A DNA stretch of 47,663 nucleotides from a bacterium (lineage in GTDB: Bacteria; Patescibacteriota; Minisyncoccia; 1-14-0-10-42-19). Both the position numbers and the translations under genes were made by a program. The notes beneath the pieces were generated by a model. It was given only the letters and a program-made list of their open reading frames with translations, had not been told where the DNA came from and searched no databases. The first letter of the stretch is position 1. Each line of letters starts with the position of its first letter. Of the stretch, positions 1 through 47,663 are shown piece after piece. The stretch covers positions 1 through 47,663 of the forward strand of contig JAUYHD010000032.1 in NCBI GenBank assembly GCA_030690215.1, given 5' to 3'.

Positions 1-2
1 TT

Positions 3-131
3 TATCTTGAGGCTTGCACAAATCAAGAAGACGCCATACAGCGTGAGCGTTATCTCAAATCTACTGCGGGACGCAGATTTTTGAGGAATCGCCTGCGGGG
101 GTATTGGTCTTCTTCATTTGATGTAGCCTAA
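3..131 (+). CDS. GIY-YIG nuclease family protein, C-terminal fragment (5' end outside window)
   Basis: Frame from base 3 reads YLEACTNQEDAIQRERYLKSTAGRRFLRNRLRGYWSSSFDVA*, typical of a GIY-YIG C-terminus. Confidence 0.7.
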   Translation, partial: YLEACTNQEDAIQRERYLKSTAGRRFLRNRLRGYWSSSFDVA

Positions 132-137
132 CGGGGT

Positions 138-1946
138 ATGCTTGGCTTTGGAAAAAAGAAAGAAGAAAAGACAGATATTCTTGCCATATTCCCCGAACAG
201 ATTTATGAAACGGGTATTTTAGAGTTGCGCGATGTTATAGCGCCGTCCGCGCTTGAAATAAATTCAAATTTTGTAAAACTGGGCGAAAAATTTACGCGCA
301 CTATTTATGTGTTTTCGTATCCTCGCTTTCTTTCGGTAAACTGGTTCTCGCCCGTCATCAATCTTGACCGCGTCTTTGATGTAGCGCTTTTTATCCATCC
401 CATTGACACCGCCGAAGTCCTCCGACAGCTCCAGAAAAAAGTTGCCGAGGTACAATCGCAAATTCATATCAGAGAAGAAAAAGGATTTGTGCGCGACCCG
501 ATGCTTGATACCGCCTACGGCGACTTAGAAACGCTCCGCGACAAGCTCCAGCAAGCCCAAGAACATCTTTTTTCATTCGGGCTTTATATCACGCTCTACG
601 CGGATTCCATTGAAGAACTTAACAAAACCGAATCCGAAATTCGCTCAATCCTGGAATCCAAACTTGTCTATACAAAACCCGCGCTCTTTCGGCAAGAACA
701 GGGCCTTATTACGGTTTTTCCGTTCGGATCAGACAAGCTAGAAGTAAACTCGCGGCTCAACTCTTCTCCTCTTTCAAGTATTTTCCCGTTTGTATCATTT
801 GACCTCACTTCTAACCGGGGTATTTTATACGGCGTTAACCGCCACAATAACAGCTTGGTGCTTTTTGACCGCTATAGCTTAGAAAATTATAATTCTGTAA
901 TTTTCGGGAAAGCGGGAGGAGGAAAAAGTTACGCGACAAAACTAGAAGTGCTCCGGGCTCTTATGTTTGAGGGAGAGGTTATCGTTATTGACCCTGAACG
1001 CGAATACGAATACCTCGCCGAAACAACCGACGGACGCTACTTTAATATTTCGCTCTCTTCAAATAATCACATAAATCCATTTGACCTTCCTGTCCCCCAA
1101 GAAGACGAATCCACCGGAGAGATTTTGCGAGAGCACATCATTAACCTTGTCGGCCTCTTTCGTATTATGTTGAGCGGGCTTACTCCGCAGGAAGACGCGG
1201 TTCTTGACCAAGCAATAACAGAAACGTACGCATCCCGAGATATCACCGCGGAGTCAGACCTCACGGGAGTTGTGCCCCCCACCCTTTCTGACCTTGAATT
1301 GATACTCGCGAACATGGAAGGAGGAGAATCGCTTGCTATGCGCCTTCGAAAATATACGCAAGGCACATGGGCTGATTTTATCAACAAGCCGACCAATGTA
1401 GACATCAACAAAAAAATGGTGGTATTTTCGGTTCGGGATATGGCAGACGAACTCCGGCCGGTTGCGATTTATCTTATCGTGCATCATATCTGGAATGTCA
1501 TCCGCCGCAACCTCAAAAAACGCCTCTTGGTAGTGGATGAGGCATGGTGGATTATGAAAGAAGAAGACGGAGCGTCGTTTTTATTCGGCATTGCGAAGCG
1601 CGCCCGGAAATATTATCTGGGAGTAGCGACAGTGACCCAGGACGTAGGCGATTTTCTTCGCTCTCCCTACGGCGTCCCTATTATCACAAATTCCTCTATG
1701 CAGCTTCTGCTGAAACAGTCCCCGGCTACTATTGATATGGTACAGCAAACATTTAATCTTACTGAAGAAGAAAAATTTCTTTTATTGGAAGCCGAAGTGG
1801 GAGAAGGTATATTTTTTGCGGGGCTTAAACACGTCGCGATAAAAATAGTCGCCTCCTATACCGAAGACCAAATCATTACCTCGGATCCGGCGCAACTGCT
1901 CGCGATACGGAAAGCAAAACAAGAATTTAAAGAATCGCAATCGTAA
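138..1946 (+). CDS. VirB4-family type IV secretion ATPase
   Basis: Walker A GKAGGGKSYATK, Walker B LLVVDEAWWIM, VirB4/TraC-like layout. Confidence 0.85.
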   Translation: MLGFGKKKEEKTDILAIFPEQIYETGILELRDVIAPSALEINSNFVKLGEKFTRTIYVFSYPRFLSVNWFSPVINLDRVFDVALFIHPIDTAEVLRQLQKKVAEVQSQIHIREEKGFVRDPMLDTAYGDLETLRDKLQQAQEHLFSFGLYITLYADSIEELNKTESEIRSILESKLVYTKPALFRQEQGLITVFPFGSDKLEVNSRLNSSPLSSIFPFVSFDLTSNRGILYGVNRHNNSLVLFDRYSLENYNSVIFGKAGGGKSYATKLEVLRALMFEGEVIVIDPEREYEYLAETTDGRYFNISLSSNNHINPFDLPVPQEDESTGEILREHIINLVGLFRIMLSGLTPQEDAVLDQAITETYASRDITAESDLTGVVPPTLSDLELILANMEGGESLAMRLRKYTQGTWADFINKPTNVDINKKMVVFSVRDMADELRPVAIYLIVHHIWNVIRRNLKKRLLVVDEAWWIMKEEDGASFLFGIAKRARKYYLGVATVTQDVGDFLRSPYGVPIITNSSMQLLLKQSPATIDMVQQTFNLTEEEKFLLLEAEVGEGIFFAGLKHVAIKIVASYTEDQIITSDPAQLLAIRKAKQEFKESQS

Positions 1947-1951
1947 TCTTC

Positions 1952-2506
1952 ATGGCAAACACACAGACAACGTCGCCTGAATATGACGAGCAAGAACGCC
2001 TAGACCCGGAAGAGACAATACGAGCGATAGAGAACATTAAAAATTCATACCCTCGTGCGATTAACTTGCTTGAGCAATTGCCTTTTTATTTTATCGCGGT
2101 GTTCGCCGATCTGGTTCTTGACATCATATTTCCATTGCTTACCGCTGTTCTTGCAGCAACGGTGATTGGGGCCCCAATCGCAGTTGCCATTGAGGTATTG
2201 GGAGATGTCATAGATGTTGGTATGGCGGGTATACTTATTATATGGGTTCTCGTAACCGCGTTTTTGGATTATGGCCATACAAAATCCCCGGCACACAAGG
2301 CAATTGTTTTCCGAAAAACAGTCATCCAAATAGCTATTATAACCGGGGGAACCGTTATAGAATTTATCCCCTTTGTGGAAATCGTCCCTTCGTGGCTCGG
2401 GTCAGTAAATCGTGTCGTTCACTACCAGCATGATGCCCGGAAAAAAGTGGAACATCTGTATAAAAAAACAATTGCAAAATTAAAAAAACAAGCGTGGCTG
2501 TCTTAA
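1952..2506 (+). CDS. hypothetical multi-pass membrane protein of the T4SS-like cluster
   Basis: Hydrophobic segments; 5 bp downstream of the VirB4 ORF. Confidence 0.6.
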   Translation: MANTQTTSPEYDEQERLDPEETIRAIENIKNSYPRAINLLEQLPFYFIAVFADLVLDIIFPLLTAVLAATVIGAPIAVAIEVLGDVIDVGMAGILIIWVLVTAFLDYGHTKSPAHKAIVFRKTVIQIAIITGGTVIEFIPFVEIVPSWLGSVNRVVHYQHDARKKVEHLYKKTIAKLKKQAWLS

Positions 2507-2570
2507 GGACGCCCAAGACATATCATTGATAGGATATACTCATGTGCAATACAATATATATAGAATGAAA

Positions 2571-3539
2571 TATACGATATTTTTATTATCTCTTATATAT
2601 ATCCTGGCAGGGTATGCTTATGTTTCCCGCGCCCAATCTATCACGGGGGCTTCTGCTATTATCCATACAAACCCGAAATATCCAAGCTTTGAGACGACGG
2701 TTGAAGCAACTCTAGAAACATTCAGCGCCGATCTCAAAAAATCAACCATTACATGGACCAGAAACGGTAGTGTTGGGGTACAAGGCATAGGCGTCTCTTC
2801 TTTTCGTTTTAAAACCGGTGCTATAGGAACAACCGAACGCCTCGTGGCAACCGTCAAAACGCCGGACGGCAAAGAAATAACCGCCGAAAAAAATTTTTTG
2901 CTGGGGGACGTTGACCTTTTGTGGAGGGCTGCCACCACAATACCCCCTGAATATAAAGGGAAGGCGCTCCCAAGTCCGTTTTCTTCTATCACAGTTGCCG
3001 CAATACCCCACTTTTCAAAAGGAGGAGTTGCAAGTATCGCAGGCGATCTTGTATTTGATTGGTTCGTGGGCGGTAAACGAGACGCAAACGCGTCAGGAAT
3101 CGGGAAAAGTTCATTTGAAATAATAGCAGGCGCGTCCCCCGCAATATACCAAGTATCTGTAATGGTAAGAAATGAGATAAAAAACATTTCATTTGAAAAA
3201 AGTGTTGCCATTCGGGTGTTTGAACCGGAGGTGCTACTGCATGAAGAACGCCCTCTTGAAGGACCTTTCATGGGCAAAGCGCTTTCACAAATAACGCTTA
3301 ACGCGAATGATACAAAAATATTTCGCGCAACGCCTTATTTTTTCCCGAAAGAACACGCGTCGTCTCTCGCATACGAATGGCTTTTAAATGACGAACAAAA
3401 AAACACTCCGACTCCGCATCTTTTTGGATTTTCTCCAAAAGCATCAAATAAAAACCCCGCAACGCTCGGGATAAGCATTACCAACACGGTGCACGCAATC
3501 CAAAAAGCATTAGCAAAACTTATAATCAATGTTCAATAA
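2571..3539 (+). CDS. hypothetical secreted protein with signal peptide (start likely MKYTIFLLSLIYILAGYAYVSRAQS)
   Basis: ORF 2526..3539; signal-like N-terminus at internal Met; overlaps next ORF by a few bp. Confidence 0.55.
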   Translation, partial: YTIFLLSLIYILAGYAYVSRAQSITGASAIIHTNPKYPSFETTVEATLETFSADLKKSTITWTRNGSVGVQGIGVSSFRFKTGAIGTTERLVATVKTPDGKEITAEKNFLLGDVDLLWRAATTIPPEYKGKALPSPFSSITVAAIPHFSKGGVASIAGDLVFDWFVGGKRDANASGIGKSSFEIIAGASPAIYQVSVMVRNEIKNISFEKSVAIRVFEPEVLLHEERPLEGPFMGKALSQITLNANDTKIFRATPYFFPKEHASSLAYEWLLNDEQKNTPTPHLFGFSPKASNKNPATLGISITNTVHAIQKALAKLIINVQ

Positions 3540-4371
3540 TTTAAACAACATAAAGACTCTATTCGGGATAATTATTATCATAGCAATAGTGATTGCTCCT
3601 TTTTCATTTCTTAACGCTCAACCAACACCAAGTAAAAGTGGGAGCGAGTTTATAGAATTCCTAAACTGGCTTTTTTCAGCGCTTCTTTCGGTTGCCGCGA
3701 TCCTTGCGTTTGTCATGATAGTTATCGCGGGGTTCAAGTGGGTTGCTTCAGCAGGCAATCCCGCCGGAATTGAAGACGCAAAGGACATGATTACAAAAGC
3801 AATCCTTGGTCTTGTGCTCGCGTTTGCAGGATGGCTTATTTTAAATACGATAAACCCCGCGCTCGTCGGGGGAGGCGGGGGTGGAGGCCTTCCCGGCGGT
3901 GGGTCAAGCCCAACAGAACCGGCAGACCCTGCCGAACCGACAGATCCTTCAGACCCGACAGCCCCCGGGGACACATTGAGCGAACAAGAAGCAAGAGACA
4001 AACTTGCAGCAGCAGGAATTTCTGTGAACAAAGCGCCCTGCCCCGCAGGGGTATCTTATAAAGACGTGCCTGGCGGTTGCACGTCACTTGAAGGAATACC
4101 CGAATCAACAATAAACAGCCTTATTGCTATAAAAAAACAATGCGTCTGTTCCATTACCGTGACAGGAGGAACAGAAGCTGGCCATAAAACACACGGACCA
4201 GGGATCCCTATTGTTGACCTCTCATTTGATGAGTCGCTTGGTCGCTATCTCCACGATAACGCTTCCGCTTTAGGAATAAGCTCCATATGTACGGACGCAG
4301 CACACCAACAACAATATAGCCATGACTGCGGCTTTGTCGAAATAGAAGAGCATCTTCACGTTGTTTTTTAA
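3529..4371 (+). CDS. VirB2/TrbC pilin-like membrane protein with Gly/Pro linker and C-terminal M15-peptidase-like domain
   Basis: Two TM helices with FKWVASAGNPAGIEDAKDMITKAILGLVLAFAGWLILNTINP; linker GGGGGGGLPGGG..PTEPADPAEP; C-term GHKTHGPGIPIVDLSF...EHLHVVF. Confidence 0.65.
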   Translation: MFNNLNNIKTLFGIIIIIAIVIAPFSFLNAQPTPSKSGSEFIEFLNWLFSALLSVAAILAFVMIVIAGFKWVASAGNPAGIEDAKDMITKAILGLVLAFAGWLILNTINPALVGGGGGGGLPGGGSSPTEPADPAEPTDPSDPTAPGDTLSEQEARDKLAAAGISVNKAPCPAGVSYKDVPGGCTSLEGIPESTINSLIAIKKQCVCSITVTGGTEAGHKTHGPGIPIVDLSFDESLGRYLHDNASALGISSICTDAAHQQQYSHDCGFVEIEEHLHVVF

Positions 4372-4385
4372 TCACGAACGCAATC

Positions 4386-5528
4386 ATGTCTAAACCGCTT
4401 GCCATAGGATTAATCATATTTTTTGTAGGGATAATCGCTCTCGGGATTGTTTTTATCGCATTCCGGGGCAACCCCACACTCATCACCTCTCCGCCAGATA
4501 CAGGTGGTTCTTCTTTTCCGCAATCGGGAACAAAACCCCAGATACCTGCAGCCCCGGGGACGCTTCCTTCAGAACGAGACCTCATAAAAATAACAAACGG
4601 CGCGGTGAGCGGATTTACATTGACACCCACAGGAGTGCGCTTCGTTGAAAAAGCGACGGGTCACGTCTTTGACGCGTCTCCCGATGGACAAACACAAACA
4701 AAAATATCAAATACCACCATACCAAAAACAATTAATGTCCTATGGTCGTCACATATCAACTACGCGATCATGCGCTACCGAGAAAACGAGGAAATAAAAA
4801 CAGCGTCGGCGGAATTTACCGACGCAAAAACGAACGGCGTATTGCTCCCCGCGAACATCCTTTCCTTCACACATTCACCTGACCGGTCCCGGATATTTTA
4901 TACTATCCCCGGATCAGGCGACACTGTCGGAATCGCCGCAAACATCGATAACACCTCCCAGTCCCAGATCATGCGTCTTCCGAACGCCGATTTTATCGCG
5001 CATTGGTACGGCCCGCGCGAAATTTCTTTTCTTACTCCGCCGTCTGCTTTCGCGGAAGGATTTTTATACCGCTATAATATTGATATAGGATCATTTGAAA
5101 AATTATTAGGAGGAATCCCGGGGCTTGATATTCTCTGGTCAAAAAATAAAACAAAGATCCTCTTTTCTCAAGCAAATATAGGGACAGGCAAATCAAATCT
5201 TTTCATACTTAATATAAAAACGGGAGCAACCCAGGACTTGGAGACAGAAGGGTTCGCCCAAAAATGCGCATGGAAAGACGACCTCCTCGTATACTGCGCG
5301 ATTCCTACAACAATACAAAAAGGAGCATACCCGGATGATTGGCTAAAGGGCGTTCTTTCTTTTGACGATCGTATCTGGTGGATAGATACGGACACGCTTG
5401 AAAAAACAATCGTAAAAACCCTGCCCAATATTGATATATCCGAAATACGCATAAGTGCCGAAGGAGATTATCTCTATTTCCAAAATAAAAAAGACGGAGC
5501 GCTTTGGAGCCTCCAGTTAGTTGATTAG
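4386..5528 (+). CDS. hypothetical membrane-anchored protein, possibly beta-propeller-like
   Basis: N-terminal TM helix then long extracellular domain; same operon direction. Confidence 0.5.
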   Translation: MSKPLAIGLIIFFVGIIALGIVFIAFRGNPTLITSPPDTGGSSFPQSGTKPQIPAAPGTLPSERDLIKITNGAVSGFTLTPTGVRFVEKATGHVFDASPDGQTQTKISNTTIPKTINVLWSSHINYAIMRYRENEEIKTASAEFTDAKTNGVLLPANILSFTHSPDRSRIFYTIPGSGDTVGIAANIDNTSQSQIMRLPNADFIAHWYGPREISFLTPPSAFAEGFLYRYNIDIGSFEKLLGGIPGLDILWSKNKTKILFSQANIGTGKSNLFILNIKTGATQDLETEGFAQKCAWKDDLLVYCAIPTTIQKGAYPDDWLKGVLSFDDRIWWIDTDTLEKTIVKTLPNIDISEIRISAEGDYLYFQNKKDGALWSLQLVD

Positions 5529-5561
5529 TTGACTAGTTTGCTAGTTGGTTGATTTACTCGG

Positions 5562-5600
5562 TATAAAAAAATCTACTTGTTTCAAGTAGATTTTTTTATA
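5562..5600. terminator. bidirectional intrinsic terminator between convergent genes
   Basis: Perfect 18-bp stem TATAAAAAAATCTACTTG / CAAGTAGATTTTTTTATA with 3-nt loop. Confidence 0.85.
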
Positions 5601-5646
5601 CAACCAACAAATAAACAGACCGGGGGCTAGCAAACTAGCAAACTAT

Positions 5647-6135
5647 TTAGAGTGGTTTTATCACCACACGACGCTCTTCTCCCTCTCCCCTGCTCTCGGT
5701 TGCGATATCGGGATATTCCATGAGCGCGGTATGGATAATGCGCCTTTCAAACGGAGACATCGGCGTCATCTCAAGTTCTTTTTTGAAATAGCGAACGCGC
5801 TGAGCAGACATGCGGGCAATTTCGTATAGCTGGTCCGCTCTTTGTTTATGATAATCATTGACATCAACAATAAATTGGATTCGCTCGCTTTTGTTCTCTC
5901 CCCCGAAACCAAACTCTTTATCAACAATGCGCCGGATAATGTGATTAATCGCTTTTAGATGCGTTCCATTTTCTCCTATAAGAAGCGCTGCGTCCGGACT
6001 TTTTACGCTAAATGTAACGCTGTCCATATGCGTGACAGCATCTACGGAGACAACAATTCCCATATTTCCAATGAGCGCTGATATTTTTTGAGAAATGTTT
6101 TCTTGCATTGTGGCATCCATATGGTGTCGGCGCAA
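5647..6135 (-). CDS. jag: Jag/KhpB (KH-R3H) RNA-binding protein
   Basis: KH-like LLIGENGTHLKAINHIIRRIV and R3H-like C-terminus; adjacent to yidC. Start may be the internal MDATMQ. Confidence 0.8.
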   Translation of the reverse strand: MRRHHMDATMQENISQKISALIGNMGIVVSVDAVTHMDSVTFSVKSPDAALLIGENGTHLKAINHIIRRIVDKEFGFGGENKSERIQFIVDVNDYHKQRADQLYEIARMSAQRVRYFKKELEMTPMSPFERRIIHTALMEYPDIATESRGEGEERRVVIKPL

Positions 6136-6142
6136 GAGAATA

Positions 6143-6877
6143 TTACTCCTTTGCTTTCGCTAATACGAAAGCTCGTTTTCTCACCACGCCTTCGTGTAGA
6201 ATAGCAAAAATATTTGATGTTGTCCAATAGAGCGCGAGTGCTGCGGGGAACCGCAACGATATCACAATAATGAAAACCGGGAATATATATTGCGCCTGCT
6301 TCATAAATCGTTTTGTTATATCTTCGGAAGCGTTTGTTGTTTTCTTTTCGGTACTGGGAGGTATGGCAAGGCGCATTTGGATAAACTGGGAAAGGCCGGC
6401 AAGAAATGCAATGACAAAGCTTGCTTTAGTAAGATTCACCAGAGAAAGAAAATGAACATTGATCATCTCAGGCAATATAACAAACGAATACAGCGTATGA
6501 GCTGAATCAGGGATAGAGTTAATAAATACGGTATAGAGAGCGATGAGCACAGGGAACTGTATAAGAAGCATAAGGCACCCGGAGAAGGGCGAAACCCCGT
6601 GCGCTTTATACAATGCCATGGTCTTTTGGGCAATCTCTTGCTGGTTATTTTTATGCGTTTCGCGTATTTTTTTTATTTCCGGCTCAATTTTTCTCATTTG
6701 TATCTGCGTTACGATAGAGCGATGCGTAAATGGAAAAATGATAAAACGCACAAGAATGGTAAGAATAATAATCGCAAGCCCGAGATCATGAAAAGGCATC
6801 TGCCCCGTCAAAAACACAAGCGCGTTGAAAAGCGGCTGAGAAAAAATCGTATGGAATAGTGAAAGGATAGTGTCCAT
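6143..6877 (-). CDS. yidC: YidC/Oxa1 membrane protein insertase
   Basis: Typical YidC core (GLAIIILTILVRFIIFPF, PVFIIVISLRFPAALALYWTTSNIFAILHE), synteny. Confidence 0.9.
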   Translation of the reverse strand: MDTILSLFHTIFSQPLFNALVFLTGQMPFHDLGLAIIILTILVRFIIFPFTHRSIVTQIQMRKIEPEIKKIRETHKNNQQEIAQKTMALYKAHGVSPFSGCLMLLIQFPVLIALYTVFINSIPDSAHTLYSFVILPEMINVHFLSLVNLTKASFVIAFLAGLSQFIQMRLAIPPSTEKKTTNASEDITKRFMKQAQYIFPVFIIVISLRFPAALALYWTTSNIFAILHEGVVRKRAFVLAKAKE

Positions 6878-6885
6878 AAGAATAC

Positions 6886-7113
6886 CTACGGAAGCGGGTC
6901 ATAGCCCCCCTGTGAAAACGGGTGACACTTAAAAATTCGCTTTCCGGTATAATAAAGCGCTTTTAAAAATCCGTAGCGCCCAAATGCCATAAGCCCATAT
7001 TCAGAACAGGAAGGATAAAATCTGCATGACGGCGCTCGTCTTATAAATATATTTTTATCCGGGGAAATTGTTTTCTGATACAGCACAATGCCATATCGGA
7101 TAATAGTATTCAT
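6886..7113 (-). CDS. yidD: membrane protein insertion efficiency factor YidD
   Basis: YQKTISP...CRFYPSCSEYGLMAFGRYGFLKALYYTGKRIFKCHPFSQGGYDPLP. Confidence 0.95.
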   Translation of the reverse strand: MNTIIRYGIVLYQKTISPDKNIFIRRAPSCRFYPSCSEYGLMAFGRYGFLKALYYTGKRIFKCHPFSQGGYDPLP

Positions 7114-7463
7114 GTGTTTTTCTTTCCGGATAATAATGATTTTTTTTCTAACACGCTCCGGATGCTGTCTTCAATATCTTTTCTATGAGAAAACACCATA
7201 TGGAAAACAATAATAATATCATACCCCCTTTTTATAGAAGAGACAAAATGATAGAGCACATCCTTTGTTTGCCTGCGCAACCTATTCCGCGAAACACTTT
7301 TTTTTGCCACCTTTGAAGAGACCACAACGGCAAATCGAGGCTCGCGTATATTATTTTTTTTGCAATATAAAGAAATCCCTTTCCCTTTTTCTTTTTCCCC
7401 ATGCGCGAAAACGAGCTTTACTTCGCGTGAAGCAAGCCTATGTATTTTAGAAAGAGAGGTCAT
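7110..7463 (-). CDS. rnpA: ribonuclease P protein component
   Basis: VVSSKVAKKSVSRNRLRRQTKDVL signature; likely start MTSLSKIHRL inside ORF 7110..7568. Confidence 0.85.
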   Translation of the reverse strand: MTSLSKIHRLASREVKLVFAHGEKEKGKGISLYCKKNNIREPRFAVVVSSKVAKKSVSRNRLRRQTKDVLYHFVSSIKRGYDIIIVFHMVFSHRKDIEDSIRSVLEKKSLLSGKKNT

Positions 7464-7544
7464 AGTCGTTTTTATTATCTGCCCGCAACTACCCGTGGCG
7501 AGCTTCGCTTGCCACGGAGGTAGATGCGGTATGCAAATAATAAA

Positions 7545-7637
7545 CCCCCTCCTTTTGCAAAGCAACATTTCTAAAAAAATATTTTGCTGTGTGCAAGGGT
7601 GATATAGTATATCATCCCCAGATATAAAAGGAGGGGG
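7545..7637. repeat. conserved-arm/variable-core intergenic repeat, copy 1
   Basis: CCCCCTCCTTTT - 69 bp - AAAAGGAGGGGG, flanked by GCGGTATGCAAATAATAAA and TGGAATAACCGC; second copy inverted at 47553..47644. Confidence 0.75.
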
Positions 7638-7695
7638 TGGAATAACCGCAAGACCGCAATCAGCGCGGATACCGCACTGTTTGTGGTGCGGTTAT

Positions 7696-7839
7696 TCATT
7701 GCGCGATAATCCGCTTTCTTGCTTTCCGGCGCCTTCTTCGCATAACATTCTTGCCCGCTGTTGTGCTCTTCCGCTTAAGGAAGCCGTGAGACCGGCTTCG
7801 TTTCCTTTTTTTTGGTTGGTAGGTGCGTTTTGGCATATA
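7696..7839 (-). CDS. rpmH: 50S ribosomal protein bL34
   Basis: [46 protein letters not shown]. Confidence 0.95.
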
Positions 7840-8003
7840 TTTTCTCACTCTACCACTAAAGTCGCTAACATACAATATTAACAGCTCGTCCACAGATTGT
7901 TAACATACGTAGTAACCTTACGAAGGTTTCTTTCCTCAAAATTTTGAGTGGTATAATACTACTATGTTCGTTATTCTTTTTTATTAAAAATCCATTCTTG
8001 TTT

Positions 8004-9362
8004 ATGACAAACGAAGAGCTGTGGCAAAAAACACTTGATGAAATACAATGTGAAGTTTCAACAGCTAATTTTATTACCTGGTTCCAACACACAATCATCA
8101 CCGAACAAAAAGATCAAAATGTCACGGTCGGCGTGCCGAATGCCTTTGTGAAAGAATGGATAGAATCAAAATATCAAAAACCCATACTTAAAATCGTACG
8201 CAATTTTATACCCGACATTCGTTCTATTGAGTTTTCAATACTGCCAAAACTCTCACAAAAACAACAGCCGCTTTCTGTAGTAAAAAAACAGGTTCCTCAA
8301 GAACAACAAGAAATACAAGAGCTCTCCATAGACAGGGAGACAAATCTAAATCCGCGCTATTCGTTTGATAATTTTATCGTTGGGTCTTTTAACGAACTCG
8401 CCTACGCCGCTTCTCAAGCAATTATTAATAACCTAGGGGCGGTGTATAATCCATTCTTTGTCTATGGAGGCGTCGGATTAGGAAAAACGCACCTCTTACA
8501 AGCAATAGGAAACGAGATCCGAAAAAATAATCCTCATACAAAAGTAAAATATATATCATCTGAAAAATTCACAAATGAATTTATAACCGCAGTACAAAAC
8601 AAAGAAACAAATTATTTCAAAGAGAGATACCGCGCAATAGATCTTCTTATTATTGACGACATCCAGTTTATATCTAAAAAAGTGCAAACCCAAGAAGAAA
8701 TATTCCACACATTCAACACGTTATACGAAAACAACAAGCAAATAATCCTTTCATCAGACAGGCCGCCAAAGCTCATTGAAAACCTCGAAGAACGTCTTCG
8801 GTCGCGTTTTGAGGGGGGGATGATAGCAGATATATCAGAACCGGAATATGAAGCTCGTTTAGCAATACTCCATACAAAACGAAAAGAAAAAGACATCATT
8901 ATCACGGATGACATTCTTGAATATATAGCGGCATCCATCAAATCAAATATCAGAGAACTTGAAGGAGCATTAAATCTCATTGCGGTCCGCCTACGACTCC
9001 AAAAAAGCTCTCTTTCTCTCGCGGAAGTAAAAGACATTCTTTCTAAACACATCCAGCCCCGAAAAGTAGTCACGGCAAAACAAATTATCAACGCTGTAAG
9101 TAAATTTTACAACACACAAGAAAAATTTCTTATAGAAAAAACAAGAAGAAAAGACATAGTAAAACCAAGACAAATCGCGATGTATTTACTGAGAGAAGAT
9201 TTTAACGGATCATACCCATATATAGGACAAAAATTAGGAGGACGAGACCACACAACCGCTATTCACTCATATGAAAAAATAGCACGTGATTTGAAAAATA
9301 ATAAACAACTCCAAGAAGAATTAAAACAAATCCGTTTAAATTTTTATTATAACCAAGACTAA
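8004..9362 (+). CDS. dnaA: chromosomal replication initiator DnaA
   Basis: YGGVGLGKTHLLQAIGNE, LLIIDDIQFIS, C-terminal GGRDHTTAIHSYEKI; start MTNEELWQ within ORF 7944..9362. Confidence 0.97.
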   Translation: MTNEELWQKTLDEIQCEVSTANFITWFQHTIITEQKDQNVTVGVPNAFVKEWIESKYQKPILKIVRNFIPDIRSIEFSILPKLSQKQQPLSVVKKQVPQEQQEIQELSIDRETNLNPRYSFDNFIVGSFNELAYAASQAIINNLGAVYNPFFVYGGVGLGKTHLLQAIGNEIRKNNPHTKVKYISSEKFTNEFITAVQNKETNYFKERYRAIDLLIIDDIQFISKKVQTQEEIFHTFNTLYENNKQIILSSDRPPKLIENLEERLRSRFEGGMIADISEPEYEARLAILHTKRKEKDIIITDDILEYIAASIKSNIRELEGALNLIAVRLRLQKSSLSLAEVKDILSKHIQPRKVVTAKQIINAVSKFYNTQEKFLIEKTRRKDIVKPRQIAMYLLREDFNGSYPYIGQKLGGRDHTTAIHSYEKIARDLKNNKQLQEELKQIRLNFYYNQD

Positions 9363-9582
9363 TAAAAAGGTAGTATGATGTGCACGAGTTGTGGATATAT
9401 AAAAAATAAGAAAGAAAAAAGAAAAAAATAATATATACATACACCGTACATCCACACTATCTTCCACAACCTATCAACAGAAAAATAATATAATATGTAT
9501 TATAAAACAATATATTTTACAATTTTACACAGTATACACATACCTTATTACAACTATTACTTATATATAATTATTTTTTAAT
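9363..9582. other. candidate replication origin region (AT-rich dnaA-dnaN intergenic)
   Basis: Very AT-rich; DnaA-box-like TTGTGGATA near 9389 and further degenerate xxxTCCACA motifs around 9450-9470. Confidence 0.55.
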
Positions 9583-10680
9583 ATGAATACGTCTTGTGTA
9601 AAAGAAGACCTCCAAAAAGCACTCACTATAACAGAACGTCATATAAGTAACGAGGATAACCTTCCGTTATTAAAAGGGGTGTTTTTAGATGCGAGAGAGA
9701 ATAGATTATATATTCGTTCAACAAATCTTGATACAGGTATTGAATTATGGATACCTACAAAAACAAAACGAAAAGGAAATGTTGTTGTTCCTGTAAAAAC
9801 ATTTTCTTCTTTTTTATCTACAGTATCTGATGATCGGGTATTACTTGATGTAAAAAATGGAAATTTATTAATAACAACACCATCAACATCAACAACTATT
9901 AAAGGATATATATCTGATGACTTTCCGCCATTTCCTATTATAAAAAAACCAACATCATTAGAAATTCCTGATATTAATCTTTCAAAAGAACTTTCCGGAG
10001 TTGTTATCGCTGCTTCTTCGTCTGAAATAAAACCGGAAATATCAAGTGTTCTTTTTAGTATACAAAAAAATAATATAAAATTTGTGGCGACCGATTCATT
10101 CCGTCTTGCGGAAAAAACATTATCATTTAAACATAATCAATATCATTCACTTCTTTTTCCTTTCCGTCATATTATTGAGTTAATTAAAATTCTTGAAATA
10201 TTCCCATCTTCATTGGAGGTTGTATTTGACGCGCATCAAGTTATTTTTAACGGGAAAACATTTTCGTATTTCGCTCGCTTGCGTGACGCATCGTTTCCTC
10301 AATATGAACAAATTATTCCAACGTCGTTTTCAACCGAAGTAACGTTAAAGAAAATTAATTTTTTAAAAGCCATTCGCGGCGCGAGCGTGTTTTCCGGGCG
10401 TCTCCGAGAAGTTTGTTTTAATGTATACCCTGAAGACAATTTATTCGAGGTCGTCACAAAAAATAGCGATATAGGAGAATATGCAAACCAAATACCTTCA
10501 AAAATTACCGGGGAACGATTAAGTATAAATTTTAATTACGGATATATTATTGACGGGATAAATCAAATTATTTCTGATGATATTCTCCTGCGTTTTAATG
10601 GAGAATCAAAACCCGTACTCATCCAAAATCCCTATAACGCGAATTATATTTATTTGGCGATGCCAATGAAAAATATATAA
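9583..10680 (+). CDS. dnaN: DNA polymerase III beta subunit (sliding clamp)
   Basis: DnaN-like sequence, FVATDSFRLAEK motif, follows dnaA. Confidence 0.95.
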   Translation: MNTSCVKEDLQKALTITERHISNEDNLPLLKGVFLDARENRLYIRSTNLDTGIELWIPTKTKRKGNVVVPVKTFSSFLSTVSDDRVLLDVKNGNLLITTPSTSTTIKGYISDDFPPFPIIKKPTSLEIPDINLSKELSGVVIAASSSEIKPEISSVLFSIQKNNIKFVATDSFRLAEKTLSFKHNQYHSLLFPFRHIIELIKILEIFPSSLEVVFDAHQVIFNGKTFSYFARLRDASFPQYEQIIPTSFSTEVTLKKINFLKAIRGASVFSGRLREVCFNVYPEDNLFEVVTKNSDIGEYANQIPSKITGERLSINFNYGYIIDGINQIISDDILLRFNGESKPVLIQNPYNANYIYLAMPMKNI

Positions 10681-10684
10681 ACAT

Positions 10685-10718
10685 CCCCGCCGCGTCTGAC
10701 GCGGCGGGGTGCTTTTTT
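10685..10718 (+). terminator. intrinsic terminator of dnaN
   Basis: CCCCGCCGCG TCTGA CGCGGCGGGG then TGCTTTTTT. Confidence 0.85.
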
Positions 10719-10759
10719 GTGTGTATGCGCGGAGTATCCCGCAAGAAATGATATAATGG

Positions 10760-13351
10760 TTAATTACATTCTTGGGATTCGTCTCCCGCTCGGCATACCA
10801 GCACTGCTGTTTCTATAAACTGCGAATTCCCGACGGAGTCATATATGCGTATGAGGAGCATCGTGTCTTCATAAGCGTCCAGAAAAGGAACTTCTTTTGT
10901 TATTGTGTGAGTATTTTTATTTTGATATACCGGGACGCTCCCCAGAAAATAATTCCCTATAAAAGTATCAATGTGTTCTATCGGATATGTGCTTTGTGTT
11001 TGGACTGAAAAAGTAAATGATTGACCGGGGTATATGCGAGTTGGCGTGTTCCCAAGAAAGGATATAACCGGTTTATTTTCAGGTCTGTGGATAGTATCAA
11101 ATTCTTTTGGTATGTTGTCCGTTGTTTGTTCTTGGATATGTTGTGACTCCATCCATGTTCTTACCGGGTATTCCCATAATGTAAATTGAGAATCTCTCTC
11201 TGGGTTCTCCGGGATATTGCCCTGTGGGTTATTTTTGTCTACCCAATAAAGTATAGAGTGGATTTGAGTAATAACTTTTTGCTGTTGTAATTCTTGCGGG
11301 GTGTATTCTGTCGCCAATTTCCCTGAAATAGAATCTATGATGTAAGAATAGGACCCTCTCCACTCGCCTCGTAGTACCGGTTTCTGGATATTTTGAGGTG
11401 ACGGCTGAGTAAAACTTTCCTTTGGGAGCGTTTTAAATACCTCGGCAAAAAATGCGTTCCACAGGGGAGCCGCGATAAATCCTGCGACTTGTTTTTCCAT
11501 AGGCGTGTTATCGTTATTGCCGAACCAAACGCCCAGTGAAAAATTCGGCGTGTATCCTATGACCCATGCGTCTTTGTAATCGTTTGTTGTTCCTGTTTTT
11601 ACCGCGACTTCTCGGCCAGGGAAATGGAGAAATGACTGCGCGCCAAAAGCAGGAGTCCGCGCGGCATTATCAGAAAGCATACTGTTTATTTGGTGGGCTA
11701 TCTCGGGAGGCAGTACCTGGTTTTGAGGCGGCGTGTATTCTTCTAATATTTTTCCTTCATTTGTTTCAACTTTTAGTATTGGAACGGGGGTGTTTCGTAT
11801 GCCGTTATTCGCAAACACGGAATAAGCTCCTGTTATTTCTAATAATGTCACCTCCCCTCCTCCGAGGACCAGCGTAAGCCCGTATCTATTCGGATCGTTA
11901 AGCGTTGATATGCCGAGCGTTTGCGCGGTGGAAAGAGAACGTGTGAGTCCCGCAAGATACAACACTTTTACCGATGGTACGTTTACTGATTGCGCAAGCG
12001 CGTCTCTAAACGTGATCGGTCCCCGAAATATACTGTCGTAGTTCTTAGGAGCATAACACTCAGAATCTTCGCCATATTCATTTAATTGAATGTCTGGGTT
12101 GCAGGACGAATTGAATTCGGTGGGGAGGTCAAACACGACAGTTTCAGGCGTGTATCCTTGCATGAGCGCCGTTGCGTACACTATGGGCTTGAAAGAGGAC
12201 CCTGGCTGGCGAAGACTCAGCGGTGTGTTTACTTGCGGGTCAAAAAGACAGCTTTTCCCGGGCGTGCATCCCTCTGGTTCCGGCTCCCCCCAAAAATTTT
12301 TTGATCCAACCATAACTTGTATTGCTCCGGTTTTCGGGTCCAGCCCTATCATGCCCGCGTTAAAAACATTGAATTTTTCTTTTTCGTCTTCTACGAATTG
12401 CTTTGTAATCTCTTCCGCTTTTTGCTGAAGTTCCCAGTTGAGCGTTGTGGTAACTTTAAGCCCTCCCGTGTCAACCGTATCTCTTCCGTATTTTTCTCCG
12501 AGTACATCAAGTACGTACATGACAAAATGAGGAGCTTTTAAGCTTTCATCTGCCCGTCCTATAAATTGAACATGTTCCTGCATTGCTGATTCGGCTTCCT
12601 CCTTAGAAATAAAGCCAAGTTCGTTCATGCGCCGGAGTACCGTGTCTTTTCGTTTTTCCAATTCATCTCGGTGGAGTCCATACGGAGAATAATACGTTGG
12701 CGATTGCGGAAGAGACGTTACATACGCGGCTTGGGCAAGAGTCAGTTCTTTCGCGGGTTTCCCAAAAAACGTTTGGCTTGCGGCTTCAATGCCGTATGTT
12801 TGCCCCCCGTACGGGATTTCGTTTAAGTAGAGGTTAAGAATATCTTCTTTGCTGAGTATTCGTTCCAATTTGAGCGCAAGAATTGCTTCTTTGATTTTTC
12901 GAGTATATGTTTTTTTATTCGTGAGAAGCGCGTTTTTAATAAGTTGTTGAGTTATGGTGGATCCTCCTTGCCCCGCGACTGTTCCTGAAAGTATGTTTGT
13001 AAAAAATGCCCGGAAAATTCCTTCAACGCTTATGCCGTGATGGTTGTAAAAGTCCGAATCTTCAATAGCAACAGTGGCATTTTTTACATTGCGCGGGATG
13101 TCTTCAAACGGAATAACGGTTCGCTTTACCGAACCATGAACGTCATACAGAAGCACTTTCCCTGTATTGTCATAGATTTTTGTTGATTGCTCTATTTTTC
13201 GCTCGGTGAAAAGCGAGACATCGGGGATATCAAGCGTGATAGTCCATAGCGCAAGAGTAGCGATGCATAAAAATCCCACACCCGTGCCTATGAAAAGAAA
13301 TTGATGAGAAAATATGGCCTTTTTTAGTTTTTTTGCAATCCTTTTTTTCAT
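10760..13351 (-). CDS. bifunctional penicillin-binding protein 1A-like (transglycosylase/transpeptidase)
   Basis: EDSDFYNHHGISVEGIFRAF, GGSTITQQLIKN, RQPGSSFKPIVY, AVKTGTTNDYKDAW; likely start MKKRIAKKLKKA. Confidence 0.92.
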   Translation of the reverse strand: MKKRIAKKLKKAIFSHQFLFIGTGVGFLCIATLALWTITLDIPDVSLFTERKIEQSTKIYDNTGKVLLYDVHGSVKRTVIPFEDIPRNVKNATVAIEDSDFYNHHGISVEGIFRAFFTNILSGTVAGQGGSTITQQLIKNALLTNKKTYTRKIKEAILALKLERILSKEDILNLYLNEIPYGGQTYGIEAASQTFFGKPAKELTLAQAAYVTSLPQSPTYYSPYGLHRDELEKRKDTVLRRMNELGFISKEEAESAMQEHVQFIGRADESLKAPHFVMYVLDVLGEKYGRDTVDTGGLKVTTTLNWELQQKAEEITKQFVEDEKEKFNVFNAGMIGLDPKTGAIQVMVGSKNFWGEPEPEGCTPGKSCLFDPQVNTPLSLRQPGSSFKPIVYATALMQGYTPETVVFDLPTEFNSSCNPDIQLNEYGEDSECYAPKNYDSIFRGPITFRDALAQSVNVPSVKVLYLAGLTRSLSTAQTLGISTLNDPNRYGLTLVLGGGEVTLLEITGAYSVFANNGIRNTPVPILKVETNEGKILEEYTPPQNQVLPPEIAHQINSMLSDNAARTPAFGAQSFLHFPGREVAVKTGTTNDYKDAWVIGYTPNFSLGVWFGNNDNTPMEKQVAGFIAAPLWNAFFAEVFKTLPKESFTQPSPQNIQKPVLRGEWRGSYSYIIDSISGKLATEYTPQELQQQKVITQIHSILYWVDKNNPQGNIPENPERDSQFTLWEYPVRTWMESQHIQEQTTDNIPKEFDTIHRPENKPVISFLGNTPTRIYPGQSFTFSVQTQSTYPIEHIDTFIGNYFLGSVPVYQNKNTHTITKEVPFLDAYEDTMLLIRIYDSVGNSQFIETAVLVCRAGDESQECN

Positions 13352-13405
13352 TATTCTGGGGATCGTTTTTTTCTGGTATACTTTTAAGTATATCCGACCC
13401 ATGGG

Positions 13406-14569
13406 ATGATGGGTAGTATTATGAAAGAAAAAAATAAAAAATCAAGGGGGAGTATAGCAAAGGAAATCCTTTTTTACGTTTCCGAAATTATTGATGAAAA
13501 AAGTTTTTCGAAACGGTTGAGGGGGAGCCGTTTACGGGTGAAGTTCGGCATTGACCCGACCTCGCCCGATCTGCATATAGGGCATATCATCCCCTTGCGT
13601 ATGCTTCGGCGGTTTCAGGACATGGGGCATGACGCGGTTCTTGTTATTGGGGATTTTACCGGCATGATAGGAGATCCGTCTGAAAGAGGGAATGTGCGTC
13701 AAGTTCTTACCGAGAAAGAGGTCCGGGATAATATGAAAAAATACGTTGTTCAAGCGTCGCGTATTCTTGATATAAAAAAATGCGAAATCCACTACAACGG
13801 AGAGTGGTTCTTTAAGAAGAAATTTTCTTTTTTTGCCGACATGTTTTCAAAATTTACTGTTCAGCGGGTATTAGAGCGTGATGATTTCCAAAAGAGGTTG
13901 CAGGCAGGTTCCGATATCAGCGTACTTGAGATTCTTTATCCGTTGTTCCAGGGATATGATTCTGTCGCGGTGAAGGCCGATATAGAAATAGGAGGGACAG
14001 ACCAAAAGTTTAATTTACTTATGGGAAGAAAGATGCAGCGCCGTTTTGGCATGCCGGAGCAGGATATTATTACCCTTCCTCTGCTCATAGGGACCGATGG
14101 CATAAAAAAGATGTCTAAAAGCTTTGGGAATAGTATTAATTTTTCTGATACGCCGAATGATATATTCGGCAAAGGCATGTCCATCCCAGACAATCTTTTA
14201 TCCTCCTATTATAAACTGGTTGATGAGAATTTTTCAGAAGAAAAACCCCCGATGGAATCAAAGAAGCGCCTTGCGTTTCTTCTCACGGAGCTATTGTCTG
14301 ACAAGAGAAAGGCGGAACAGGCAAAAAAATATTTTGAAGACGCGTTCCAAAAAGGGAAACCCCGAGACCTTCGGGATATCGCCGTACATTCCATGGGAGA
14401 TACGGGAAAAGCGATTGGCATGTCTCAGTCAGAGTTGCGGCGTCTCATAAAGCAGGGGGCTGTGGAATTTGAAGGAGAAAAGATTTCTTCATTTTCATTT
14501 GAATATCCGAAAGACGGCGTACTGCGTATAGGCAAAAAAACATTTTTTCAGGTGAAGAGAAAAAAATGA
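13406..14569 (+). CDS. tyrS: tyrosyl-tRNA synthetase
   Basis: FGIDPTSPDLHIGHIIPLR, KMSKSFGN, C-terminal S4-like domain. Confidence 0.93.
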   Translation: MMGSIMKEKNKKSRGSIAKEILFYVSEIIDEKSFSKRLRGSRLRVKFGIDPTSPDLHIGHIIPLRMLRRFQDMGHDAVLVIGDFTGMIGDPSERGNVRQVLTEKEVRDNMKKYVVQASRILDIKKCEIHYNGEWFFKKKFSFFADMFSKFTVQRVLERDDFQKRLQAGSDISVLEILYPLFQGYDSVAVKADIEIGGTDQKFNLLMGRKMQRRFGMPEQDIITLPLLIGTDGIKKMSKSFGNSINFSDTPNDIFGKGMSIPDNLLSSYYKLVDENFSEEKPPMESKKRLAFLLTELLSDKRKAEQAKKYFEDAFQKGKPRDLRDIAVHSMGDTGKAIGMSQSELRRLIKQGAVEFEGEKISSFSFEYPKDGVLRIGKKTFFQVKRKK

Positions 14570-14778
14570 GATACCGCCAAACACGCTGCCGCGGTATCTC
14601 ATTTTTAAGAACCGTCGGTTCTCAACGCTCGCTTCGCTCGCTACTTTCCTCCACGGGGAACCGAACGCGGTTCCCCGACCCCCTCCGCTCTTGCGCATTC
14701 TGCGCAAGCAAATAAAGTCCTCTGCGAAGGCGGATAAAAAATCACCGCGCTTTTTGTAGCGCGGTGATTTTTTATTTC
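14569..14778. repeat. cluster of short hairpins / terminators
   Basis: GAGATACCGC..GCGGTATCTC-ATTTTT, GGGGAACC..GGTTCCCC (14655-14676), CTTGCGCA-TTC-TGCGCAAG (14690-14708), AAATCACCGCGCT..AGCGCGGTGATTTTTT. Confidence 0.7.
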
Positions 14779-14913
14779 TTATTCTTCGTCTTCCTTCAAA
14801 GAGTTTTCATCGTCATCCCCCAATTCGTCAGAGTCATCGTCCGTGTCCGTATCTATATCGCCATCCTCATCAGTTTCCTCGTCATCTTGCAAGAGAATGT
14901 CCTCGTATGCCAT
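14779..14913 (-). CDS. 44-aa hyperacidic miniprotein
   Basis: MAYEDILLQDDEETDEDGDIDTDTDDDSDELGDDDENSLKEDEE*; below the ORF-track length cutoff. Confidence 0.5.
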   Translation of the reverse strand: MAYEDILLQDDEETDEDGDIDTDTDDDSDELGDDDENSLKEDEE

Positions 14914-15069
14914 ACATGTAATAATTAATAGTGATAATTGCGACCCCAGAGGAGTGTTTTTTTGGGAAATCCCCTCCTAACATTTTTATATAGCAAGTAC
15001 CGTGTATTTTGTAAACCCTTGCAAAAATGCTTGTGGATAAGTCTCGTATGCAGTGATATGATATTCGGT

Positions 15070-15975
15070 ATGAAGAAGATATTTCTTAGGAATATTACTC
15101 GATTCGGAGTCGGCGGGAGGGCGAATATTTTTGAGGTAAAAAAGGACGAGCGTGTCCCTTCTTTGGTAAGGCGTCTTCATGCCAGAGGCGAAAAAATGTT
15201 CGTGCTTGGCGGGGGTACAAACATTATTGCGAATGACGCGGGATATACGGGGCCAATTCTCGCGATACGAACAAAAAATATTCGGATTAAGAAAAACAGT
15301 ATACGCGCTGATGCGGGGGTGCTGCTTGAAACGCTTGTGCGTACTGCGAACAGAAAGGGGCTTGCGGGGCTTGAAACGCTTGCAGGCATTCCGGGAACGG
15401 TAGGCGGGGCGCTGTATGGGAATGCGGGCGCCTATGGGCGCGAGATACGAGAAGTCGTCCAGAGCGTTTCTGTGTTTGACGGCAAAAAAATGAGAACGCT
15501 TTCGCGGCGAGCATGCGCGTTTGGTTATCGGGAAAGTATTTTTAAGAAAAGGAGCTGGGTTATAGTATCTGCCGTATTTTTTTGTAAAAAGGAGAATGCA
15601 GAAAATCTTATACGAACATCAAAACAGATTCGCGCTATGCGTATAAAAAAATACCCGCGAACGCTTCGTTGTGCCGGGAGTATTTTTAAGAATATTTTAG
15701 TGGAGAGCAGTACAGGGAAAAAAATTTTGCCGAACATCTCTCATACAAAAATTATAAAAGGAAAAATCCCCGCGGGCGTGCTTCTTGAGGGCGTAGGCGC
15801 GAAAGGGATGAAAAAAGGAAACATACGAGTCGCCGGCCATCACGCTAATCTTATTGTAAATACGGGGGGCGGTAAGGCAAAAGACGTACTCTATATTATA
15901 GATACGTTAAAAAAACGAGTACGTAAAAAATACGGCATTACGCTTGAAGAAGAAGTACAGTATCTTGGGTTTTAA
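15070..15975 (+). CDS. murB: UDP-N-acetylmuramate dehydrogenase
   Basis: FGVGGRANIFEVKK, GGGTNIIANDAGYTG, LAGIPGTVGGALYGNAGAYG; start MKKIFLRN inside ORF 14938..15975. Confidence 0.93.
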   Translation: MKKIFLRNITRFGVGGRANIFEVKKDERVPSLVRRLHARGEKMFVLGGGTNIIANDAGYTGPILAIRTKNIRIKKNSIRADAGVLLETLVRTANRKGLAGLETLAGIPGTVGGALYGNAGAYGREIREVVQSVSVFDGKKMRTLSRRACAFGYRESIFKKRSWVIVSAVFFCKKENAENLIRTSKQIRAMRIKKYPRTLRCAGSIFKNILVESSTGKKILPNISHTKIIKGKIPAGVLLEGVGAKGMKKGNIRVAGHHANLIVNTGGGKAKDVLYIIDTLKKRVRKKYGITLEEEVQYLGF

Positions 15976-16015
15976 TATGAAGGTTTCTCATAACTCATCA
16001 CTCATAACCCATAAC

Positions 16016-16498
16016 TTATAACTCACTGTGGTGCATTCCGGTAAGAGCAACCGCTATCGCATCTGCTTTATCGTCCGGACTGGGGGTTTCTTTTAATTGC
16101 AGCAGAAGCTTGGTCATATGCTGCATTTGTTTTTTGTCTGCCTTTCCGTATCCGCATATCGCCTGTTTAATTTGAGCAGGGGTAAATTCTTTTGTGGGGG
16201 TAGCTCCTGCTATATGCAATATCATGCCCCGGACTTCAGCGACATTCATCGCGGTTTTTTGATTGCTGTAAAAAAACAATTTCTCAATCGCAAGAAGATC
16301 GGGTGTATGCGCTTGGAACAAATCTTTCACGTGCGCTCCTATTAATTGGAGTCGTTCTTGATACGGAGTGTTTACTGATGTTTCAAAGCAGCCTGCATCA
16401 ATCAAAACATCTTTCCCGTGTTCAGAAGCAACAATCGCCCATCCTAAGCGTCCGTATCCGGGATCAATGCCGAGAACCTTTTTTGTATTATGAATCAT
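16016..16498 (-). CDS. ruvC: crossover junction endodeoxyribonuclease RuvC
   Basis: VLGIDPGYGRLGWAIV, LAIEKLFFYSNQKTAMNVAEVRG, DKADAIAVAL. Confidence 0.95.
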   Translation of the reverse strand: MIHNTKKVLGIDPGYGRLGWAIVASEHGKDVLIDAGCFETSVNTPYQERLQLIGAHVKDLFQAHTPDLLAIEKLFFYSNQKTAMNVAEVRGMILHIAGATPTKEFTPAQIKQAICGYGKADKKQMQHMTKLLLQLKETPSPDDKADAIAVALTGMHHSEL

Positions 16499-16542
16499 AA
16501 AGAATGAATCAGGGGAACCCCCTTATTCCTCATTCATAATTC

Positions 16543-17100
16543 CTAATTCCTCATGTATTCTTCAGAAAATTCGGCATTTGTATAGAAGCCCTGTATATCA
16601 TCATGTTCGTCCAGTTCATCAAATAAGCGCATGAGCTTATGTTCATCTTCTTCCCCTACCATAAGGGGCGTGTTCGGCTCCCATCCTTTCTCTGTTTTTA
16701 CAAAAAGAAATTGCGCGGCTCCTTTGCCCGCAAGCTTGCCATCATGTTTTGAAAGCATGTGCTTTATCTCGCTTGTGGTGCGGTTTGAATTGTCCGTGAT
16801 TGCCGAAAGAAGGATCGCTGCCCCGCCGGGCCCGTATGCCTCAAAAAGCATTTCTTCTAATTGTTCTTTATCTTTTCCTCCCGCCTTTTTTATAATGCGT
16901 TCTATATTGTCAGAAGGCATATTTGCTTCTTTTGCCTTCTGTATTGCAACGCGAAGCGCGGGGTTTGTATTTGCGTCCGGTCCTTTGTGGCGGACCGCAA
17001 CAAGTATCATACGGGCTATTTTCCCGTATGCTTTGCTTTTGTGCGCGTCGCTTGCCGCTTTTTTATGTTTTATTTGAGACCACTTAGAATGTCCGCTCAT
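16543..17100 (-). CDS. YebC/TACO1 family protein (truncated relative to full-length YebC)
   Basis: MSGHSKWSQIKHKKAASDAHKSKAYGKIAR. Confidence 0.9.
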   Translation of the reverse strand: MSGHSKWSQIKHKKAASDAHKSKAYGKIARMILVAVRHKGPDANTNPALRVAIQKAKEANMPSDNIERIIKKAGGKDKEQLEEMLFEAYGPGGAAILLSAITDNSNRTTSEIKHMLSKHDGKLAGKGAAQFLFVKTEKGWEPNTPLMVGEEDEHKLMRLFDELDEHDDIQGFYTNAEFSEEYMRN

Positions 17101-17590
17101 GATTACGCGCCATTCGAATACGAATAATGCTGTCTTTCATGTCTTTTATATGCGGGAATTCATTCCCCGTGAATGTTTTTTCTCCCGCGGTGTGGATTTC
17201 TATTGTTCCATATCCGAGAAAAAGCGAAATAAAATTTGGATTATGAGTAGTGACGTCTTGTATACGGTCTATTAAAAATTCCGATACTTCACGATGAAAG
17301 ACTCCTCTATGTTCAATAGTGATGATGCGTTTTGTGGTGATTATCCATATATCAAGATAGTAATCCATCCACATGCCAAACGCGATGTTTGCCACAAAAA
17401 GAATATACAGAGAGAACAGATACACAATAAGGGGCGTGAATGTATCGGGGAAAGAGAAAAAAGGAATCACGAACAGTCCTATAAGAGGAACAAGCAAGAG
17501 AACAATAATCATCGTCATTTTTTGCGCGATGACAATCCAGTGGCGATGGACGGATTGGACGATGTTTTCTCCGGGATGAAGCGCTATCAT
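17084..17590 (-). CDS. PH-domain (bPH2-like) membrane protein
   Basis: MIALHPGENIVQSVHRHW...WIITTKRIITIEHRGVFHREVSEFLIDRIQDVTTHNPNFISLFLGYGTIEIHTAG; start is internal to ORF 17084..17860. Confidence 0.75.
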   Translation of the reverse strand: MIALHPGENIVQSVHRHWIVIAQKMTMIIVLLLVPLIGLFVIPFFSFPDTFTPLIVYLFSLYILFVANIAFGMWMDYYLDIWIITTKRIITIEHRGVFHREVSEFLIDRIQDVTTHNPNFISLFLGYGTIEIHTAGEKTFTGNEFPHIKDMKDSIIRIRMARNHERTF

Positions 17591-17844
17591 AGAAAAGAAG
17601 AAAAAATTATATGCCACGGTACACGAAAGAACGCAATGGTGGATATAATCATGAGAAGCGTAATAATAATCCCAAACAGAACAGTAATTGATTGTTTGTG
17701 TTCTTGTTGGAATGAATATTCTTTTTTGTAGTGGAAAAGAACCCCCACAAAAGCGGATACGCCTATTAAAAGAAGAATATGGATGGCAATGGCTATATTC
17801 ATAAAAGTGTTTTTTGGGGCGGATTTTTTTTGAGATGATTCCAT
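17587..17844 (-). CDS. small two-TM membrane protein
   Basis: MESSQKKSAPKNTFMNIAIAIHILLLIG...; 4-bp ATGA overlap with the downstream PH-domain gene. Confidence 0.55.
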   Translation of the reverse strand: MESSQKKSAPKNTFMNIAIAIHILLLIGVSAFVGVLFHYKKEYSFQQEHKQSITVLFGIIITLLMIISTIAFFRVPWHIIFSSFL

Positions 17845-18806
17845 GCCGCTTCTGTCGCAAGCCGTCCTCGAGGCGTACGTTCTATAAAACCAAGACGCAG
17901 TAAATATGGTTCATATACTTCTTCTATGGTTGCAGCCTCCTCAGACGTTGCTGCCGCGAGGGTTTGCACCCCAACCGGTCCCCCGCCGAATTTTTCTATG
18001 AGGATTGCAAGTACTCGTCTGTCGGAATCTTCTAGCCCTTTTTCGTCAACCCCCAGCATGCGGAGCGTGTTTTCCGTCACTTCTTTGGTTATGCGCGTGT
18101 ATCCATGAACTTGCGCATAATCGCGGCATCGTTTTAAAAGTCGGTTTGCGACGCGCGGAGTTGCCCGCGAGCGTTTTGCGATAGCGAAAGATGCTTGGGC
18201 GTCAAGCGGAATATTGAGAATGCGTGATGAGCGCTGTATGATTTTTTGGATTTCATCTTCCGTATAATACTGAAGGCGGAACGTGCCTCCTGAAAAGCGT
18301 GAACGCAAAGGAGACGACAAAAGCGAAACGCGTGTTGTCGCGGCAATTAATGTAAATGGAGGAAGCTCAAGCTGGATTGAACGCGCGCCCGGTCCTTTTC
18401 CGATAATAATGTCAATGGTTCTATTTTCAAGCGCGGGGTATAATACCTCTTCTATTGCTTTGTTAAGCCGATGGATTTCGTCAATAAAAAGAATATCGTT
18501 TGGAGAAAGGTTGGTGAGAAGAGACGCTAAATCTCCCACGCGTTCTATCGCGGGGCCTGACGTTGTTTTTATTTGAGTATTCATTTCGCGGGCAACGAGA
18601 TACGCAAGCGTAGTTTTGCCGAGTCCCGGCGGTCCATGGAAAAATAAATGTTCTACGGGTTCGTTTCGTTCGCGCGCCGCTTTAATGAGAAGCGTGATAT
18701 TTTCTTTGATCGCGTCTTGCCCGATATATTCTTTCCATATATTCGGTCGTAATGCCGAATCGGTGAAATGATCTTCTTGTGGTTGGTCCGGTTTGTGTAA
18801 GGTCAT
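17799..18806 (-). CDS. ruvB: Holliday junction branch migration helicase RuvB
   Basis: LRPNIWKEYIGQDAIKENI, FHGPPGLGKTTLAYLVA, DILFIDEIHRLNKAIEEVLYPA. Confidence 0.96.
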   Translation of the reverse strand: MTLHKPDQPQEDHFTDSALRPNIWKEYIGQDAIKENITLLIKAARERNEPVEHLFFHGPPGLGKTTLAYLVAREMNTQIKTTSGPAIERVGDLASLLTNLSPNDILFIDEIHRLNKAIEEVLYPALENRTIDIIIGKGPGARSIQLELPPFTLIAATTRVSLLSSPLRSRFSGGTFRLQYYTEDEIQKIIQRSSRILNIPLDAQASFAIAKRSRATPRVANRLLKRCRDYAQVHGYTRITKEVTENTLRMLGVDEKGLEDSDRRVLAILIEKFGGGPVGVQTLAAATSEEAATIEEVYEPYLLRLGFIERTPRGRLATEAAWNHLKKNPPQKTLL

Positions 18807-18840
18807 ACTATGGGTATCGTATAAAATTTTTTTGGTATTT

Positions 18841-19002
18841 TAGCCAAACGGGGTTGACCCCGTTAGGCAAAATCGAATCGTCTTCCTCGCTGTATCTACC
18901 AGCAAATTTCGACAATATGCTCAACGGACCGCTGTTTCTTTAACCACATACAGTATCCGTCAGACGTAGATACAGCTTTCGATTTAGCCAAACGGGGTTG
19001 AC
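18841..19002. repeat. REP-like hairpin plus long inverted/direct repeat upstream of an ncRNA promoter
   Basis: TTTAGCCAAACGGGGTTGAC occurs twice (ending 18858 and 19002); GCTGTATCTAC 18889-18899 / GTAGATACAGC 18966-18976; outer arms 18853-18868 / 18987-19002. Confidence 0.7.
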
Positions 19003-19026
19003 AAAGCAAGGTTTTTTTGCTAGAAT
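18998..19026 (+). promoter_or_regulatory. sigma70-type promoter for the downstream structured RNA
   Basis: TTGACA - 17 bp - TAGAAT. Confidence 0.75.
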
Positions 19027-19030
19027 AACC

Positions 19031-19192
19031 ACGATTTATTCTGCTGAAAGAACCCCATATCCTCTAGGCAATTGTATAACTTTGTTTTGGGTATTGCACG
19101 AAGGGCATTGTGGCTCCGGCTGTGGTGTTTCTCTGTGTGTATCCTCTTACTCGCCTTGTGCGGGTATTGCCTAGAGAGTACGGGGTTTTTTA
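19031..19192 (+). ncRNA. structured small RNA, candidate 6S RNA
   Basis: Terminal stem AACCCC/GGGGTT and perfect CTCTAGGCAAT/ATTGCCTAGAG, asymmetric interior region, apical GCACgAAGG/CCTTGTGC stem, terminal T-run, strong promoter, about 160 nt. Confidence 0.5.
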
Positions 19193-19217
19193 TTACTCTT
19201 GGGCGCAGCGCAGTTGT

Positions 19218-20897
19218 TCATTTTGCTCCTGCTGCTCGCTCTACTTCTTCAAGGGATGTAATTCCTTCTATTACTTTTAACATACCATCTTGGAAAAGAT
19301 TTGGAATGCGTTGCCGTTTCATCTCGTCTCGTAATTTTGCATGCGATGGCGATTCTAAAATGAGCCGTTCTACTTCGTCGTCAATCAATAAAATTTCAAA
19401 AATACCGATACGGCCCTTATAACCCGTATCATTGCACTCATTACATCCCTGCGGGTGGTACAAAGAAAATGACGATATATCCGGACGCGCCATTCCTTTC
19501 GGGAGTGTTTCAATCGCATGGGTTATTTTTGCTTTTTCTTCCGGGGTTGGCGCATCCTTTTTTTTGCACGCCTCGCAGAGCTTTCGTATAAGGCGTTGCG
19601 CCATGGACATGTTGACCGCCGGCGCGATAATGGAGGGGCGAACGCCAAGGTCAATTAAGCGAGGGATTGTTCCTGCGGCATCGTTTGTATGCAGGGTTGA
19701 GAATACTTGATGACCTGTCAATGCCGCGTGCATTGCGGTATTTGCCGTTTCCAGGTCTCGTATTTCTCCGACGAGGATAACGTCGGGGTCTTGGCGCAGG
19801 ATGGAACGAAGTCCCGTTGCAAAGCTATACCCTTTTGAGGCATCAACCTGTGTTTGATTAATGCCGATTACATGATACTCAATAGGATCTTCAATTGTTA
19901 TTACTTTTACGTCGGGTGTGTATACTTTTTTAATGAATGCATAGAGCGTTGTTGTTTTCCCGGATCCGGTAGGTCCCGTGGTAAGAATCATGCCGTTCGG
20001 TTTTTTGAGCTGGTCTTCTACGATTATTTGAAGGTCTGGCCTCATCCCGAGATTAGCAACTTCAATAGAAATCGTTTGCGGGTCAAGAATACGCATAACG
20101 ATTGATTCGCCGTATGCGCCCGGGAGAATTGATGTACGCACCTCAATATCCCTTCGTTCTTCGGGGCGGATGGTAAAACGTCCATCTTGCGGTTTTTGGT
20201 GAATGTTCAGTTTTAATTCAGAAACCAGCTTGACTCGGGAAAGAAGCAGTTTATAGACCGGGAACGGAAGCATAACAACGTCTTGGAGCATGCCATCAAG
20301 GCGCAGACGCAGACGCGCTTCTTTTTCTTGCGGTTCTACGTGGATATCGGATGCGCCGAGTTTAAGGGCGCTTGCGACTACCGCTTCTAAAATTTCAGAA
20401 ACTTTCCGCTGTTGGGTCGTATGAGTCATCGGATCAAGCGTGTCCCGAAGCGTTTTGATGTTTTCTATTTTTTCAGAAAACTCCTGCAGTCGTTCTACCG
20501 AAATATCAATAAACCCGCGTTTTGTTTCCAAAAATTCAGGAACTTCTTTGTAGCGCGACCATGCGCGTCCTAAGCTGTGTTCAGACGACAAAAAAAGCTC
20601 ATAGGAATACCCCATGTCTTTCAGCGTTGAGAGCACTTCTTTCGTTCCGTCCAAATTCGGACTTTTAATTGCGATGCGAAGCTTTTTCCCTATTTTTTGG
20701 AAAATAGCCATTTGTCCTCGACGCGCGTCTTTCTCTTTGAGTATCTGAAGTCCGTCGAGGTCTATGGTGATGCCGGAGAGATCGATATATGAGAGATCGT
20801 ATTTTCGTGCGAGGATTCGTGTCAGGTCCTCGGCTTCTCTTGTGCGAAACTCTTGTAATCGTTTCTCCTGTTCTTCTTGCAAGTCAAAGCCCGCCAT
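19218..20897 (-). CDS. pilB: type IV pilus / type II secretion ATPase PilB/GspE
   Basis: LTTGPTGSGKTTTLYAFI, LRQDPDVILVGEIRDLETANTAMHAALTGHQVFSTLHTNDA; start MAGFDLQEEQ. Confidence 0.9.
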   Translation of the reverse strand: MAGFDLQEEQEKRLQEFRTREAEDLTRILARKYDLSYIDLSGITIDLDGLQILKEKDARRGQMAIFQKIGKKLRIAIKSPNLDGTKEVLSTLKDMGYSYELFLSSEHSLGRAWSRYKEVPEFLETKRGFIDISVERLQEFSEKIENIKTLRDTLDPMTHTTQQRKVSEILEAVVASALKLGASDIHVEPQEKEARLRLRLDGMLQDVVMLPFPVYKLLLSRVKLVSELKLNIHQKPQDGRFTIRPEERRDIEVRTSILPGAYGESIVMRILDPQTISIEVANLGMRPDLQIIVEDQLKKPNGMILTTGPTGSGKTTTLYAFIKKVYTPDVKVITIEDPIEYHVIGINQTQVDASKGYSFATGLRSILRQDPDVILVGEIRDLETANTAMHAALTGHQVFSTLHTNDAAGTIPRLIDLGVRPSIIAPAVNMSMAQRLIRKLCEACKKKDAPTPEEKAKITHAIETLPKGMARPDISSFSLYHPQGCNECNDTGYKGRIGIFEILLIDDEVERLILESPSHAKLRDEMKRQRIPNLFQDGMLKVIEGITSLEEVERAAGAK

Positions 20898-21994
20898 TAC
20901 ATAATTGTATCGTATTTCGCTTCTTTCAACAATTCGCGAATTTTTAATTCCGCGTGAGTGAATGAAGAAAATTGCTCGCCCCGGCATATGGGGCCCCCGC
21001 ATGAAAACGAATCAGTTTCTGCGCAGTGCGTTATAAACGCTTTGTTTTTGCTTTTTATGATGCAGGAAACATACGGGTTCCCCTCCCACAACAGAAATGA
21101 AGTTTCAACCAGAGGTACTATGCGTTCTATATATTCAAGCACATCTTTTACGGCGGGTTCTTTTTTGTCGCTTTGTATGCCGCTTTTTTGAAAATCTTTT
21201 TGCGTGAGGAATGTCCATGATGAATGTGTTGCCTCGTCAACCTGTGTGCGCGCGAGCGCGCGTCCTAAAATTTGGGCGTAGGAAAGGGTCCGCTGTTCCC
21301 CGTGTTCTCTAGTTTCGAGAGAGGCGAGCGATTCTGTGTTCGCCCCCCGCTTGAGAAGTTCGCCTGCCAAATGAAATGAACCCGCGCTTGTTTTGATGCG
21401 GAAATTATCCGTTTCACATATGAGCGAAAGATATAAAAGCGTTGCCCATTGCGTTTCTTCTTCGGGACGAAATACCGTTAATTCTGAAATGGTATATATT
21501 TTTTCTGCCATTGTTGTTTCGTTTTCAAGCAAAAACACCATCCTTTCTTTTGAAGGAAGAGATACGTGTCTCATAACTTCATTGCGAAACGAATCCTCGT
21601 ACGGGAAGAAAAAAAACGCAACGTCTACTTGGGGCAGCTCTTTTTTTACAAGAACTTCCGCGGGCTCCATGACTTCTTTCGGGGTAATGATAAAAAGCGC
21701 TTCATCTCCTTTTTCTTCGTATTGTACTTCCTTTGTTTTTTCTCTTGGGATGGAGATAATTATTTTTGACGGGATTGGCGATTTGTGCGCGGGGGGAAGA
21801 AAAGAGCCCAACTCTTCTATGTGGGTTTGGGAGAGCGGTGGGAGCGTTATTGTTTTTGATTCTTTCACTTCAAGCGAAAAACGAAGTGCTTCGCGGGCAT
21901 ATAGAATTGCGCGCCCCGCTTGCGGACGGCTTGCAACCAAAAACCGCTGGTGCGTTTCTATAAGAGAATGAATTGCTGGAGCAGGTTCGTTCAT
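20897..21994 (-). CDS. hypothetical protein, possibly a degenerate DHH-phosphoesterase-like protein
   Basis: Translationally coupled to pilB (TAATG); partial resemblance to CPR DHH-type proteins but no DHH motif. Confidence 0.35.
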   Translation of the reverse strand: MNEPAPAIHSLIETHQRFLVASRPQAGRAILYAREALRFSLEVKESKTITLPPLSQTHIEELGSFLPPAHKSPIPSKIIISIPREKTKEVQYEEKGDEALFIITPKEVMEPAEVLVKKELPQVDVAFFFFPYEDSFRNEVMRHVSLPSKERMVFLLENETTMAEKIYTISELTVFRPEEETQWATLLYLSLICETDNFRIKTSAGSFHLAGELLKRGANTESLASLETREHGEQRTLSYAQILGRALARTQVDEATHSSWTFLTQKDFQKSGIQSDKKEPAVKDVLEYIERIVPLVETSFLLWEGNPYVSCIIKSKNKAFITHCAETDSFSCGGPICRGEQFSSFTHAELKIRELLKEAKYDTIM

Positions 21995-22204
21995 ACAATA
22001 TATGCCTTATATATATAGGAATGATCTCTTTTTTTCAAGCAGGAAAACTCTTTTGTTGGCGATATGGAGTTCATGGGCGTTGCCTTATAGCTGGGTGACG
22101 TACGGCTGCTCCAGCAAAAGGTGCGTGATGCAGCGCATATTTTGGCGTGAATACGTGTTTGAGAAGTTCCATTTTTATGCGCAGTGCTGTATGATAAAAG
22201 TCAT

Positions 22205-22561
22205 ATGAATGAATTCAGCAATTTTCGTCAAAAATTAGAAGAAGAAAAAACGCGCCTTGAGGGCGAGCTTTCAAAAATAGCGCGTCCAAACCCGCAGGTA
22301 AAAGGAGATTGGGAGGTGTCATCCCCCGATATGAATCCCATGATTTCCGATTCAAATGAAATGGCGGATACCTTTGAGGAAATGGATAACATGGTAGGCA
22401 TTGAATACCAACTTGAGGAGCGTCTCAAAGAAGTTGTATTGGCTCTTGAGCGGATGGAGAAGGGAACATACGGGGTATGCGAGAAAGGAGGTGAACGCAT
22501 GGACCCGAAGCGCCTGGAGGCAAATCCCGCAGCGAGAACATGCATTGAACATTCTGCATGA
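22205..22561 (+). CDS. DksA/TraR-family protein with degenerate zinc finger
   Basis: ERMEKGTYGVCEKGGERMDPKRLEANPAARTCIEHSA; CxxG/CxxH instead of CxxC/CxxC. Confidence 0.75.
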   Translation: MNEFSNFRQKLEEEKTRLEGELSKIARPNPQVKGDWEVSSPDMNPMISDSNEMADTFEEMDNMVGIEYQLEERLKEVVLALERMEKGTYGVCEKGGERMDPKRLEANPAARTCIEHSA

Positions 22562-22596
22562 AAGGCACCAAACCCCAGGACAAGAGCTCGCGTATT

Positions 22597-24264
22597 TTAT
22601 CCAAAGAGCTCAGCTCGCCGCTCAAAGAGAGCGGTATCTTTTTTCTTAAGCGAATTGAGAGTTGCTTTTGAGACGCCCTGCGCAATCATCTTTCCTATAT
22701 ATTTGCCGGTCGTGAAATGAGGAAGGATGACATAATGGGCGCCTAAACGATATAGTGTTTCTGCCTCAAAGTCGGTGCGTGCCCGGACGATTATCATGCC
22801 GCGCTCCTTTGTATGCTTGAAATATTGCAGCAGCGCTATATTGTCCTCAAAATCAGGATTGGTTGATATAACGACATTCGCTTTTTTTATCCCCGCCTCA
22901 TCCAGCACGAGCGTGTCCCGCATATCCCCAAATATGCAGGCAATGTTATTTTTGCGCAGGCCCTGTATTATTTCCGGGTCAAAATCTATCACCAAAAAAT
23001 TATTTTTAGGAAGTTCGGTTGCCACACTCTTTCCGGTTCGGTGAAATCCGATGAGAATGACCGGTTTTTGTTCTATGTTTGGGAGCGCTTCTTGTGTCGG
23101 GTGCAAACGTTCAAACACGCGGAGGCGCGTGCCGAATATCTTAAAGATCCGTTCCGAATGGATCATGAGATAGGACGAGAGTGTTATTGTAATGATGCCG
23201 ACCGCGGTAATGATGGCAACAGTCTCTTCGGTGATATGCCCGGTTTTCAGTCCGAGTGCCGCGAGAATGAGGCTAAATTCTGATATTTGCGCGACCGTAA
23301 CACCGGCAAAAAAACTTGTGCGCGCCCGATATCCCATGAGTCCCATAAGAACCATAACGATAAGAGGATTTCCTACGAGTACGAACAGAGATAGGAGAAT
23401 GATAGGCAATGCTAATCCGTCAAAGTTGGAAAGAGCGAGGGACGAACCGAGAATGACAAAAAAAATAAGAATAAAAAAATCCCGAAGTGATTTTATTCGG
23501 TGTGCTATCTGAAAATGTTCAGATGAGTTCGCAAGAGCAAGCCCCGCAAGAAACCCTCCTATTTCAATAGAAAGGCCGATTTTTGATACGATAGCGACGA
23601 TCAAAAATACCCACGCAAGACTTGCGATAAAAAGCAATTCCTGGGAATGAGCGATGATATCAAATATCTTCGGCATCACTTTTCTTCCGAGCCAGAGCAT
23701 CAAAAGGAAAAGTCCTATGCCTTGCGCGAGGGTAAGAAGGAGCAATCCAATCCTAAATACCCCGTCCTGGTGGACCCCCGCAAGCGCTATCAAGACGAGG
23801 ATTGCCACAAAGTCTTGTACGAGCAAAAACCCGATGCTTATTTTGCCGTAGAGGCTGTTGAGGTCTTTTTTGTCAGAAAGGATTTTGATGACAATAATAG
23901 TACTTGAAAATGTGAGAGCGATCGCAATATACAGCGAAGGCAAAAGCGCAAAGCCGAGAACGGCTGCAATCCCAAATCCGATGAGGGCTGTAAAAAGAAT
24001 TTGTCCTATACCTATGATAAGAGATGTTTTCCCGACCAGTCGGAGCGAGGTATAATTGATTTCAAGCCCGATCAAAAAAAGCAGAAACATAATTCCAAGG
24101 TCTGAAAAAAGTTGGAAAAAATCCTGATTTGTAACGTGGAAAAAGCCGAAATAGCCGATAACTGCTCCTGTCGCGAGATACGCAAGCACTAAGGGCTGGC
24201 GCAGAAGCGTTGCAAGAATGCCGAGCACGGCGACAACCACAATGACAATTGCAAGTTCAATCAT
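22597..24264 (-). CDS. Kef-type CPA2 cation/proton antiporter with TrkA-N domain
   Basis: About 10 TM segments plus Rossmann-like PVILIGFHRTGKSVATEL. Confidence 0.88.
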   Translation of the reverse strand: MIELAIVIVVVAVLGILATLLRQPLVLAYLATGAVIGYFGFFHVTNQDFFQLFSDLGIMFLLFLIGLEINYTSLRLVGKTSLIIGIGQILFTALIGFGIAAVLGFALLPSLYIAIALTFSSTIIVIKILSDKKDLNSLYGKISIGFLLVQDFVAILVLIALAGVHQDGVFRIGLLLLTLAQGIGLFLLMLWLGRKVMPKIFDIIAHSQELLFIASLAWVFLIVAIVSKIGLSIEIGGFLAGLALANSSEHFQIAHRIKSLRDFFILIFFVILGSSLALSNFDGLALPIILLSLFVLVGNPLIVMVLMGLMGYRARTSFFAGVTVAQISEFSLILAALGLKTGHITEETVAIITAVGIITITLSSYLMIHSERIFKIFGTRLRVFERLHPTQEALPNIEQKPVILIGFHRTGKSVATELPKNNFLVIDFDPEIIQGLRKNNIACIFGDMRDTLVLDEAGIKKANVVISTNPDFEDNIALLQYFKHTKERGMIIVRARTDFEAETLYRLGAHYVILPHFTTGKYIGKMIAQGVSKATLNSLKKKDTALFERRAELFG

Positions 24265-24356
24265 TAATTTAAGAATACCATAGATGCGCGCTGTGCTTGT
24301 CCCGAATATTCACAGGTGCATGTGTGTACCATAGAGAGATTCGCAGGTATAATAGA

Positions 24357-24587
24357 ATGAATAGTATGGCTACAAAAAAAACGTCTCATGAAGATATAAG
24401 AAACAATGTTGTTATTTGGCTTTCTATCGCGGGGTTTGTGTTAACCGTATTCGGATTTATATGGTTTGAATATCGTCCTATCGTTATCCGAAAGCAATGC
24501 TATGCAGGGGCGCGTCTTCCCAATTCCCCGACTTTTTTTGAGCCTCAATATAGGACGTGTCTTGCGCAAAATGGTCTTGAGATATAA
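24357..24587 (+). CDS. small single-TM hypothetical protein
   Basis: MNSMATKKTSHEDIRNNVVIWLSIAGFVLTVFGFIWFEYRPI... Confidence 0.5.
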   Translation: MNSMATKKTSHEDIRNNVVIWLSIAGFVLTVFGFIWFEYRPIVIRKQCYAGARLPNSPTFFEPQYRTCLAQNGLEI

Positions 24588-24612
24588 GTATTAGCACTAA
24601 ATTTTATCATAT

Positions 24613-24807
24613 ATGAAGGTACAAGGAGTAAATGCGATAACGATTGGCGTATGGGCGGTCATATTAGTCGGTCTTTTTTTTCTGTTCGGATTTGGGCCGA
24701 TTTTTTTCGGAGCAATGCTTGCGGTAGCACTCGTCTGGCGGTTTGTTGATAAAAAGAAAAAGGGAGAAGTGTCCAGCATATCCTCTTCTGCTCCCCCCGC
24801 CGTGTAA
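24613..24807 (+). CDS. small membrane protein
   Basis: MKVQGVNAITIGVWAVILVGLFFLFGFGPIFFGAMLAVALVWRFVDKKKKG. Confidence 0.5.
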   Translation: MKVQGVNAITIGVWAVILVGLFFLFGFGPIFFGAMLAVALVWRFVDKKKKGEVSSISSSAPPAV

Positions 24808-24919
24808 CTCTGGTGTGTGGAGCGACATACAGACCCTCCTCGCTCATGTGAGGGGTCTTTGTTGTTCCTAAGGAAAAAATCTGATACACTACACCCATTA
24901 TTGTGTATAATTTTTTGAT

Positions 24920-25882
24920 ATGTCAGTAAAAGTGTATGCGGCCCAGACGATTGGGCTTGAAGGGCAAATAATAGATGTTGAATTGGATGTATCCCAAGGT
25001 CTTCGCTCATTTACGATTGTCGGGCTTGCCGACAAGGCGGTGGATGAAGCCCGCCATAGGATTTCATACGCAATTGCGAATGTCGGGTATTACCCGCCCC
25101 ATAAGAAAAATCAAAAAGTAATTGCTTCCTTGGCGCCCGCGGATATGAAAAAAGAAGGGCCGTATTTTGATTTAGCAATAGCGGTCGCGTATCTTTTGGG
25201 TTCAAAACAAATTAGCTGCAGCCCGGAACATACGCTTTTTTTGGGAGAACTCGCGCTTGACGGGGTGCTTCGTCCGGTAAAGGGGGTGCTGCCTCTTATC
25301 AAAAAAGCAAAAGAAAAAGGATTTACGTCAGTTATTCTCCCAAAAGGAAACGGAGAGGAGGCATCTTTTGTAAAGGATATGTTTGTGTACGAAGCGCCCA
25401 CGCTTGCTGACGTTGCTGACCATCTTGCCGGAGATGTGCTGATGCCGCCATTCCAGAAAAAAGAATTTGAAGCAGAAATTCAAAATTACGATTTTGACAT
25501 GAGGGATGTTCGCGGGCAAGATGTCGCAAAGCGCGCTCTTTTAATTGCTGCTGCAGGTTCTCACAATATAGGCATGTCGGGTCCTCCCGGGACCGGCAAA
25601 ACACTTCTTGCTCGTGCCTTGCCGAGCATATTGCCTCCCCTTTCTTTTGATGAGGCGTTTGAAGTGACAACTATTCATAGCGTTGCGGGGGCGTTAAAAA
25701 ATTCTTTTCTAAGCGAGCGGCCATTTCGAAGTCCGCATCATACATCTTCGTATGTCTCCTTAGTTGGCGGCGGCGCGTTTCCAAAACCGGGAGAGATTAC
25801 ATTAGCCCACAGGGGCGTTCTATTTAGGATGGTCGGTTTGCAAAGATGCCCTTTCCGTAAGGCAGAGCAACACTTTTTATGA
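24920..25882 (+). pseudogene. comM: ComM/YifB Mg-chelatase-like ATPase, 5' part (native codons to 25825/25827, then 18 non-native residues from the inserted element)
   Basis: MSVKVYAAQTIGLEGQIIDVELD..., GPPGTGKTLLARALPSILPPLSFDEAFEVTTIHS, FRSPHHTSSYVSLVGGGAFPKPGEITLAHRGVLF, then switches to unrelated sequence. Confidence 0.95.
25825..25845. repeat. left attachment junction
   Basis: comM..CTATTT-AG-GAT-GGTCGGTTTGCAAAG. Confidence 0.85.
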
Positions 25883-26059
25883 AAATTTGCCTGTTTCGGT
25901 ATTCTTTTTTGAAGCTCGACTTGCTCCTGAAGTTTTTGAATGTCTCATCCATAGGCCACTTTTACTGGCCTCGCACCAACAAAGTTTCTGCTTCTATAAA
26001 AAGACTCGCTCGCGTGCGTACGCGAAATTATAGCGGTCTATTTGCAGTGCTGACCCAAA

Positions 26060-26085
26060 AAGAAAACCCCGACTGTGCGTACGGG
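26060..26085 (-). terminator. intrinsic terminator downstream of the DUF1508-like gene
   Basis: minus strand: ACCCCG TACGCACAGT CGGGGT TTTCTTTTT. Confidence 0.7.
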
Positions 26086-26116
26086 GTCTTCCCAACATCG
26101 CGATGTTTGCTATACT

Positions 26117-26293
26117 TTAGTTGATTTCCACTATGGTGGCGTAGCTAGCCCAATCTTTCACCTTTTGGGCTGACTGCTTCGCGGAATAGCGTGTTGTGTA
26201 TCCCTCACTGACGGCGACAATCTCGCCGTTGCTTGCCTTTAGCCGCCAGCGGTGTTGTCCTGCCTTGTCAGTGTAAACTTCGAGTTTAGACAT
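26117..26293 (-). CDS. 58-aa DUF1508/YegP-like protein
   Basis: MSKLEVYTDKAGQHRWRLKASNGEIVAVSEGYTTRYSAKQSAQKVKDWASYATIVEIN*; missed by ORF track. Confidence 0.8.
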   Translation of the reverse strand: MSKLEVYTDKAGQHRWRLKASNGEIVAVSEGYTTRYSAKQSAQKVKDWASYATIVEIN

Positions 26294-26354
26294 CGTAGTA
26301 TTACGTTAAGCTGATAATCCAAAGTGGTTGCGCTTAAGGGTTTCTGTCACTACC

Positions 26355-26393
26355 CTTACCACAATGTTAAGTACAGTTTAACGGATAGGTAAG
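26355..26393. promoter_or_regulatory. nested-dyad operator candidate upstream of XRE/ImmA genes
   Basis: CTTACC-5-GTTAA-7-TTAAC-5-GGTAAG; followed by TTGTCA-17-TATGAT promoter. Confidence 0.65.
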
Positions 26394-26416
26394 CCCTTGT
26401 CAACACAATTCGGTAA

Positions 26417-26779
26417 GTGTATGATACCAGTATGATGAATGAAGAAAACAAATATCAATTTATTGGAAAAAAGATAAGGGAAGCTCGGGAAGCATCCGGA
26501 CTTTCTCAAAGGGAACTTGCCGACAAGCTCGGCTTCGAATCCTCAACAGCTGTTTCCTATATGGAGTCAGGAGAGAGAAAGGTATCTGTGGTAGACCTTG
26601 AAAAAATATCTCAACTGCTCGACAAGGATATCCGCTTTTTTATTGGTCAGGAAGGCGAACAACTTAATGTTCGTGTTGCCTTGCGTGCCGAAACGGGACT
26701 GGACAAGAAAGACCAGGACGCGATTCTGCATATTATAGAAATGGCAAAGAAGCACACTAAAGACAATGGAACCAAATGA
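26417..26779 (+). CDS. XRE-family HTH repressor (ImmR-like by context)
   Basis: IREAREASGLSQRELADKLGFESSTAVSYMESGERKVSVVDLEKIS. Confidence 0.85.
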   Translation: MYDTSMMNEENKYQFIGKKIREAREASGLSQRELADKLGFESSTAVSYMESGERKVSVVDLEKISQLLDKDIRFFIGQEGEQLNVRVALRAETGLDKKDQDAILHIIEMAKKHTKDNGTK

Positions 26780-27290
26780 AAAAGCACGGATAGGAACAGC
26801 ACGAAACCTCGCGCGGAGTCTTATTAAGAAATGCAAGATAAAAGAAGCTCCCGTATCTTTGCGTACAATCATCAACCTTCTCAAGACAACACACGACCTT
26901 GGCGTATACCCTGCCCCAAACTTCACAGACAGACTTTCTGGCATTCTCGTAACTATTGAAGATGAGTCTGCTAATACTAGACGAAATGAGATTCACTATA
27001 ATGAGAATCATAGTTGGCACAGAAAAAGATTTTCTATTGCCCACGAAATAGGCCATCTGCTTTTTAATACCACTTGCTTGGATTCGGCAGTGTCGTCGTA
27101 CGATTCAAAATCAATAAACGAAACAGAGGCAAATCAGTTTGCGTCTGAACTGCTTATGCCACTAGGTCTGCTAAAGAGCGATTTCAAAAAAGGAGTTGAT
27201 GTAAAGTCACTTGCGTGGAAGTATATCGTTAGCCAAGAAGCTATGGGTTGGAAGTTGGCAAGCAACACATCTTTACTTACACGAATATGA
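26766..27290 (+). CDS. ImmA/IrrE-family metallopeptidase
   Basis: FSIAHEIGHLLFNT (HExxH), NETEANQFASELLMP; overlaps the XRE gene. Confidence 0.88.
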   Translation: MEPNEKARIGTARNLARSLIKKCKIKEAPVSLRTIINLLKTTHDLGVYPAPNFTDRLSGILVTIEDESANTRRNEIHYNENHSWHRKRFSIAHEIGHLLFNTTCLDSAVSSYDSKSINETEANQFASELLMPLGLLKSDFKKGVDVKSLAWKYIVSQEAMGWKLASNTSLLTRI

Positions 27291-27508
27291 GGTATGATTT
27301 TGAAAAAAGAGATGCTGTAAGTTGGATTCTGAATGGAATTTTTGTTTTTTTGTGGTTGTTCGTATGGAAACCAATCAGTATTCTGCTCTCTTTTTTGCAT
27401 AAGTTAACTGTTGATGTTGCAAAAAGTGTATATGGGAAAATCGTTGCAATACTAGGTGCTACGATACTCTCCTTACTCCTCATTTATTTCTCAGGACTTT
27501 TTAACTAG
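27287..27508 (+). CDS. small two-TM membrane protein
   Basis: Start MRYDFEKRDAV via ATGA overlap with ImmA gene; two hydrophobic segments. Confidence 0.5.
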   Translation: MRYDFEKRDAVSWILNGIFVFLWLFVWKPISILLSFLHKLTVDVAKSVYGKIVAILGATILSLLLIYFSGLFN

Positions 27509-27558
27509 AGGTAAAAGTTTTTATAGACCGACCTCGGCAGTGGTTGAATCACAAAAAA

Positions 27559-27771
27559 CTAGAAGTTCAGTTCGTTGTTCTCGAACATCCGCACAAACTC
27601 TTTGAGGTTCTTTTCTTCAATGTAGTATCGGCTACCAGACCGCTTCCCCGTCTTTATCGGCTTGAGAATGTGCTGGTAGTAGTCAATATACTTACGAATC
27701 GTCTTGTAGCTCGTGTGCCAGTAAATGAGATTTTGCTTCTGAATCTGCCCTAACGAATAAACCTTTTTCAT
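27559..27771 (-). CDS. excisionase/MerR-like HTH protein, candidate recombination directionality factor
   Basis: MKKVYSLGQIQKQNLIYWHTSYKTIRKYIDYYQHILKPIKTGKRSGSRYYIEEKNLKEFVRMF; about 75 bp downstream of integrase gene, same strand. Confidence 0.55.
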   Translation of the reverse strand: MKKVYSLGQIQKQNLIYWHTSYKTIRKYIDYYQHILKPIKTGKRSGSRYYIEEKNLKEFVRMFENNELNF

Positions 27772-27847
27772 AGTTCTAAAGTGAGACGAGTGAACCCACA
27801 ATCCTTTCTCGTCCTAGTAATCAAGCTAGTAATGGTATCTATCATCT

Positions 27848-29614
27848 TCATACGAGAGTTTTTGGAACATACATGAGAGGGTTAGAGCGAAGTATTTGCG
27901 CTCGCCTCTCTGCTTCCGTCACGGTCTTGATGTTTAGCACTAACGGGAAGTAGTCATTTTCTTGCGGAACTTTCGTACCAAGTTTCACTGTCTGTACTTT
28001 CGTCGAACTTGGGAAACGGAATACCACCGATGCAAAGTCCTCACGAGCATGCAAGGTAATACGCTCGATGAATAGCCGAATGATTTCCGACTTTCCCTCG
28101 TATGAAACGGAATCTAAGTGCTCTTTGATTTGCACATACGCTTGTTGGATAGCAACTTCACGCTCCGCCTTTTCTTTCTTGGTGAGCAGGGATTGTCGCA
28201 ATCGGGACGCCTCATCGTTCAGTTTCTTTTCTTCTATTCCGTTTCCGTTGCTATGCTCTCGGTATCGAGGTTGGTCGATTTTGCCGTTGATGTAGAGTTC
28301 GTCCACCCGTTTCTGCTTCTCGTGTACCGAGGAAAGCTCCACGACTATTTGCTCAAGCCTCTCTTTGATGTTCTGTGGGTTTTCTTCCCGATATATGTAT
28401 TTCTCCAAAGGGTCAAACATATTCTTTGGATTCTTAAGGATTTCTTTCAAGCACTCCCAAACTGGCTCCAATCGATTTTCGGAGTATTGAGGACACCAAT
28501 CGCATCGTTTCGATACGCCTATCACTTTATCGTTTCGGTAAGTGCCGTGATAGTACCTGCCACCAGCAGTCGGCCACCTCTTTGTAGAGGGTTGGAATCC
28601 GCCAAACATTTTGTATCCACATTTTCCGCAATATATGACTTTGGAGTACAGGTAGCTTCTTTTTTGATTTCGTTTTGAGAACTCGCGGTTTTTGAGAAGT
28701 TGCTGTTTCGCGGCCTCGAACATTTCTTGAGTAATGATTGCAGGACATTCCATTTTTATCCATTCCTCTTTTGGTCTCAGCATTCGCTTGTCTGTGATGC
28801 TCGTGAGGTTGTTGAAAGGACGCTTATATTTTCTGTAGTAGAAAATTCCTGTGTAGGTTTCGTTGGTCAATATTCGGCCAATGGTTCTGCGATGCCAGTA
28901 GTTTAATGTCTGACGCTTTTTATATTTCGCATTATATGGTGGTGGAACTTTCATTTGGTTCATTCGTTTTTCGACTTCCCGCAAAGGAAGTTTTTCGTCG
29001 ACGACCCAACTAAAAAGTTTCTTTACGATTTTTGCTTGCTCTGGAATCACTGCGAGTTTCTTGCTCGGCTTCTCAATAAAGTATCCGTAAGTTGGAACGC
29101 CACAAACGAATTTTCCCTCTCGTGCCGCTTTAATTTTCCCCGACATAGTTCTTTCCCTTGTAGTTTCTCGTTCCGCTTCCGCAATACTTGCAAGAAGTCT
29201 GAGCAGAAGACGACCTGAAATTTCATTTGTGTTGAACGACTCGGTTGCTGACTGGAAAGAAACATCGGACGCTTTTAGAACTTCAAACGCATTGAGCAGA
29301 TGCCGTGTGCTTCTGAAGAACCTGTCCAGTCTGTAAACGAGCACGACATCGAACTTCTTGTTTTCTGCATCTTCAAAAAGCCTAGCTAACGCTGGACGAT
29401 GTTTGATGTCGAGACTGCCAGAATACCCCTCGTCCTTGTAGATGTACTCGTCTTCAAGGATGTATTCCTCGGCCTGCGACTTGCAGAACGCTTTGAGCTT
29501 TTCTTCCTGAACAGCCAAGCCGTTTCCCGACTGGACTTGCTCATCGGTTGAAACGCGAATGTAAATCGCGGCTCGAAGTTTTTTTGCGTTTGTTTGTAAG
29601 TTTTCAGTTGTCAT
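27848..29614 (-). CDS. large serine recombinase (integrase)
   Basis: RAAIYIRVSTDEQ..., DVVLVYRLDRFFRS, RLLLRLLASIAEAERETTRERT, recombinase domain and zinc ribbon YCGKCGYKM..CDWC. Confidence 0.95.
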   Translation of the reverse strand: MTTENLQTNAKKLRAAIYIRVSTDEQVQSGNGLAVQEEKLKAFCKSQAEEYILEDEYIYKDEGYSGSLDIKHRPALARLFEDAENKKFDVVLVYRLDRFFRSTRHLLNAFEVLKASDVSFQSATESFNTNEISGRLLLRLLASIAEAERETTRERTMSGKIKAAREGKFVCGVPTYGYFIEKPSKKLAVIPEQAKIVKKLFSWVVDEKLPLREVEKRMNQMKVPPPYNAKYKKRQTLNYWHRRTIGRILTNETYTGIFYYRKYKRPFNNLTSITDKRMLRPKEEWIKMECPAIITQEMFEAAKQQLLKNREFSKRNQKRSYLYSKVIYCGKCGYKMFGGFQPSTKRWPTAGGRYYHGTYRNDKVIGVSKRCDWCPQYSENRLEPVWECLKEILKNPKNMFDPLEKYIYREENPQNIKERLEQIVVELSSVHEKQKRVDELYINGKIDQPRYREHSNGNGIEEKKLNDEASRLRQSLLTKKEKAEREVAIQQAYVQIKEHLDSVSYEGKSEIIRLFIERITLHAREDFASVVFRFPSSTKVQTVKLGTKVPQENDYFPLVLNIKTVTEAERRAQILRSNPLMYVPKTLV

Positions 29615-29780
29615 GCTTTTTGTTTTTGCAGAGCATCAGAAGTTTTTCTGGTGATGCTGATTCGATTTCTCGTGATTTCATTTCGACCAACTCACTGACG
29701 AGTTCTTTTCTGCTGAGTGACTCGATTTCCATAATCAGGTCTGCCAGCAAATAATCTCTAACGCTTTCTATGTCATTCAT
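29604..29780 (-). CDS. 58-aa ORF overlapping the integrase start
   Basis: MNDIESVRDYLLADLIMEIESLSRKELVSELVEMKSREIESASPEKLLMLCKNKKHDN*. Confidence 0.5.
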   Translation of the reverse strand: MNDIESVRDYLLADLIMEIESLSRKELVSELVEMKSREIESASPEKLLMLCKNKKHDN

Positions 29781-29909
29781 GATAGTTTTTGGAAACTCTT
29801 ACCCGCCATAATGTGGCTTAAAATAAGGGTATTCCTAGTACTATCGTTATAGGTGCGTCAGCAAAGTAAAGGTAATTCCATGTATTGCCATGTTAACAAC
29901 TTGGTTTCG

Positions 29910-30683
29910 TTAAGACGCGCTTACATCAGATTTTTCCTTAGAGAGTGTCCTTTCAGGGCTGTGGGGGCCAAGAGCAAGGAATCTGGAGATTCTTTCCTCT
30001 GAATCGAAAAACCAAGCAAGAGTGCTCGTTTCTGTAATCGGCTTCCAGAATTCGTTTTCTGATGCATTTCTGATTGCGATATAGAGCTGAAAAGAATCGT
30101 ATTCGTTCAATCTGTCACGGATTTTCTCTCTGGCCTTGCGAGTCATCGGCAACTTCTTTCCAGAGAGAATGAATTGAGAATGAGCTTCATATAATCTCTT
30201 TATCACTCTTTCTATCTCTGTATCTGTAGTGTGTGTACTCACGACACTAGGGACAGGTGTACTGTCGTCACCAGTCGCTGGGGACATCAGTACACTGCTC
30301 TTGTTTCCTTTTGTCCCTTGTTCCTGGTGTATTGATGTCACTAGAGAGTATTGGTTCGTCCGACTACTTTTGACTGATGTGATATATCCCTTTTCTTCCA
30401 GAGAGCGTAACGCCCGAATGATTCCTTTCCTACTGAGTCCTGTCCCGCGATGAATCTTATGCACGCCGTGCTCGAGTTGAGTGAGACTGACCCTGTCTGA
30501 CGACCGACCAAAACCCCACATGTGTCGTAGCAGGCAATCAAGAACCTTTTGTTCCGCACCCGACAAATCATGCCAGTACATGCAGACTATGTTCGGATAG
30601 CACCAGAAGTTGCCCGGTGCTCGTTTTGAAGGGAAGCCAGGAAATCTCTGAGCAGGACTATTTGTTTCTGTTGTTTTCTTCAT
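29910..30683 (-). CDS. winged-helix replication-initiation-like protein
   Basis: LSGAEQKVLDCLLRHMWGFGRSSDRVSLTQLEHG...GLSRKGIIRALRSLEEKGYITSVKSSRTNQYSLV resembles phage/plasmid replication wHTH proteins. Confidence 0.5.
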   Translation of the reverse strand: MKKTTETNSPAQRFPGFPSKRAPGNFWCYPNIVCMYWHDLSGAEQKVLDCLLRHMWGFGRSSDRVSLTQLEHGVHKIHRGTGLSRKGIIRALRSLEEKGYITSVKSSRTNQYSLVTSIHQEQGTKGNKSSVLMSPATGDDSTPVPSVVSTHTTDTEIERVIKRLYEAHSQFILSGKKLPMTRKAREKIRDRLNEYDSFQLYIAIRNASENEFWKPITETSTLAWFFDSEERISRFLALGPHSPERTLSKEKSDVSAS

Positions 30684-30966
30684 CTTCGAATTTCTTAAAG
30701 AACCTCGCTATTTGCTTTGTGGAGCTTCTTACATCAGGGAAGTGTTCAAACACTACCTTTACCGCTATAGCGTTCCCTTTATCGTTGCTGAACCACCTCA
30801 CCCACTTTCTTGGATGCAAGTCTGTGATTGGTTCATCGAGTTCTTTGCTGACAGTGCACGCGACATCGTAAAGCGCATCCCGAACTAACTGTTCAGATGT
30901 CGCCTCTCTGCTGTCCTTGCGGTCGCCTGCTGGGTTCATAATCATTACCGATTTAGCCCCGTTCAT
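30658..30966 (-). CDS. hypothetical protein
   Basis: 102-aa ORF, overlaps neighbours in an apparent operon. Confidence 0.5.
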   Translation of the reverse strand: MNGAKSVMIMNPAGDRKDSREATSEQLVRDALYDVACTVSKELDEPITDLHPRKWVRWFSNDKGNAIAVKVVFEHFPDVRSSTKQIARFFKKFEDEENNRNK

Positions 30967-31301
30967 TTCCTTGGAGTTTTAGCTTTTAATTTCGGACTCT
31001 GCTTCTTTTTGTTCTTGAACCATGACGGTGTCGGCGGGGGGCAGACATCCCATGTCGTTTGGTAGTTTTTCCCACCCACTCGTGCCCATATACGGAGACC
31101 GTGTGCTGTTTTTGGATTCAGGTCAATCATTACTCCTGCGCCCTCTAACCACGGCTTTGCGTTGTAGTGATACAGTCCCCGATTACACATCTTTGCGAAC
31201 AGTTTTGTCGCAATCTCGGAGAGCATCCAATGGAGATACCTGTAGTGTACTGGGAGCATCTTTTTGAATTCGTCGTATTCCAGTTCTTTTGCTTTTAACA
31301 T
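30963..31301 (-). CDS. hypothetical protein
   Basis: MLKAKELEYDEFKKMLPVHYRYLHWMLSEIATKLFAKMCNRGLYHYNAKPWLEG..., 4-bp overlap with next ORF. Confidence 0.5.
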   Translation of the reverse strand: MLKAKELEYDEFKKMLPVHYRYLHWMLSEIATKLFAKMCNRGLYHYNAKPWLEGAGVMIDLNPKTAHGLRIWARVGGKNYQTTWDVCPPPTPSWFKNKKKQSPKLKAKTPRK

Positions 31302-31440
31302 TTTTGTTTTTAGCGTTATTACTGATAATCGGCTTTTCGTTCAGCAGGATATTGAACAGCGAAAACCAAGCGTGCGAGTTTGCAAGCTCAGTTTCGACCT
31401 TTTTCGCTGTGTTAGGAGTATCCATTTTGGTAAACGAAAA

Positions 31441-31557
31441 ACCGCTGACGCGATACGCCAGCGGGTCTTTATGTTTCCAGTCATCTAAAAGGATGGAAAC
31501 TAAACCCTGCGCGTAACGCAGATTTAGTCGTTCCACCTCTTAGGAATATTCTCCTAG
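31441..31557 (-). promoter_or_regulatory. multi-hairpin leader upstream of the rep-like operon
   Basis: Hairpins 31500-31527, 31473-31500 and terminator-like 31442-31464 followed on the minus strand by TTTTT; TAGGA-ATATTC-TCCTA dyad at 31541-31556. Confidence 0.5.
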
Positions 31558-31827
31558 AGAGAAGCTTCTGACGACATTAATCGCCAAAACTCTAACACCT
31601 TACCGACAAGTATAGCAGATTTTTAGTAAAAATGCAATTGGTATTATCCACCTACTCATAACAAAACATGCTTCTCGTGTGAATGTGGGGCACGACAGAG
31701 TGGTTGTGATGCCTACTCCCCCCTAAGCGTGATGCCCTGAGTGAGTGCAGGGCACATTTCTTTATTAAAATGTCTCCAATACAAAAACGAGTGAGATGCT
31801 CGCGGAAGCTATTGCAAGTACGACAGA

Positions 31828-32007
31828 TTATTTCTCTTGTTCTTTGTTCTTGTCGGAATCTGGAAACTCTACATTGCCATACACAGCACGATAGATGCTT
31901 ACGAGATAGTCAGCTTTCCGTTCAGCTTCTTTGTCGGAAAGCTTTTCGCCAAAGTATTTCTCGTAGAGAGTCTTGAATTTTCGCAAAGACTTTTTTGTTA
32001 ACGCCAT
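31828..32007 (-). CDS. 59-aa hypothetical protein
   Basis: MALTKKSLRKFKTLYEKYFGEKLSDKEAERKADYLVSIYRAVYGNVEFPDSDKNKEQEK*. Confidence 0.55.
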   Translation of the reverse strand: MALTKKSLRKFKTLYEKYFGEKLSDKEAERKADYLVSIYRAVYGNVEFPDSDKNKEQEK

Positions 32008-32016
32008 GTTTCTATA

Positions 32017-32529
32017 TTACTGCGCCAAAGACCGCCCGTATTCCAGTTGTTGGTCAATCTCGCTGGTTAATCTGTCGATTTCTGCCTGTGTAGCTTGTTG
32101 CTTCTCTAGATTCTTTTGTGCTTGAACAGGGTCATACACCGCCTTTCCCCCGATAGCCATGCGCTCAAGAGTCCAAGTTTCGCCCGACAGTCTCATCAGA
32201 ACAGTCCAGTCGCTTCGTATCATAGCTCCAAAGCTGTTTTGCGAATCAACATACGAATCAACTTTATAGAGTCCATTTCCGTCAGCACTCGTGTCGTAAG
32301 GAAGCACAGGAAACTTTGCAGTCGAGGGTGCTTTCAATCCCTGTTTGACGAACTCCTGTGCCTGTATATGAAGCTCGATTTCGTCTGGCGTGTAGACAGT
32401 TGGAGTTTGAGAAGATGAACTACCACCAGAGAAGAAAAACATGTAAGAAAAAGTAGCAACTATAACCACAAAAAGCATTGTGGCGATTACATTTCCGACT
32501 TTTGATTCAGGAGGTCCTCGTTTTTCCAT
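32017..32529 (-). CDS. membrane-anchored hypothetical protein
   Basis: N-terminal TM helix; AQEFVKQGLKAPSTAKFPVLPYDTSADGNGLYKVDSYVDSQNSFGA. Confidence 0.6.
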   Translation of the reverse strand: MEKRGPPESKVGNVIATMLFVVIVATFSYMFFFSGGSSSSQTPTVYTPDEIELHIQAQEFVKQGLKAPSTAKFPVLPYDTSADGNGLYKVDSYVDSQNSFGAMIRSDWTVLMRLSGETWTLERMAIGGKAVYDPVQAQKNLEKQQATQAEIDRLTSEIDQQLEYGRSLAQ

Positions 32530-32566
32530 ACATGTAATTTGTTGTCCTTACTTTCATTATATACCA

Positions 32567-32599
32567 ATATAACAAGTAGTTATATTCCATATAGTTATA
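32567..32599. promoter_or_regulatory. operator candidate for the small HTH regulator
   Basis: ATATAAC-AAGTA-GTTATAT perfect dyad plus extra GTTATA half-site 15 bp downstream. Confidence 0.55.
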
Positions 32600-32612
32600 G
32601 AACATAGATGGT

Positions 32613-32834
32613 ATGAAGAAAACCATCTTTGATGATGACTATAAAGTTTTTGTTAAGCGACTAAAGAAAGCTCGTAGCGAATCGGGCTTAACCCAGATTC
32701 AAGCAGCAAAAAAACTTGGTTCTACTCAAGCTTATATTTCTAAAGTCGAAGACGGACAGTTGAGGGTTGATGTCACTCAACTCAAAAGATTTGCAAAAGT
32801 GTACGGCAAAAGTGTTAACTATTTCTTGAAATAG
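32613..32834 (+). CDS. XRE-family HTH protein, candidate restriction-modification controller (C) protein
   Basis: FVKRLKKARSESGLTQIQAAKKLGSTQAYISKVEDGQLRVDVTQLKRFAKVYGKSVNYFLK; next to R-M genes. Confidence 0.65.
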   Translation: MKKTIFDDDYKVFVKRLKKARSESGLTQIQAAKKLGSTQAYISKVEDGQLRVDVTQLKRFAKVYGKSVNYFLK

Positions 32835-32841
32835 GAACTGT

Positions 32842-33600
32842 CTAGTCTCCGTTCTTGGGAGTAACGAATTCAGATATTTTATCTTTCTTGAATTTAGAAA
32901 GATACCGATGAATCACAAGATTCATATATGAGTTTTTCAGGCGAAAGGCACGAATCTCAGCGGGGGCATCGCTATAGGGTTGTTTGGTTTTTGATTTTTT
33001 GTCATTAGGATCCCTGAATGTGCCGCCGTGTTTTGGGCATAAGGTTAGAGACTGATGTTGGTGCTGGTGGATATGGTGTGCTTCACCCTTTCGAATCATT
33101 TGCAAAATGGCCTGATAGTCCGGTTCAAGCTCTGCGAGAATAGCGGGGGTCATTTCCCAAAGAAAAACATACTTAATCACATACGCAGACCGCAAGCCGT
33201 CATCGTGTACATACCAAACAAATAAAATCTTACGGTTCTTTTTATACAAGGAGGACTGAGAGAGATTTTCATTTTTACATTCCTGTATGTAGTTGATTAT
33301 GTTCAACGACAACGGTTCTTTTACCCGCAGTTTTCCATCCCTCCCCTTCTTTAGGGGACTCGTCTTTAGTTCGACACCAAGAGTAGCAAGGTCTGGTTCG
33401 GCACTGTTATTTTTACCAAGCCCAAAATATCCTTCTTCGACTACATAACCAACACTTGCTTTTGAGAGTACCCTGGAGGTCTTGTCACTTTTGCTGACCC
33501 AGTCAGCTATTTCGGACAGCGTCTTACCTTCAAGGTCTTGCCTTGCTCTTTCCTCAAGTTCCTTGGCCGTTTTAATTTTGCTTAAATCGAGTATTGCCAC
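32842..33600 (-). CDS. Sau3AI/MutH-like type II restriction endonuclease (predicted GATC-specific)
   Basis: KASVGYVVEEGYFGLGKNNSAEPDLATLGVELKTSPLK resembles Sau3AI/MutH family; paired with a C5 methyltransferase; GATC depletion in element. Confidence 0.75.
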   Translation of the reverse strand: MAILDLSKIKTAKELEERARQDLEGKTLSEIADWVSKSDKTSRVLSKASVGYVVEEGYFGLGKNNSAEPDLATLGVELKTSPLKKGRDGKLRVKEPLSLNIINYIQECKNENLSQSSLYKKNRKILFVWYVHDDGLRSAYVIKYVFLWEMTPAILAELEPDYQAILQMIRKGEAHHIHQHQHQSLTLCPKHGGTFRDPNDKKSKTKQPYSDAPAEIRAFRLKNSYMNLVIHRYLSKFKKDKISEFVTPKNGD

Positions 33601-33700
33601 AGTACCCCGATTATAGCTGAAAAGTTGATCCTTTTCACTTTTTGTGTTCGAATGCCGTCAAACCTTGATCGAAATAGGCCATAATGTTACGATTTAAGTA

Positions 33701-34945
33701 ATGAAAAAAAATGCTTCCAAAACAATCAAAGTGGTCGAACTCTTCGCTGGCGTTGGAGGATTTCGTATTGGACTAGAGAGAGCTGGGGCGTTCAAAACTG
33801 TCTGGAGTAATCAATGGGAGCCAGCAACAAAGAAACAACATGCTTCCGAAACATACATTGCTCGTTTTGGTTCAGATGGACACTCGAATGAGGATATTGC
33901 AAAAGTAAGAGTATCTGACATACCTGACCATGAACTCTTGGTGGGCGGTTTCCCATGTCAGGATTATTCGGTCGCGAGAACATTAAGTCAGGCAACAGGC
34001 CTGCAAGGGAAAAAGGGTGTGTTGTGGTGGGAGATTCACCGTATTTTGAAAGAAAAAGGTACCAAAGCGCCTAAGTACTTGATACTTGAAAATGTGGACA
34101 GATTGCTCAAATCACCTGCCTCTCAACGAGGTCGTGATTTCGCAATAATGATTGCTTCGTTGAATGACCTCGGATACATAGTCGAGTGGCGTATCGTTAA
34201 TGCCGCAGAATATGGTATGCCACAGAGACGACGACGTATTTTTATAATGGGTTATAGAAAAGGTACTACTTTGTATAAGAAGATTAAGAAACAAAAGAAT
34301 CCTGGAGACTGGATTGCAGGGTCAGGAGTAATAACGAAAGCATTCCCAGTTGAAGAATCTATAGACTTTTCTCATTTTGAGGTCAAGGGAGATTTGGCAG
34401 AAATAAGTTCAGAGTTTAACAAAAAGAACCCAACGATTAGTCCATTCAAGACAGGAGGGATTTCAATCGAAAGAAAGGTCGTTACGGCGGAAGTGAAACC
34501 GAACTACAGAGGTAAAAGAATAACTCTTGGCGACATTTTGATTGACGAAAAAGATGTTCCAGACGACTTCTTTGTCAAAAAAAGTCACCTCCCAGATTGG
34601 AAGTATTTGAAAGGAGCAAAAAAGGAAGAGCGTAATGGGAGAGATGGTTTTAAGTTTTTTTATGTGGAGGGACCAATGGTCTTCCCAGATTCACTTGATA
34701 AGCCCTCACGGACGATTATCACAGCAGAGGGTGGGAATACGCCATCTCGATTTAAGCATGTCATTAAGACATCTTCAGGAAAGTTTCGGAGATTGACTCC
34801 CATCGAACTTGAGAGACTTTGTATGTTCCCAGACAATCACACAGTAGGACAACCAGATGTGAAGAGAGCTTTCTTTATGGGAAATGCTCTTGTAGTTGGT
34901 GTCATTGAACAACTCGGTAAGTCTCTTTTGAAAGAAGTGGATTGA
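33701..34945 (+). CDS. DNA (cytosine-5-)-methyltransferase
   Basis: VVELFAGVGGFRIGLE, VGGFPCQDYSVA, LILENVDRLLKSP, AAEYGMPQRRRRIFIMGY, GNALVVGVIEQLG. Confidence 0.95.
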   Translation: MKKNASKTIKVVELFAGVGGFRIGLERAGAFKTVWSNQWEPATKKQHASETYIARFGSDGHSNEDIAKVRVSDIPDHELLVGGFPCQDYSVARTLSQATGLQGKKGVLWWEIHRILKEKGTKAPKYLILENVDRLLKSPASQRGRDFAIMIASLNDLGYIVEWRIVNAAEYGMPQRRRRIFIMGYRKGTTLYKKIKKQKNPGDWIAGSGVITKAFPVEESIDFSHFEVKGDLAEISSEFNKKNPTISPFKTGGISIERKVVTAEVKPNYRGKRITLGDILIDEKDVPDDFFVKKSHLPDWKYLKGAKKEERNGRDGFKFFYVEGPMVFPDSLDKPSRTIITAEGGNTPSRFKHVIKTSSGKFRRLTPIELERLCMFPDNHTVGQPDVKRAFFMGNALVVGVIEQLGKSLLKEVD

Positions 34946-35087
34946 GAGACTTCATCTATATTTGCTGTCCTGTTTTTTCGAGAAGAGTGTAGGCCTACCT
35001 AAAAAGGCCAATCACTACCTATTTTTTTTACCCTTATTTATGGGACAGCTATCAATTTGTTCGTACCGCTAAAACGTACTTACCTCT

Positions 35088-35108
35088 CTTTCCAAGCCGA
35101 CCTCTAGT
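35088..35108. repeat. right attachment junction
   Basis: CTTTCCAAGCCGACC-TCT-AG-TGATGAATTC(comM). Confidence 0.85.
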
Positions 35109-35729
35109 GATGAATTCCCGGAATTTGACCGGCGTATTATAGAAGCATTGCGCCAGCCATTGGAAGACGGGTATATTACGGTTGCGCGAGCGCGAGGCGT
35201 GATGCAATTCCCCGCGCGTTTTATGCTCGTTGCCGCTATGAATCCGTGCCCCTGCGGATATTTTGGTTCAAAAATAAAAGAATGTGTCTGCCCCGTATCT
35301 TCCCTTTTTCGTTACCAACGAAAAATTTCGGGGCCTATCGTAGATCGTATTGATGTCTGGATTGATGTGGGCGAAATCCCTCATGAAAAATTAGATGAAA
35401 AAGACCCAAAAGCAGTTTCTTCTGCAGATATGAGAGAACAAGTAATTGCGGCGCGTACGACGCAGATGGATCGATTTAAACATAATAAGAAAAAAATATT
35501 TACAAATAGCGAAATGAATGTGCGTGATCTTGATACGTATGTTCCGCTTTCGTCGGGCGTAAAAGCCGTTCTTGTGCAGGCGGCAGGGCGTCTTCGCCTT
35601 TCTGCGCGCGCCTATCATCGCGTTATCAAAATTGCGCGTACGATCGCGGATCTCGCGGGGAGCAACGACATCCAGAAAAATCATGTTATGGAAGCGCTTC
35701 AGTATCGGCCGAAAGAAAAATCTCTCTAA
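35106..35729 (+). pseudogene. comM: ComM/YifB 3' part, in frame with the 5' part after excision
   Basis: (S)DEFPEFDRRIIEALRQPLEDGYITVARARGVMQFPARFMLVAAMNPCPCGYFG... Confidence 0.95.
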
Positions 35730-35778
35730 TCAATGCACCATACATTCTTTTTCGTATTGTTTTACAGCAACGATCTGT

Positions 35779-35812
35779 AACATTCTAACATTCTGCAGAA
35801 TGTTAGAATGTT
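35779..35812. repeat. 34-bp perfect palindrome
   Basis: AACATTCTAACATTCTGCAGAATGTTAGAATGTT. Confidence 0.9.
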
Positions 35813-36036
35813 GTTTGAAGGCGGGACCATAAGTCGGGGAAAATGGCTCTGAAGCCCAGCATTGGGTGGCATGGGGCAGAATTCTATTCCAAACTGCAAC
35901 ATTTTTCTTTTTGATTGGATACTTCATAAGACGTAGAATAGTTTAATCTTTTGCGCGGTCGGTTGTTTAATAGTCTGGCCGTTTTTTGTATATTAAACAC
36001 TCGGTGTTTAATAAAAAAACGTCCCGCTTTCAGGGG

Positions 36037-36062
36037 AAGGGCAACCCCTTGTTTTTTTTATT
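36037..36062 (+). terminator. intrinsic terminator-like hairpin
   Basis: GGGG-AAGGGCAA-CCCC then TTG and T-run. Confidence 0.6.
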
Positions 36063-36134
36063 TTTTAATGGTATAATCACTCTTATAAAAATCCTTGAAA
36101 ATTAAATAAAAATTCACCAAAAGGAGGTTATGCA

Positions 36135-37163
36135 ATGGACATATTCCTTATCATTAAGGGCATCATAAGGATGCTGGAAGCGGCCTATGGGTTTGTTCGT
36201 CCGTATGTTTCTTTTGACGTAACGAGTATTGTGCTACTTGTTGTTGTTTCTTTGGCTGTGATTATCCTCTTTCTGCTCTTTCAGAAGAAAAATGGCGACA
36301 GCCAGAGGGCAATATCTAAAGTTAGAGCATGGCGATTCATGCCGATTGCGGTAAAGCTACTCATCGTTTTATATGCTGTAGCTTTCCTCGGTGCGCTGTA
36401 CTTTCATGAATGGCTTCTAGCCGTTTCTATGGTCGCTTTCGCTTGTTTTCCGGCATACATCTGCTGGTTTGAGACAATAGAAAGTCCGGATGTCGGCGCG
36501 CTCTATTTTTGGGGCGACCTTAAGGGCTCGGTTGGTCCTGGCTTTTTTGTTTGTTTTGATTTCATTTGTTATGTGAGGAAAAGTAGCCGTGAATTTCTTA
36601 TCTTCGAAGTTGAAGACGAAGAGCTATATGTGAAATCAAAAAGCTCTCTGACCGATATCGCTGTAGGCATCCAGGTAACGATTGAGCGCGGTTCGAGTTA
36701 TGAAGACCTGGAGAAAGACCAACAGCTCCGGTTTCCTAACACGCCAGAGGGTATGCAGGCGCTGACAAGGGTTTTCAGAAACACATCTTTGAGTGAAGTA
36801 AAAACAGACCTTGGGAAGGATACTGTTCGTAATATCATCATAGACCAGGGCGGGAAAGAACAGCTGATACTCGAAAAAATAGAGAAAAAAATATCTTCTC
36901 TTTATGGCTGGCACTGCCGGGCAGTTGAACTGTATAACACCAAGGGCAGTAAACAGGTGCAAGCTGAAGGAAAAAAATTGCTGGGCGGAGGCGATGCTCA
37001 TGCTCTTAAGCAATTAGCTGAAAGCGTAAAAGGCTCTTCGCTAGGAGAAGCCGCTGCTATGATGAGTCCGTATATCGGAACAGCTCTCGGGCAGGCCGCC
37101 GGTAAGAAATTATTTAGTACTGGCAAGAAACCGCAGAAAAAGGAGGAGCATAACAATGACTGA
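36135..37163 (+). CDS. membrane protein with SPFH/band-7-like domain
   Basis: N-terminal TM segments, then ALYFWGDLKGSVGPGFFV...LYVKSKSSLTDIAVGIQVTIERG pattern. Confidence 0.55.
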   Translation: MDIFLIIKGIIRMLEAAYGFVRPYVSFDVTSIVLLVVVSLAVIILFLLFQKKNGDSQRAISKVRAWRFMPIAVKLLIVLYAVAFLGALYFHEWLLAVSMVAFACFPAYICWFETIESPDVGALYFWGDLKGSVGPGFFVCFDFICYVRKSSREFLIFEVEDEELYVKSKSSLTDIAVGIQVTIERGSSYEDLEKDQQLRFPNTPEGMQALTRVFRNTSLSEVKTDLGKDTVRNIIIDQGGKEQLILEKIEKKISSLYGWHCRAVELYNTKGSKQVQAEGKKLLGGGDAHALKQLAESVKGSSLGEAAAMMSPYIGTALGQAAGKKLFSTGKKPQKKEEHNND

Positions 37164-38028
37164 CACAAACACAAGTCCTCGTCGTCGCAACCCCAAAGTT
37201 CTTCTGCTTGGTATTCCGCTTGTGCTCGGTATCATGGTTTTTGTTTTCTTTTTGGGAGGATCCTTTGATGGCATTTTTTCTTTCTTGCCGCATGCGTATG
37301 CTCCTGTGTTGAAAAAGGTGCTCGTCATTGCTCTTGGGTTCTGTGCGCTTGTGTTCCTTATCTTTTTTATAAGAAAGGATAAAGACATTCGCCAATCAAT
37401 GGGAGCAATTTTGACGACTGTTATATCTCTTGTTGGAGGCGGTGTTGCCGGATACTACCTCTACTCTCTTTTTGAGAGCACGGTTGGTATTCAGCAGGGC
37501 ATTGAGCTTAAGATTTTTTTTACGGCTCTTACGGCGTTTCCTATAACAGTGCTTCTTACGAGAATTATCGGCGGCATATCAAGAGAGCAACAGGGAGGTG
37601 TCACGCAATTTCTCATTCTTTGCGTTATTCTCATTGCGATATTCGCAATGAGCTCATGCGTAAAAAAATGGTCCCACGAAGAAGAGACTGCTGAAAAAGA
37701 ATCGCTGTACCTTACCATTGTCGCGCCTACGGAAGGATCTTCGTTCCCGGTGGGAACGCCTATCCGTATTGTTTGGGAGAGCAATGTGCCTAAGCAAAAA
37801 ATAGAGATTCAATGGTGCGGCAAGTCAATCGGGTGCCGAAAGGAAGATTGGCATTATGTTCTTATGCTTCGCAACGGAGACAACGGAGGGGAATTTGTTT
37901 GGTCTCCCCCTCAAAGTTTACGAGGAGACGTTTCTATCTTTGTGGGGATGCTTGTCCCGCAGAGATTCCAAGAAGAATTTGGTTCCGTTTGGGTGCTAGA
38001 AGCTCGAACAAAAATTCAAATTCAATAA
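37156..38028 (+). CDS. multi-TM membrane protein with C-terminal Ig-like extracellular domain
   Basis: Five or so TM segments then LTIVAPTEGSSFPVGTPIRIVWESNVPKQKIEIQWC. Confidence 0.55.
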   Translation: MTDTNTSPRRRNPKVLLLGIPLVLGIMVFVFFLGGSFDGIFSFLPHAYAPVLKKVLVIALGFCALVFLIFFIRKDKDIRQSMGAILTTVISLVGGGVAGYYLYSLFESTVGIQQGIELKIFFTALTAFPITVLLTRIIGGISREQQGGVTQFLILCVILIAIFAMSSCVKKWSHEEETAEKESLYLTIVAPTEGSSFPVGTPIRIVWESNVPKQKIEIQWCGKSIGCRKEDWHYVLMLRNGDNGGEFVWSPPQSLRGDVSIFVGMLVPQRFQEEFGSVWVLEARTKIQIQ

Positions 38029-38033
38029 ATCAA

Positions 38034-38077
38034 AGCCCTGCCAGGAAGAAATTCTTGACAGGGCTTCTTTTTTTGTG
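38034..38077 (+). terminator. intrinsic terminator
   Basis: AAGCCCTG...CAGGGCTTCTTTTTTT. Confidence 0.8.
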
Positions 38078-38126
38078 TGGAGTATGGTATTTTGAGGTAA
38101 GTCCTTATGATTTTTTATATTTTTAT

Positions 38127-38180
38127 GCGCCCGTAGCTCAATTGGATAGAGTGTCTGGCGGAGTTTATCCCGCTTAAAGC
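38127..38180 (+). pseudogene. tRNA 5'-half fragment upstream of tRNA-Arg
   Basis: GCGCCCGTAGCTCAATTGGATAGAGTGTCTGGC then diverges. Confidence 0.65.
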
Positions 38181-38254
38181 GTCCCCGTAGCTCAATTGGA
38201 TAGAGTGTTTGGCTTCGAACCAAAAGGTTGGGGGTTCGAGTCCCTCCGGGGACG
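38181..38254 (+). tRNA. tRNA-Arg(TCG)
   Basis: Full cloverleaf: acceptor GTCCCCG/CGGGGAC, D arm, anticodon loop CTTCGAA, T loop TTCGAGT. Confidence 0.93.
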
Positions 38255-38266
38255 CTTTGTGCGGGA

Positions 38267-38464
38267 GACCAAGAAGTTGGGGGTTCGCCAGGTCATCCGA
38301 CCTGGCGCCCAGTCGAATGACTGGGCGAGTCCCTCCGGGGACGCTTTGTGCGGGAAACCAAAAAGTTGGGGGTTTTCCCGATTTGTCCAAAATTTTTAAC
38401 GAAGTAAAAAAAATTTTGGCAACAAATCGCAATCCAGTCGAATGACTGGGCGAGTCCCTCCGGG
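38267..38464 (+). repeat. two tandem tRNA-Arg 3'-half copies interrupted in the T arm by hairpins
   Basis: ACCAAGAAGTTGGGGGTTCG-[hairpins]-CGAGTCCCTCCGGGGACGCTTTGTGCGGGA and ACCAAAAAGTTGGGGGTT-[hairpins]-CGAGTCCCTCCGGG. Confidence 0.85.
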
Positions 38465-38496
38465 CGTACTACGGAGGAAGAAAAATTTTTAATCAT

Positions 38497-39081
38497 ATGC
38501 AGAAAAGAGTTTTTATAATTCACATGTGGGATAGCCACCCCAAAGATGGATGGTATCCTTGGTTGCAAAAGGAGCTTGAAGGCAAGGGTTTCCAAGTTCA
38601 GGTTCCGGCTATGCCGGAGCCAGCCAAGCCAAATATAGAGAATTGGGTTTCGCGCCTCGCAAAAATAGTCGGCAATGTTGATGAGAATACTTTTTTCGTT
38701 GGCCATAGTGTTGGTTGCCAAACTATCCTTCGATATTTTGAAAATTTACCTGCCGATAAAAAAGTTGGTGGCGCGGTTTTCGTGGCTGGCTGGCTTAAAC
38801 TCGTGAACTTGGAAACCGAGGAAGAAAAAGAAATTGCGAAACCGTGGTTGGAAACTCCGATTGATTTCAACAATATTAAACAACATACTACTAAATTTGT
38901 TGCTATCTTCTCTGATAATGATCAATGGGTTTCTATTGATAACAAAGCTTTGTTTGAACAGAAATTAGGGGCAAAAACAATTATTGAAAACCAAAAGGGC
39001 CATATCAGTGGAGATGAAGGAATTGCTGAATTACCAAGCGCCCTAGAGTCAATAGTGAGTTTTTCTGACTTAAACTTATGA
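38497..39081 (+). CDS. RBBP9/YdeN-family alpha/beta hydrolase
   Basis: FFVGHSVGCQTILRYFE nucleophile elbow; FSDNDQWVSIDN; QKGHISGDEG. Confidence 0.8.
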   Translation: MQKRVFIIHMWDSHPKDGWYPWLQKELEGKGFQVQVPAMPEPAKPNIENWVSRLAKIVGNVDENTFFVGHSVGCQTILRYFENLPADKKVGGAVFVAGWLKLVNLETEEEKEIAKPWLETPIDFNNIKQHTTKFVAIFSDNDQWVSIDNKALFEQKLGAKTIIENQKGHISGDEGIAELPSALESIVSFSDLNL

Positions 39082-39581
39082 GTTTCAAATATGTTTGGAA
39101 AAATAAAGAAGCAAATTTTGGTAAGCCGCTGAAGTACCAAGTAAGGGGAGGCGTCCACGTTGCTTTCGAGATAATTTTGAAGTGGAATGGAAAATATATT
39201 GCTCTGAGGCGGCAAAGTGTCCCCGGGCATGAAGCGCCGCCGCACGCTAAAAAATATCCAAATGGACTTCTTTATTTTTGCCATAATTTGATTCGATATG
39301 GCGAGTCGGTAGAGCAATGCGTAAAGCGCATTGTAAAAGCTCAAGCCGGTGTTAGTGTAAAATCGTATACGGTTGTAGATATCGAGTCGTCTGTTCAAAA
39401 GAAAGACGATCAGTGGGCTATCGTTCCCCTTGTCGTGGTTGAACTGAGCGCCAAGCCAAAAATCGGAAGTTTTGGTAACCGAATAGTCGAAGTGGTAGAG
39501 TTTACTAAGAAAAATGTTCCGACGAATTTTGCTTGGTGGTCTCAAGGCGAAGTCAGGCATTTTTTGAAGAGATTTGATTAA
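39078..39581 (+). CDS. NUDIX-like protein with degenerate Nudix box
   Basis: GGVHVAFEIILKWNGKYIALRRQS...YGESVEQCVKRIVKAQAGV. Confidence 0.55.
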   Translation: MSFKYVWKNKEANFGKPLKYQVRGGVHVAFEIILKWNGKYIALRRQSVPGHEAPPHAKKYPNGLLYFCHNLIRYGESVEQCVKRIVKAQAGVSVKSYTVVDIESSVQKKDDQWAIVPLVVVELSAKPKIGSFGNRIVEVVEFTKKNVPTNFAWWSQGEVRHFLKRFD

Positions 39582-39587
39582 GAATTC

Positions 39588-39731
39588 GTCGGAGATCCTC
39601 GATTCCGCATAAAGCGGAATCGGGACTCAACAGGCATAGTTATATTGTCCCCGTAGTCCCGACATCCTATTTTATATAAAATAAAGAAGTCGAGGATCCT
39701 CGATTTCGCTTAAAGCGAAATCGGGACTCAG
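39588..39731. repeat. direct repeat of a hairpin module upstream of tRNA-Arg(CCG)
   Basis: AGATCCTCGATTCCGCATAAAGCGGAATCGGGACTCA and GGATCCTCGATTTCGCTTAAAGCGAAATCGGGACTCA. Confidence 0.85.
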
Positions 39732-39749
39732 TGGACATATTTCTGTTGT

Positions 39750-39821
39750 GTCCCTGTAGCTCAATGGATAGAGCGTAGGCCTCCGAAGCCTAAGATCGAG
39801 GTCCGATTCCTCGTAGGGACA
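39750..39821 (+). tRNA. tRNA-Arg(CCG)
   Basis: Acceptor GTCCCTG/TAGGGAC, anticodon loop CTCCGAA, T loop TCCGATT. Confidence 0.9.
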
Positions 39822-39835
39822 TCTATAAGTGATAT

Positions 39836-41359
39836 ATGGAATTTTCTATTCCAAAAGAAATACAACAGATATCCCGCGCTCTTCATAAGGCGGGGTTTGA
39901 AAGTTATCTCGTGGGCGGTTGTGTCCGCGATCTTTTGCGTAAGTCCCTTCATGGTGAGCCTGTCAAACCAAAAGATTGGGATGTCGCGACGAATGCTACG
40001 CCCGAAGAGATACAGAAAGTCTTCTCGGAAAGTATCTACGAAAACAACTTCGGCACGGTAGGGGTAAAAACCGGCTCTGAAGACCAGACACTCGCTATCG
40101 TGGAAATAACCCCATATCGGATAGAGACAACGTACAGCGACAAACGTCATCCCGATGAAGTAAAATTCGCAAAAAAACTGGACGACGATTTGGGGCGCAG
40201 GGACTTTACGATCAACGCGCTTGCCTTACAGCTCAAAGCTCAAAGTGCAAAGCGAAAAACTGCAGATCAAAGCAAAAAAGAAAGTGCCTATGAAATCATT
40301 GATTTGTTTGGCGGGCAGGATGACCTAAGAAGAAAGATCATTTGCGCGGTGGGCAACGCAGAGGATCGTTTTGAAGAAGACGCGCTTCGCATGCTTCGTG
40401 CGGTTCGTTTTTCCGCCCAGCTCGGTTTTTCTATTGAGGAAAAAACAAAAAAGGCGCTTGCAGAAAAATCCCAACTTCTTTCGCATATTTCGGGGGAACG
40501 CATACGCGATGAATTTTCAAAAATTATTATGTCTTCCGTCCCCGATCGTGCCATTGAAAACATGCGGGGGCTTGGATTGTTGCAGTATGTCATACCCGAA
40601 ATTGCAGAGGGGTGGCAGATTGGCCAAAACAAGCATCATATTTATACAGTATGGGAGCATAGTCTGCGTGCGCTTATGCACGCGGTAGAAAATGACTGGC
40701 CGCTTAAAGTGCGCCTTGCCGCGTTATTGCATGATGTGGGAAAGCCACGCACAAAACGAGGAGAAGGAACGGATTCTACATTTTATGGGCATGATGTTGT
40801 TGGCGCGAAGATGGCGCGCGAAGCATTAACGCGTCTTCATTATCCCAAAAAAATGATTGACGATATTTATTTGCTGGTGAGGTGGCATTTATTTTTTTCC
40901 GATACCGAATTGGTTACGCTGTCTGCGGTGCGCCGTATTGTTCGCAATGTCGGGCAGGATAATATAGAAGATTTATTGAAAGTGCGCTATTGTGACAGAA
41001 TTGGAATGGGCAGGCCGAAAGAGCGTCCGTATCGGCTCCGCAAGTATGAGTCAATGATTGAGGAGGCGCTTCGTTCTCCCCTTTCTGTATCCCAGCTTGC
41101 GGTACGCGGTGATGATGTAATGAAGATATGCGCTATAGATGGAGGCCCGCGCATTGGTTTTATTCTCCATATTTTATTGGAGGAGGTGCTTGATGATCCT
41201 TTGCGAAACGAGAAAGTATATCAGGAAAAGAAAGTTAAGGAGTTATGCGCGCTGTCTGACGCTGAATTGCAAAAAATAGGAGGTGAAGCAAAAAAACGAA
41301 AAGAAGAAGAGGAAGAAAAAGAAGTCAAAGAAATACGAAAAAAATATTTTGTGGAGTAA
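39836..41359 (+). CDS. CCA tRNA nucleotidyltransferase / poly(A) polymerase family with HD domain
   Basis: SYLVGGCVRDLLR, RRDFTINALALQL, LAALLHDVGKPRTK. Confidence 0.93.
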   Translation: MEFSIPKEIQQISRALHKAGFESYLVGGCVRDLLRKSLHGEPVKPKDWDVATNATPEEIQKVFSESIYENNFGTVGVKTGSEDQTLAIVEITPYRIETTYSDKRHPDEVKFAKKLDDDLGRRDFTINALALQLKAQSAKRKTADQSKKESAYEIIDLFGGQDDLRRKIICAVGNAEDRFEEDALRMLRAVRFSAQLGFSIEEKTKKALAEKSQLLSHISGERIRDEFSKIIMSSVPDRAIENMRGLGLLQYVIPEIAEGWQIGQNKHHIYTVWEHSLRALMHAVENDWPLKVRLAALLHDVGKPRTKRGEGTDSTFYGHDVVGAKMAREALTRLHYPKKMIDDIYLLVRWHLFFSDTELVTLSAVRRIVRNVGQDNIEDLLKVRYCDRIGMGRPKERPYRLRKYESMIEEALRSPLSVSQLAVRGDDVMKICAIDGGPRIGFILHILLEEVLDDPLRNEKVYQEKKVKELCALSDAELQKIGGEAKKRKEEEEEKEVKEIRKKYFVE

Positions 41360-41437
41360 ATCTTGTTAAGGCGGGGTTTGCGAAATCTCGCCGAATCCGC
41401 CAGCTGGCGGAGAAGGCAGATGCTTCATGGTATAAAA

Positions 41438-41467
41438 CGGGCTGTAGTATACCGGTAGTACCCACGC
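41438..41467 (+). pseudogene. 5' half of a split tRNA-Pro-like gene
   Basis: CGGGCTGTAGTATACCGGTAGTACCCACGC; acceptor complementary to CAGCCCG at 41649-41655. Confidence 0.7.
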
Positions 41468-41525
41468 ACTAAATCAAAGTTTAGTGCGGGGCAGGCGCAG
41501 GCTTTTTATCCCGCACCAAATTTGC

Positions 41526-41596
41526 CGGGACATAGTATACCGGTAGTACGCACCCTTCGGGAGGGTGTAGACTGGGTTCGATTCCCAGTGTCCCGA
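41526..41596 (+). tRNA. tRNA-Pro(CGG)
   Basis: Cloverleaf: CGGGACA/TGTCCCG acceptor, anticodon stem CACCC/GGGTG, loop TTCGGGA, T arm CTGGGTTCGATTCCCAG. Confidence 0.92.
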
Positions 41597-41617
41597 TTCG
41601 AAAATTTTGGTGCGGGG

Positions 41618-41656
41618 CGGGAGTGTGTAGACTGGGTTCGATTCCCAGCAGCCCGA
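41618..41656 (+). pseudogene. 3' half of the split tRNA-Pro-like gene
   Basis: CGGGAGTGTGTAGACTGGGTTCGATTCCCAGCAGCCCGA. Confidence 0.7.
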
Positions 41657-41661
41657 TTGTA

Positions 41662-41694
41662 AAACAAAAACCGCCATCAGCGGTTTTTGTTTTG
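41662..41694 (+). terminator. intrinsic terminator of the tRNA-Pro locus
   Basis: AAAACAAAAACCGC-CATCA-GCGGTTTTTGTTTT. Confidence 0.85.
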
Positions 41695-41842
41695 TACACG
41701 CATTGCTGGGAATCGAAGGATATTCTAAAAAATAAACTGCTTTATTTTTTAGAAATCCGGGCTCTGAAGGAGGAGAGAGCCTGTTCCGCTATAGCGGAAC
41801 GCTGCGAACGATGGGTAAAGAGGATTCCCAGCGGCCCGATAG

Positions 41843-41878
41843 TAAAACAAAAAACACTCCCAGAGTGTTTTTTGTTTT
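41843..41878 (+). terminator. second terminator following a tRNA-3'-end-like sequence
   Basis: AAAACAAAAAACACTC-CCA-GAGTGTTTTTTGTTTT. Confidence 0.85.
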
Positions 41879-41892
41879 GAGGTCTCTGCTTT

Positions 41893-42399
41893 TTATTCTT
41901 CTATCAGCGCTTCTTCCGGCAGTGGTATCGGGCCCGTATCAAGCATGTTTCCGCATGCTACCCATTCGCTGAGATTGTCCGGAGAGTCGTGAAGGTTTAT
42001 CGCAAACGACACTCCTTCGGATACGAGGTCAAAGAACGAAACATCAATGTGTGTTTCCGACAGTCCGTTCTCTACCGGAGAGAGCGGATATACGACAGCG
42101 CCTAAATCAGCACATGTCCCGGAATGAATGTGTGCGGGGCGTACGGCGCCTTCTTCCAGGTCGGTTATCATAAGCGTTATCTCCGTGTTTGTTTCTGTTC
42201 CTACAAGAAACGCGGTTCCCGCGACATTTGAACCGTTGAGTTCGTATAACGCAGTTTCATGCGTTCGGAAATCTGTCCTCAATTCTTCAAGAGACGGTCC
42301 CGTGTCCTTTTTGATGTATGTATCATACAGCACTCCCGCAACGATGATGGCAGCGATGATGAGAACAATAACGAGTGTGTTTCCGGATATTTTTTGCAT
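41893..42399 (-). CDS. membrane-anchored protein, CHRD-like
   Basis: N-terminal TM; ELNGSNVAGTAFLVGTETNTEITLMITDLEEGAVRPAHIHSGTCADLG. Confidence 0.5.
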   Translation of the reverse strand: MQKISGNTLVIVLIIAAIIVAGVLYDTYIKKDTGPSLEELRTDFRTHETALYELNGSNVAGTAFLVGTETNTEITLMITDLEEGAVRPAHIHSGTCADLGAVVYPLSPVENGLSETHIDVSFFDLVSEGVSFAINLHDSPDNLSEWVACGNMLDTGPIPLPEEALIEE

Positions 42400-42460
42400 A
42401 CGTATAAAGATAAAAAACGGATAATAATTCTATTACGTATAGTATACTGCGGATATCTGT

Positions 42461-42952
42461 TTATTGAGAAGTGGTGCCCGACCGGCGAAATTCCGCTCTA
42501 TCCCCCGTCGTTATGCCGTGCGTTTCGGCAAAGCCCGCCTGCACCTCAAGAACGTATTGAACCGGTTCGTCTGGCGCGTATTGATTTGGGAACGTGTCGG
42601 GCGATATATTTTCTTGCACGTGCGCAATGGTAAGGTTTTCGTCTATCCAGATAATATCCAGAGGGAATTTCATGTTTCTCATCCAGAATGCGTGATAACC
42701 GGGTTGTTCAAATATAAAAAACATTCCTTCGTTTTCTCCCAGTGCTTCTCTTCCTCCAAGGCCGAGTGCGCGTTTTTCGCTTGTGTCGGCTATCTCTACC
42801 GAAATAGCCGTGTCTCGTATGGTGATAGTTGCTGTTTGGCGCATTGACCCCCTATCTTCTTTGCGAAGCAGTATAAAAAAAACAAAAATAACACTTGCGA
42901 TAAGAAGAAAAGCAAAAAAAAGCTCTTTGTTTATTTTGCTCTTGTTTGCCAT
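42461..42952 (-). CDS. DUF192 family protein
   Basis: EIADTSEKRALGLGGREALGENEGMFFIFEQPGYHAFWMRNMKFPLDIIWID; start MANKSKINKELFF. Confidence 0.9.
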   Translation of the reverse strand: MANKSKINKELFFAFLLIASVIFVFFILLRKEDRGSMRQTATITIRDTAISVEIADTSEKRALGLGGREALGENEGMFFIFEQPGYHAFWMRNMKFPLDIIWIDENLTIAHVQENISPDTFPNQYAPDEPVQYVLEVQAGFAETHGITTGDRAEFRRSGTTSQ

Positions 42953-43290
42953 GATACAAGGGCGAGCGCTACAAGTCCGCCCAAAAGCCCAATGTCGCGG
43001 ACCGTCACCGCGGTAATGCCTGAAGTAATGAGGACGACCGCAAGATGCAGAGCGCCTGCGGTCCCCGAAATCCACACAAAGACATCAACAAGAAGCAAAA
43101 GGCCGATCAGAACATCAACTGCCGCTGTTGCAAGCATAATATCTTTTAAGGGAAGAGGCAGAAGGTTTTGCACCCACGGCTCTACAAACCCGCCCCATGC
43201 CTCTGGGCTCTGAAAAATAAGAATGCCTATCCAGACAAATGTGATGCCGATAGCGACTCGTAGTATATGGTATGATGCGTCTTTTTTCAT
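42931..43290 (-). CDS. DoxX-like membrane protein
   Basis: LRVAIGITFVWIGILIFQSPEAWGGFV, four TM segments. Confidence 0.7.
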   Translation of the reverse strand: MKKDASYHILRVAIGITFVWIGILIFQSPEAWGGFVEPWVQNLLPLPLKDIMLATAAVDVLIGLLLLVDVFVWISGTAGALHLAVVLITSGITAVTVRDIGLLGGLVALALVSWQTRAK

Positions 43291-43298
43291 AGGTGTAT

Positions 43299-43715
43299 TT
43301 ATATAATAAGATCATTGATAAGAACAATGAATGCCATAGCGAAGATGGTGAATGACGACATAAGGCACCAAAAACACCACGCGCGGATTATTTTCCACTG
43401 AAGAAAAATAAAAAAGCACGAAAGCCCCACTCCTGCAAAAATAGCAATTTTTGCGACAAGAATCCAGAACGCAATTGGCGGTATGCCTATTACCAAAAAT
43501 GCCGTAATGCATGAGATAAAAATGTAGAATAAAAACCCTGCCGTATCATTATGAATAAAGACGAATATGTGGTTGTACTTGCTTGATAGGACTTTTACGC
43601 AGTCCTCCCCTATCACGCACACCGGTCGTTTTGTTTCTTTCCTTTTTTGTATGAGATACGCAGTTTCACTGATTCCTATCGCGGCGAGCGTAAAAAGAAG
43701 AGCTAGTGCTGTCAT
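43299..43715 (-). CDS. vitamin K epoxide reductase (VKOR) family protein
   Basis: Four-TM architecture, active-site-like WCFWCLMSS and upstream Cys pair CVIGEDC. Confidence 0.8.
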   Translation of the reverse strand: MTALALLFTLAAIGISETAYLIQKRKETKRPVCVIGEDCVKVLSSKYNHIFVFIHNDTAGFLFYIFISCITAFLVIGIPPIAFWILVAKIAIFAGVGLSCFFIFLQWKIIRAWCFWCLMSSFTIFAMAFIVLINDLII

Positions 43716-43722
43716 GTATGTA

Positions 43723-44925
43723 TTATAATATGGTTTGGCGCGACTTTTGCTGCCGTCGTACGACCCGGAACGTTTTCGCTTGTTGTGTGATGTGTTTTTC
43801 TGATGATTCGTGGGCCATATCAAGCACTTCGCGATAATAGGTAAGGAAGCGCGCAAAGAACAAGACGCGCAATCCCGCCAGATCTTTTTCCGAAAAGTTC
43901 TTTTTTCGGTGGAGCATGGTATACACTATTTCTGCCCAATCCCGCGCGGGCACGCGGAAGGTCTCGTTTGGCAAGAGGTGATGAGAAAGATAATTGATAA
44001 GCGCTTTGTTGCAAACGGACGACAAATACCGTTTATGTTTTCTGAAATCTTCAATAAGCATTTCTTTTCGGTGCTTGTAATCGAACCCCACTTCAGGCGT
44101 GTGCAATTTTTGCGCTTGGTCGGCGATAACAGGTATGCGTTTTTGCTGTATACGCGGCATATCCCACGCTTTTTTGTAGTAACGGAGTTGTCCTAAAAGC
44201 GAATTGGCCACCTGCAAAAACATGGCGTCTAATTTTGGCCCAGAAGGCTTGTGTTCCTTTATACCGAGAAAAACTTGCGTCATGCGCAGGCGATTGATGA
44301 TCCCCTGTATGACAAAATAAATATCTACGCCGTAGAGATACGCGGTATCGTTCCACTTTTGCAGGAGCATAACGTTGATGGCGTTTCGCGATAAAGCTGT
44401 TTCTCCTCCGATTGGCTGGCGGATATTTGCATTGAGAAAGCCATACATGACGGGAAAAACAAGTATATTTGTTATTGAGCCGTCATATTCATTGCGCAAA
44501 AAAATAGGGAGCACCTGGTCGTGTCCTTTTATGATTGGAGAGATGAGTTTTTTGACCCACAAGGGAGAGGCGCTTTTTACATCTCCATCAACAAAGCCAA
44601 TTGCGATTGCGTTTGTTTTCTGCGCGTATTCAAGCGCCATCTGCATATTGTATCCCTTTCCTTTTACTTTTCTTTCGTAGTGTTTTTTTGAAGAGAGGTA
44701 TTTTTTTCTGCTTTTTGTGGCGGTCCGAAGAAATGCTTCTTTTGTGTTGTCAGGAGAATCGTTGTCGGCATTAATAATTAGGGTATCGTATGAGCGAAAA
44801 TACTTTTGGAGTCCTTTGTCTATAACAGTTGTTATGTTTCTGATATTGTCCGCTTCGTTATATGTGGGTATTGCGAATATAATGAGTCCCTTTCTTTTCT
44901 TAGTTGTGCGACGTGTTGGTTTCAT
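43723..44925 (-). CDS. GT2-like glycosyltransferase (glucosyl-3-phosphoglycerate synthase-like)
   Basis: IFAIPTYNEADNIRNI, DTLIINADNDSPDNT, AIAIGFVDGDVKSASPLWV, GGETALSRNAI. Confidence 0.75.
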   Translation of the reverse strand: MKPTRRTTKKRKGLIIFAIPTYNEADNIRNITTVIDKGLQKYFRSYDTLIINADNDSPDNTKEAFLRTATKSRKKYLSSKKHYERKVKGKGYNMQMALEYAQKTNAIAIGFVDGDVKSASPLWVKKLISPIIKGHDQVLPIFLRNEYDGSITNILVFPVMYGFLNANIRQPIGGETALSRNAINVMLLQKWNDTAYLYGVDIYFVIQGIINRLRMTQVFLGIKEHKPSGPKLDAMFLQVANSLLGQLRYYKKAWDMPRIQQKRIPVIADQAQKLHTPEVGFDYKHRKEMLIEDFRKHKRYLSSVCNKALINYLSHHLLPNETFRVPARDWAEIVYTMLHRKKNFSEKDLAGLRVLFFARFLTYYREVLDMAHESSEKHITQQAKTFRVVRRQQKSRQTIL

Positions 44926-45165
44926 AATTATTCTATATGTCTACTATATCACGGTGTTTGTTTGTAGTTGATATTTTTATCTGCCCGCAAAACATTTTGG
45001 GGCTTGCTTTTACACTAGTGAATAGTGGTGTGAGTGTGCAAGACGAGCGGGAGTTGTCGCGGGTGTAAACTCTGTTAGAAATATCCTCAATTAGGGGAAG
45101 AGATATCTTGTAGCGCAAAATTTTTTAGGCAGTAATTTTTAACGGGGTGAGTGCGGTGCGATTGT

Positions 45166-47475
45166 TCATTTTTCTATCAATCCAAATCGCTCTTTTATAT
45201 AATCAATGAATGGTTGAGTAAGTCCTCGGTGCCCCTTCGTAATGAGGAGCGGTTTTTTAATATGCTTTGCTATGAATTCAGGAATATTGCCGATGCGTAT
45301 TTCTCCAAAAAGCGTTTCGCGTGATCCGCCCATGACGGTCAGGTCATGTTTTTCGCTTTCTTCAAGGATTGCCGAAGCAATAGATCTGCGTTCTATTGCT
45401 TCGAATGTATAGGGAATATCTTCCGGCAGTTTTATTTTGCTTTTTATATTAAATTCAAGGATGTGTTCCCATTGTTTGTATGCGGATGTTTGCGTAAATC
45501 CCTTTGGCAATACCGTAAATATATGCACGGTGCTTCCATATTCTTTTGCAATCGCCGACACCACTTTTCCGGTAAAGCGCAAAAACGGACTTGCAAAACG
45601 GTAATCGGTTGCAAGAAGAATGGTGTGCGGTTTGTCCCCCGGTATATGCGCCATGTCTTTTGCGACAATAAGATCGCACTCCGCTTTTCGCAACACCGGG
45701 TCTATTTTACTTCCGAATGTTGTTCGTTCCGAATGCACATATCCGTCCCAGTTCAAAATAAGAATATCGCAGTGTTCTTCCCGCACCGTGGTGAGTATTG
45801 TATTAACGACGCTTTTGCTTGAAAGGACATATGTATGGGTGTCAATGCTTGCGTCTTTGTGTTCGGCGTTAAAAACAGCAACTGTATCGGGTATTCTATC
45901 AACCATATTTTTTTGGTGGGTGACACTTTTTCCGTTTGATTTGACGATTGTTGCGCTGATAAGTTCTGCCTGCCAGTGTGTTGCAATCATTGCCGAAAAT
46001 CGGGTGAGTGTCGTAATTTCTTCGGATGTTGCCGACTCTTCTATGGGAAGGAAAACGCGATGTGCTTTTTTGGGGCCGAGCCGAGAAGTCTTTTCATATA
46101 CTATTTCATTTTCAAATTCTTCTTCACGCTGATGGCGGGTATAAGCAAAATAATTAATCATGCCTAAAAGAATCCAGATAATAGCGACCACCCATGCCGC
46201 AGAGATGATAAAGGCCATGGCAACGGCAAGTATGATGTACGTTCCGATTGCGATAATCGTTGTTATTGGGTAGCCGATGATTCTATAGTTCCATGCGATA
46301 TGGGGATTTTTTTTGCGTATGGCAATGCCCGCGATATTCAGCTGGAGAAAGAGAATGATAAAAAGCAAACTTGCCGCGGCCCCAACAGAGATGAGCGGAA
46401 GCGCTATAACCATAACAGCGATGAGTGCGACAGATACGATAATAGCGCGGTCCGGCGTAAGGTTTTTAACATGTATCGCCGACAAGCTATGAAGGATGCT
46501 TCTATCGCGGGCAAGAGAGAACGCAAGTCGGCTTGATGAAAAAATGGTGGCGTTGAGTGCGGCAAGATTTGCAAGAATCCCCCCAATTATCATGATCGCA
46601 AGCCCCATAGGCATGAATGAACGCGCGCTTTCAATAATTGCGCCTTCCCCCAGTTCTTGAAGCGGACCGTTTAATAACATAACAAGCGCAATAAGCACAT
46701 ATATAATGCTCACTATGCCCCACGCTCCGAAAAGAGATGTTTTTAAGCTTTTCGGGTCTTTTATTTCTTCTCCGCTTTGCGCTTGTATTTCAGAACCCTC
46801 AAATGCGATATAAAAAAGGGCGGAAGCGGATATAATTCCTAAAAGCCCCAAACCCCAAAAATCTGAAAAAGGCACGTCCCAAGAAGAAGGGTTTGTTGCG
46901 TCTGATGCGATAAAGCCGTTTGCAATAAAAAGTCCAAGGATAACAAGAAGGACAATAACAATGAACGCTCCTGCTTGCTGGCTTCCTTTGTTGCTTTTCC
47001 AATTAAGCAACCCGAATAGAACAAGAAAAAAGAGGGCGAATATTTTTGAGAACGCGGCTTCAGAAATTGCTGGCGGGAGTGGTATGCCAAGCACGAGTGT
47101 AAGGAAATACGCAAAATAAAATCCTCCAGAAAGCGCATACAAGCCGCTTGCAGCACTATTTGCAAGCCACGATATCCAGCCGGCAATAAATCCCTGAAAG
47201 TCTCCAAGTCCGAATTTCACCCATCGGTTCCCGCCTCCTGCCTCGGGTAGGGTGGTCGCAAGCGAAGCGTACATTTGAAGGTTAAGAAACGCAAGGAGCG
47301 CATTAAGCCCCAATGCGATGATAATTGCCGGCCCCGCGAGTGCAATTGCCGGTCCTAAAAGAGTGAACACTCCCCCTCCGAGCAGCGCTCCCACTCCTAA
47401 CAAGAGCACCATTAGTGCCCCCACATTTTTCGCGAGTTTTGGTTGTTCCTGTTGTACTTCTTGTTTTGTACGCAT
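45166..47475 (-). CDS. APC-superfamily amino-acid permease with C-terminal UspA-like domains
   Basis: Twelve-TM-like region starting LLGVGALLGGGVFTLLGPAIALAGPA; C-terminal HTILLATDYRFASPF..HDLTVMGGSRETLFGEIRIGNIPEFIAKHIKKPLLITK. Confidence 0.88.
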   Translation of the reverse strand: MRTKQEVQQEQPKLAKNVGALMVLLLGVGALLGGGVFTLLGPAIALAGPAIIIALGLNALLAFLNLQMYASLATTLPEAGGGNRWVKFGLGDFQGFIAGWISWLANSAASGLYALSGGFYFAYFLTLVLGIPLPPAISEAAFSKIFALFFLVLFGLLNWKSNKGSQQAGAFIVIVLLVILGLFIANGFIASDATNPSSWDVPFSDFWGLGLLGIISASALFYIAFEGSEIQAQSGEEIKDPKSLKTSLFGAWGIVSIIYVLIALVMLLNGPLQELGEGAIIESARSFMPMGLAIMIIGGILANLAALNATIFSSSRLAFSLARDRSILHSLSAIHVKNLTPDRAIIVSVALIAVMVIALPLISVGAAASLLFIILFLQLNIAGIAIRKKNPHIAWNYRIIGYPITTIIAIGTYIILAVAMAFIISAAWVVAIIWILLGMINYFAYTRHQREEEFENEIVYEKTSRLGPKKAHRVFLPIEESATSEEITTLTRFSAMIATHWQAELISATIVKSNGKSVTHQKNMVDRIPDTVAVFNAEHKDASIDTHTYVLSSKSVVNTILTTVREEHCDILILNWDGYVHSERTTFGSKIDPVLRKAECDLIVAKDMAHIPGDKPHTILLATDYRFASPFLRFTGKVVSAIAKEYGSTVHIFTVLPKGFTQTSAYKQWEHILEFNIKSKIKLPEDIPYTFEAIERRSIASAILEESEKHDLTVMGGSRETLFGEIRIGNIPEFIAKHIKKPLLITKGHRGLTQPFIDYIKERFGLIEK

Positions 47476-47552
47476 ATGTTAAAAATGAATGACCGCATCC
47501 CACTTTTCAGAAAAATAAAATCAGTGAAGAGCGGGATTTTGCGGTTATTCCA

Positions 47553-47644
47553 CCCCCTCCTTTTTGTAATAAAATTATTATAAAAAATACGTTAGTATCT
47601 TAAAAGTCATATGCCATATCATTAAAATAAATAAAAGGAGGGGG
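47553..47644. repeat. conserved-arm/variable-core intergenic repeat, copy 2 (inverted)
   Basis: CCCCCTCCTTTT - 68 bp - AAAAGGAGGGGG flanked by GCGGTTATTCCA and TTTATTATCTGCAAACCGC. Confidence 0.75.
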
Positions 47645-47663
47645 TTTATTATCTGCAAACCGC

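What the first reader, a model, noticed from the sequence alone, without database searches (positions are those of the whole stretch)
33601..33700. Two of the three element GATC sites lie in the divergent R-M promoter region, 40 bp apart
The 100-bp intergenic between endonuclease (minus) and methyltransferase (plus) holds TTGATC at 33625 and TTGATC at 33665. The second forms a plausible -35 for the MTase (TTGATC-17-TACGAT). The first falls between a TATAAT (minus strand, 33610-33615) and its upstream region for the nuclease. Retention of GATC only here, despite avoidance elsewhere, suggests methylation- or MTase-binding-dependent autoregulation of the timing of M and R expression.
Basis: partly seen in the sequence, partly recalled or inferred. 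Interest (0 to 1): 0.7.

Follow-up and report, generated by a model that had tools for sequence, protein, structure and literature searches.

The report
Methylase promoter contains its own target
A DNA-methylating enzyme of a mobile restriction-modification system has its own recognition sequence, GATC, built into the promoter that drives it, an arrangement kept at the same spacing in distant relatives, so the enzyme probably turns its own gene down as it methylates the cell.

Summary
Observation confirmed. The 100-bp gap between a Sau3AI/MutH-family endonuclease gene (minus) and an M.Sau3AI-type C5-methyltransferase gene (plus) holds TTGATC at 33625 and 33665, two of only three GATCs in a 9.3-kb comM-inserted element (about 32 expected). 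The strongest support is comparative. Viral contig L101, with a 62%-identical endonuclease in the same divergent layout, has both TTGATCs exactly 40 bp apart, although the rest of the spacer is only 44% identical. Across the methyltransferase family, GATC sits in the -35 box exactly 17 bp before a TANNNT -10 box: 11/11 CPR-type loci, 10/18 Bacillota plasmid loci, 4/26 viral contigs; with TTGATC, 3/1254 control genes. It is essentially absent from Bacteroidota relatives. Best reading: GATC methylation (or methylase occupancy) of the -35 box lowers methylase transcription, as in CfrBI and LlaDII. The second GATC lies in the predicted endonuclease promoter spacer, at the same position in both systems; its role is less certain. 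There are no expression or methylation data. The mechanism is a known kind, called 'rarely used'; its conservation across this family was not found in the papers I could search.

The parts
33665..33670 (+). TTGATC: predicted -35 box of the methyltransferase promoter, containing the methylase target GATC (33667-33670)
   Evidence: position conserved in L101 and family-wide
33688..33693 (+). TACGAT: predicted -10 box of the methyltransferase promoter, 17 bp after the -35 box and 7 nt before the ATG (predicted leaderless mRNA)
33625..33630 (-). second TTGATC (GATC 33627-33630), in the predicted spacer of the endonuclease promoter, 27 nt from the endonuclease start; same place in L101
33610..33638 (-). 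predicted endonuclease promoter GTGAAA-N17-TATAAT
   Evidence: 10/12 matches; similar layout TTGAGT-N17-TATTCT in L101
32842..33600 (-). endonuclease, 252 aa, MutH/Sau3AI family, half size (catalytic half only)
   Evidence: Pfam MutH 1.4e-20; PDB 4pxg Sau3AI 1e-26; D70, E77, K79 kept in relatives
33701..34945 (+). C5-cytosine methyltransferase of the M.Sau3AI family, 414 aa, no N-terminal HTH domain
   Evidence: Pfam DNA_methylase 6e-66; relatives beside Sau3AI- or BglII/BstYI-family endonucleases
33009..33012 (.). third GATC of the element, inside the endonuclease gene (GGATCC)
25829..35111 (.). mobile element with large serine recombinase inserted in comM; GATC-poor
   Evidence: ends read by eye

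Best explanation
The methyltransferase promoter is built on its own target site. On newly arrived, unmethylated DNA the TTGATC -35 box is open and methylase is made at once. As methylase accumulates it methylates the GATC in the -35 box; the 5-methyl groups lie in the major groove of a hexamer that sigma reads, RNA polymerase binds less well, and methylase transcription settles to a maintenance level. Replication or loss of methylase re-exposes the site, so this is negative feedback on the methylation state of the cell. In the divergent loci (window and L101) a second GATC lies just downstream of the predicted endonuclease -35 box, in the spacer; it most likely couples endonuclease expression to the same signal. 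Shown: the sequences, their position-specific conservation, the enzyme families, and GATC depletion elsewhere in the element. Inferred: promoter activity, GATC specificity, methylation sensitivity, the sign of regulation, and any timing of the endonuclease.
For: GATC in the -35 box exactly 17 bp before TANNNT: 11/11 CPR-type loci, 10/18 Bacillota, 4/26 viral contigs, other distances mostly 0-2 genes and at most 5. The TTGATC form occurs in practically no shuffles and in 3/1254 upstream regions of other genes. Among the 33 TTGNNN-17-TANNNT sites upstream of 51 non-Bacteroidota methylase genes, 24 are TTGATC and every other hexamer occurs once. 25 motif-bearing proteins form 16 groups below 70% identity, trait needs at least 5 changes on the tree. 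L101 keeps both sites at 40 bp, 12/12 bases in the hexamers against 36/81 elsewhere. Loci fetched after the motif was defined: L236, L238, L239 and L246 have it. Precedents: CfrBI, LlaDII, AhdI.
Against: No expression, start-site or methylation data. GATC specificity is inferred from family. Bacteroidota relatives (0/71 with a 17-bp spacer), L038, L245, the haloarchaeal locus and three phage records lack the motif, so it is not essential to the family. L236, L238 and L239 are relatives of loci already seen. The endonuclease-side site rests on one comparison (window with L101).
Confidence: 0.6

Rival explanations
1. Occupancy rather than methylation: the methyltransferase protein, bound at the promoter GATCs through its target-recognition domain, is itself the repressor, and paired sites raise local occupancy.
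For: Many promoters have two or three GATCs (40 bp apart in window and L101; 10 bp in L021, L023, L025, L072, L004; 6 bp in L017, L236).
Against: Pair spacing varies and several motif-bearing promoters have one GATC. A C5-methylase leaves its site after methylating it (general knowledge), and there is no HTH extension.
Confidence: 0.2
2. The endonuclease, not the methylase, reads the promoter GATCs: unmethylated sites are bound or cut by it, silencing or breaking the locus when methylation is lost.
For: GATC is the presumed target of both enzymes.
Against: The motif is kept where no Sau3AI-family endonuclease is adjacent: L012 and L020, with BglII/BstYI-type enzymes, and phage contigs L109, L111, L117.
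Confidence: 0.06
3. No regulation: TTGATC is simply an acceptable -35 box, and the GATCs are chance or inherited.
For: TTGATC matches TTGACA at 4 of 6 positions; no functional data exist.
Against: Other TTGNNN boxes should then be as common, but none occurs more than once against 24; GATC is otherwise avoided in this element; the spacer around the sites has diverged.
Confidence: 0.09
4. A separate regulator controls the locus, such as the HTH protein at 32613-32834 acting as a C protein.
For: An HTH_3 ORF lies next to the endonuclease gene; L008 has an HTH gene before its methylase.
Against: The ORF is downstream of and convergent with the endonuclease, unlike C genes, and L101, which shares the promoter layout, has a recombinase there instead.
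Confidence: 0.05

Closest known systems
CfrBI R-M system (promoter-methylation control)
   Same: Divergent genes; recognition site inside the promoter region; methylation lowers methylase and favours endonuclease transcription (described in PMC12707154 section 10)
   Different: CfrBI has one site in overlapping promoters; here two GATCs, one per predicted promoter, 40 bp apart, in an unrelated enzyme family; no functional data here
LlaDII and AhdI methylase autoregulation
   Same: Methylation of the methylase promoter affects the methylase gene itself (PMC12707154 section 10)
   Different: Other specificities and gene orders; AhdI also has a C protein
Sau3AI R-M system
   Same: MutH-fold endonuclease and C5-methylase family; presumed GATC target
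   Different: Endonuclease here is half size, without the C-terminal half; regulation of Sau3AI itself not found in the papers searched
SsoII/Ecl18kI-type methylase autorepressors
   Same: Methylase autoregulation in an R-M system, divergent genes
   Different: Those bind a separate operator through an N-terminal HTH domain, absent here

Membership tests
R-M systems controlled by promoter methylation (CfrBI kind) | Recognition site of the system inside the methylase promoter | tested here: met
   TTGATC at 33665 as -35 box, conserved geometry
R-M systems controlled by promoter methylation (CfrBI kind) | Methylation changes transcription of the methylase gene | not testable with these tools
   needs reporter or in vitro transcription
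Sau3AI-type R-M system | MutH/Sau3AI catalytic domain with intact D-E-K residues | tested here: met
   Pfam and PDB matches; D70, E77, K79 invariant in close relatives
Sau3AI-type R-M system | Full-length two-half endonuclease (NCBIfam equivalog cut-off) | tested here: not met
   173.5 bits against a cut-off of 300; matches only profile positions 4-232 of 475
Sau3AI-type R-M system | Methylase of the M.Sau3AI family with GATC specificity | tested here: inconclusive
   39-50% identity to plasmid methylases, several beside Sau3AI-family enzymes (and others); specificity not measured
HTH-methylase autorepressors (SsoII/Ecl18kI) | N-terminal HTH extension on the methylase | tested here: not met
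   only 12 residues before motif I; Pfam finds DNA_methylase only
C-protein-controlled R-M | C gene upstream of and co-oriented with the endonuclease gene | tested here: not met
   only nearby HTH ORF (32613-32834) is downstream and convergent, and absent from L101

The most novel reading that the evidence does not exclude
Self-site control is the usual regulation of a widespread methyltransferase family: a GATC embedded in the -35 box with a fixed 17-bp spacer makes each such M.Sau3AI-type promoter a direct sensor of methylation, in small-genome CPR bacteria (there often on leaderless promoters), Bacillota plasmids and phages, with a two-site version that also sets the divergent endonuclease promoter.
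Probability: 0.45. Interest if true: 0.7.

Novelty: new member of a known kind. Interest (0 to 1): 0.55.

Why it matters
How R-M systems make methylase before endonuclease on entering a new cell is a standing question. A 2025 review calls promoter methylation a logical solution that is 'apparently rarely used' (PMC12707154). The conserved TTGATC-17-TANNNT element suggests it is common in one widespread family. It gives a sequence rule that can be tested directly with plasmid-borne Bacillota systems in laboratory strains, and looked for in other R-M families.

Tried and rejected
Half-size endonuclease relatives: two viral-contig scans and four genome searches, with L038 from the methylase scan, gave only L101 and L038 as close relatives. 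Genome-wide leaderless test: a crude scan of 498 host ORFs showed only a weak excess of -10-like boxes at -12 (5.0% against 1.7% background), so I do not claim leaderless genes are general in this host. Bacteroidota relatives: no GATC enrichment upstream (17 against 27 expected), so the feature is not universal. C-protein and HTH-methylase control: rejected on gene order and domain content. Three phage-database methylases lacked the motif. A viral scan with a Macrococcus methylase found nothing. The primary CfrBI, LlaDII and AhdI papers were not held, so their details come from reviews. Searches for papers on Sau3AI methylase regulation found none.

Full report
Observation. The window carries a divergent pair: a 252-aa Sau3AI/MutH-family endonuclease on the minus strand (GTG start at 33600) and a 414-aa C5-methyltransferase on the plus strand (ATG at 33701), separated by 100 bp. 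TTGATC occurs at 33625 and 33665. The methyltransferase side reads TTGATC-N17-TACGAT. The endonuclease side reads GTGAAA-N17-TATAAT with 10/12 consensus matches, the best promoter-like site in the region. The sequence details in the finding are right.

Context. comM is split by an element of about 9.3 kb (about 25829-35111) with a large serine recombinase (ends read by eye). The element has 3 GATCs where a Markov model expects 32, while 658 kb of the same genome has 0.68 of expectation and no 9.3-kb host window has fewer than 11. ACGT (0.11) and CCGG (0.22) are also strongly avoided in the element, so the avoidance probably reflects several restriction environments, not this system alone. If the three sites were placed at random, two or more in this 100 bp has probability 3.5e-4. 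The genome is 1.02 Mb; that it belongs to the CPR/Patescibacteria is my inference from genome size and from the CPR-titled contigs among the closest methylase relatives.

Enzymes. The endonuclease matches only the N-terminal, catalytic half of Sau3AI (PDB 4pxg, E 1e-26) and falls below the full-length NCBIfam cut-off. The other hits in the phylum are full size, about 450-470 aa. Close half-size relatives are rare: L101, an IMG/VR contig, at 62% identity, and L038, a contig filed under Nanoarchaeota, at 57%. The methyltransferase is 39-50% identical to a group of plasmid enzymes, several of which sit beside Sau3AI-family or BglII/BstYI-family endonucleases; other C5 enzymes fall to about 29%. 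GATC specificity is therefore well founded but inferred.

Independent copy of the arrangement. L101 has the same divergent half-size endonuclease and methyltransferase and two TTGATC sites exactly 40 bp apart. Aligned without gaps from the endonuclease start, 36 of 81 bases outside the two hexamers agree (shuffled alignments average 28%), but 12 of 12 inside them agree. In both loci the endonuclease-side GATC occupies positions 3-6 of the predicted 17-bp spacer and lies 27 nt from the start codon: GTGAAA-AGGATCAACTTTTCAGC-TATAAT-9-GTG in the window and TTGAGT-AAGATCAATATATTTAG-TATTCT-9-ATG in L101.

Family-wide test. I collected 121 distinct methyltransferase loci of the family, later a few more. 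In the 130 bp upstream of the start, TTGATC-N17-TANNNT is present in 11/11 CPR-type loci (three with CPR titles, six in the window's own genome or phylum, and L101 and L072, grouped by sequence), 6/10 Bacillota plasmids, 4/26 viral contigs and 1/4 Campylobacterota. It is absent from 71 Bacteroidota and other loci (one has an 18-bp spacer). Dinucleotide shuffles give practically none, and other genes in the same loci 3 of 1254. Among all TTGNNN-17-TANNNT sites in the 51 non-Bacteroidota upstream regions, TTGATC occurs 24 times and nine other hexamers once each. Without assuming the TTG, the distance from GATC to TANNNT peaks at exactly 17 bp (11/11, 10/18, 4/26), other distances being mostly 0-2 genes and never more than 5.

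Caveats on the statistics. The motif was recognised on part of these data, so loci fetched afterwards are the fairer test. Bacillota: 3 of 8 exact plus one TGGATC-17-TACAAT, though the three exact ones are relatives of earlier loci. CPR: 1 of 2 (L246 yes, L245 no). Phage records: 0 of 3. The 25 motif-bearing proteins form 16 groups below 70% identity, and the protein tree needs at least 5 changes of the trait, 7 by parsimony. At this divergence a neutral promoter would not be expected to stay alike.

Mechanism. A methylase whose -35 box is its own target is set up for negative feedback: strong expression on naive DNA, reduced when the site is methylated or occupied. I think methylation is the more likely signal. 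The enzyme lacks the N-terminal HTH of SsoII-type autorepressors, and precedents exist: CfrBI with divergent genes, LlaDII and AhdI (PMC12707154 section 10; PMC3874152). In GATm5C the methyls fall on the last C of TTGATC and on the C opposite its G, both in the major groove that sigma region 4 reads (general knowledge). Pairs of GATC with variable spacing (6, 10, 14, 34 or 40 bp) leave room for an occupancy component. The endonuclease-side site is conserved in the one close divergent relative available, so its role, probably coupling the two promoters, is less secure. In 7 of 11 CPR-type loci, including this one, the -10 box lies close enough to the ATG to predict a leaderless or nearly leaderless methylase mRNA; a crude genome-wide test did not show this to be general in the host.

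Known or new. Control by methylation of the methylase promoter is a known kind, described in a 2025 review as apparently rarely used. What I did not find in the papers I could search is its apparent conservation across the M.Sau3AI family and its presence in CPR-type genomes; most subscription literature was out of reach. I therefore file the locus as a new member of a known kind, with the family-wide rule as the interesting part. Nothing here demonstrates regulation; it defines sharp, cheap tests.

Noticed in passing
window 25829-35111: A large serine recombinase element splits comM (halves at 24920-25828 and from about 35112); AG at both ends could be the 2-bp crossover core. It also carries an HTH plus IrrE/M78-peptidase pair (26417-27290).
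   Followed up: partly
window 25829-35111: The element avoids ACGT (obs/exp 0.11) and CCGG (0.22) nearly as strongly as GATC (0.09), unlike the host, suggesting a history in hosts with several restriction systems.
   Followed up: partly
window 32842-33600; L101:3136-3897; L038:2061-2837: Half-size Sau3AI-like endonuclease (252 aa) without the C-terminal half; rare, while related genomes carry the full-size form of about 450-470 aa.
   Followed up: partly
L023, L025, L072, L004, L021, L246 upstream of the methylase: Tandem or solitary CPR-type loci have two GATCs one helical turn (10 bp) apart around the methylase -35 box, instead of the 40-bp pair.
   Followed up: partly
L249:4391-5158 (+): In genome G378 the methylase closest to that of L101 has a divergent 250-aa neighbour with no Pfam match, a candidate unrelated endonuclease; the methylase -35 GATC is kept.
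   Followed up: partly
L234 and L235 (Exiguobacterium, Paraclostridium plasmids): Here GATC directly abuts a TGTTCA -35-like box (GATCTGTTCA-N17-TATAAT) instead of lying inside it, a possible variant of the same control.
   Followed up: no
L101:1804-3081: The L101 R-M pair also sits beside a serine recombinase gene (425 aa), so both divergent half-size systems travel with recombinases.
   Followed up: no
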